Shown here one piece after another: positions 1-41,941 of a stretch of DNA of 41,941 nt. Source of the stretch: an uncultured Pelagibacteraceae bacterium (GTDB lineage: Bacteria; Pseudomonadota; Alphaproteobacteria; Pelagibacterales; Pelagibacteraceae); NCBI GenBank assembly GCA_902631265.1, contig CACOXX010000007.1:1-41941 (forward strand). The letters are read 5' to 3'. A model generated the notes under the pieces. The model saw only the letters and a program-made list of their open reading frames with translations. It was not told the origin of the DNA and searched no databases. The position numbers were made by a program, and so were the translations under genes. Each line of letters starts with the position of its first letter. The first letter of the stretch is position 1.

Positions 1-801
1 AAGCACAATATACCTCTAATAATGGATAATACAGCAGCACCAGTCATATGTAAGCCATTAGATCATGGTGCAGCTGTTGTTGTTCATTCTTTAACTAAAT
101 TCATTGGAGGTCATGGTACAGTAATTGGTGGATGTTTAGTCGATGGAGGAAATTTTGACTGGACAGCTAATCCAAAAAGACAACCTTTATTTAATGAGCC
201 AGATATGAGTTACGGTGGAGCAAAATGGGGTGAAGTTGTACCTCAATTGACTGGAGCTAATGTATCCTTTGCAGTAAGAGCAAGAGTATGTTTATTAAGG
301 GACTTAGGAGCACCTTTAGCACCTGACAACGCATGGGGTATTATACAAGGGTTAGAGACAGCACCTTTAAGAATGAAACAACACTGTTCAAATGCAGAAA
401 AGGCTGTTGATTTTTTAACCAAGCACAAAAATGTTGAGAGAGTTATATATCCAACTCTTCACAAAGGAGCAGTTGGCGATAGAACTAAGAAATATTTTTC
501 TGGAGGTAACGGTGCTCTAGTAGGTATTGAAGTTAAAGGCGGTGTAGAGGCTGGTAAAAAGTTTATTGAAGCTTTAAAAATGTTTTATCATGTAGCAAAT
601 ATTGGAGATGCTAGAAGTTTAGCTATACACCCTGCTACAACTACACATAGTCAGCTTACTGAGGAAGAATTATTAGCAGCTGGTGTTACACCTGGATACA
701 TAAGACTGTCAATTGGTATAGAGCATCCAGATGATATTATTGCAGACTTGAAACAGGCACTTGATGCTTCGGGTAAACCAAGTCTGAAGGCTGTAAGTTA
801 A
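1..801 (+). CDS. metY: O-acetylhomoserine sulfhydrylase (PLP-dependent), 5'-truncated
   Basis: The reading frame is open from base 1, so the N-terminal part lies outside the window; 266 residues remain of a family usually near 430. The family makes homocysteine from O-acetylhomoserine and sulfide with pyridoxal phosphate. The motif VHSLTKFIGGHG carries the PLP lysine (visible residue 33), followed by the family signature GGNFDW. The conserved C-terminal half includes ATTTHSQL and YIRLSIGIEHPDDI. Its TAA stop overlaps the stop of ctaA on the other strand through a shared TTAA at 798-801. Cystathionine gamma-synthase or lyase relatives are possible, but the IGGHGTVIGG and GGNFDW signatures favour the sulfhydrylase. 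Confidence 0.93.
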   Translation, partial: KHNIPLIMDNTAAPVICKPLDHGAAVVVHSLTKFIGGHGTVIGGCLVDGGNFDWTANPKRQPLFNEPDMSYGGAKWGEVVPQLTGANVSFAVRARVCLLRDLGAPLAPDNAWGIIQGLETAPLRMKQHCSNAEKAVDFLTKHKNVERVIYPTLHKGAVGDRTKKYFSGGNGALVGIEVKGGVEAGKKFIEALKMFYHVANIGDARSLAIHPATTTHSQLTEEELLAAGVTPGYIRLSIGIEHPDDIIADLKQALDASGKPSLKAVS

Positions 802-1814
802 TTTTTCTTAGTGTTTATAAATAAAAAATAAACACTAAAGCTTACAAGTAGAATTGAACTAATTTGGTGCATAGATGCAATAAACATTTGTGCACCACTA
901 GTTACAGTCAAAATTCCTAACACTATTTGAAGCAACAATATTAAACCTAAAACTATAATTGTTTTATTAAACATTATTAATTTATTTGAAATTACCAAAT
1001 AAAGAGTAATCAAATACACGGACAATATAATATAAGCTAAATTTCGATGCATAAATTGAACTAGAGACGGTTCGCTAAAAGCTGAAATCATAAACAAGTT
1101 GTAGAAATTATTATCATTTGGAAAAAATGTTGATCCCATTAATGGCCATGAATTATAAATTTTTCCAGCATCCATACCCGAAACAAAAGCACCAACAATT
1201 ATTTGTAAAAAAATCAAGATAATAAAAATCTCAGGTAATTTAAATTTTATATACCCATAATTAGAATTTGATTTAATTTTAAGATTGAAAATTTGCCAAA
1301 GTATGAGTGTTAAGATAATAAAGGCAGTCGTAAGGTGAAGAGATAATCTAAAATGGCTTACATCAATTTTATTAACTAATCCACTCATAACCATATACCA
1401 GCCTATAAATCCCTGAACACATATTAATAAAAATATAAATATATATGCTTTTGTTTTTTTGAAACCTAATTTGAAAACAAAATAAATTAATGGTATTAGA
1501 AAAAATAAACCTATTACTCTACCCAAAAATCTATGAGCCCACTCCCACCAAAAAATTACTTTAAATTCATCTAGCGACATATTGAAGTTTTGTAATTTAT
1601 ATTCAGGTATTTCCTTATATAAATTAAAATAAGCAACCCATTCAGTATTTGAAAAAGGTGGTAAAAATCCTTTAAATAATTCCCATTCAGTAATTGATAG
1701 ACCTGAGTCAGTTAATCTTGTAAGTCCACCAACAACTATTATTGATGATACTAAGACAAACATAATAATTAACCAAAAAGACAGTAAATTTTCGATACTT
1801 TTATTTATGTACAT
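798..1814 (-). CDS. ctaA: Heme A synthase (CtaA/COX15 family)
   Basis: An integral membrane protein of 338 residues that oxidises the C8 methyl of heme O to give heme A for aa3-type cytochrome oxidases. About eight hydrophobic segments are visible. Conserved histidines lie in EWAHRFLGR (H94), DVSHFRLSLH (H154, H160), FMHRNLAY (H256) and SMHQISS (H316), matching the heme-binding histidine pairs of the family. The N-terminal GGLTRLTDSGLSITEW block is typical of COX15. It starts at ATG 1814 and is transcribed divergently from the chorismate mutase, with 43 bases between them. Its last codons contain an 11-bp inverted repeat (808-838), and its stop is complementary to the stop of metY. Confidence 0.95.
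   Translation of the reverse strand: MYINKSIENLLSFWLIIMFVLVSSIIVVGGLTRLTDSGLSITEWELFKGFLPPFSNTEWVAYFNLYKEIPEYKLQNFNMSLDEFKVIFWWEWAHRFLGRVIGLFFLIPLIYFVFKLGFKKTKAYIFIFLLICVQGFIGWYMVMSGLVNKIDVSHFRLSLHLTTAFIILTLILWQIFNLKIKSNSNYGYIKFKLPEIFIILIFLQIIVGAFVSGMDAGKIYNSWPLMGSTFFPNDNNFYNLFMISAFSEPSLVQFMHRNLAYIILSVYLITLYLVISNKLIMFNKTIIVLGLILLLQIVLGILTVTSGAQMFIASMHQISSILLVSFSVYFLFINTKKN
808..838. repeat. Inverted repeat / hairpin in the ctaA 3' end, just after metY
   Basis: The left arm TTAGTGTTTAT (808-818) is perfectly complementary to the right arm ATAAACACTAA (828-838), with a 9-base AT loop. It starts seven bases after the metY stop and lies inside the last codons of ctaA. Neither direction has a clear T-tract after it and the stem has only two G-C pairs. 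A bidirectional terminator or mRNA 3'-end stabiliser is an inference. Confidence 0.45.
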
Positions 1815-1857
1815 ATATGAATAAATATAATAATTATAATTAAATCCAAAAGATTAA
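1815..1857. promoter_or_regulatory. Divergent intergenic region ctaA / chorismate mutase
   Basis: These 43 AT-only-looking bases are all that separates two divergently transcribed genes, so promoters for both must lie here or inside the genes. I see no convincing -35/-10 pair, palindrome or Shine-Dalgarno sequence. Confidence 0.3.
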
Positions 1858-2151
1858 ATGTCGCCTAATAATAAAAAAAAATTAATTGTTTTAAGAAAAA
1901 AACTAGATTTACTTGATAATCAACTAATCAAAATATTAAAAAAGAGATTTAATGTTGTTCAAAACGTATTGAAGCTTAAAGAAAAAAAGAGTGAAATAAT
2001 TGATAGAAAAAGAATTAATGTAATTTTAAATAACATTAAGAAAAAATCAAAAAGAAATAAAATAGATACTAAGATTACCCTTAAGGTATGGAAAAGCATG
2101 ATTAACGCTTTTATTCAATACGAATTTAGAAATTTTAAGAAAAAGAAATAA
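1858..2151 (+). CDS. Chorismate mutase, AroQ type (small, lysine-rich)
   Basis: A 97-residue, all-helical protein matching the monofunctional AroQ fold, which converts chorismate to prephenate for phenylalanine and tyrosine synthesis. The order is right: an N-terminal LRKKLDLLDNQLIKIL helix, then RFNVVQNVLKLKEKK with an arginine and the loop lysine, then DRKR, and a C-terminal helix with Q in FIQYEF. The family usually has D-P-x-R-E at the middle helix; here it reads DRKRI, so the catalytic glutamate (E52 in the E. coli P-protein domain) seems absent. The C-terminus is a lysine tail. It starts at ATG 1858 and converges on rpmG four bases downstream. Confidence 0.78.
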   Translation: MSPNNKKKLIVLRKKLDLLDNQLIKILKKRFNVVQNVLKLKEKKSEIIDRKRINVILNNIKKKSKRNKIDTKITLKVWKSMINAFIQYEFRNFKKKK

Positions 2152-2155
2152 GTAA

Positions 2156-2347
2156 TTATTTACTATGTGGTGGAAGTTTTTTTTCAACAAAAACTTCATG
2201 CTTTCTTGTAGAAGGGTTATACTTTTTTGTTTTCAACTTGATTTTAGCTTTTTCACCACCAGCTGGTTTTTTTACATAATAAAAAAATGGGCTATCAGGT
2301 TTAGCCTCTGGAACTAATCTTACTTTAACGTGCGTTTTTTTTGCCAT
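2156..2347 (-). CDS. rpmG: 50S ribosomal protein L33
   Basis: A 63-residue basic protein beginning MAKKTHVKVRLVPEA and containing KKYNPSTRKHEVFVEKK, the conserved core of bacterial L33, which sits near the ribosomal E site. It has no zinc-binding cysteine pairs, so it is the zinc-independent form. It is slightly longer than the usual 50-56 residues because of a loop insertion around residues 14-33 and a PPHSK tail. Its first 23 bases overlap the 3' end of the merR gene, suggesting translational coupling at the end of the plsX-ihfA operon. Confidence 0.9.
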   Translation of the reverse strand: MAKKTHVKVRLVPEAKPDSPFFYYVKKPAGGEKAKIKLKTKKYNPSTRKHEVFVEKKLPPHSK

Positions 2348-2705
2348 TTGAGGTTTTTAATTCCTTTATTAATCTATTAATTTTGTTTAACTTATACTTT
2401 AAATCTAGGGCATTTATAGTTTTATTTTCATTAGCGTCAATATCAAAAAAATCTTCATTTAATTGTTTTTTAGCACCAGAAATAGTCATTCCTTTCTCCT
2501 TAAGTAAGAACTTAATTTTCTTTAGAAGATCTATATTTTTATCATCATAGTGTCTTCTTTTATTTATTATAATTGGTTTTATTTGTTTAAACTCACTTTC
2601 CCAATAACGAATTGTATGAGTATTTTTTTTATTTCCAATAGAGTCTAATTCTAATATTTCAGCAACTTCACCAATTGTTTTATAGGCTTTCGAGCTTTTT
2701 TTCAT
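2325..2705 (-). CDS. MerR-family transcriptional regulator (ihfA-linked)
   Basis: A winged-helix regulator of about 126 residues. The DNA-binding part reads AYKTIGEVAEILEL then THTIRYWESEFKQIKP and RRHYDDKNIDLL, the classical MerR helix-turn-helix plus wing. A coiled-coil-like helix, KALDLKYKLNKINRLIKEL in style, follows. I see no metal- or ligand-binding cysteines, so the effector is unknown. MerR genes directly after ihfA are common in alphaproteobacteria. The chosen ATG at 2705 gives the normal MKKSSKAYKTIGE start; ATG at 2711 is equally possible, and both overlap the ihfA end by 26-32 bases. The 3' end overlaps rpmG by 23 bases. Confidence 0.85.
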   Translation of the reverse strand: MKKSSKAYKTIGEVAEILELDSIGNKKNTHTIRYWESEFKQIKPIIINKRRHYDDKNIDLLKKIKFLLKEKGMTISGAKKQLNEDFFDIDANENKTINALDLKYKLNKINRLIKELKTSNGKKNAR

Positions 2706-2991
2706 TATCATTAATAAATTTTTTAAAATCTTTAGATGGTTTAAATAAAACCACATTTCTTTCTTTAATAATTTTTTCTTCCTTTGTTTGAGGATTCCTC
2801 CCTACACGACTCTTTTTAAAACGTATGTGAAAAGTTCCAAAATTAGATATCTTAACAATTTTGTACTTCTTAAGATTCTTGACAATATCAGACAAAATAT
2901 CTTCAAGTATACTTTCTGACATTTTTTTTGAAAAACCTATTTGCATAAATACGGAATTGATTATTTCTTTTTTTGTAAGATTTACTCTCAT
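2680..2991 (-). CDS. ihfA: Integration host factor alpha subunit (HU/IHF family)
   Basis: A 103-residue nucleoid protein that bends DNA, as a heterodimer with IhfB in the family. It starts LTKKEIINSVFMQIGFSKK, followed by VKISNFGTFHIR and the beta-arm GRNPQT at residues 64-69, with proline 67 in the place of the intercalating proline. It lies between plsX and merR, the usual alphaproteobacterial place for IhfA, which decides against plain HU. The ATG overlaps the plsX stop in TAATG. The C-terminus runs 26 or more bases into the merR reading frame. fabH, normally found between plsX and ihfA, is not here. Confidence 0.9.
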   Translation of the reverse strand: MRVNLTKKEIINSVFMQIGFSKKMSESILEDILSDIVKNLKKYKIVKISNFGTFHIRFKKSRVGRNPQTKEEKIIKERNVVLFKPSKDFKKFINDNEKKLESL

Positions 2992-3995
2992 TAAGTAATG
3001 ATATTATGTTTAATTTTCTCTATCAAATTTCCATTAACAATTTTTTCACAAACTTTTAAAGAGTTAGAAAAACCAATATAATCTGTTGAGCCATGACTTT
3101 TAACCACAGGAGAGTTTAGGCCTATAAGAATTGCTCCATTATAAAGTCTAGGGTCTAATTTATCTTTTACCTTCTTTAAATTTTTTATATTTAAAAATGA
3201 AAGAACTTTTCCATATAAATTAGATGTCATTGAATTTTTTACTTCTTTCATTATAAAGTTTGCAGTTCCCTCAGCTGTTTTAAGAGCGATGTTTCCAGTA
3301 AAACCATCAGTTACAATAACATTTACATCCCCTGACATAATATTATTACCTTCTATATAGCCAGCAAAATTAAATTCACTGTTTTTTTTTTCGTTTAAAG
3401 TTTTGTAAGCACTTTTTATTGTTTCGTTACCTTTAATATCCTCGGAGCCTATATTTAATAATGCCACCTTTGCCTGATCTTTGGGAAAAAGTGCTTTAAA
3501 CAAAGATGAACCCATTATTGCAAAATCAATCAGATTTTTTTCACTACACTCTATGTTTGCTCCGAGATCAAGCACAACATTCATTCCTGATTTATTCGGC
3601 CATAAAGCTGATAAAGCCGGCTTATCTATATTCTCGATCATTTCCAAATTCATTTTTGCAATAACAAATAATGCTCCGGTGTTTCCTGCTGATATTATTA
3701 TATCTGATTCTTTTGATTTAACACTTTCTATTGCCTTCCACATGCTTGAGTTTTTTCCTTTTCTAGCAGCTGCTAACGGAGAATCAGTATCAAGAATTTT
3801 ATCTCTTGTGTCAAAAATCTTAAAAGAGTTATTTTTTAAATCTTTTAACAATTCCTTAATTTCTTTTTCATCACCAAATATATTGTAATTTACATTTTTT
3901 GTTGATTTGGAGTGATGCATTATTCCATCTATGGCTTTTTTTGGTGAACCCTCCCCACCCATTGCATCAACTGCAATATTTAAAACTTTAGTCAT
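2991..3995 (-). CDS. plsX: Phosphate acyltransferase PlsX
   Basis: Acyl-ACP:phosphate transacylase of 334 residues, a normal length. It makes acyl-phosphate for the first step of phospholipid synthesis and hands it to PlsY, which is also encoded in this window (41045-41632). Signatures are the N-terminal AVDAMGGEGSP, SAGNTGALFVIAK, VVLDLGANIEC, LLNIGSED, VTDGFTGNIALKTAEG and the C-terminal HGSTDYIGFSNSLK. It is peripheral at the inner membrane. It lies 9 bases after rpmF, the conserved rpmF-plsX pairing, and is coupled to ihfA by the TAATG overlap at 2989-2993. Confidence 0.96.
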   Translation of the reverse strand: MTKVLNIAVDAMGGEGSPKKAIDGIMHHSKSTKNVNYNIFGDEKEIKELLKDLKNNSFKIFDTRDKILDTDSPLAAARKGKNSSMWKAIESVKSKESDIIISAGNTGALFVIAKMNLEMIENIDKPALSALWPNKSGMNVVLDLGANIECSEKNLIDFAIMGSSLFKALFPKDQAKVALLNIGSEDIKGNETIKSAYKTLNEKKNSEFNFAGYIEGNNIMSGDVNVIVTDGFTGNIALKTAEGTANFIMKEVKNSMTSNLYGKVLSFLNIKNLKKVKDKLDPRLYNGAILIGLNSPVVKSHGSTDYIGFSNSLKVCEKIVNGNLIEKIKHNIIT

Positions 3996-4004
3996 ATAGA
4001 AAAT

Positions 4005-4184
4005 TTATTCCTTAGGATCTAATACCTGTCTACCTTTATAGGTACCACTTTTTAAATCTAAATGATGTGAAAGACGGTACTCACCTGATTTTTTGTCTTC
4101 AATTACATTTTTCGTATTGAATTGAATATGAGATCTTCTTTTTCCAGCTCGTGATTTAGTTGTTTTACGTTTTGGTACAGCCAT
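4005..4184 (-). CDS. rpmF: 50S ribosomal protein L32
   Basis: A 59-residue basic protein read directly from the sequence: it begins [19 protein letters not shown], the invariant start of bacterial L32, and continues through [16 protein letters not shown]. No CxxC pair is present, so it is the zinc-free form often seen in alphaproteobacteria. The ATG at 4184 lies three bases after the stop of the cytochrome bc1 chaperone gene, and plsX follows nine bases downstream. The DUF177/YceD gene that often precedes rpmF-plsX is not present. Confidence 0.95.
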
Positions 4185-4187
4185 AAT

Positions 4188-4661
4188 TTAGAATTTATGA
4201 TTAAATACACTCTTTGTAAATGATTTTAAAGAAGTTTTCGATAAATAAATCTCGAAGTTATTTAAATAATTTACTATTTTTAGATGATTGCCTTTTAAAT
4301 TGTAGTAAAATCCTAGAATTTCACCTTTTTTCACATTTTCTAAATTATTCCAATCATCAATTTTATCTAAAATTGAATAAAAGATATTAATGTAGTCTTT
4401 CATTTTTTTATTAATTGATACGTCACCATATCCAATTTCTCTTAAACTTAGCTCAATTTGTCTAAAAAAATAATCATAAAATTTTTGAAGATACTCTTTG
4501 TCAGTATTATCTTTATATCGACGTAAAAAGAAAGCAAAATGAAACAATAGCATTAGTATTCTATCAGAAAAAGTATCCTTGTCGGTAAAAATAGAAAAAA
4601 GACTTTTATTTCTAGAGAGATTTACTAAATTATTATATAAATTTATAAATTCTTTTATCAT
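4188..4661 (-). CDS. Ubiquinol-cytochrome c chaperone family protein (CBP3-like)
   Basis: A 157-residue, mostly helical, aromatic-rich protein. The motif LMLLFHFAFFLRRY (residues 36-49), the later FFRQIELSLREIGYGD (86-101) and INKKMKDYINIFYS match the conserved core of the Ubiq_cyt_C_chap family, which helps assemble the cytochrome bc1 complex (CBP3/UQCC1 in mitochondria). The neighbourhood supports this: in alphaproteobacteria the gene sits beside bamE and upstream of plsX. Its ATG (4661) and the bamE ATG (4660) share the palindrome CATG. It heads the minus-strand operon that continues into rpmF-plsX. Assignment relies on the core motif plus synteny, since the ends diverge. Confidence 0.82.
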   Translation of the reverse strand: MIKEFINLYNNLVNLSRNKSLFSIFTDKDTFSDRILMLLFHFAFFLRRYKDNTDKEYLQKFYDYFFRQIELSLREIGYGDVSINKKMKDYINIFYSILDKIDDWNNLENVKKGEILGFYYNLKGNHLKIVNYLNNFEIYLSKTSLKSFTKSVFNHKF

Positions 4662-5133
4662 GAAAAATATATTTCTTATATCTTTATTCTTAATAATATC
4701 AAATTGTTCTTTAAATCTTGTAGATGACCATCATGGTGTTTATTTTATAGAAAAAAAAATGAAAAAAATAAAAGTTAATACAACAAATAAAAACGATTTG
4801 ATTAAGATTTTTGGAGAACCTTCGACTAAAAGCTCATTTGATAATGATGTATGGATTTATATAGAGAGGAAAATTACTAATACGCATTTTTTTGGAAAAA
4901 GAGAATTGATTGTAAATAATGTTCTTGTTGTGGAAATAGATGATAGAGGTTTATTAGCAAAAGTTGAATTCTTTAATAAAGACGATATGAAAAAAATTAA
5001 ATTTGATAAAGAAAAAACAGAAATTACTTATGGAAAAAGAAGTTTTGTATACGATTTCCTCGCAAGTATGAGACAAAAAGTTAATGACCCTCTCGGTGTT
5101 AGAAAAAAAAGAAGAGAAGACAGTAAAAAATAA
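4660..5133 (+). CDS. bamE: BamE/SmpA/OmlA-type outer membrane lipoprotein
   Basis: About 157 residues from ATG 4660. The start MKNIFLISLFLIISNCSLN is a lipoprotein signal peptide ending in a lipobox with the lipidated Cys at residue 16. An upstream in-frame start would place this signal internally, so I reject it. The mature part carries the SmpA/OmlA fold: helix NKNDLIKIFGEPS, then DVWIYIERK and VEIDDRGLLAKVEFF strands. BamE is a small lipoprotein of the beta-barrel assembly machine at the inner face of the outer membrane. The basic C-terminal tail (VRKKRREDSKK) is longer than in E. coli BamE, as in other alphaproteobacteria. It converges on hppA one base downstream. Confidence 0.88.
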   Translation: MKNIFLISLFLIISNCSLNLVDDHHGVYFIEKKMKKIKVNTTNKNDLIKIFGEPSTKSSFDNDVWIYIERKITNTHFFGKRELIVNNVLVVEIDDRGLLAKVEFFNKDDMKKIKFDKEKTEITYGKRSFVYDFLASMRQKVNDPLGVRKKRREDSKK

Positions 5134-5134
5134 A

Positions 5135-7240
5135 TTACCCAGCGATAACTGCTAAAAGTAATAAAGCAACTATATTCGTAATCTTTATCATTGGATTAAC
5201 TGCAGGTCCTGCTGTATCTTTATACGGATCACCTACTGTATCACCTGTAACTGCTGCTTTATGAGCTTCAGAACCTTTTCCACCATAATTTCCATCTTCT
5301 ATATATTTCTTAGCGTTATCCCAAGCGCCACCTCCTGCTGTCATGGAAATTGCAACGAAGAGACCTGTAATGATCACACCAAGTAACATTGCACCTACAG
5401 ATGATAGTGCTGCAACTTGACCTCCGATTTGATAGATTATTAAATATAAAACTATTGGTGATAAAACAGGTAAAAGAGATGGTATGATCATTTCTTTAAT
5501 AGCTGCTTTTGTTAGTAAATCGACTAGTTTGCCGTAGTCAGGTTTTGCTTTTCTTTTCATTATACCAGGTATCTTCTTAAATTGTCTTCTGACCTCAATT
5601 ACAACTGCACCACCTGCCCTTCCAACTGCTTGCATACCCATAGATCCAAATAGATAAGGCAACATACCACCAACTAAAAGACCTACAACAACAAATGGGT
5701 TTGATAGATCAAAGCTTACAACAACATTTTCTAATTTTGATCCAGAAAGGCTTGAGAAAAATTTAATATCTTCTGTATAAGCTGCGAATAAAACTAACGC
5801 TCCTAAACCTGCTGAACCAATTGCATAACCTTTAGTTACTGCTTTTGTAGTATTACCCACTGCATCTAATGCATCAGTAGTTTTTCTTACATTCTTAGGC
5901 AAATTAGACATTTCGGCTATTCCACCAGCGTTATCTGTTACGGGTCCATAAGCATCTAATGCGACTACCATTCCTGCTAATGCTAACATTGCTGTTACTG
6001 CAATGGCTATACCATATAAGCCTGCTATGAAATTAGTTAATAAAATTCCACCTACAATAATTAGTGCTGGAATTGCTGTTGCCTCCATTGAGACAGCTAA
6101 TCCTTGAATTACATTTGTACCATGTCCAGTCGTAGATGAAGATGCAACACTTTTTACTGGTCTATAATTTGTACCAGTATAATATTCTGTTACCCATATA
6201 AGTAGACCTGTAATTATCAATCCAATTACACTGCAGTAATAAAGACTTAAGCCAGAAAATTGTTTGTTATTTATTGAATAAACTTTATCTAAACCTAAAA
6301 CATAATCTGTAAGCGGATATAAAATTAATAAAGATGTTACTGCAGTAACAATGAAACCTTTATAAAGAGCAAGCATTATATTTTTTGATGAACCCAGTCT
6401 AACAAAAAATGTACCAAGTATTGAAGTAACTATACAAGCGCCTCCAATAGTAAGAGGATAAACCATCATCATTAAATCATTTTGGAAAAAAATTGAGGAT
6501 AAAACCATTGTAGCAACAATAGTTACTGCGTAAGTTTCAAATAAATCAGCTGCCATTCCAGCACAATCACCAACGTTGTCACCAACATTGTCTGCTATTA
6601 CAGCCGGGTTTCTCGGATCATCTTCTGGAATTCCTGCTTCAACTTTTCCAACTAAATCTGCACCAACATCAGCTCCTTTTGTAAAAATTCCACCACCTAG
6701 TCTTGCAAAAATAGAAATGAGGGAAGCGCCAAATCCTAACGCAATGAGTGCATTTATTAGTTCTCTTTTATCAACATTAAATTTTAAAAGTAAATAATAA
6801 TAAACAGCTATTGATAATAAAGCTAACCCAGCTACTAACATTCCAGTAACTGCACCAGATTTAAATGCAATTGACAAACCTTTTGATAAACCTTTTCTAG
6901 AAGCTTCTGCAGTTCTAACGTTAGCCTGAACTGAAACTAACATTCCTACATAGCCGGCAATACCAGATAAAGCAGCACCAATTAAGTAACCTAAACCCAC
7001 TAAGAAACTAAATGAAAAACTTATAATAACAAGAACTACCAAGCCAACGATCGCGATGGTTTTATATTGTCTATTTAAATACGCTTTTGCACCAATTTGA
7101 ATTGCAGATGCAATTTCTTGCATCTTGGAATTTCCTGTACTTGAAGCTAAAATATTTTTTCCTGTAAAGTATCCGTAAACTATTGATAAGATACCTGCTA
7201 GTATTGTATAGATTAAAATTGTTTCGACATTGTAGTTCAT
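5135..7240 (-). CDS. hppA: K+-independent proton-translocating pyrophosphatase
   Basis: A 701-residue membrane protein with about 16 hydrophobic segments. It hydrolyses cytoplasmic PPi and pumps protons. The substrate site is clear: [13 protein letters not shown] (from residue 191), DDPRNP (207-212) and DNVGDNVGD (217-225), plus the C-terminal [15 protein letters not shown]. The key switch residue in [10 protein letters not shown] is lysine 466; K+-dependent enzymes have alanine there, so this is the K+-independent H+-pumping class. It is a single-gene unit on the minus strand with its own 80-base leader and a good Shine-Dalgarno sequence, which is rare in this window. It would recycle biosynthetic PPi into proton motive force. 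Confidence 0.97.
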
Positions 7241-7320
7241 AAATTCCTTATGTATTAAAAGTTTCTATTTAAAAAAAATGGACATTACAAAAATAAGTAT
7301 AAAAGGCAATATAATATTAG
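7241..7320 (-). promoter_or_regulatory. hppA leader and promoter region with Shine-Dalgarno
   Basis: The 80 bases between the thiL stop and the hppA start form the longest intergenic gap in the window. On the minus strand TAAGGAA (7244-7250) sits three bases before the hppA ATG, a good ribosome binding site. A TATACT box occurs further up, but no matching -35 at normal spacing is convincing. The promoter is therefore inferred from position. Confidence 0.45.
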
Positions 7321-8283
7321 TTAAAATTGATGAGTATAACCAAGGTTTTTATTTATTTTAAACTTCTTATTACCTTTTAAAATAGAGGAATCTTGGTGTT
7401 TTTTTAAAATTTTGCCGATTCTTTGAATTTTAAGTTTTTTATTTTTAGCGTATTTATTGATTAAAGATCGGTTTTTTTTATGAGAGGTAAAAATAATTTC
7501 ATAATCGTCACCGTTAAAAATTGTATTTTCAACTTTAATTTTTTTATTTCTACTTAAAACTTTTTTGAGTTGATTTGATAATTTAATGTCATCCAATTTA
7601 ATTGAAAAACCATGTTTCTGTTGTCTTATCATTTTTTTTAGGTCAATCAACAAACCATCGGATATATCAATAGAGGTATTTGCGAATTTTTGTAAGAGAT
7701 TTACCATCTTCAAATTTATAGATGGCATATAAAATTTAGAAATAAAGTATTTTTTCAATAGTTTTGGTATTGAAATTTTTTTTTTCAAAATCTGAAGACC
7801 TATGAAACTATCGCCTAAGTGGCCAGTAATGTATATATCATCTCCAATCATTGAGTTGTGTCTTTTTACTATCTTATTGGAAAATCCTATAACACAACAT
7901 GTGAAAGAGTTGGTATTAGAATAAACGGTATCACCACCAGATAATTCAATATCAAACCGTTTCTGTTCCAGTAATAAAGAGTTTGACATTTTTTTTAAAT
8001 TTTTGTTTGAGAAAGATTTTGAGTTACCACTCGCTGATATAAAATAATATTTTGGTTTAACACCCTTACAAATCAAATCCGATAGTGACGATCTTAAAAT
8101 CTTTTTAATTACAAGATCAGGTGCTTTAAAATTAGGAAAGTGTACTTTTTCAACATAAGTATCAATTGATACTGCTAATTTGTTGGACTTATCAAAAAAT
8201 ATATCATCGTTTAGACCTTGAGATGAACTTTTTTTTTTAGTTAATCTTTTAAGAAATTTGTCGATTAATTGAACTTCATTCAT
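7321..8283 (-). CDS. thiL: Thiamine-monophosphate kinase
   Basis: A 320-residue kinase of the PurM/AIR-synthase-like fold that phosphorylates thiamine monophosphate to the active cofactor TPP. Metal- and ATP-binding acidic motifs are in family order: LNDDIFF (D26, D27), SIDTYVE (D41), SLSDLICKGVKP, ELSGGDTV, DISDGLLIDL and NGDDYEIIF. The ATG directly follows the nusB stop with no spacer. The nusB-thiL pair at the end of a riboflavin operon is a widespread proteobacterial arrangement. No other thiamine gene is in the window, so the TMP source lies elsewhere or comes from salvage. Confidence 0.94.
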   Translation of the reverse strand: MNEVQLIDKFLKRLTKKKSSSQGLNDDIFFDKSNKLAVSIDTYVEKVHFPNFKAPDLVIKKILRSSLSDLICKGVKPKYYFISASGNSKSFSNKNLKKMSNSLLLEQKRFDIELSGGDTVYSNTNSFTCCVIGFSNKIVKRHNSMIGDDIYITGHLGDSFIGLQILKKKISIPKLLKKYFISKFYMPSINLKMVNLLQKFANTSIDISDGLLIDLKKMIRQQKHGFSIKLDDIKLSNQLKKVLSRNKKIKVENTIFNGDDYEIIFTSHKKNRSLINKYAKNKKLKIQRIGKILKKHQDSSILKGNKKFKINKNLGYTHQF

Positions 8284-8679
8284 TTAAGCTCTGATTTTAT
8301 TTGATATTTTATCTAGTAATGCATTAAGATATTTTGTTTGTGATAAATCTATAAAATAATTAGATGCATTTAGATATTCTTTGATAATTATTTTTGAAGA
8401 AACATTCGGTTTATATAAAAATTCAAAAATAGCACTTTTAATTATAATTATGAAAATTTTATCTAGTTTTTTTATTTTAATGTCATTTTCTAAATGTATT
8501 TGAATTTCATTATCAATTACTTCATTTCGTTCAATTGTACCCTTTACAACATCCTTGATAAATTTTTTAAATCTGTGTTTAGGAAATGTTAATTCCTCTT
8601 CTTTATTAAAAAATTTTCCATATAATTTTTGAATTATAATTACTCTTGGATTGTTTTTTGGACTGTATTGTGGCTGCAT
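8284..8679 (-). CDS. nusB: Transcription antitermination factor NusB
   Basis: A 131-residue helical protein that binds boxA RNA with ribosomal protein S10 and supports rRNA antitermination. The N-terminal helix NNPRVIIIQKLYGKF corresponds to the RxxAvQaLY motif. IIIIKSAIFEFLYKP and IIIKEYLNASNYF match the conserved second half (ILRlaxyEl and INExvxLak). It is divergent and lysine-rich compared with E. coli NusB, but length, order and the ribH-nusB-thiL context fit. It lies four bases after ribH. Confidence 0.9.
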   Translation of the reverse strand: MQPQYSPKNNPRVIIIQKLYGKFFNKEEELTFPKHRFKKFIKDVVKGTIERNEVIDNEIQIHLENDIKIKKLDKIFIIIIKSAIFEFLYKPNVSSKIIIKEYLNASNYFIDLSQTKYLNALLDKISNKIRA

Positions 8680-8683
8680 CTTT

Positions 8684-9097
8684 CTAGTTATCGCTAATCA
8701 AAAGTTCAATTGCTGCATCAGCGGCTTCTTTACCTTTATTCTTATTTGATTTATCGGCACGTTCAATTGCTTGGTCTTTATTTAAGCAAGTCAGAATTCC
8801 ATTTCCAATAGGTTTTTTACTTTCGATTGACAATTTCATTATTGCATCTATTGAAGATTTACTGATAAAATCAAAATGAGGCGTTTCACCTTTGATGACA
8901 CATCCTAAGGCTACAAAAGCATCATATTTTTTTAAATTTTTTGATATCGCATATGGTATTTCGAAAACACCTGGAACATAAATAATCTTTGTTTTAATTT
9001 TTTTTTTATGATTGTTTAGAACATCATTTGCACCACTAACTAGCATATTGATTATATCTTCATAATATTTTGATGCGACTATACAAATTTTTTTCAT
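8684..9097 (-). CDS. ribH: 6,7-dimethyl-8-ribityllumazine synthase
   Basis: A 137-residue enzyme that condenses the pyrimidine product of RibD with 3,4-dihydroxy-2-butanone 4-phosphate from RibB to give lumazine, the penultimate riboflavin step. Signatures are the N-terminal IVASKYYEDI, VPGVFEIPYAI and GCVIKGETPHFDFI with the catalytic histidine at residue 74, and NGILTCLNKDQAIERA. It is slightly short at the N-terminus relative to the usual 150-160 residues. Its ATG overlaps the ribBX stop in ATGA. Confidence 0.95.
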   Translation of the reverse strand: MKKICIVASKYYEDIINMLVSGANDVLNNHKKKIKTKIIYVPGVFEIPYAISKNLKKYDAFVALGCVIKGETPHFDFISKSSIDAIMKLSIESKKPIGNGILTCLNKDQAIERADKSNKNKGKEAADAAIELLISDN

Positions 9098-10197
9098 TTT
9101 ATAATTTCTTGTTTAGTAATTCTAATTCCAAAACCTTCTAAGCCAATAACTTTTTTTGGCGATCTAGTAACTAATATCATATTTTTAACTCTTAAAGCTT
9201 TAATTATTTGCGCACCAATACCATAGTTTCTAATTAGTTTATCAGTGCCTATTTTATTTTTCTTATCAGATTTAAAGTCTCTTAAAGTAGATGATACAGA
9301 TTTTAAATTAGAGTCTCTTATAAATACTAATATACAATTATTATAATCTTTAAAATAATCTAATGTATTATTAAATGAATTAGGCAATCTCTTTCCTAGT
9401 AAATAATTTTCAACCAAATTGGAAGATATAACTCTAACTCTAGTATTTTTACTGGGGCTGATTTTACCTTTTATTAGTGCAAAATGTTCAGAACCATCAA
9501 GTTGATTTTCAAAAATTTTAATTTGATATTTTTTATTTTTAATTACAATTTTGTCAGTCTTTTTAAGCTTAATTAATTTTTCATTCTTTAATCTATAAGA
9601 AATTAAATCTTCTATTTTTGCTATAGCCAATTTATGTTTATTAGCAAATTCAAAAAGCTCTTTGCCTTTTGTCATTACCCCTTTATCGTTCATTATTTCA
9701 CATATAACTGCCGAAGGATTTTTTTTGGCTAGTTTTGAAATATCAACTGATGCTTCTGTATGGCCTGCTCTTACTAAAACTCCACCATCCTTTGAAATGA
9801 TTGGAAATATGTGTCCTGGCGAAACTATATCTTTTTTTTTAACATTTGTTTTTATTGCTGTTCTAATTGTTAAAGACCTATCTTTAGCAGAAATACCAGT
9901 TGTAACACCCCGTCTTGCCTCTATCGATACTGTAAAGGCTGTTTGGTTTCTTGATTTATTTATTGGTGACATGAGAGAAAGATTTAATCTTCTAGCTTGC
10001 TTATTCGTTAACGCTAAACAAATTAATCCTCTTCCATATTTAGCCATGAAATTAATTTTTTTTGGAGAAATATTTGAAGCTGGTATTACTAAATCACCTT
10101 CATTTTCTCTATGTTCATCATCCACAAGGATATACATTTCACCTTTTTTGGCTTTACGAATAATGTTCTCTACAGAGCTAAATTTTTTTGTTTTCAT
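9094..10197 (-). CDS. ribB: DHBP synthase with degenerate GTP cyclohydrolase II-like domain (RibBX type)
   Basis: 367 residues in two parts. Residues 1-205 are a canonical 3,4-dihydroxy-2-butanone-4-phosphate synthase: LVDDEHRENEGDL (25-37), TAFTVSIEARRGVTTGIS and RAGHTEASVD. Residues 206-367 resemble GTP cyclohydrolase II (DGSEHFALIKG, GIGAQIIKALRV, SPKKVIGLEGFGI). However, the three zinc cysteines of the CLTGD...RCDC block are missing, with VRVISSNLVENYLLG in their place, and the catalytic RQEGR has become IRDSN. The second domain therefore probably cannot open GTP. Such RibBX hybrids are known in Proteobacteria. A separate RibA is expected elsewhere in the genome. The start overlaps ribE by 20 bases. 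Confidence 0.9.
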   Translation of the reverse strand: MKTKKFSSVENIIRKAKKGEMYILVDDEHRENEGDLVIPASNISPKKINFMAKYGRGLICLALTNKQARRLNLSLMSPINKSRNQTAFTVSIEARRGVTTGISAKDRSLTIRTAIKTNVKKKDIVSPGHIFPIISKDGGVLVRAGHTEASVDISKLAKKNPSAVICEIMNDKGVMTKGKELFEFANKHKLAIAKIEDLISYRLKNEKLIKLKKTDKIVIKNKKYQIKIFENQLDGSEHFALIKGKISPSKNTRVRVISSNLVENYLLGKRLPNSFNNTLDYFKDYNNCILVFIRDSNLKSVSSTLRDFKSDKKNKIGTDKLIRNYGIGAQIIKALRVKNMILVTRSPKKVIGLEGFGIRITKQEIIK

Positions 10198-10774
10198 AAA
10201 ATTTTTTTACATATTTTGAAAGAATATCTATTTCAATATTAACAATATCATTAACCTTTAAATTTGATAAATTAGTAAGTTTTAAAGTATGAGGAATACA
10301 CCAGATTTGAAAGTTATTACCTTTTATTTTTGATATTGTTAAAGAAACTCCGTTTATAAGTATTGAGGCTTTAGGTATTAAATATTTTGAAAATTTATTT
10401 TCAATTTTAAATTCTAATACAATTGATTTACCCACTTTTTTAATTTTTTTTAGTAAAGAAGTACAATCAACATGGCCTTGGCATATATGACCTGAAATAT
10501 CTTGACCATATTTTAAAGGAAGTTCAAGATTTATCTTTTGACCAATTTTAAGATGCTTAAATTTTGATTTATTAATACTTTCTTTGGATAGATAAAATTC
10601 TAATAAATCTTTTCTTTTTGAAACCAATGTAAGACAAACACCATCACATGCAATGGATGAACCAATATCTTTTTTGTCTAATTTAAGCTTGCTCTTTATA
10701 AATATTTTTGTACCTGCGTTTAATTTCGAAAATTTTGATACAGTTCCCTGTTGATATATAATTCCATTAAACAT
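10178..10774 (-). CDS. ribE: Riboflavin synthase, alpha chain
   Basis: A 198-residue enzyme that dismutates two lumazine molecules to riboflavin. It contains two lumazine-binding beta-barrel repeats: the first starts MFNGIIYQQGTV and includes SIACDGVCLTLVS, the second includes GQDISGHICQGHVDC and SILINGVSLTISK. The C-terminal helix NDIVNIEIDILSKYVKK supports trimer formation in the family. It starts at ATG 10774, three bases after ribD. It is also called ribC in some species. Its last 20 bases overlap the ribBX start, indicating translational coupling. Confidence 0.95.
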   Translation of the reverse strand: MFNGIIYQQGTVSKFSKLNAGTKIFIKSKLKLDKKDIGSSIACDGVCLTLVSKRKDLLEFYLSKESINKSKFKHLKIGQKINLELPLKYGQDISGHICQGHVDCTSLLKKIKKVGKSIVLEFKIENKFSKYLIPKASILINGVSLTISKIKGNNFQIWCIPHTLKLTNLSNLKVNDIVNIEIDILSKYVKKFYENKKI

Positions 10775-10777
10775 TTT

Positions 10778-11860
10778 TTAAATAAATCTTGTAATTTTGT
10801 TTTTATCAAAATACTGATTGATATTACTCTTAATTCTAAATTTTTTTGATAATTTATAAACTATTTTTTTAATGTTTAATTTACCAGATTGTCTCAATTT
10901 ATTATCTGTTTTTATTAAATAAAATTCATTAAATAAATTTTTATCCAACATTTTGTTTGTGAACTGATTTCCACCCTCAACTAATAAAAAACGAATATTG
11001 TTTTGGTATAAAATTGACATGACTTTTCTTAAGTCAAATTCACCATTTTTTTGGAGTTTAACATTGATTAGTTTTGCCTTTTTACTCTTCAGAAACTTTA
11101 TCTTTTTTTTATCACCTGAGTTATAAAAAATAATAATTTTAGTATTCTTTGATTTAAAAATATTTGCGTTTTTTTTTACTTTTAAATTTTTATCTATAAT
11201 AACTTTTATTGGTGAATACTTATTTAAACCAGATAATCTACAATCCAATAATGGATTGTCTTTGTTAATTGTCTTGTAAGTGACTAATATAGCTTGATTT
11301 TTATATCTGAGATAATGAGAGAAAGATTGAGTATATGTATTAGAAATATATTTTGACTTAGAACTTTTAATAAAAAAATCTTTTGAGCATGCTATTTTTC
11401 CTACTACATATGGTTGTTTATATTTTCTTTGAAAAATATAAGGTTTATAAAATTCATTAATCTTTGGTACATTAATATTTTTAACTTTGATTTTTTTTGA
11501 TTTCAGAATTTGTTTAGCTCTTTTTGAGGATCTCTCATCGATATCATGAGCACCATAAACAAGCCTTGAAATTTTTTTATCTATTATAATGTTAGTGCAA
11601 GGGGGTGTTTTTCCATAATGACTACAAGGTTCTAAAGTTACATAAAGAGATGAACCCTTGGTTATTTTTTTGTCAATTTTATTTAATAAACTAAACTCAG
11701 AATGAGGTGTTCCATTATAACCTGTGGAAGCTAACGAAATAATCTCATCATCTTTAACAAGAACACTTCCAACAGAAGGATTTGTCCCTGTTAAACCTTC
11801 CATATTTTTTGCTAAATTCAAAGCTAAATTTAAATAGAGCTTATCTTTTTTTGAAGACAT
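10778..11860 (-). CDS. ribD: Bifunctional pyrimidine deaminase/reductase RibD
   Basis: A 360-residue protein carrying out the second and third steps of riboflavin synthesis. The N-terminal deaminase has the zinc site TPHSE (H53, E55) and [12 protein letters not shown] (C79, C88). The usual HAE reads HSE, with the histidine and catalytic glutamate kept. The reductase domain (about residues 145-360) contains [13 protein letters not shown]-like and VEGGNQF blocks, with NPLLDCR. It is lysine- and isoleucine-rich but of normal length. The start overlaps the nrdR end by 20 bases. An NrdR-RibD pairing is a conserved alphaproteobacterial gene order. Confidence 0.94.
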
Positions 11861-12299
11861 CTATTTTGTCTACAAATTGTACAAAGTCTTTTTCTTCTCT
11901 AAAATTTCTATAAACAGATGCAAATCTTACATAAGCTACTGGGTCTAAATTTTTTAAACCATCCATAACCATTTTTCCAATTGCGTTAGAAGAAATTTCA
12001 TTTTGACCTATTTCTTCAAGAGCTCGAGAAATATTTGTTATAAATTTCTCGACTGTGTCAGTGTCAATGGGTCTTTTTTTTAAAGCAATGTAAATTGATT
12101 TTGATAATTTATCTCTATCAAATGGAGACTTTCTTCCATTTTTTTTAACTACCATTAATTCTCTAAATTGAATTCTTTCAAAAGTGGTAAATCTTTCACC
12201 ACAAATACATAATCTTCTACGTCTGATAGTTGTGCCATCTTCAGTTGGACGTGAATCCACAACCGATGTTTCACCTTTTTTACAAATTGGACAAATCAT
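11841..12299 (-). CDS. nrdR: Transcriptional repressor NrdR (zinc ribbon plus ATP cone)
   Basis: A 152-residue repressor of ribonucleotide reductase genes that senses ATP/dATP through its ATP-cone domain. The N-terminal zinc ribbon starts [22 protein letters not shown] with C3 and C6. The second knuckle reads [16 protein letters not shown], so its cysteines are C31 and C33: a CxC instead of the family's CxxC. The ATP cone follows ([20 protein letters not shown], then [20 protein letters not shown]), ending in [15 protein letters not shown]. It lies between glyA (3 bases) and ribD (20-base overlap). No nrd gene or obvious NrdR box lies in the window. Confidence 0.95.
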
Positions 12300-12302
12300 T
12301 TA

Positions 12303-13613
12303 CTATTTTAAATTTTTATAAATCGGAAATTTAGAACACAAAGAAATTACTTCTTCTCTTACCTCTTGTTCAATCTTACTATTGTCTTCTGGATTTGCTG
12401 ATAAACCTTTTATTGTTTTGGTTATTAGTTCACCTACTTTTTTAAATTCATCTAAACCGAAGCCCCTCGTAGTTGCAGCTTGAGTTCCTAATCTTATCCC
12501 AGATGTTATCATTGGACTTTCTGTATCATATGGAATTCCGTTTTTATTACATGTTATGTTAGCTTTACATAAACTGTCAGCTGCAATATTTCCTTTTACA
12601 TTGAATGGTCTTAAGTCTACCAACATTAAATGGGTATCTGTTCCGCCTGAATATATTTTAAAACCATTGTTTTTTAATGTCTCTGCTAAAATTTTTGCAT
12701 TAGCCATTACATTTGAAATATAATTTCTAAATTCTGGTTTTAATGCTTCAAGGAACCCAACTGCTTTTGCAGCAATTATGTGCATCAAAGGTCCACCTTG
12801 ATAACCTGGGAAAACTGCAGAATTAAATTTTTTAGACAAAACTTCATTATTAGTTAAAATAATTCCACCACGTGCACTTCTAAAAACTTTATGAGTTGTT
12901 GAAGTAACAACGTCAGCATACTCCACTGGATTTGGATATCCTTTACCTGCAACTAAACCAGAAAAGTGAGCCATATCTACCATAAAATATGCTCCTACTT
13001 TATCTGCAATCTCCCTAAACTTTTTAAAATCAATTTGTCTAGAGTACGCACTTCCACCTGCAATTATAAGTTTTGGTTTGTTCTCAACAGCAAGTTTCTC
13101 TATAGATTCATAATCTAATAATTCTGTTTTTTTATCCACATCATATGCGATAGCATTAAACCATTTACCTGAAACAGATGCTTTTGATCCGTGAGTAAGG
13201 TGACCGCCAGAATTTAAACTCATTCCCATTATAGTATCACCTGGTTTTAGTAATGCTAAGAAGACTGCTCCATTAGCTTGAGCTCCGGAATGAGGTTGGC
13301 TATTAGCAAATTTACAATTAAATAATTTCTTTAGTCTTTCGTTAGCTAAGTTTTCAGCTACATCAACATGATCACATCCGTTATAATATCTTTTTCCTGG
13401 ATAACCCTCAGCATATTTATTAGTTAATACAGATCCCTGAGCTTCTAGAAGAGCATTAGAAACAATATTCTCTGATGCAATTAGTTCAATGTGTTGCTGT
13501 TGCCTAGCTAATTCATCATTAATAGCTTTATATATTTCTGGATCAGTATCTGATAAGTTTTTTTCAAAAAAGTTCTGATACTCTATATTTGAATATTTAC
13601 CTTCACTAGACAT
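12303..13613 (-). CDS. glyA: Serine hydroxymethyltransferase
   Basis: A 436-residue PLP enzyme interconverting serine plus THF with glycine plus 5,10-methylene-THF. Conserved landmarks are [61 protein letters not shown] and the PLP lysine K242 in [14 protein letters not shown]. The C-terminal [19 protein letters not shown] is intact. In this organism it is linked to the sarcosine oxidase encoded at 25.5-30.5 kb, since both deal with glycine and methylene-THF. It lies between rpiB (3 bases) and nrdR (3 bases). I see no space for a glycine riboswitch before it. Confidence 0.97.
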
Positions 13614-13616
13614 AAT

Positions 13617-14045
13617 TTATTTTATTTTTTTTACCCTTCTCAAGTGTCTACCACTTTCGAATCTAGTTTTCAAAAAAATATTAACACAATTTAAAGCTAA
13701 TTTTGCGCTAATAAGTCTCGATCCTAAAGCGATTATATTGGCATCATTATGTAATCTCGATAATTTGGTATTTTCAATGCTATAACACAATGCGGCCCTT
13801 ATATTTTTAACCTTGTTTGCGACTATTGACATTCCAACACCTGATCCACAAACCAAAATCCCACGATTTTTTTTACTTTTTGCAACACTTTTTGCTAATT
13901 TTTTTGCAAAATCTGGATAATCTACAGAATTATCATTACTGGGACCTAAGTCGAAAATTTTTAATTTTTTCTTTTTTAATGAATATTTTATTTTCTCTTT
14001 TAGTTTAAATCCAGCGTGGTCTGAAGATATATAAATTTTATTCAA
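13617..14045 (-). CDS. rpiB: Ribose-5-phosphate isomerase B
   Basis: 142 residues when started at TTG 14045, one base after the upstream oxygenase gene. This start gives the usual family beginning (M)NKIYISSDHAGFKLKE. No ATG lies near, and starts further upstream would add about 37 unrelated residues inside the oxygenase gene. Family motifs are SSDHAGF, VDYPDFAKK, GILVCGSGVGMSI with the catalytic cysteine, RAALCYS and LHNDANIIALGSR. It interconverts ribulose-5-P and ribose-5-P in the pentose phosphate pathway, and ribulose-5-P is also the substrate of RibB in the same unit. The rpiB-glyA-nrdR-ribD order is conserved in alphaproteobacteria. Confidence 0.9.
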   Translation of the reverse strand: MNKIYISSDHAGFKLKEKIKYSLKKKKLKIFDLGPSNDNSVDYPDFAKKLAKSVAKSKKNRGILVCGSGVGMSIVANKVKNIRAALCYSIENTKLSRLHNDANIIALGSRLISAKLALNCVNIFLKTRFESGRHLRRVKKIK

Positions 14046-14046
14046 A

Positions 14047-14637
14047 TTAATTAAATTTGTAATCAAGCACACAAGCAACAAGATGAATTCTATTCTCTTC
14101 GCCACCATTAAATGCATTGTGATACTTTTTATTATTCGTAATCCAAACTGATCCATCAGCTGGCATGTGCTTAGCTACATTATCTATTACCATTATACAT
14201 CCAGGGTTTGTAATAATTGGAATATGTAGTCTAGGCTCCGGATCACGATGCCAACTTAAAGTAGATCTTGGTTCCTTCAATAATAATCTTACTCTGCCTA
14301 ATTTATATTTTTTTGATAATTCTTCATAAACAGTTTTAAAATAAGTATCTTTATATTCATCTATGAACTGTGTGTACTTTTCTTCGTCAATCATTTTATC
14401 CCTTGAAACTTCTTTTCCATCACTGCTTGGTTTCGTCCAAAATACTCCACGAACATTATTTCCTTTGATTGACTCTGGATCTCCTGGTATTTGATTTAAT
14501 GAAATTCCGGCAAAGTGAGGAATTCCTAGACTTGTATCAAAACCTTTTAGGTTTAAAACTTTTGTGCAAGCTTCTCTAAGTTTGGTAATATCGAATTTGA
14601 TATCTTGTTTTTGAAAATCGTTAAATGATAGTGACAT
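14047..14637 (-). CDS. Aspartyl/asparaginyl beta-hydroxylase-like 2OG-Fe(II) oxygenase
   Basis: A 196-residue protein, probably a 2-oxoglutarate and iron dependent dioxygenase. The second half is diagnostic: STLSWHRDPEPRLHIPI supplies a HxD-like metal motif (H130, D132) and R136/H138, and YHNAFNGGEENRIHLV supplies the distal histidine (H173) and a 2OG-binding arginine (R183). This order matches the double-stranded beta-helix of the Asp/Asn hydroxylase family. The N-terminal 110 residues are not recognisable. It has no signal peptide, so it is cytoplasmic. It heads the ten-gene minus unit and lies one base before rpiB. The substrate is unknown; a protein residue or a free amino acid are both possible. 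Confidence 0.7.
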   Translation of the reverse strand: MSLSFNDFQKQDIKFDITKLREACTKVLNLKGFDTSLGIPHFAGISLNQIPGDPESIKGNNVRGVFWTKPSSDGKEVSRDKMIDEEKYTQFIDEYKDTYFKTVYEELSKKYKLGRVRLLLKEPRSTLSWHRDPEPRLHIPIITNPGCIMVIDNVAKHMPADGSVWITNNKKYHNAFNGGEENRIHLVACVLDYKFN

Positions 14638-14712
14638 TTTATAACTTTTTTATTAATAGCTTATAAACTATTTTTATATATATTACTATTGTCGCATTAA
14701 AAAACATTGAGA
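14638..14712. promoter_or_regulatory. Divergent intergenic region: oxygenase-rpiB-rib unit / hemB
   Basis: A 75-base AT-rich gap between two outward-facing transcription units must hold both promoters or they lie inside the genes. Several TATA-like hexamers are visible on both strands, but none with a clear -35 partner. No riboswitch-like structure fits in this space. Confidence 0.35.
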
Positions 14713-15708
14713 ATGATTATCACTGGTAAATACCCCAAATTGAGAATGAGAAGATCAAGAAAAACTGATTGGATGAGAAGATTAGTTAGAGAGAATTCTC
14801 TTTCTAGCAATGATTTTATATTACCGATCTTTGTAACAGAGGGAAAAAATAAAAAAATTCCAATTAAAAGTATGCCTGAAGTTTTTAGATATAGTGTCGA
14901 TAAACTTGGTCATATTGTTGATAGAGCCCTAAAACTTAAAATTCCAATGGTGGCAATTTTTCCTCAAACAAATAGTGGTTTAAAAGACTCTTATGGTAGC
15001 GAAGCTTTAAATGAAAATAATTTAGTTTGTAAGGCTATTAGAAAAATTAAAGATAAATACAAAAATGAAATCGGTATAATGACTGATGTAGCTTTAGATC
15101 CATATACATCTCATGGACATGATGGAATTTTACGAGATAAAAGAATTCTTAATGATGAAACGATAGAAATATTAATTCAACAATCTCTTTTACAAGCTCA
15201 AATGGGTAGTGATGTTATAGCGCCATCAGATATGATGGATGGGCGTATTGGTGAGATTAGACAGGAGCTTGATAACAATTCGCTTAAAGATATTAAGATA
15301 TTATCTTATGCTGTAAAATATGCATCTTCTTTTTATGGTCCCTTTAGAGATGCAGTTGGATCAAAAAAATCTTTAAAAGGTGACAAAAAAACATATCAGA
15401 TGGACTTCAGTAATTCCGAAGAAGCTTTAAGAGAAGTGGCATTAGATATTAAAGAAGGAGCAGATCTTGTTATGGTGAAACCTGGTCTTCCCTACCTAGA
15501 TATAATAAAAAAAGTGAAAGAAAATTTTAAAATACCAGTTTTGGCTTACCAGGTTTCAGGTGAATATAGTTTGTTAATGAATGGTATTAACAAGGGATTA
15601 ATAAGTGAAAACTCTATTTATGAAACACTTATGTCATTTAAAAGAGCTGGCGCAAATTCAATTATTTCATATTTTGCAGATAGAATAGACAAAATTATTA
15701 AAAATTAA
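14713..15708 (+). CDS. hemB: Delta-aminolevulinic acid dehydratase (porphobilinogen synthase)
   Basis: 331 residues from ATG 14713. A TTG two codons earlier (14707) is possible, but ATG is preferred. It condenses two ALA molecules to porphobilinogen in heme and corrin synthesis. The Schiff-base lysines are in LSYAVKYASSFYGPFRD (K202) and DLVMVKPGLPYLD (K256). The metal loop reads DVALDPYTSHGHDG: aspartates replace the zinc cysteines, so this is the Mg-type enzyme typical of alphaproteobacteria. It stands alone on the plus strand, and its TAA stop is complementary to that of recO through a shared TTAA (15705-15708). Confidence 0.97.
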   Translation: MIITGKYPKLRMRRSRKTDWMRRLVRENSLSSNDFILPIFVTEGKNKKIPIKSMPEVFRYSVDKLGHIVDRALKLKIPMVAIFPQTNSGLKDSYGSEALNENNLVCKAIRKIKDKYKNEIGIMTDVALDPYTSHGHDGILRDKRILNDETIEILIQQSLLQAQMGSDVIAPSDMMDGRIGEIRQELDNNSLKDIKILSYAVKYASSFYGPFRDAVGSKKSLKGDKKTYQMDFSNSEEALREVALDIKEGADLVMVKPGLPYLDIIKKVKENFKIPVLAYQVSGEYSLLMNGINKGLISENSIYETLMSFKRAGANSIISYFADRIDKIIKN

Positions 15709-16385
15709 GATTTAAAATCGTCTATGAATTTTTTTCTTTGATGAGGAAAATTAATACTATTAGGTAAAAAAAGATTTGTTTGTAAATACTCGCTTATAAG
15801 ATTCAAACCGTCTATAATATCTTGATTATTTACATTATCTCCACTTTTGGAAATAAGAAAATTAGGAACTTTAATTTTTTTTAGATTTGTAGTAATAAAA
15901 AATTCATCCTTTCCGTTTGACTCTTTTTTTGCATATTTCTTTACATCTAAGTCAAAACCAATCAATCTTAGAAAATCAAGTTCCCAAAAAATATAATCTA
16001 TATACCAATCTTCTTTTTCTAGAATTGAAAATAACTTATGAACCAGCTCATAAATTGATGTATTCTCTTGATTTTCTACAGTTAGTAATTTTACTAAATT
16101 TAATGCTGCATTAATGCAATACATAGATCTTTTTTGGGAGAAAAATATTGGAGTGTTTACTTTTAAAATTTCAACTTTAAAATATCCAAAACTGTCATCA
16201 CTTTTCGAATTATAATTTAAGTGAAGCTCATTACCAATTTGTAAATAGTTTTTGATTTTTTTTGATGATGCTCCAAAAATAATACCAGAGCACTTACCAT
16301 GATTTTTAGTATAGAAATTAACAATCGTTGAATTTTCTTGAAATTTATTCTTTGATAACAAAATACCTGTATCTGTCCAATTCAT
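15705..16385 (-). CDS. recO: DNA repair protein RecO
   Basis: A 226-residue recombination mediator that, with RecR, loads RecA onto SSB-coated DNA. The N-terminal OB-fold starts MNWTDTGILLSKNKFQENSTIVNFYT and continues HGKCSGIIFGASSKK, the classical RecO beginning. A helical C-terminal part follows (YELVHKLFSILE, DYIFWELDFLRLIGFDLD). The zinc cysteines of some RecO proteins are absent. The ATG overlaps the rnc stop in ATGA. The GTPase gene era, normally between rnc and recO, is missing here. Confidence 0.9.
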   Translation of the reverse strand: MNWTDTGILLSKNKFQENSTIVNFYTKNHGKCSGIIFGASSKKIKNYLQIGNELHLNYNSKSDDSFGYFKVEILKVNTPIFFSQKRSMYCINAALNLVKLLTVENQENTSIYELVHKLFSILEKEDWYIDYIFWELDFLRLIGFDLDVKKYAKKESNGKDEFFITTNLKKIKVPNFLISKSGDNVNNQDIIDGLNLISEYLQTNLFLPNSINFPHQRKKFIDDFKS

Positions 16386-17044
16386 TTTTTAAAGGTATCC
16401 AATAATTTTAAAGCAGCTTTCTGTTCGGCTTCTTTTTTAGAGTTACCAATTCCCAAATATTTTTTTGAATTTTTTATTTTGACTGAAACTTTTATAACAG
16501 GTTTATGTCTTGGGCCTTTGTTTTCTACTACATTATAAATTGGGAGGGTTTTATACAATTTAAGAGAATATTCTTGAAGCATTGTTTTTGGATCTCTATA
16601 AATTGTTAATTTTTCATTCAGAAATCTTTTCCAGTAATTTAAAATGAATTTTTCAGTTACTTCTAATCCTTGATCTAAATACAAGGCACCAACAATTGAT
16701 TCAACTGTATCTGCTAAAATTTTATTCTCTATTTTTGAATTTTCTTTGTTGTCTCCTACTAAAACATAATCCTTTAAAGATAAATAATTAGAAATTTCAA
16801 CACATCTTTTCCTATTAACTAATGATGCCAATTTTTTATCAAGATCTCCTTCTTTATCATTTGGAAATAATTTATATAAATTCTTTGATATAATTAATCC
16901 TAATACTCTATCACCTAAAAATTCTAATTTTTCATTGTTATTAAGTGGATTATTACTTTTATGTGTTAGGCTTTGTAATAGAAGATTTTGATTTTTAAAT
17001 TTAACACCTATTATTTTTTCAAAAGAACTTATATTTTTTTTCAT
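16382..17044 (-). CDS. rnc: Ribonuclease III
   Basis: A 220-residue double-strand-specific endoribonuclease for rRNA and mRNA processing. The signature NNEKLEFLGDRVLG contains the metal ligands E41 and D45; ADTVESIVGALYLDQG carries the second acidic pair. The C-terminal dsRNA-binding domain ends in ISVKIKNSKKYLGIGNSKKEAEQKAALKLL-type sequence. The start overlaps the lepB stop in TAATG and the stop overlaps recO in ATGA, so translation of lepB-rnc-recO is probably coupled. Confidence 0.96.
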   Translation of the reverse strand: MKKNISSFEKIIGVKFKNQNLLLQSLTHKSNNPLNNNEKLEFLGDRVLGLIISKNLYKLFPNDKEGDLDKKLASLVNRKRCVEISNYLSLKDYVLVGDNKENSKIENKILADTVESIVGALYLDQGLEVTEKFILNYWKRFLNEKLTIYRDPKTMLQEYSLKLYKTLPIYNVVENKGPRHKPVIKVSVKIKNSKKYLGIGNSKKEAEQKAALKLLDTFKK

Positions 17045-17769
17045 TATCTAATTTTTTTAAACAATCTGTCTAATCTAAAACTTTTATTCCATTTCCAAAA
17101 CTCAATAAATCTTCCTATTTTTTTGTCTGTTGAAAAAAAAATAAATCTAGCCTTACCAACAATATTATCGCGGTGTACATAGCCAACACTTGTTAAAAAT
17201 CGACTATCCTTTGAACAATCTCTATTGTCTCCTAAAAAAAAATAATGATTATCAGGTACAACAAATTCATCTGAATTTTGGTACGATCCAAAATTATTAT
17301 AAGCAGTTAAATATTTTTTATTTTCTATTTTTTCTTCAAAAAGATTTGTTTCTAAAACTTCACCACCACAATATATTTCATTTTCTAACTTTACTTTTGA
17401 TTTAAGGATTTCAACATCATTAAGATATAGATTACCGTCTATAAATTGGATCTTGTCTCCTGGTCCACCTATAAGTCTTTTAATATAATCGGTTCTGTTA
17501 TCCGCGGGAGTTTTGAATACAATAATGTCTCCTCTTTCTGGTTCATCAAAAAAAATACGTTTTTTAATAGGTCCTAAACTAAAAGGAAACGAATGCTTGC
17601 TATATCCATAAGTATATTTAGTTACAAAAATTCTATCTCCTACCAACAAAGTAGGCTCCATTGATGATGACGGAATATAAAAAGGTTGAATGAATAAAGA
17701 CCTAATTACAATAGCAATTATTAAAGCATAAAAAATAGTTTTGATATTATCTAAAATTTTTTGTTTCAT
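17044..17769 (-). CDS. lepB: Signal peptidase I
   Basis: A 241-residue membrane serine protease that removes signal peptides at the inner membrane. One N-terminal membrane segment (about residues 9-27) is followed by FYIPSSSMEPTLLVGD with catalytic S36, then DYIKRLIGGPGD with catalytic K97, and near the C-terminus FFLGDNRDCSKDSR. A single N-terminal anchor, rather than two as in E. coli, is normal for alphaproteobacteria. It overlaps acpS by four bases and rnc by one base. Confidence 0.96.
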   Translation of the reverse strand: MKQKILDNIKTIFYALIIAIVIRSLFIQPFYIPSSSMEPTLLVGDRIFVTKYTYGYSKHSFPFSLGPIKKRIFFDEPERGDIIVFKTPADNRTDYIKRLIGGPGDKIQFIDGNLYLNDVEILKSKVKLENEIYCGGEVLETNLFEEKIENKKYLTAYNNFGSYQNSDEFVVPDNHYFFLGDNRDCSKDSRFLTSVGYVHRDNIVGKARFIFFSTDKKIGRFIEFWKWNKSFRLDRLFKKIR

Positions 17770-18161
17770 TTAATCTTTTGAGTTATAACGTATGCAACTG
17801 AATATTCTCTTTCATCTGATAATGACAGAAAAATTTTAACTTTTTTCAATTTAAGTTTTCTTTTTAATATATCTTTTAACTTATTGCTTAAAGTAAGGTG
17901 GGGTTTACCACTTCTTTTTTTTGATACATTTATATCTTTAAAATTAATATTATGAGCAAAACCAGTACCAAGAGATTTTACAAAAGCTTCCTTGGCAGCG
18001 AATCTTTTTGAAAAAAACAAAACTTTCTGATTAATTTTTTTTGAGTCTTTAATTTCACTAGATGTGAATATTCTATTAATAAATTTTTTGTTTTTGATAA
18101 GTTTTTTTATACGACTATTTTTAACAATGTCTGTCCCTACACCAAAAATATTTAAAGTCAT
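17766..18161 (-). CDS. acpS: Holo-[acyl-carrier-protein] synthase
   Basis: A 131-residue phosphopantetheinyl transferase that converts apo-ACP to holo-ACP using CoA. FGVGTDIVKNSRI supplies the metal-binding aspartate, and FAAKEAFVKSLGTG is the conserved CoA/Mg helix; SLSDEREYSVAYVI forms the C-terminal strand. It overlaps pdxJ by four bases (ATGA) and lepB by four bases. The pdxJ-acpS-lepB-rnc order is classical in alphaproteobacteria. Confidence 0.95.
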   Translation of the reverse strand: MTLNIFGVGTDIVKNSRIKKLIKNKKFINRIFTSSEIKDSKKINQKVLFFSKRFAAKEAFVKSLGTGFAHNINFKDINVSKKRSGKPHLTLSNKLKDILKRKLKLKKVKIFLSLSDEREYSVAYVITQKIK

Positions 18162-18871
18162 CTCACGATCTTTTTGAATTCTTTAATAATACTGGGCATA
18201 CCAGACTCCAAACTTTCACCTATGATAAAGTGACCAATATTAAATTCTTTTATGTATGGAATTTTTCTCAAAATTTTTGTTGTTTTGTAATCTAAGCCGT
18301 GTCCTGCATGTACTTCAATGTCATAATCAAATGCTAATTTACTTGCATCTTTAATTCTCTTTAGTTCATTTGAAAATTTTGCACCTTTTTTAACTAAAAT
18401 TGATATTTTTCCTGTGTGCAGTTCAACGCATTTCGTTCCTATTTTTTTCGAGATCTCAATATTTTGTTTTGAAGGGTCTATAAATAAACTTGTTCTAATT
18501 TTAGCTTTATTAAGTCTGGATATAATTTTTTTTAAATTATGAAAATTTTTTTTTAAATCTATTCCCCCTTCTGTGGTAATTTCTTTTCTTTTTTCTGGTA
18601 CTATACAAACATAATTAGGCATGTTTCTAAGAGCAATTTTTAACATTTTGTTATTACATGCCATCTCTAAGTTTATTTTAATTTTTTTTTTACAAAGTTT
18701 TTTTAAATCTAAATCTTTAATATGTCTTCTGTCTTCTCTAAGATGAACTGTTATAGAGTCAGCTCCAGAATTAATTGCAATATCTGCAAACTTTAAAATA
18801 TTTGGATGATCTTCCCCTCTAGCATTTCTTAATGTAGCCACATGATCAATGTTAACACCAAGTTTAGACAT
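18158..18871 (-). CDS. pdxJ: Pyridoxine 5'-phosphate synthase
   Basis: A 237-residue TIM-barrel enzyme closing the pyridine ring of vitamin B6 from 1-deoxyxylulose-5-P and 3-amino-2-oxopropyl phosphate. Signatures are the N-terminal LGVNIDHVATLRNARG, SITVHLREDRRHI, NLEMACNNKML, CIVPEKRKEITTEGG, VELHTGKI and the C-terminal EFNIGHFIIGES. PLP is used by GlyA and MetY in this window. The ATG overlaps the pyrE stop in TAATG at 18869-18873. Confidence 0.96.
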   Translation of the reverse strand: MSKLGVNIDHVATLRNARGEDHPNILKFADIAINSGADSITVHLREDRRHIKDLDLKKLCKKKIKINLEMACNNKMLKIALRNMPNYVCIVPEKRKEITTEGGIDLKKNFHNLKKIISRLNKAKIRTSLFIDPSKQNIEISKKIGTKCVELHTGKISILVKKGAKFSNELKRIKDASKLAFDYDIEVHAGHGLDYKTTKILRKIPYIKEFNIGHFIIGESLESGMPSIIKEFKKIVR

Positions 18872-19452
18872 TATCTTAGATATCTGCTTCCTGGTTTTGT
18901 AATTTGAATATTCTTCAAAGGAGTTGGTAATTTATTTCTCTTATAAACAGGAATATCTAATCTTACTTGAGATATAATTTTTTTGGACATTTTTAATTTT
19001 TTCGACCTGTCTATTAAGCAAGCAATTCCAACAAACTTTCCACCAAATTTTTTTATGAGTCTTACACACTCCAATGAAGATTTTCCTGTAGTGATTACGT
19101 CCTCTACTATTAATACTTTTGCTTTTTTTTTAATATTAAAACCTCTTCTTAGTTTAAATTTTTTATCTACTCTTTCACAAAAAATAGTCTCTTTTTTTAA
19201 TAATCTTCCTACCTCATAACCAATAATTACACCTCCCATTGCTGGAGATAGAATAATATCAAAACTTTTAATATTTCTTTTAATTTTTGTTGCCAAGGAA
19301 CTTATAAATTTTTTAGCTTGAGTTGGTTTGCTTAAAAGCTTAGCACATTGAACATATTGGGGTGAATGTAGACCAGATGAAAGTACGAAGTGTCCCTCTA
19401 AAAGAGCGTCAGTTTTTCTTAAAACTGCCAAAGAATTTTTTAAAGAAAGCAT
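18871..19452 (-). CDS. pyrE: Orotate phosphoribosyltransferase
   Basis: A 193-residue enzyme joining orotate to PRPP to make OMP in pyrimidine synthesis. LLEGHFVLSSGLHSPQYVQC is the alphaproteobacterial N-terminal signature, and VLIVEDVITTGKSSLECV is the PRPP-binding loop. ATG 19452 is chosen because it places LAVLRKTDALLEGHF at the normal distance from the start; it forces a 44-base overlap with the end of the RelA/SpoT gene. A shorter TTG start at 19431 would still overlap. It joins pyrB and the pseudo-dihydroorotase at 39-41 kb as a pyrimidine gene. Confidence 0.94.
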   Translation of the reverse strand: MLSLKNSLAVLRKTDALLEGHFVLSSGLHSPQYVQCAKLLSKPTQAKKFISSLATKIKRNIKSFDIILSPAMGGVIIGYEVGRLLKKETIFCERVDKKFKLRRGFNIKKKAKVLIVEDVITTGKSSLECVRLIKKFGGKFVGIACLIDRSKKLKMSKKIISQVRLDIPVYKRNKLPTPLKNIQITKPGSRYLR

Positions 19453-21151
19453 ATTTTTTGTTTTTGTGTCTAATAATTTTAAATTTATACTCTCTTTGTT
19501 TTAACTCACTTATTAATTTTGTAAAGTTTTTGAGATCAGAAATAATTAGATTAAATCTAAAATTAATAGAGGTTTTAGTTTTTTCTACCATTTCAACACT
19601 AGAAATGTTTACATGATTTTCTCCAATCATAGTTGTCACTGTTCCGAGAACACCTGGTTTATCAGGTAACGAGATCCAAAGAGTAGTATTATATATTTTG
19701 TCAGTTGGTTTAGAATTTTCTCTATATTGCCAATATCTCCTAATTGCGGCTCTCGCTTTACCTGTTTTAGCTGAGCTTAACCAATGTAAAGATGGTGACT
19801 CTTTCTTTGATGTTATAATCTTAACCACATCACCATTTCTTAGGATACTTTGTAAATGACTGTCTTTACCATTTATTTCTGATCCAATAGCAGTATCTCC
19901 AACTTGTGTATGTACTGCGTACGCAAAATCTATTGGAGTAGCATCTTTTGGAAGTTTGATAACAGATCCCTTTGGTGTAAAACAAAACACATTTTCTTGA
20001 AACATCTGAAGTTTAGTATATTCATAAAAGTCCTCTGGATTTTCATTTCTCTCAATTATTTCAACTAGATCTTTCAACCAATCGTATTCTTTCCAAGTTA
20101 AAGAATTGAATTTTTCAGAAGATTTATATTTCCAATGAGAAGCAATTCCTCTCTGAGCGTATTCGTGCATCTGCATTGTTCTTAATTGAATTTCAATAGG
20201 TCTTTTGTTTGGACCAATTATGGCGGTATGTAATGATTGATATTTGTTTATTTTAGGAGATGAAATATAATCTTTAAATCTTCCCGGTATACAATTCCAC
20301 TTTTTGTGGAACACGCCCAAAGTCTTATAGCAATCTGATACATCGTCAACAATTACCCTAAATCCGATAATATCTGTGATTTGCTCTAGCGAAGTTCTTT
20401 TTTTTTGAATCTTTCTCCAAATAGAAAAAGGTGTTTTCTCTCTACCAAATATTTTAACATTTAATCCCTCTGCTTTTAAAATTTTTTGAAACTCCTCAGA
20501 AATCAAATTAAAATTTGAAATATTATTTTCTTTTATTTCATTAAGTCTTTCTTTAACGAGATTTCTTGCTTCAGGATTTAAAACTTCAAAAGAAAGATCT
20601 TCCAACTCATCTCTAATTCTATTCATGCCCATTCTGTCTGCTAATGGAGCATATATTTCCATCGTTTCTTTGGCTTTTCTAATTTGTTTTTCTTTTAATT
20701 TTACAAATTTAATTGTTCTCATGTTATGAAGTCTGTCAGCTAATTTTACAAGAAGAACTCTTATGTCTTTGGAGGTTGCTATGATTAATTTTCTAAAATT
20801 TTCAGCTTTAGAATCCTGTGCTGCTTGATTTTCAAATGCAGAAATTTTTGTGACACCTTCCACTAAATCAGCAACTTCTTGACCAAATTCTTCCTTGATT
20901 GTTTTATAAGTAGCTCTAGTATCTTCAATCGTATCGTGTAATAATCCAGTTGCAATAGTTGCGCTATCAAGTTTTAGATCTGAAAGAATATTTGCTACAG
21001 CTATTGGGTGAATAATATATGGCACACCTTCATCCCTTTTTTGTTTCTTGTGAGCCTCAAGAGCAAAATTATAAGCTTTAGTTAAAGTTGTCGGGTTTAA
21101 AAACTTATTATATTCCCTTACCTTATTTATTAATTCTTCAGATTTAAGCAT
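19409..21151 (-). CDS. spoT: RelA/SpoT-type (p)ppGpp synthetase/hydrolase lacking the helical/zinc-finger region
   Basis: A 580-residue stringent-response enzyme; bifunctional relatives are usually 700-780. The HD hydrolase is intact (IIHPIAVANIL, LLHDTIEDT with H72 D73, LADRLHNMRT). The synthetase is intact (IIGFRVIVDD, GRFKDYISSPK, YQSLHT, E320 in IEIQLRT). TGS is at about 388-447 and ACT at about 490-561 (LPDKPGVLGTVTTMIGENHVN). Between TGS and ACT only about 40 residues remain, so the helical domain and the Cys-containing zinc-finger/RIS domain are absent. The C-terminus is strongly basic. It overlaps folK by 8 bases and pyrE by 44. rpoZ, often the upstream neighbour, is missing. Confidence 0.93.
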   Translation of the reverse strand: MLKSEELINKVREYNKFLNPTTLTKAYNFALEAHKKQKRDEGVPYIIHPIAVANILSDLKLDSATIATGLLHDTIEDTRATYKTIKEEFGQEVADLVEGVTKISAFENQAAQDSKAENFRKLIIATSKDIRVLLVKLADRLHNMRTIKFVKLKEKQIRKAKETMEIYAPLADRMGMNRIRDELEDLSFEVLNPEARNLVKERLNEIKENNISNFNLISEEFQKILKAEGLNVKIFGREKTPFSIWRKIQKKRTSLEQITDIIGFRVIVDDVSDCYKTLGVFHKKWNCIPGRFKDYISSPKINKYQSLHTAIIGPNKRPIEIQLRTMQMHEYAQRGIASHWKYKSSEKFNSLTWKEYDWLKDLVEIIERNENPEDFYEYTKLQMFQENVFCFTPKGSVIKLPKDATPIDFAYAVHTQVGDTAIGSEINGKDSHLQSILRNGDVVKIITSKKESPSLHWLSSAKTGKARAAIRRYWQYRENSKPTDKIYNTTLWISLPDKPGVLGTVTTMIGENHVNISSVEMVEKTKTSINFRFNLIISDLKNFTKLISELKQREYKFKIIRHKNKKYAFFKKFFGSFKKN

Positions 21152-21695
21152 ATTTAATTATACCATTACTTTGATAAATCTTTATATCACTAATTGATTT
21201 GGAGTTTAACTTTTTTATTAAAATATCTATTTTTTGCTTATTTTTCGGATGTATCCAGTTTTTTTTTATTTCATATAATGGAATTAAAGTAAAATTTCTT
21301 TGATGCATTCTTGGGTGTGGAGTAATAATTTTTTCTCCTTTATGAATTATACTTTTACAAGTATTGTTGAAATCGATAATATCAATATCGCAAGTTCGTG
21401 GTGCGTTTTTTACACTTTTTTTTCTTCCTAATAATTTTTCAATTTTTTTAATTTTTTCAAACAAATCAATAATTGTTAAATCTGTTTTACATTCAATAAT
21501 GAGGTTTAAAAATTTTGGATTAGATTGGTTTGGCCACGATGGTGTTTCATAAAGTTTTGAGACTTTAAGAAAGTAACAAAAATCTGATAAATGAAACTTA
21601 GTTTTTTCAATATTATCAGCTCTATTTCCCAAATTTGAACCTAGTGCCAGTATGATGGTATTATGACGATCTTCTAAAATATCTTGCTTTATCAC
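21144..21695 (-). CDS. folK: 2-amino-4-hydroxy-6-hydroxymethyldihydropteridine pyrophosphokinase
   Basis: HPPK of folate synthesis, about 183 residues from GTG 21695. [15 protein letters not shown] is the N-terminal signature, [19 protein letters not shown] the substrate loop, and [10 protein letters not shown] and [17 protein letters not shown] the metal and ATP sites. No ATG lies near the expected beginning; GTG 21695 leaves 15 extra residues before IILALGSN and overlaps smpB by 35 bases. Rare ATT or ATC starts cannot be ruled out. An open frame continues further upstream inside smpB but encodes nothing HPPK-like. It stands where rpoZ is common in related operons. Confidence 0.88.
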
Positions 21696-22128
21696 GGTTC
21701 CAGTCCCTTGTTTTTTTTGTTTGTCGTTTATCAAATCTTTTTTTACCTTTTGCGACGGCAATCTCCAACTTTGCTCTCCCTTTTTTAAAATACATTTTAA
21801 GAGGTATAAGTGACAATCCATCTCTATTAACTTTACCAATTAATTTTTTTATCTCTCTTTTATTTAATAACAGCTTTCTCTCTTCTCTAGGATTATGGTT
21901 AGTAAAACTTGCCTCTTTATAAATTGGTATGTGTGAATTTACTAAAAAAAACTCACCATCTTTTTCAATAGCATATGATTCTGCTATATTTACTTTTCCT
22001 GCTCTTACAGACTTAATCTCAGATCCTTTTAATACAATTCCTGCCTCTAAAATTTCTTGGAAAAAAAAATTAAAAGATGCTTTTCTATTTAAACAAATTA
22101 TTTTGTGTCCAGGTTCTTTTTTTACCAT
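21661..22128 (-). CDS. smpB: SsrA-binding protein SmpB
   Basis: A 155-residue partner of tmRNA in rescue of stalled ribosomes. The OB-fold core reads [48 protein letters not shown] and [16 protein letters not shown]. The C-terminal tail [20 protein letters not shown] is the helix that enters the mRNA channel. The length is normal. The ATG lies one base after the dapA stop, and the last 35 bases overlap the inferred folK start. The tmRNA gene itself is not in the window. Confidence 0.96.
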
Positions 22129-22129
22129 G

Positions 22130-23011
22130 CTACAATAATTTTGCAGACAATAATGCTTCTTTTACTTTTTCCTTAGTGGATTCTTGTATTTTAACTAATG
22201 GCAGTCTAACATCATCACTGCACAGACCTAAAAGTTTAGCTGCATATTTTGCAGGTGCTGGATTGCTTTCAATAAATAGAGCTTTATGAAGTGGTTGAAG
22301 CAAAGTATCAATTCTTTCAGCCTCTTTAATTTCATTATCAGAATTTGATTTTGAAAATTTTTGAAAATCAGAACATAGCTTAGGTGCTATATTTGCTGTA
22401 ACTGAAATTATACCAACCCCTCCTCTTTTATTAAATTCAAAAGCAAGACCATCTTCACCAGTTAGCTGAATAAAATCAGGACCCAATTTTTTTAAAGTTT
22501 GATCAAGTCTATTTAGGTCTCCTGTCGCATCTTTTACACCTGCGATATTTTTAAGTTCATAAAGTCTTGCCATTGTATCGACTGACATATCAATAACGCA
22601 GCGACTTGGAATATTATAAATAATAATTGGCAAGCTTGTATTATCATTAATTGATTTATAGTGTTGATATAAACCTTCTTGTGTTGGTTTGTTGTAATAT
22701 GGAGTAACTACAAGTACGCCATCAGCTCCTGCCTTTTCTGCATGCTTAGTTAGCGCGACAGCTTCAGTTGTAGAATTTGATCCAGTGCCTGCAATTACCG
22801 GAATTTTGCCTTTTGCTTCTTTAATACAAAGCTCAATGACTTTTTCATGCTCCTCATGGCTCAATGTGGGCGATTCACCAGTTGTTCCTGCAGGAACTAA
22901 ACCATTTGTGCCATTTTCAATATGAAAATTTATTAGTTTGATATAACAATCTTCGTCTAATTTATTATTCTTAAACGGAGTTAATAACGCAACATTTGAT
23001 CCTTTAAACAT
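22130..23011 (-). CDS. dapA: 4-hydroxy-tetrahydrodipicolinate synthase
   Basis: A 293-residue TIM-barrel aldolase condensing pyruvate with aspartate semialdehyde in lysine and diaminopimelate synthesis. The site is complete: [11 protein letters not shown] (T43, T44), IIYNIPSRC (Y132, R137) and [11 protein letters not shown] (Schiff-base K160). It is the first gene of a ten-gene minus-strand unit and is divergent from the lytic transglycosylase gene, a common alphaproteobacterial arrangement joining precursor synthesis and turnover of peptidoglycan. Confidence 0.96.
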
Positions 23012-23051
23012 ATAACTTTATAACATAGATTATCGATTCATTTACAAAAAT
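23012..23051. promoter_or_regulatory. Divergent intergenic region dapA / lytic transglycosylase
   Basis: Only 40 bases separate two divergent starts, too little for two full non-overlapping promoters, so promoter elements probably overlap or extend into coding sequence. No clear motif was recognised. Confidence 0.3.
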
Positions 23052-25301
23052 ATGATCTTTTTTAAAATATTTATCAAATTTATTTTATTCTTTCTGTTAA
23101 TTTTAGGGTCGTATTCATTCGCTAGTGAGCTAATTATTCCACCGAAAAAACCAATTTTATCAACTGAAGTTAAAAAAAAGATTATATCAAAAAAGAACAT
23201 CATACCTCCAATAAAACCTACTGCTAAAAAAGAGAAAGAAGTTCAGGAAGAAACAAAAGAAAAAATTGAAAAAGTAGAAACTGATAAAGATTTTCAGAAT
23301 ATAGGGATATTGCTACCTAAAAAGAAACCAACAATAATAGTTAAAAAAACAGAACCAAAAAAAGAGAAAGTTAAGAAATCTAAATACTATAGCAAAAAAG
23401 ACGTTAAAATAGCTCAGCAGTCATTAGACCTAATTAAAAGAAAAAAATGGCAAAGTGCAATTAAAATTGCTTCTCGTGCAAAAGACAAGTCAATATATGA
23501 TTTCACAATGTGGAGATATTTATTAGAGAGAAATAATAATGCAAATTATTCTGATTACAGTTCTTTTTTAAAAAGAAACGAAACTTATCCTCGTCGTGGT
23601 AGAATTGAATATCTGTCTGAAAAGAAATTATCAGTGAAAAAGATCGGTCACAAAAAAATAATAGATTTATTCGAGGATAAAAAACCATTAAGTGGATATG
23701 GAGAGATAGTTTTGGGGGAAAGCTTATTACAAGACGGGCAAAATATAGACGGTATAAAGTTGATTAAAAAGGGATGGATAACTGCCGATTTATCTAAAGC
23801 AGAACTTAGACCTACATATAAAAGAGTAAAAAAATATTTATCATCAGAAGACCATATTAAAAGGGCTGATTACCTTGCTTGGGAAAATAAATATTGGGAT
23901 TTGAAAAGAATGTTAAGATATTTACCAAAAGAGTATCAACTTCTTTATAATGCAAGACAACTACTCATGAGTAAATCATATGGTGTGGACAATGCAATTT
24001 CAAAAGTGCCTGAAAATTTCAGAAATGACCCAGGTCTTAATTATGATAGATTAAAATGGAGAAGAAAAAGAGGTCGAGTAGATAGCTCATTAGAAATTTT
24101 GTTAAACATTAAAAATACTAAGAGTTATATGGTAAGACCAGACAAATGGTGGGTAGAAAGGTCAATTATTGGAAGATCGTTAATTTATAAAAAGAAATAT
24201 CAAACAGCCTACAAAATTGTCAATAACCACTCATTAGAACAAGGAACTCCGGAATACGCTGAGGCAGAATGGTTTAGTGGATGGATTGCTTTAAGTTTTT
24301 TAAATGATCCAATTTTAGCAAGAGAACACTTTAAATCTTTTTATCAAAATGTTGGCTATCCAATTAGTTTATCTAGAGGAGCTTTTTGGTTAGGAAGAAC
24401 ATATGAACAACTTGGTGACCCAGTAACAGCTGACAAATATTATGGTGAGGCATCAAAATTCCCAACTACATACTATGGACAACTTGCTCACATGAAAATA
24501 AACCCTGATGAAACATTTTCTTTAAATGAAACGATGAAGCCAAATGAAAAGTACAAAAAAGAATTTAAGAATAATAAATTATATAAACTTGTTTATTTAC
24601 TTTATGAAATTGAAAGAGATAAGTATACGAAACATATTTTACGTCATTTAGCACTTGATAATATAGAACAAGGTAGTGAAGTATTGGCAGCAGAACTGGC
24701 AACTGAAATTTCAAGGTATGATTTTGCAATTCAGATTTCTAAATTAGCATCCTATGAAAAAAGATTTCATAATCAATTTAATTATCCTGTCATTAGTACA
24801 CCAAACATGGTTGGTGGAAGAAAAATTCCTAGCCCTGCATTAATACTTGCGGTTATAAGACAAGAAAGTGAATTTGATAGTAAAGCATATAGTTACGCTG
24901 GTGCTAGAGGTATGATGCAACTAATGACTTACACAGCTAAGCTCGTTGCAAAACAAGCAAAGTTACCTTATTCAAAATCAAGATTAACTTCAGATCCTGA
25001 GTATAATATAAATTTAGGGTCACATTATTTAGCAGGACTAATTTTAGAATATGATGGGGCCTACCCTTTTGCTATTGCGGCTTATAACGCAGGTCCTAAA
25101 AGAGTAAGATATTGGAAAAAAATAAATAAAAACCCTCAAAAGGATCAAGTTGATTATGTAGATTGGATTGAGCTTATCAAGTTTAAAGAAACAAGGAATT
25201 ATGTTCAAAGAGTTCTAGAAAATTATAACGTTTACCGATACGTGCTAGAACAAAAGCCTATCAAAATGAAAGATTTTTTCGCTAATTACCCACTATACTA
25301 A
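23052..25301 (+). CDS. slt: Soluble lytic murein transglycosylase with Lys/Pro-rich N-terminal segment
   Basis: A 749-residue periplasmic enzyme that cleaves peptidoglycan with formation of 1,6-anhydromuropeptides. Residues 1-25 form a signal peptide (hydrophobic run ending GSYSFAS). Residues about 29-120 are low complexity, with repeated PPKKP, PPIKP and LPKKKP units and many K and E. A helical superhelix like that of Slt70 follows (about 120-570). The catalytic domain is C-terminal: VIRQESEFD with catalytic E605, AGARGMMQLM, and AIAAYNAGPKRV. The length exceeds E. coli Slt70 (645 residues) mainly because of the basic segment. Confidence 0.93.
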   Translation: MIFFKIFIKFILFFLLILGSYSFASELIIPPKKPILSTEVKKKIISKKNIIPPIKPTAKKEKEVQEETKEKIEKVETDKDFQNIGILLPKKKPTIIVKKTEPKKEKVKKSKYYSKKDVKIAQQSLDLIKRKKWQSAIKIASRAKDKSIYDFTMWRYLLERNNNANYSDYSSFLKRNETYPRRGRIEYLSEKKLSVKKIGHKKIIDLFEDKKPLSGYGEIVLGESLLQDGQNIDGIKLIKKGWITADLSKAELRPTYKRVKKYLSSEDHIKRADYLAWENKYWDLKRMLRYLPKEYQLLYNARQLLMSKSYGVDNAISKVPENFRNDPGLNYDRLKWRRKRGRVDSSLEILLNIKNTKSYMVRPDKWWVERSIIGRSLIYKKKYQTAYKIVNNHSLEQGTPEYAEAEWFSGWIALSFLNDPILAREHFKSFYQNVGYPISLSRGAFWLGRTYEQLGDPVTADKYYGEASKFPTTYYGQLAHMKINPDETFSLNETMKPNEKYKKEFKNNKLYKLVYLLYEIERDKYTKHILRHLALDNIEQGSEVLAAELATEISRYDFAIQISKLASYEKRFHNQFNYPVISTPNMVGGRKIPSPALILAVIRQESEFDSKAYSYAGARGMMQLMTYTAKLVAKQAKLPYSKSRLTSDPEYNINLGSHYLAGLILEYDGAYPFAIAAYNAGPKRVRYWKKINKNPQKDQVDYVDWIELIKFKETRNYVQRVLENYNVYRYVLEQKPIKMKDFFANYPLY

Positions 25302-25312
25302 AATCTAAAAAA

Positions 25313-25407
25313 TGGCGGAAGGAGAGGGATTCGAACCCTCGGTACACCTTTTCAAGCGTACGGCGGTTTAGCAAACCGCTGGTTTAAACCAGCTCACCCA
25401 TCCTTCC
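25313..25407 (-). tRNA. tRNA-Ser (anticodon GCU)
   Basis: On the minus strand the 5' GGAAGGA (25407-25401) pairs with TCCTTCC before discriminator G and an encoded CCA (25313-25315). The anticodon arm reads GCGGT-TTGCTAA-ACCGC, giving GCT, which decodes AGC/AGU serine codons. The T arm GAGGGTTCGAATCCCTC is canonical. A long variable arm makes it a class II tRNA, as expected for serine. It is 95 bases including CCA and lies between the transglycosylase gene and the sarcosine oxidase operon. Confidence 0.97.
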
Positions 25408-25432
25408 TTATATACTGTGTAACTTGAAATCA

Positions 25433-25444
25433 TTGAATATTCAA
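25433..25444. promoter_or_regulatory. Perfect 12-bp palindrome upstream of soxB
   Basis: TTGAATATTCAA is perfectly self-complementary and lies 24 bases before the soxB ATG. Part of it (TATTCAATATTT, 25438-25449) is repeated at 25481-25492, just inside soxB. It could be an operator of a dimeric regulator, but AT-rich palindromes also arise by chance here. Confidence 0.3.
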
Positions 25445-25468
25445 TATTTATCAAGTATTTTCTCAAAA

Positions 25469-26722
25469 ATGAAAAATAAATATTCAATATTTTCTTTAAT
25501 AAAGAATGCTTTTAGCAACCATGAAAATTGGCAAAGAGCATGGAGAGATCCTGAGCCTAAAAAAGAGTATGATGCTGTAATTGTTGGTGGCGGTGGTCAT
25601 GGTTTAGCTACTGCATATTACTTGGCGAAAAAACATAATTTAACAAACATTGCTGTTGTTGAAAAAGGTTGGATTGGTGGAGGTAACACTGGAAGAAATA
25701 CTACAATAATAAGATCAAATTATTTATGGGACGCTAGTGCAGGTTTATATGATCATGCTTTAAAAATTTGGGAAGGTTTGTCTCAAGAACTTAATTACAA
25801 TGTTATGTTTAGTCAAAGAGGTGTAATGAACCTAGCCCATAATTTACAAGATGTAAGAGATTTAAAAAGAAGAACGCATGCAAATAGATTAAATGGTATT
25901 GATGCTGTTTGGTTGGAAACAGATGAGGTAAAAAAGTTTTGTCCAATAATAAATACTTCTCAAGATATTAGGTACCCAGTTTTAGGTGGTACATTACAAA
26001 AAAGAGCTGGTACAGCTAGACACGATGCTGTTGCTTGGGGCTATGCAAGAGGCGCTGATGAAATGGGTGTTGATATTATTCAAAATTGTGAAGTGAAAGG
26101 GATTAAAAGAAATGGTGATGCAGTTGAAGGTTTGGAAACAACAAAAGGTTTTATCAAAACTAAAAAAGTTGGAGTTGTAGCCGCAGGTCATTCAAGCGTT
26201 ATAGCAAACATGGCGGGACTTAAGTTGCCACTTGAAAGCAAACCCTTACAAGCACTTGTATCTGAGCCAGTAAAACCAATTATTGATACTGTCGTAATGT
26301 CTAATGCTGTTCACGCATATGTAAGTCAATCAGATAAAGGTGAATTAGTCATTGGTGCAGGAACAGACTCTTATGTTTCTTACACTCAAAAAGGTAGTTT
26401 CAATATTGTAGAGGAGACACTTAAAGCTATTTTAGAATTATATCCAATTTTTAGTAGAATGAAGATGTTAAGACAATGGGGAGGAATTGTTGATATATGT
26501 CCTGATGCAAGCCCTATAATTAGCAAAACATCTATTAAAGGACTTTATTTTAATTGTGGTTGGGGAACGGGTGGATTTAAAGCAACACCTGGTTCTGGCG
26601 ATTTATTTGCTCACACAATTGCTAATGATGAACCTCATAAATTAAATGCTGCATTTAACATTAATAGATTTGTAAGTGGTGATCTAGTAGATGAGCACGG
26701 AGCAGCAGCTGTTGCCCACTAA
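25469..26722 (+). CDS. soxB: Sarcosine oxidase, beta subunit (heterotetrameric)
   Basis: 417 residues from ATG 25469, which gives the family start [24 protein letters not shown] starts upstream (25424, 25433) would add non-conserved residues and cover the palindrome. It oxidises the N-methyl of sarcosine. The FAD Rossmann motif [11 protein letters not shown] is at residues 38-47, followed by [20 protein letters not shown]185 in [13 protein letters not shown] is in the position I associate with covalent FMN attachment in this family. The C-terminal [15 protein letters not shown] and [16 protein letters not shown] are typical. It begins the soxBDAG operon. Confidence 0.96.
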
Positions 26723-26997
26723 TGTTTTTAATTAGTTGTCCATATTGCGGTGAAAGAGATCAATCAGAATTTGTTTCTGGTGGTGAAGCTCACATAGCAA
26801 GACCCAAACAGCCAACTGAATTAAATGATGATCAATGGGCAGAATATTTATTCATGAGAAAAAATATAAAAGGTATTCAATTTGAAAGATGGAACCATGT
26901 ACATGGATGTAGAAAATGGTTTAATGTTGCTCGTGACACCTCAAACGATAAAATAGAAAAAATATACAAAATGGGTGAACAACCTCCAAAAATATAA
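26722..26997 (+). CDS. soxD: Sarcosine oxidase, delta subunit
   Basis: A 91-residue small subunit of tetrameric sarcosine oxidase, which binds zinc. LISCPYCGERDQSEF supplies C6 and C9; WNHVHGCRKWFNVARD supplies H59/H61 and C63. GGEAHIARP and the WAEYLFMRKN stretch are conserved in SoxD. The ATG overlaps the soxB stop and its own stop overlaps soxA, both in TAATG, so the subunits are probably made in matched amounts by translational coupling. Confidence 0.96.
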   Translation: MFLISCPYCGERDQSEFVSGGEAHIARPKQPTELNDDQWAEYLFMRKNIKGIQFERWNHVHGCRKWFNVARDTSNDKIEKIYKMGEQPPKI

Positions 26998-29900
26998 TGT
27001 CTAAAAATCTAAGAATAAATAATAAACATTTTGTAGATGAAACTAGGAAATTATCTTTTACGTTTAATGGAAAAAAATTATATGGTTATAAAGGTGATAC
27101 ATTGGCATCTGCCCTTCTGTCAAATGATATTCATCTTGTAGGAAGAAGTTTTAAATACCATAGACCAAGAGGAATAATGACTTCTGGTTCTGAGGAACCA
27201 AATGCAATTCTTCAAATTGGAAATGACGATGCTTTAACAGAGCCTAACGTACGAGCAACTGAAATCGAGTTATATGATGGTTTAATTTGTAATAGTCAGA
27301 ATTGTTGGCCAAGTGTAAAATTTGACATAGGTGGGATAAATAACTTTTTATCACCCCTGCTCCCTGCAGGTTTTTATTATAAAACATTTATGTGGCCTGC
27401 AAGTTTTTGGGAAAAGTACGAATACTTTATTCGTAAATCTGCAGGTTTAGGAAAATCACCATCAAAACAAGACCCGGATATGTACGATCATAGATATATG
27501 CATTGTGACATCTTAATAGTTGGAGGTGGAGTTTCTGGTTTAATGGCGGCTAAAATAGCTTCTGATGATAATAAAAAAGTTTTATTGTTAGAGGATAAGG
27601 AATTACTGGGAGGTTCATTAATTTATGATGACAGTGATATTTCTAAGATCGATAATCAAAAAAGTAGTGAATGGTTAAAAAAACTCATTGATAATATTAA
27701 AAAGAACAAAAACATTACTATCAAAACTAGAACAAGTCTTGCTGCATATCATAATTACAACTTTTTACTAGCAAGGCAAAATTTAACTGACCATTTAAGT
27801 GTTAATGATCGTAATAATAAAATAAGACAAAGACTTTACAAAATAAGGGCAAAAAAAGTAATTATCTCCACGGGTGCAATAGAAAGACCTCAAGTTTTTC
27901 ATAACAACGATAGACCCGGTATAATGTTGGCATCTGCTGTAAAAAAATACATAGACTATTATGGTGTGAGATGTGGTTTGGAAAATGTTATATTCACCAA
28001 TAATGACAGTGCTTATGAAACAGCTTTATCTTTACATAAATCAGGGACAAAATTAAATGCAATAATAGACATTAGAGACAATTCATCTTCAGAAATAGTA
28101 AATCAAGTTAAAAATCTAGGAATACAAATTTATTGGAACCATACAGTAGTAGACACTAAAGGTTACAAAAGAATTGATAAAGTAACAGTAATGAAGCTAA
28201 ATGATAAAGGCAATGATGTTATCGGAAAAAAGATTGATTTAAATTGTGATTGCTTAGCAATTTCTGGTGGCTGGACCCCGATGGTTCATTTATTTACTCA
28301 ATCAGGTGGTAAACTTAGGTTTGATAACAAAGATAATATTTTTGTTCCAGATAAAACAAATTTAGATCAATTAAGTATTGGTTCTGCTAAAGGAGATTTT
28401 GAATTAGATGATGTTTTAAAAAATTCAATAAAGGATACCAAAAAGTTTTTAAATATCGAAAATTCTAATTTTGATAAAATTGATGTTAAATGTTCTAAAG
28501 AAAAAGAGAAAAAAAATATATGGTTGCTTCCATCAGATAGGCCATTAAGTAAAACAAAACCATTTTTAGATTATCAAAATGATAGTACCGCAAAAGATAT
28601 AAAATTAGCTTTAAGAGAAGGTTTCAAATCAATTGAGCACGTAAAAAGATACACAACAACTGGAATGGGTACAGATCAAGGTAAACTTGCTAATATGCAT
28701 GCCTTGGGTATAGTTGCAGATACAACTAACACTAATATGGGTGATCTAGGAACAACAACGTTCAGACCTCCATATACACCACTTACTTTTGGAACCATAG
28801 TAGGTAGAAATGTTGGGCAATTTTTTGATATTTTTAGAAAAACACCCATGCATGAGTGGCACGTTGAAAATAATGCAAAGTTTGAAAATGTCGGACAATG
28901 GAAACGGGCTTGGTATTATCCAAAAGATGGTGAAACAATGCATGATGCCGTACAAAGAGAAAGTAAAGCTGCAAGAGAGTCTAGTGGAATATTAGATGCT
29001 TCGACACTCGGAAAAATCGATATTCAAGGTACAGATGCAAATGAGTTTCTTAATAGGGTTTACACAAATGCTTGGTCAAAATTACAAATCGGAAAATGTA
29101 GATATGGTTTGATGCTAAATGAAGATGGTATGGTTTACGATGACGGAGTAACAACAAGACTTGGTGAAAATCACTATTTAATGACAACAACAACTGGTGG
29201 TGCAGCAAATGTAATGTCTAAACTTGAGGATTATTTGCAAACTGAATGGCCGGAATTAGATGTATTTCTTACTTCAGTTACGGATCATTATGCTACAGCA
29301 AGTGTATGCGGTCCAAATGCAAAAAAAATTATTAATAAAATTTTTAAAGATTTAGATTTATCTGATGAAAGTTTCCCACATATGTCATTTAAAGAGGTAA
29401 AGCTTGGCGACATTAATTGTAGAGTTATGCGTATAAGTTTTACAGGTGAACTAAGTTATGAAATTAATGTTGAAGCATCATACGGTAAATATATTTGGGA
29501 AAAATGTATTGAAGCTGGAAAAGAATTTAACATTACTCCTTATGGAACTGAGACTATGCACCTTTTAAGGGCTGAAAAAGGATTTATAATTGTTGGTCAA
29601 GATACTGATGGAACGATGACACCAGTAGATCTTCAAATGGACTGGATAATTAGTAAAAAAAAATACGACTTTATTGGTAAACGATCTTTATACAGAAGCG
29701 ATACTGTTAGAGAAGACAGAAAACAATTAGTCGGACTTTTAACTGATGACCCTAATGAAATTTTAGAGGAAGGCGCTCAAATAGTTAAAGACGAAAATAA
29801 AAAGCCTGTCGATATGCTTGGACATGTAACTTCAAGTTATTTCAGTCCAACTTTAAAAAAATCTATTGCTTTAGCAGTTTTAAAAGAAGGTAAACAACTC

Positions 29901-30002
29901 AAGGGACAAAAATTCTTGGTTCCAATGATAGATAAAACAATTAAAGTAACTGTATCAGATACAATCTTTTTAGATAAAGAAAATGAGAGAATAAATGGAT
30001 AA
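26997..30002 (+). CDS. soxA: Sarcosine oxidase, alpha subunit
   Basis: A 1001-residue catalytic partner of SoxB. The N-terminal 2Fe-2S-like (cluster-free) domain contains YKGDTLASALLSND and RSFKYHRPRGIMTSGSEEP. A dinucleotide-binding domain follows (ILIVGGGVSGLMAAK, residues about 172-186). The C-terminal third, from about residue 620, is a GcvT-like THF domain (VYTNAWSKLQIGKCRYGLML, ISFTGELSYEINV, MHLLRAEKGFIIVGQDTDG). The complex transfers the sarcosine methyl to THF as 5,10-methylene-THF, releasing glycine and hydrogen peroxide. The length is normal for the family. Confidence 0.96.
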   Translation: MSKNLRINNKHFVDETRKLSFTFNGKKLYGYKGDTLASALLSNDIHLVGRSFKYHRPRGIMTSGSEEPNAILQIGNDDALTEPNVRATEIELYDGLICNSQNCWPSVKFDIGGINNFLSPLLPAGFYYKTFMWPASFWEKYEYFIRKSAGLGKSPSKQDPDMYDHRYMHCDILIVGGGVSGLMAAKIASDDNKKVLLLEDKELLGGSLIYDDSDISKIDNQKSSEWLKKLIDNIKKNKNITIKTRTSLAAYHNYNFLLARQNLTDHLSVNDRNNKIRQRLYKIRAKKVIISTGAIERPQVFHNNDRPGIMLASAVKKYIDYYGVRCGLENVIFTNNDSAYETALSLHKSGTKLNAIIDIRDNSSSEIVNQVKNLGIQIYWNHTVVDTKGYKRIDKVTVMKLNDKGNDVIGKKIDLNCDCLAISGGWTPMVHLFTQSGGKLRFDNKDNIFVPDKTNLDQLSIGSAKGDFELDDVLKNSIKDTKKFLNIENSNFDKIDVKCSKEKEKKNIWLLPSDRPLSKTKPFLDYQNDSTAKDIKLALREGFKSIEHVKRYTTTGMGTDQGKLANMHALGIVADTTNTNMGDLGTTTFRPPYTPLTFGTIVGRNVGQFFDIFRKTPMHEWHVENNAKFENVGQWKRAWYYPKDGETMHDAVQRESKAARESSGILDASTLGKIDIQGTDANEFLNRVYTNAWSKLQIGKCRYGLMLNEDGMVYDDGVTTRLGENHYLMTTTTGGAANVMSKLEDYLQTEWPELDVFLTSVTDHYATASVCGPNAKKIINKIFKDLDLSDESFPHMSFKEVKLGDINCRVMRISFTGELSYEINVEASYGKYIWEKCIEAGKEFNITPYGTETMHLLRAEKGFIIVGQDTDGTMTPVDLQMDWIISKKKYDFIGKRSLYRSDTVREDRKQLVGLLTDDPNEILEEGAQIVKDENKKPVDMLGHVTSSYFSPTLKKSIALAVLKEGKQLKGQKFLVPMIDKTIKVTVSDTIFLDKENERING

Positions 30003-30540
30003 CATTAATACAGCTATTAAAGACAAAAGAGAATATTCAGATTTAAATTTGAAAGAAGTAGAACCAATTACTAAAATTAACTTACGTGGAAAAAAAAGAG
30101 AGTTCTTTGCAAAAGTTGGCCAAATACTCTCTGTTATTTTGCCAACGGAAAGTAATAGTTCTACAAGTAACCAAGAGTTAAGCGCTTTGTGGCTAAGTCC
30201 AGATGAATGGATGATTTATACAAATAATAAAAATAAAGAAATTTTTGATAGAGTCTTTAAAGAAATTTCATCACTTAACTACGGAGCTGTCACAAATGTA
30301 AGTGACCAATGGGTGTGCATTAATATTTCTGGGGATAAATTGTACGAATTGCTCTCAATGAGTTGTCCATTTGATTTCTCAAAATTCAAAGACACTAAAG
30401 GATCTACAACCCAAACTATAATTAATCATATTGATGTAATCATTCATAATTTGGGTGATAACAATATAAATTTATTTGTAAGAAGATCATTTTCTAACCA
30501 TTTATGGGATTGGCTTAATGATGGGGCTAATTTATTATAA
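29995..30540 (+). CDS. soxG: Sarcosine oxidase, gamma subunit
   Basis: A 181-residue subunit of tetrameric sarcosine oxidase, GcvT-like and without a known active site of its own. Conserved stretches are PITKINLRGKKREFFAKVG, LWLSPDEWMIYT, VTNVSDQWVCINISGDKLYELLSMSCPFD and VRRSFSNHLWDWLND. It overlaps the soxA end by eight bases and ends the sox operon, 59 bases before the ABC solute-binding protein gene. Confidence 0.93.
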   Translation: MDNINTAIKDKREYSDLNLKEVEPITKINLRGKKREFFAKVGQILSVILPTESNSSTSNQELSALWLSPDEWMIYTNNKNKEIFDRVFKEISSLNYGAVTNVSDQWVCINISGDKLYELLSMSCPFDFSKFKDTKGSTTQTIINHIDVIIHNLGDNNINLFVRRSFSNHLWDWLNDGANLL

Positions 30541-30599
30541 AATTTAACTGCGTCAAGGTTAGCATAGAAAAATATCATAAATTACCTTATTAAATTCTT
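30541..30599 (+). promoter_or_regulatory. Leader of the solute-binding protein gene
   Basis: A 59-base gap between soxG and the solute-binding protein gene, the widest spacing in this plus-strand block, so the transporter may have its own promoter. I see no T-rich terminator hairpin, no Shine-Dalgarno sequence before ATG 30600 and no riboswitch-sized structure. Confidence 0.3.
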
Positions 30600-31364
30600 A
30601 TGAAAAAAATTATCATATTATTATTTACTTTATTATTCTCATTTTCAGCGAACGCTTCTTCTTTAGACAAAATTCTTTCAAACGGAGAATTAAGAGTTGG
30701 TACAACCGGAGACTGGGATCCAATGACTATGAAAGATCCGTCTACAAATACCTATAAAGGTTTTGACATTGACGTCATGAACGAACTTGCAAAAGACATG
30801 GGTGTAAAAATTAAGTTTGTTCCTGCTGAATGGAAAACTATAGTTTCTGGAATAACTTCAGACAGATATGATATTTCAACAAGTGTAACAAAAACTCCTA
30901 AAAGAGCAGAAGTAGCAGGTTTCACAGAGACTTATTACAAATATGGAACTGTTCCACTGGTTTTAAAGAAAAATTTAAGTAAGTTTTCAACTTGGGATTC
31001 TTTAAACAATAAAGATGTTACAATCGCAACAACGCTTGGAACATCACAAGAGGAAAAAGCTAAAGAATTTTTTCCTAAATCAAAATTAAATTCAGTAGAG
31101 GCACCTGCAAGAGATTTTCAGGAAGTGCTAGCAGGAAGAGCTGATGGTAATATTACAAGTTCAACAGAAGCCAACAAATTGGTTATAAAATATCCACAAT
31201 TGGCAATTGTTCCAGATGGTGAAAAAAATCCTGCTTTCTTAGCTATGATGGTTGGTAAAAATGACGATAAGTGGAGAAAGTACGTTAACGATTGGATTAA
31301 TAAGAAAAAGAAATCTGGTTTCTTCAAAGATCTTCTAGCAAAATATAATCTTAAAAGTTTATAA
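30600..31364 (+). CDS. ABC transporter solute-binding protein, family 3 (polar amino acid type)
   Basis: A 254-residue periplasmic binding protein. The signal peptide [19 protein letters not shown] has a type I site after ANA. The mature part shows family 3 features: [63 protein letters not shown] and a C-terminal helix [22 protein letters not shown]. It also resembles the periplasmic cyclohexadienyl dehydratase PheC, which shares this fold. The permease gene immediately after it favours a transport role. The ligand is unknown. Position after soxBDAG suggests sarcosine or another methylated amino acid, which is inference. Confidence 0.88.
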
Positions 31365-31378
31365 TAGATTAGCTATTA
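31362..31378 (+). terminator. Short hairpin starting at the solute-binding protein stop codon (possible attenuator)
   Basis: TAATAG (31362-31367) pairs perfectly with CTATTA (31373-31378) around a five-base ATTAG loop. It begins in the stop codon of the binding protein gene and lies 26 bases before the permease start. A 3' stabiliser or partial terminator would give more binding protein than permease. The stem is short with a single G-C pair. Confidence 0.25.
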
Positions 31379-31404
31379 ATAATTAATTCTTTATAAATAT
31401 AAGT

Positions 31405-32139
31405 GTGAAAAACTTATTTTTATTATTTTCATTGTTATTCTTATTATCATGTGGAAAGCAGGAATTAGATTGGTTAATATTATCACCCAACAATGTTAAC
31501 GGTTTAACAAATCTAAAATTTTTATTAAGTGGATTTACAACAACTATCTTTATATCTATCGTATCAATATCTCTATCAATAGTATTGGGATTAATAGTTG
31601 CTATCCCCTCCTTAGCCAAAAATAAATTTTTAACATACTTAAATATAGGTTATGTCGAAATAGTTAGAGCTATACCTCTGTTGGTTTTGATTTTATGGAT
31701 TTATTATGGATTACCTATTATGACAGGAATTAGTTTTAGTCCATTTGTATCTGGTATTATAGCTTTATCTATAAGTGAAAGCGCATTTCAGGCTGAAATT
31801 TTTAGAGCTGGAATAAATTCAATTAGAAAACCTCAATGGGAAGCTGGAAGTTCTTTAGGGCTTAATTTTTTTAGAAAATTAAGACTTGTCATTCTTCCTC
31901 AAGCTATAAGAAATATACTGCCTGCTATTGGAAATCAATTTGTATACGTTCTAAAAATGTCTTCTTTAGTTTCGATTATTGGTATTGGAGACTTAACTAG
32001 AAAGGCTAATGAACTTGTTGTTACTACATACAGACCTTTAGAAATATATACGTTTTTGATCTTAGAGTATCTTATATTAATTTTAATTGTATCATTCTTA
32101 GTAAGAAGGCTTGAAAAAAAAATGAAAAAAGATAGCTAA
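31405..32139 (+). CDS. Amino acid ABC transporter permease (HisM/GlnP type) with lipobox-like N-terminus
   Basis: A 244-residue inner membrane permease of the His/Glu/Gln/Arg type, starting at GTG 31405, since no ATG is close. About five hydrophobic segments lie after residue 38. ESAFQAEIFRAGINSI and the EAA loop EAGSSLGLNFFRKLRLVILP are diagnostic for contact with an ATPase. The start (V/M)KNLFLLFSLLFLLSCGKQ looks like a lipoprotein signal peptide with a lipobox LLSC, which permeases normally lack. No ABC ATPase gene is adjacent; the next gene, two bases on, is on the other strand. It would partner the binding protein at 30600. Confidence 0.92.
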   Translation: MKNLFLLFSLLFLLSCGKQELDWLILSPNNVNGLTNLKFLLSGFTTTIFISIVSISLSIVLGLIVAIPSLAKNKFLTYLNIGYVEIVRAIPLLVLILWIYYGLPIMTGISFSPFVSGIIALSISESAFQAEIFRAGINSIRKPQWEAGSSLGLNFFRKLRLVILPQAIRNILPAIGNQFVYVLKMSSLVSIIGIGDLTRKANELVVTTYRPLEIYTFLILEYLILILIVSFLVRRLEKKMKKDS

Positions 32140-32140
32140 T

Positions 32141-33517
32141 CTAACTTTTTATAAAAAAATATTTTTTATTATCTTTAAACATATAATTAAAAAAAGATCC
32201 TATAAAAAACAGTACTACTAATCCCATTAACCAATTTGTAACTAATATTGTATAAAAGATATCGCTGTAACCCCCTCCTTTAATATTAATAACGTACCAT
32301 AAACATAAAAAAGGAATTGCAGTAAGCCTTAATATACTAAGATACAAACTAAAGATGGGTCTCTTAAGAGCCTGAAATACAGCAGTAGTAATAAAAAAAG
32401 TTGGATATATTGGACCTATCAATGCTGCAATCTTTAAATATAGAGATCCAAATTTAATAGTTTCTGGATCATCAGTAATTAATCCGAGGAGATTTTCTGC
32501 CCCAAAATAAAGAATAAAGCCAGCCATGATCATAAATGAACAACCAAATATTAATGCTTTTTTATAAAGGTCTCTTATTCTTTCAAATTTTCTAGCTCCG
32601 AAGTTTTGACCTCCAATTGATAATACAGCCGTATTCAATGCTATGACTGGTAATAAGAAAACTTGTTCTATTCTAAGTGCAGCTCCATAACCAGCTGCAG
32701 CAATATCTCCAAATTTTCCTACAAAGTATAATACATTAAATATACCAACACCGATTAACAGCATGCTAAACATTATTGGCACAGACTGAAAAGTAAGATT
32801 ACTTAAAAAGTTAATTTTTGGAATAAAACACTTTGCATATAAATACTCTTTGAGTTTACAACAATAAACTTTTTGCGCTAAATAGATTGTTCCAATAAGT
32901 TGGCAAATAACTGTAGCGATTGCAATACCTGAAATGCCAAAAGCAGGTATTACGAAAAAACCAAAAATAAAAATTGGATTAAGTATGATGTTTAAAAAAA
33001 ATGTAAAAATGAGGACATTTCTATAACTTTTTGTATCACCTTGAGCGTTTAGTGTTCCATTTAAAGATATTTGGATTAATACTATTACTGTGCAATAAAA
33101 AATTATATCTAAATATTCCCTAGTCAAAATAATATTCCCTGGAGAAGACCCTAATAATTGAAGAAGATAATTGGATGAATTAATTCCAATAAATGTGACT
33201 AATAATGAAATAACTATTGCAAAAATTATTGATTGAGCAACATATAATGAAGCAACTTTTTCTTTTTTCTCGCCTATGGAATTTCCTATAAGTGTATTAG
33301 TACCAGCTCCAACACCAACACCTATTGCGATTATAATAAAATAAATTGGAAACGATTTTGCTAGAGCACTTAGTGCATCAGGTGATATCTTTCCAGCAAA
33401 AAAAGTATCAACCAGATTATAAAAGGTTTGAAATAAAGATCCAATACTAGCAGGAAATGTAACTCTCCTTAGAAGTTGCCACATTGGATCCACTGTTAAA
33501 TTAATCTTCTTAACCAT
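32141..33517 (-). CDS. MATE-family multidrug/Na+ or H+ antiporter
   Basis: A 458-residue membrane protein with about twelve hydrophobic segments in two related halves. The N-terminal half has FYNLVDTFFAGKISPDALSAL and GAGTNTLIGNSIG, and the second half has GQNFGARKFERIR, both MATE hallmarks. It resembles the NorM/DinF type efflux proteins; the substrate cannot be read from sequence. It is the last gene of the gatCAB-OMT-trhO unit, starting directly after the trhO stop, and converges on the ABC permease gene one base away. Confidence 0.92.
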   Translation of the reverse strand: MVKKINLTVDPMWQLLRRVTFPASIGSLFQTFYNLVDTFFAGKISPDALSALAKSFPIYFIIIAIGVGVGAGTNTLIGNSIGEKKEKVASLYVAQSIIFAIVISLLVTFIGINSSNYLLQLLGSSPGNIILTREYLDIIFYCTVIVLIQISLNGTLNAQGDTKSYRNVLIFTFFLNIILNPIFIFGFFVIPAFGISGIAIATVICQLIGTIYLAQKVYCCKLKEYLYAKCFIPKINFLSNLTFQSVPIMFSMLLIGVGIFNVLYFVGKFGDIAAAGYGAALRIEQVFLLPVIALNTAVLSIGGQNFGARKFERIRDLYKKALIFGCSFMIMAGFILYFGAENLLGLITDDPETIKFGSLYLKIAALIGPIYPTFFITTAVFQALKRPIFSLYLSILRLTAIPFLCLWYVINIKGGGYSDIFYTILVTNWLMGLVVLFFIGSFFNYMFKDNKKYFFIKS

Positions 33518-34420
33518 CTATTTATAAATTTTTTTAAACATGTAATCTTTTTTTTCTTTTTTTGCTTTATCAATTTGACCTTGTCTCATTCTAAACCCTT
33601 TCTTTTGTTCATCACTTGATTTATTATAACAAGTAGGACAAGAAACACCCTCTTCAAATTTTACGGACTTCTTATCTTTAACAGAAATAGGTTCTCTACA
33701 TCCAGCACAAATTGAATATTTGCCTATATTTAAACTATGGTTCACAGAAACACGATTATCAAATACAAAACATTCTCCTTTCCACAGGCTTTCTTTTCTT
33801 TTAATTTTTGACAAATAATTAATAATACCTCCTTTTAACTGAAAAACATTTTTATAACCTTTATTGTATAAATAATCGCTGGCCTTTTCGCATCGAATGC
33901 CTCCTGTGCAAAACATTCCGATTTTCGAATTCTTATTAAACTTTTTAAAATATTTAGAAAAATCTCTAAAATTATTTAATTTTGGATTTATAGATCTCTT
34001 GAAAGTCCCAATCCTAAACTCAAAATCTTTTCTAGTATCGATTATATAGGTGTCTTTGTTTAAAACGAAATTATTCCATTCCTTAGGAGAAAGATGATTA
34101 TCTTTAACTTTTTTTTTAAGTCTTTTTCCAATTGGAACAACTTCCTTTTTAACCTTCACCCTTCCTTTATGAAAAGGAATAAATTTATTAAAAGAAATAT
34201 TTTCATTATCAAATTTTGAAATGGAAAAGATTTTTTTAAGGTTAATTTTTATTTGTTTAGTATTTTTTTTTAGGAAAGAAATTGATCCATTTATCCCCTC
34301 AGGTGAGATAATTATAGTTCCTTTAATTTTGTAATCATCTATGAAATTTTGAAGTTTGTCTTTGAGTTTACTGATCTTTTTTAATTGTTTAAATTTATAA
34401 AAACCAAAGATGGTATACAT
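33518..34420 (-). CDS. trhO: tRNA uridine(34) hydroxylase, rhodanese-like (TrhO/YceA)
   Basis: A 300-residue protein that in E. coli forms 5-hydroxyuridine at the wobble position of certain tRNAs in an oxygen-dependent reaction. The N-terminal domain begins MYTIFGFYKF and includes GTIIISPEGINGSI. The rhodanese domain contains IIDTRKDFEFRIGTF and the loop MFCTGGIRCEKAS with C171 as the expected catalytic cysteine and a second cysteine C177. A Cys-rich end follows (CAGCREP and CPTC). The ATG overlaps the stop of the O-methyltransferase gene in TAATG, suggesting coupled production. Confidence 0.94.
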   Translation of the reverse strand: MYTIFGFYKFKQLKKISKLKDKLQNFIDDYKIKGTIIISPEGINGSISFLKKNTKQIKINLKKIFSISKFDNENISFNKFIPFHKGRVKVKKEVVPIGKRLKKKVKDNHLSPKEWNNFVLNKDTYIIDTRKDFEFRIGTFKRSINPKLNNFRDFSKYFKKFNKNSKIGMFCTGGIRCEKASDYLYNKGYKNVFQLKGGIINYLSKIKRKESLWKGECFVFDNRVSVNHSLNIGKYSICAGCREPISVKDKKSVKFEEGVSCPTCYNKSSDEQKKGFRMRQGQIDKAKKEKKDYMFKKIYK

Positions 34421-35076
34421 TATAATTTTCTACAAATTGAAAAGCCATCACCTATGGGGATAATCATATTTTCAACTCTTATATCGTTATTTACATAAGT
34501 ATTAAAATCTCGAATTATCTCAGTTAAGTGTTCATTATTGTTTTTATCTACAACTTCGCCATGCCACAAAACATTATCAATAATTATAAAACCATCCCTT
34601 TTTAATAAGTTAAAAGACAATTCATAATATTTTTTGTAATTTTCTTTGTCAGCATCTATAAAAATCAAATCAAACAATTTTTTTTGGCTTATTAATTTAT
34701 TAATTCCATTAATAGCTTCATCAATAATAATATCAATTTTTTCTGAAACTTTTGCCTTTTCAAAGAAATTTTTCGCTACTAATGAAGTATCTTTGTTTTT
34801 ATCGATAGTGGTGATCTTAGAGTCGTTTTCTAGACCAATGCACATACTTAATGAGCTAAGACCAGTAAAAGTACCAATTTCTAAAATTTCTTTAGGTTTA
34901 AATAATTTTGTTACTAAATATAAAAAATGACATTGGTTGATTGAAATTTGTAATTTCTTTTTTTTTCCAAGTGTGTCATTATGTTTAATAATTTCATCTT
35001 GTACTGGATGTAATTTTAAAGAGTGCTCATCAATATATTTTTCTATTTGTTTATTAATAGGTAGATTTGAACTCAT
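34420..35076 (-). CDS. Class I O-methyltransferase, probable TrmR-type tRNA 5-hydroxyuridine methyltransferase
   Basis: A 218-residue SAM-dependent methyltransferase of the caffeoyl-CoA OMT family. Motif I is EILEIGTFTG (residues 63-71 region), the metal site LIFIDADKENY (D141, D143) and IIIDNVLWHG (D167, N168), and the end reads MIIPIGDGFSICRK. B. subtilis TrmR (YrrM), which methylates 5-hydroxyuridine in tRNA to 5-methoxyuridine, belongs to this family and is about the same length. The gene overlaps trhO, whose product makes 5-hydroxyuridine, and follows gatCAB. That context is the reason for the specific call; a catechol-type small-molecule OMT remains possible. Confidence 0.72.
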   Translation of the reverse strand: MSSNLPINKQIEKYIDEHSLKLHPVQDEIIKHNDTLGKKKKLQISINQCHFLYLVTKLFKPKEILEIGTFTGLSSLSMCIGLENDSKITTIDKNKDTSLVAKNFFEKAKVSEKIDIIIDEAINGINKLISQKKLFDLIFIDADKENYKKYYELSFNLLKRDGFIIIDNVLWHGEVVDKNNNEHLTEIIRDFNTYVNNDIRVENMIIPIGDGFSICRKL

Positions 35077-35077
35077 G

Positions 35078-36541
35078 CTAGTTCAATTTTTTCTTTAAAA
35101 TATCATTTACTAACTTAGGATTGGCTTTGCCATCTGTCTTTTTCATAACTTGACCAACAAAAAAACCAAACAATTTATCTTTACCGGATTTAAATAGTTC
35201 AACATTTTTAGGATTTTCTTTAATTACATCATCTATAATTTTTTCAATTTCTTTAGGGTCGCTTTGTTGTTTCAATCCCTTTTCGTCAATAATGCTTTTT
35301 GGATCTTTGCTTTCATTTGCCATTATTTCAAAAACTGTTTTTGCAATTTTGCCAGAAATGGTACCATCTTTAATCAAGTTAATTAAAGATGATAAATTTT
35401 TAGATGAAATAGGACTTTGTGATATTTCTAAACTTCTATCATTAAGTAATGCAAATAATTCACCTGTTATCCAGTTTGTTGCTAGCTTAATATCTGAATT
35501 TTTAATTACATCTTCAAAATATTTTGATGTTTCAATATCAGATACCAATATATTTGCCTCGTATGGAGTTAATTTAAACTTATCTACAAATCTTTTTTTC
35601 TTTTCATCGGGAAGTTCAGGTATTTCCTTTTTTATTTTTGATATGAAATCGTCAGTTAATTCAAGTGGTAACAAGTCAGGATCAGGAAAGTATCTATAAT
35701 CGTGAGCATCTTCTTTTGATCTCATCGATCTAGTCTCATTTTTTTTTGTATCAAAAAGACGAGTTTCTTGATCAATAGAGCCTCCCTCTTCTAATATATC
35801 AGCTTGACGGTTTGCTTCATATTCAATTGCCATTTGCATAAATTTTATAGAATTGACGTTTTTAATTTCACATCTTGTGCCTAACTTTTTATCCCCAGTC
35901 TTTCTGATTGAAACATTCACATCAGCTCTTAAAGATCCTTCTTGCATATTTCCATCACAAGTTCCAAGATATCTCATAATTGATCTAAGTTTTTTGATGT
36001 ATAAATTTACTTCCTCTGGAGATCTTAAGTCTGGTTTGCTTACTATTTCCATAAGGGCAACTCCAGACCTATTTAAATCTACTAGAGTGTTTTGGGGATC
36101 AATGTCATGAATACTTTTTCCTGCATCTTGCTCTAAATGCAGCCTTTCAATACCAACTTTTTTTTCTCCATCAGGTAAATCTAATAAAATTGAACCTTCA
36201 CCAACTATTGGATCTTTGTATTGAGAAATTTGATATCCTTGTGGTAAATCAGCATAAAAATAGTTTTTCCTATCAAAAATTGATTTTTTATTTATCGCTG
36301 CATTGAGACCTACGCCCGTTTTTACTGCTTGCTTTATACAAAATTCATTTATTACTGGTAGCATTCCAGGAAATGCAGCATCTACCAAGCTCACTTGGGT
36401 ATTTGGTTCAGCACCAAAGTTTGTAGGCGAGTCAGAAAATAGCTTCGATTTTGAAAGAACTTGAGCATGAACTTCTAAACCAATTATAACTTCGTATTCT
36501 GAGTTACCTCTCTTTATTAAATATTCTTTATTTTTACTCAT
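35078..36541 (-). CDS. gatB: Aspartyl/glutamyl-tRNA(Asn/Gln) amidotransferase subunit B
   Basis: A 487-residue subunit that binds the mischarged tRNA and activates it by phosphorylation in the GatCAB complex. Conserved: [65 protein letters not shown] and [11 protein letters not shown]. The C-terminal YqeY-like domain follows (from about residue 340), including [17 protein letters not shown]. It overlaps gatA by four bases and lies one base from the O-methyltransferase gene. Confidence 0.97.
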
Positions 36542-37995
36542 TTAATCCACCAATCCTGAAAATTGTTTTTGAAACTTAATTCTTTTTCCATTGAATATGA
36601 AATATCTAATAAATTCTGCTCTTCAAATGCTTTGCCTATTAGTTGTAAGCCTAAAGGATAATCATTTTTATCTTTACCTGCTGGAATAGATATAGCTGGC
36701 AGTCCTGACAAATTGACTGGCACTGTAAAGATATCATTTAGATACATTGATACAGGATCATCTGTTTTGTCACCAATCTTGAAGGCCGAACTAGGTGTGG
36801 AAGGAGTCAAAATTGCATCTATAGATTTATAAGCTTCATCAAAATCATTTTTGATTAATCTTCTAATTTTTTGTGCTTTTAAATAATAAGCATCATAATA
36901 ACCAGATGACAAAACATATGTTCCAATCATTATTCTTCTTTTTACTTCATCACCAAAACCCTCTGATCTTGTGTTTTCATACATGCTGATTAAATTTTCT
37001 CCCTCAGAACGATATCCGTACTTTACTCCGTCATACCTAGCTAGGTTAGAGGATGCTTCAGCTGGTGCAACTATATAATAAGCAGGCAATGCGTACTTAG
37101 TGTGAGGTAAAGACATATCAATAATTTTTGCTCCTAATTTTTTTAATAAAGTAATTCCATCTTGCCACAAACTTTCAATCTCCTTGGGCATGCCATCGAC
37201 TCTATATTCTTTTGGAATACCAATTTTTTTTCCTTTAATATTAGAACTTAACGATTTGAAATAATCACCTCTCTTAAAATTTACCGATGTTGAATCTTTT
37301 GTATCGTACTTACTTATAACATCTAACATTAAAGCAGCGTCAGACACATCCTGAGTCATCGGTCCTGCTTGATCTAATGAAGAAGCAAATGCAACAATAC
37401 CATATCGAGAACAACTGCCATATGTTGGTTTCAAACCCACAGTACCAGTAAAAGACGCTGGTTGTCTTATTGAGCCTCCAGTATCAGTTCCAATAGTTGC
37501 TGGTGTCAATTTAGCTGCAAGTGCTGAAGCTGATCCACCTGAAGACCCACCTGGCACAACTTTTTTACCAACTGGACTTTCGACATTTCCAAAAAAACTA
37601 GTTTCGTTTGATGAACCCATTGCAAATTCATCACAATTAAGTTTTCCAAGCAAAATAGCCCCTTCATCCCATAAATGTTGGGTTACAGTGGACTCGTAAC
37701 TAGGAATAAAATTTGAAAGTATTTTACTTCCAGCTGTTGTCTTTAGATTATTGGTACAAAAAAGATCTTTAACTGCAAGGGGAACTCCAGGGAGCTTGTA
37801 ATCAAAATTTCCCTTTTCATCAAATTTTTTGGCTTTTTCAATTGCATTTTCAAAATCGGTAGTGATGTATGTATTCAAATCTTTCGATTTTTCAGCTCTA
37901 GCAATATATGCTTTTGTAATTTCTTGAGAAGATAATTCTTTATTCTTAATTTTATCAATTAAAGCTGATAAAGTAAGGTTTATTATATCACTCAT
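36538..37995 (-). CDS. gatA: Aspartyl/glutamyl-tRNA(Asn/Gln) amidotransferase subunit A
   Basis: A 485-residue amidase-signature subunit that releases ammonia from glutamine for transamidation of Glu-tRNA(Gln) or Asp-tRNA(Asn). The Ser-Ser-Lys triad is visible: K76 in [11 protein letters not shown], cis-serine S151 in GGSSGGSAS and the nucleophile S175 in [34 protein letters not shown] follows. The length is normal. Four-base ATGA-type overlaps join it to gatC and gatB. Confidence 0.97.
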
Positions 37996-38279
37996 TCTAC
38001 AACCTTTGGTACGACAAAAAAATCTTTATTTTCGTCTGGTGAATTTTTTAAGATTTGTTCTCTTATATTTTTTGTTTTGACCTCATCGCCTCTTAATTTC
38101 AATGATGTTTCGGCAATTGATGTCAGTGGGTCCACTTTTTTAGTATCAACTTTATTTAACGCTTCGATAAATTCAAAAATAGAATTTAGATCTTTTTCAA
38201 GTTCTTTTGCTTTTTTATCATCTATGGAAATTCTTGATAATTTTGCTATATGTTTAATTGTTTTAAGATCTATGCTCAT
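37992..38279 (-). CDS. gatC: Aspartyl/glutamyl-tRNA(Asn/Gln) amidotransferase subunit C
   Basis: A 95-residue subunit that holds GatA and GatB together. Typical blocks are [41 protein letters not shown] and the C-terminal [10 protein letters not shown]. It is the first gene of the minus-strand gatCAB-OMT-trhO-MATE unit and is divergent from ruvX, with 50 bases between them. Confidence 0.95.
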
Positions 38280-38329
38280 ATGATAATTAAATTTAAAGGA
38301 AAAATATCATTATATAAGAAAAAAACAAT
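38280..38329. promoter_or_regulatory. Divergent intergenic region gatC / ruvX
   Basis: A 50-base AT-rich gap between outward-facing units. AAGGAAA at 38297-38303 is too far (about 27 bases) from the ruvX ATG to act as its ribosome binding site. No clear promoter pair was recognised. Confidence 0.3.
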
Positions 38330-38785
38330 ATGATCACTTTAAAGGAACTCAAGTCTAAAATTGATAAAAACGCAAGGTTAATTGGTTTAGATCTTGGAAA
38401 AAAGAGAATTGGTGTTTCAATCTGTGATCATAAACGAATTATAGCGACTCCTTTTAAAACTATAGAATATGTTGATCATGAAAATTTTATCAGTGAACTT
38501 TTAGAAATAATTGATCAAGAAAATATAAAGGCTATTGTTGTAGGAAATCCATTGAATATGGATGGAAGTAAAGGCCCCTCTTCTCAATCAGCTTTAGACA
38601 AAGCTAAGATGATTGAGAATAAAACAAATACACCTGTGGCTTTATGGGATGAGAGATTATCAACTGTCGGTGCCTTTAAGATATCAAGTCAATTAGACAT
38701 TAATGTATCTAAAAGAGTTCAAAAAATAGATGAAAATGCAGCAACGTTTATATTGCAGGGAGCGATTGAATTTTTAAATAATTAA
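38330..38785 (+). CDS. ruvX: Putative pre-16S rRNA nuclease / Holliday junction resolvase-like RuvX (YqgF)
   Basis: A 151-residue RNase H-fold nuclease. [17 protein letters not shown] gives the first catalytic aspartate (D21), [18 protein letters not shown] the central motif, and [13 protein letters not shown] the DER motif; the final acidic region is [16 protein letters not shown]. In E. coli YqgF processes the 16S rRNA 5' end. It starts the plus-strand ruvX-pyrB-pyrX-plsY-topA block, 41 bases before pyrB. Confidence 0.94.
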
Positions 38786-38826
38786 GCTTGCAATATCAAT
38801 GCTTTAAAGCTATAGAGTTGGTTTTA

Positions 38827-39768
38827 ATGGCTATAAACAATAACGCTATTAAAATTTCTCAAAAACACCTGCTAGGTATCCAAGATCTTTCTATTTCAGA
38901 TGTAAAACTTATCTTAGATGAAGCAAAAAAATTTATTTCACTTAATAAAAGTAAAAACAAAAAGTTAGATATTCTTAGAGGAAAAACTCAAATAAATCTT
39001 TTTTTTGAACCTTCGACGAGAACCCAAAGTTCTTTTGAACTAGCTGGAAAGAGACTTGGAGCAGATGTGATGTCGATGAATATAACTAATTCTGCTATTA
39101 AAAAAGGTGAAACATTAATCGACACTGCAATGACACTAAATGCAATGCATCCAGATATAATTGTAGTAAGACACCAAGATAGTGGTGCATCAAATCTTCT
39201 TTCACAGAAAGTAAATTGTTCAGTTCTAAATGCTGGTGATGGTAGACGTGAACATCCAACACAAGCTTTACTTGATGCGCTTACAATAATCGAAAAAAAG
39301 AAAAAAATTGAAGGTTTGCGAATTGCTATTTGTGGAGACATTTTACACTCAAGAGTAGCTAGATCAAATATTTTTTTGTTAAACATGTTAGGTGCTGAAG
39401 TGAATATAGTTGCCCCAACAAATCTCATGCCAAAAGATATTGAAAAATTTGGAGTTAAAACATTTTCAAATATGAAAGAAGGTGTGAAAGATTGTGATAT
39501 AGTTATGATGTTAAGGTTACAAAACGAGAGGATGAGTAGTTCATTTTTGTCATCAAATAGAGAGTATTATGAGTATTATGGCTTAACTCCTGACAAACTA
39601 GAAAAAGCAAAAAAAGATGCAATAATTATGCATCCTGGACCAATGAATAGAGGTATTGAAATTGATACCAAACTTGCTGACGATATAAATAAAAGCGTAA
39701 TTAAAGAACAGGTTGAGTTAGGTGTTGCGGTAAGAATGGCTTGTTTAAAAATTTTTTGTGAAAAATGA
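38827..39768 (+). CDS. pyrB: Aspartate carbamoyltransferase catalytic subunit
   Basis: 313 residues from ATG 38827, a normal length; a TTG at 38788 would add 13 unconserved residues. It joins carbamoyl phosphate and aspartate in pyrimidine synthesis. [12 protein letters not shown] (S63-T66) binds carbamoyl phosphate, and [31 protein letters not shown] and [12 protein letters not shown] complete the site. No regulatory pyrI follows. Instead a dihydroorotase-like protein is coupled by a four-base ATGA overlap, as in bacteria whose ATCase forms a complex with a PyrC-like partner. Confidence 0.97.
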
Positions 39769-41051
39769 AGAAACAATATTTTTTAAATGCAAACATAGTT
39801 GATCCAGCTAATTCTGTGGAAGAATTAGGTGGTTTAATTATTAATGAGAATGGAAAAATTGAGGCAATAGGAAAAAAAGTAAATAAAAATAATATTCCCT
39901 CACGTGAAAAATTCATAGATCTCAAAGAAAAATATATATTTCCTGGTTTAATCGATATGAGAGTTTTTGTTGGGGAGCCAGGCTTTGAGTATAAAGAGAA
40001 TTTTAAAACATTAAGTAATGCCGCCTTAGCAGGTGGGGTTACATCTGTTGTGACAATGCCAAATACTTCACCTGTTATTGATAACGTTTCCATGGTTGAT
40101 TTTTTAAAAAGGAGAGGACGAGATAAATCAAAAATAAATATATATCCAACTGCTACCTTAACTAAAAATCTTGAAGGTAATAATATGAATGAGTTCGGCC
40201 TTTTACAAAAAAAAGGAATAATTGGTTTCACAGATGGAATAAAAACAATTCAAAACACAAGAGTAATGTCTAGAATAATGAAATCTGCTTACGATTTGAA
40301 CTCATTAATTATACAACATGCTGAAGATTTCGAATTAGCAAAAAACGGCCAGGTTAATGATGGGATTATCGCAACTAAATTAGGTCTACACGGTATACCA
40401 GATTATGCAGAGAAAATAATTGTTGAAAGAGACTTAAGTTTACTTCAGGATTATAATTGCAGATATCATATTTCACAAATATCTTCAGCAAAATCTTTGG
40501 AAGTAATCAAACGTAATAAAGATAACGTAAATTTTACAACTGGAGTTTCTATTAACAATTTATCACTCAACGAAAATGATATTGGAGATTTTAGAACTTT
40601 TTTAAAACTTTCTCCACCACTTCGAACAGAAGATGATAGACTTTCATTAATAAAAGGTATTAATCAAGATTTAATTGATGTCATAGTTTCAGATCACAAA
40701 CCTGAAGACGAAGAGTCAAAAAGATTAACGTTTTCACAAGCTGCAACTGGAGCATCAGGTATAGAAACTTTATTATCTCTCGCGTTAGAGTTATTCCACA
40801 ATGAGTCTTTAAAACTATCTAAAATAATTCAGTGTTTAACAAGTAATCCTGCAAAAATATTAAAGATAAATAAGGGAAGTTTATCTATAGGAAATGATGC
40901 TGACTTTTGTATAGTCGATTTATTTAAACCTTGGATAGTAAAAAAAGAAAATATGATCAGTAAATCTAAAAATACATGCATCGAGGATAAAAAACTTCAA
41001 GGTAAAGTGCTTAATACATATATTAAAGGTGTAGAACTATATAAATGCTAA
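39765..41051 (+). CDS. Dihydroorotase-like protein, probably non-catalytic (PyrX/PyrC' type)
   Basis: A 428-residue amidohydrolase-fold protein clearly related to type I dihydroorotase: [67 protein letters not shown] and VSDHKPED. The first metal motif, DxHxH in active enzymes, is DMRVF (residues 64-68), so both histidines are gone (R66, F68). The first metal site cannot form normally. In Pseudomonas a metal-site-less PyrC' is a structural partner of ATCase. The same role is inferred here from fusion-tight coupling to pyrB. A true PyrC should exist elsewhere. Confidence 0.88.
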
Positions 41052-41632
41052 ATTTTGAGTTATTTTTAATTATAATAGTAAGTTATTTATTTGGATCCAT
41101 ACCCTTTGGATTACTTTTAACTAAAATTTTTTTAAAAAAAGATATCCGTGAAATAGGATCTGGTAATATCGGTGCAACAAATGTATTAAGAGCTGGTAAC
41201 AAAATTTTAGGTTACTCAACTTTGGTTCTCGATATATTAAAAGCTGTTCTTCCAATTTTATATATAAAATTTTTCATGAATGATTATTTGTATATATCTG
41301 CATTGTCAATTTTTATAGGTCACGTCTTCCCTATTTGGTTAAAATTTAAAGGTGGTAAAGGAGTTGCGTCTTATCTTGGAATTCTTTGTTGTTTGGATAT
41401 TTTTACTGCTTTAATTTTTGGAGTCGTCTGGATTTCTATTTTTATACTTTTTAAATTTTCATCATTAAGTTCTCTACTTGCAAGTTTAACAATTCCAATT
41501 TTTCAGTTTTTTTATAATTCTAATTCTGACTACTATTTTTACTTTATGATGTTCATTTTGATTTTTTTCACACATAGAGAAAATATAAAACGCCTGAGAA
41601 ATAATACAGAATCTAAATCAAAAATTTATTAA
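41045..41632 (+). CDS. plsY: Acyl-phosphate:glycerol-3-phosphate acyltransferase PlsY
   Basis: A 195-residue inner membrane enzyme with about five hydrophobic segments. It transfers the acyl group made by PlsX to glycerol-3-phosphate. Motifs: YLFGSIPFGLLL, REIGSGNIGATNVLRAGNK (residues 35-53) and GHVFPIWLKFKGGKGVA. The ATG overlaps the end of the dihydroorotase-like gene by seven bases. In related bacteria dprA often follows; here topA begins 36 bases later. Confidence 0.95.
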   Translation: MLNFELFLIIIVSYLFGSIPFGLLLTKIFLKKDIREIGSGNIGATNVLRAGNKILGYSTLVLDILKAVLPILYIKFFMNDYLYISALSIFIGHVFPIWLKFKGGKGVASYLGILCCLDIFTALIFGVVWISIFILFKFSSLSSLLASLTIPIFQFFYNSNSDYYFYFMMFILIFFTHRENIKRLRNNTESKSKIY

Positions 41633-41668
41633 TTTGACTATCAATCTTATTTATGATTTTTTGTTTAC

Positions 41669-41941
41669 ATGAATCTAGTAATTGTTGAAAGTCCCGCTAA
41701 AGCGAAAACAATAAATAAATATCTTGGAAATGATTATACAGTCCTCGCTAGTTATGGTCATATTAGAGATCTTCCATCTAAGAATGGCTCAGTAGATCCT
41801 GAAAATGAATTTAAAATGATTTGGGAAATTGATAGTTTTTCTAAAAAATATTTAAAAGAAATTTCTGATGTAGCAAAAGACTCTAAAAAAATAATACTTG
41901 CTACAGACCCTGACAGAGAAGGTGAAGCAATTGCATGGCAC
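41669..41941 (+). CDS. topA: DNA topoisomerase I, 3'-truncated by the window end
   Basis: The first 91 codons of topA, running off the window. MNLVIVESPAKAKTINKYLG and ASYGHIRDLP are the N-terminal part of the TOPRIM domain, and ATDPDREGEAIAWH contains the metal-binding DxD and the conserved glutamate. The active-site tyrosine lies beyond the window. The enzyme relaxes negative supercoils. Start ATG 41669 is unambiguous from family alignment. Confidence 0.97.
   Translation, partial: MNLVIVESPAKAKTINKYLGNDYTVLASYGHIRDLPSKNGSVDPENEFKMIWEIDSFSKKYLKEISDVAKDSKKIILATDPDREGEAIAWH

Follow-up and report, generated by a model that had tools for sequence, protein, structure and literature searches.

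The DNA analyzed here, which we call the window, is a stretch of 41,941 nucleotides from an uncultured member of the Pelagibacteraceae. Two of its genes, one for a putative O-methyltransferase (OMT) and the other for the tRNA hydroxylase TrhO, overlap by a single base (Table 1). The overlap lies in the sequence TAATG, where an earlier note on this DNA had placed it, and we infer that it couples the translation of trhO to that of the OMT gene. The pair sits directly downstream of gatCAB, as the same note had claimed: gatC, gatA and gatB all pass the cut-offs of their NCBIfam equivalogs, and one base separates gatB from the OMT gene. On the far side, trhO abuts a gene for a MATE-family efflux transporter, which is probably not part of the pathway considered below.

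Table 1. Genes and junction at the OMT–trhO locus, in the order of transcription (positions are those of the window)
Feature	Position	Strand	Remarks
gatC	37992-38279	minus	NCBIfam equivalog cut-off passed
gatA	36538-37995	minus	NCBIfam equivalog cut-off passed
gatB	35078-36541	minus	NCBIfam equivalog cut-off passed; directly upstream of the OMT gene
OMT gene	34420-35076	minus	ATG-started ORF, 218 aa
TAATG	34418-34422	minus	OMT stop TAA (34422-34420) and trhO ATG; common base 34420
trhO	33518-34420	minus	ORF, 300 aa; ATG at 34420-34418
MATE-family efflux transporter gene	32141-33517	minus	abuts trhO downstream

The name given to trhO at the outset stands. Its product scores 251 bits against the TrhO equivalog NF001133, for which the cut-off is 170, and the catalytic loop, CTGGIRC (CXGGXR and the Cys that follows), is intact in the translation. 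A Pfam search finds the domains UPF0176_N (PF17773) and rhodanese (PF00581), and a Rhodanese_C match that falls under its cut-off (21.2 versus 26.9). The best match in the PDB, at 186 bits, is Lpg2838 of Legionella (4f67), which, like E. coli TrhO (YceA), has the same domains and catalytic loop as the window protein. The residues of that loop, C-T-G-G-x-R-C, are named, and were mutated, in Sakai et al. 2019 (PMC6599085). Judged by its sequence, the window TrhO very likely makes 5-hydroxyuridine at the wobble position of tRNA (ho5U34).

The known route from there to 5-methoxyuridine (mo5U34) is that of B. subtilis, in which the methyltransferase TrmR (YrrM; 5zw3/5zw4) acts with TrhP1/P2 and TrhO (YbfQ). 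The SAR11 pair resembles it in combining a hydroxylase with a SAM-dependent O-methyltransferase of the same superfamily and the same fold. The genes are arranged differently, however: according to Sakai et al. 2019 (PMC6599085), trmR of B. subtilis lies in an operon with trhP1/trhP2, whereas the SAR11 OMT gene overlaps trhO. That paper also describes yceA–trmR gene fusions in Phytophthora and Phaeodactylum. Hydroxylase and OMT are thus physically coupled in both settings, by fusion in the one and by overlapping genes in the other. E. coli, the same paper relates, goes on from ho5U by way of CmoA/CmoB, instead.

The OMT belongs to the Pfam family Methyltransf_3 (PF01596), which it matches at 190 bits; in an NCBIfam profile search it passes no cut-off. 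When PDB sequences are searched with phmmer, its top match is SynOMT of Synechocystis (3cbg), at 148 bits. YrrM/TrmR ranks 32nd, at 72 bits, outscored by 31 distinct sequences, among them many variants of the same few plant enzymes. In a careful tree of 47 proteins, 14 of them SAR11 OMTs, the SAR11 proteins form one clade (support 96/99) that falls, with moderate support (91/96), inside the CCoAOMT/SynOMT branch. The TrmR clade—5zw3 and 8k1f, the PDB chains named TrmR or tRNA 5-hydroxyuridine methyltransferase, and their relatives 2gpy and 3ntv—has support of 98/97 and leaves the SAR11 OMTs outside, as does the TrmR clade of a quick tree of 96 proteins. A tree constrained to join the SAR11 OMTs to the TrmR clade is 8.95 log units worse (p-AU 0.0795), so that grouping is disfavored, yet not rejected at 5%; three SAR11 rows of the alignment, and 8k1f, are flagged for an odd letter make-up that could distort the tree.

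The residues tell a similar story. D141, D167 and N168 of the OMT, which we take to be metal ligands, are invariant in 29 sequences. After the first of these aspartates the 14 SAR11 rows read DADK, or DGDK in one of them, whereas all four TrmR-clade chains read DAAK; the motif DAAK[GA]Q occurs in no SAR11 row. As marks of TrmR, FIDAAK[GA]Q and a K/R-rich loop are our own, drawn from these four PDB chains rather than from the literature, and the second separates the groups poorly: the median of K plus R in the insertion loop is 5.5 in the TrmR-clade chains and 3.5 in the SAR11 OMTs, with overlapping ranges. An AlphaFold model of the OMT (mean pLDDT 94.9) comes closest in fold to Coxiella 3tr6 (Z 33.3), SafC (5log; 33.1) and SynOMT (3cbg; 33.0). 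TrmR (5zw3) has the same fold but is less close (Z 28.8, rmsd 2.1), and a comparison of this kind does not separate enzymes that act on tRNA from those that act on small molecules.

Domain, ligand residues, tree and fold agree, then, that the OMT is a cation-dependent SAM O-methyltransferase of the SynOMT/CCoAOMT branch. It would be very surprising if it were, instead, a true but highly divergent orthologue of TrmR. Superfamily and fold are common to both, a joint clade survives at the 5% level (p-AU 0.08) and the oddly composed rows might have misled the tree; but the best tree puts the OMT in the other branch, the residues beside the metal site are DADK/DGDK in every one of the 14 SAR11 rows and DAAK in all four TrmR-clade chains, and the 31 PDB sequences that outscore TrmR point the same way. 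The earlier note had assigned the OMT to the family of TrmR. As far as superfamily and fold go, this was right; clade, DAAK[GA]Q motif and score rank lend it no support in any narrower sense, and in the best tree, where the note would have had TrmR set against the catechol OMTs, the protein groups with the small-molecule enzymes.

Nearest to the OMT by sequence, tree or fold are SynOMT, SafC (absent from our tree), plant CCoAOMT and Coxiella 3tr6. The last is uncharacterised, according to its title, and the other three are small-molecule enzymes; a point of difference is the overlap of the SAR11 OMT gene with trhO. This kinship in sequence, tree and fold favors an explanation in which the substrate of the OMT is a small metabolite resembling catechol, or else a protein side chain, and its gene is simply one member of a gat–OMT–trhO run, with ho5U34 the end product of TrhO. 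We regard this as a serious possibility, though one that we would not bet on. A report on an Anaplasma OMT of the same superfamily (PMC4636158) describes methylation of a surface protein, Msp4, and lends substance to the protein version.

How the pair is conserved bears on this explanation in both directions. Our sample of the order Pelagibacterales comprises 117 genomes, 64 from the window's family and 53 from a sister family, and TrhO is found in 100 of them. In 63 of the 64 genomes of the window's family the OMT lies directly upstream of TrhO on the same strand (in one, G034, it is cut by the contig end and is counted), with 5–17 bp between the profile matches; the 64th, G092, has neither OMT nor TrhO. 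The exact 1-base overlap recurs in 13 of 21 pairs, namely that of the window and those of 20 fetched regions. The other eight range from a 1-base gap to a 31-base overlap, taking the first possible start codon in each. Wherever TrhO occurs in this family, then, in 63 of 63 cases, the OMT is kept beside it, in genomes of only 1.0–1.5 Mb (the incomplete window genome excepted), and this counts against a small metabolite or a protein as substrate. Against reading too much into it, matches to gatA and gatB lie upstream of the pair in all 20 fetched regions (and a MATE match downstream in 16, with none in the other four), and the upstream gat synteny could hold OMT and trhO together passively.

The expectation that the pair would be conserved across SAR11 is borne out in the window's family, and the sister family is without it. 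TrhO is present in 37 of the 53 sister-family genomes, none of which scores higher than 87 bits with PF01596. TrhO evidently functions there without a strong OMT of the window type, a circumstance that favors the small-metabolite or protein substrate; these genomes are often incomplete, and single absences among them therefore weigh little. In four sister-family loci inspected by eye, TrhO follows a DNA glycosylase-like ORF, immediately so in one. In the other three, an ORF of 273–276 aa comes immediately before TrhO (L003:1805-2632, L019:1804-2634 and L029:1784-2605); the one in L003 belongs to an acyltransferase family (PF19576).

The sister family does contain OMTs of another kind. Two that we compared, L053:4018-4647 and L057:2102-2764, are unlinked to TrhO and lie amid what appear by eye to be oxidoreductase-like ORFs. 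Both are nearest to mammalian COMT (114.5 and 130.8 bits), and we rejected the idea that they are TrmRs standing in for the window-type OMT: the first scores 38.4 bits with 5zw3 and 49.6 with 8k1f, and for the second 8k1f alone of the TrmR chains is among the matches listed, at 45.6 bits.

As a check on its route, the note had asked whether cmoA and cmoB are absent from the genome. For cmoB the outcome is favorable, there being no evidence of CmoB in either the order or the class. Matches to PF08003 exceed the low Pfam cut-off in 58 of the 117 genomes of the order, but among the matches listed none is a full-length CmoB; they are partial, covering the SAM-binding part, and the best scores 43.7 bits. 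TIGR00452, the more specific CmoB profile, has weak matches in 123 of 142 genomes of the class, that of the window included, with a best score of 73.7 and none over the curated cut-off of 275. The CmoB step of E. coli thus has no visible counterpart in the SAR11 order or the class genomes searched.

The window genome is 72% complete, and we took the tRNA set from G026, a genome that belongs to the same genus and is complete. It has 32 tRNA genes, which agrees with the note's description of a genome with few tRNAs. UGC is the only alanine tRNA and UGG the only proline tRNA, and so two codon boxes each rely on one U34 tRNA; in the Val, Ser, Thr, Leu and Gly boxes, U34 and G34 species occur side by side. 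Such a set fits xo5U modification, and fits ho5U and mo5U equally well.

Overall, OMTs of this branch show no tie to TrhO in the class and phylum. Counting as strong those OMTs of at least 165 bits, and reading the co-occurrences by eye from listings, we find TrhO in 9 of 44 strong-OMT genomes of the class, versus 48 of 142 overall, and in 16 of 38 such genomes of the phylum, versus 110 of 219 overall. OMTs of the SynOMT/CCoAOMT branch are not enriched in TrhO across either, and here again the evidence leans toward a small metabolite or a protein as substrate. Among the nine class genomes with both genes, OMT and TrhO are adjacent in G000, G001 and G148, the last being another genome of the class, in which they are divergent; in the phylum sample they adjoin only in the window. 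OMTs of 100–165 bits, by the same reckoning, are accompanied by TrhO in 6 of 7 genomes of the class and in 9 of 10 of the phylum, G225 being in both samples. We considered these as possible TrmRs and rejected the idea: the quick tree puts none of the seven from the class in the TrmR clade, and three of them are long branches.

Farther afield, adjacency recurs. We examined 80 named loci of the OMT branch, the best-scoring among at least 579 that were confirmed. Two of these 80, from Rivularia and Plectonema, have a convergent, adjacent TrhO, and the other 78 have no TrhO within their flanks; TrhO occurs somewhere in 26 of 50 genomes checked for these loci, and in 13 of the 16 that are cyanobacterial. 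A sample of 145 cyanobacterial genomes yielded 100 with TrhO, 10 of them with two. The OMT adjoins TrhO, convergently, in 10 of 107 cyanobacterial TrhO loci (L283-L389), and in one further locus it lies about 2 kb away. (Outside the 107 stand L257, which has no OMT; L259, from Rivularia, the center genome, picked for its pair; and one fragment.) In the 12 paired cyanobacterial loci, three of which are just 3.3 kb long, only OMT and TrhO are common to all, and the next families are found in four. Paired and unpaired cyanobacterial OMTs are mixed in one clade, so pairing marks no separate subfamily.

How much this adjacency means can be judged from the other immediate neighbors of cyanobacterial TrhO. 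For the OMT (10 loci), 87% of locus pairs are without another common family, versus 2% for a control block around a biotin synthase-like family beside TrhO (11 loci); several families of syntenic blocks near TrhO reach 10–12 loci. A histone deacetylase-like (HDAC-like) gene, however, gives 77% in 12 loci. The cyanobacterial association looks real but not unique, the OMT behaving as a neighbor much as the HDAC-like gene does, and because the latter is as frequent beside TrhO, the argument from adjacency is tempered. Recurrence in these two other lineages, the cyanobacteria and another alphaproteobacterium, nonetheless tells against an OMT with no connection to TrhO, and keeps the note's mo5U route in play as a hypothesis.

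Some other features of these loci deserve mention. The HDAC-like gene adjoins TrhO in L296, L302, L305, L308, L312, L319, L321, L323, L324, L329, L342 and L358, in contexts that otherwise vary; the family assignment is that of the L302 member (PF00850). A GNAT acetyltransferase domain stands at the N terminus of ten TrhO copies from cyanobacteria: L355:2578-3759, where Pfam identifies it, and those of L363, L366, L368, L369, L370, L372, L373, L375 and L378, recognized by blastp with the first 150 residues of the L355 protein. In each of the genomes concerned, a shorter open frame gives a further TrhO match. Together, the HDAC-like neighbors and the GNAT fusions hint at a link between acetylation and TrhO. 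A DUF938-type gene adjoins TrhO in L284, L290, L307 and L337 (PF06080, for the family's member in L257).

What, then, might the OMT of the window do? 5-Hydroxyuridine is catechol-like, in that its 5-O and 4-O can chelate a metal, and an enzyme of the SynOMT/CCoAOMT branch could therefore methylate it. In the route we propose, TrhO would convert U34 of wobble-U tRNAs to ho5U34, and the OMT, recruited independently of TrmR, would methylate the 5-hydroxyl with SAM and a divalent metal, yielding mo5U34. In a genome that lacks CmoB, this modification would help a single UNN tRNA, such as that for Ala (UGC) or Pro (UGG), to read four codons. That a methyltransferase not orthologous to TrmR performs this step is plausible, at a little under an even chance. 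We infer that the OMT acts on tRNA from the coupling of the genes, the retention of the pair in small genomes and the recurrent adjacency; these are set against the wrong branch and the want of general co-occurrence, and on balance mo5U34 formation comes out nearly, but not quite, as probable as its opposite. Because the OMT lies in a different branch from TrmR, and is without its DAAK[GA]Q motif, the methylation step is still a guess.

A related thought is that free ho5U released by tRNA turnover, rather than tRNA, is what the OMT methylates. The precedent is Rv0187, a COMT relative, which one report (PMC6543040) describes as converting free ho5U to mo5U in vitro, without significant activity on ho5U-tRNA being detected by its authors; for TrmR, conversely, the authors record no significant activity on the free ho5U nucleoside. 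In judging the route on tRNA, we count the first of these results for it and the second against it. Rv0187 has no assigned physiological role, however, and we think a free nucleoside an improbable substrate. A survey of M. tuberculosis (PMC10531406) mentions a homologue of TrmR for which no hydroxylase is apparent. With Rv0187 and the Anaplasma OMT, this makes it plain that homology within the superfamily does not fix the substrate.

No title or abstract opening in the literature we searched reports an OMT–TrhO pair in SAR11. It may be, although we incline somewhat against it, that the SynOMT/CCoAOMT branch harbors a second, phylogenetically independent class of ho5U34 O-methyltransferases, partnering TrhO in the Pelagibacteraceae, in some cyanobacteria and in another alphaproteobacterium. 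If so, mo5U34 arose at least twice. We know of no physiological substrate for the cyanobacterial SynOMT-type enzymes, and the proposal offers them a native function that can be tested. Bacterial genes annotated as caffeoyl-CoA or catechol O-methyltransferases, where they lie beside TrhO, would need to be read anew. For its wobble chemistry, SAR11 would get by on a pared-down route to mo5U of two genes, one of them for a non-orthologous methyltransferase, and some of the ocean's most abundant bacteria would contain mo5U34.
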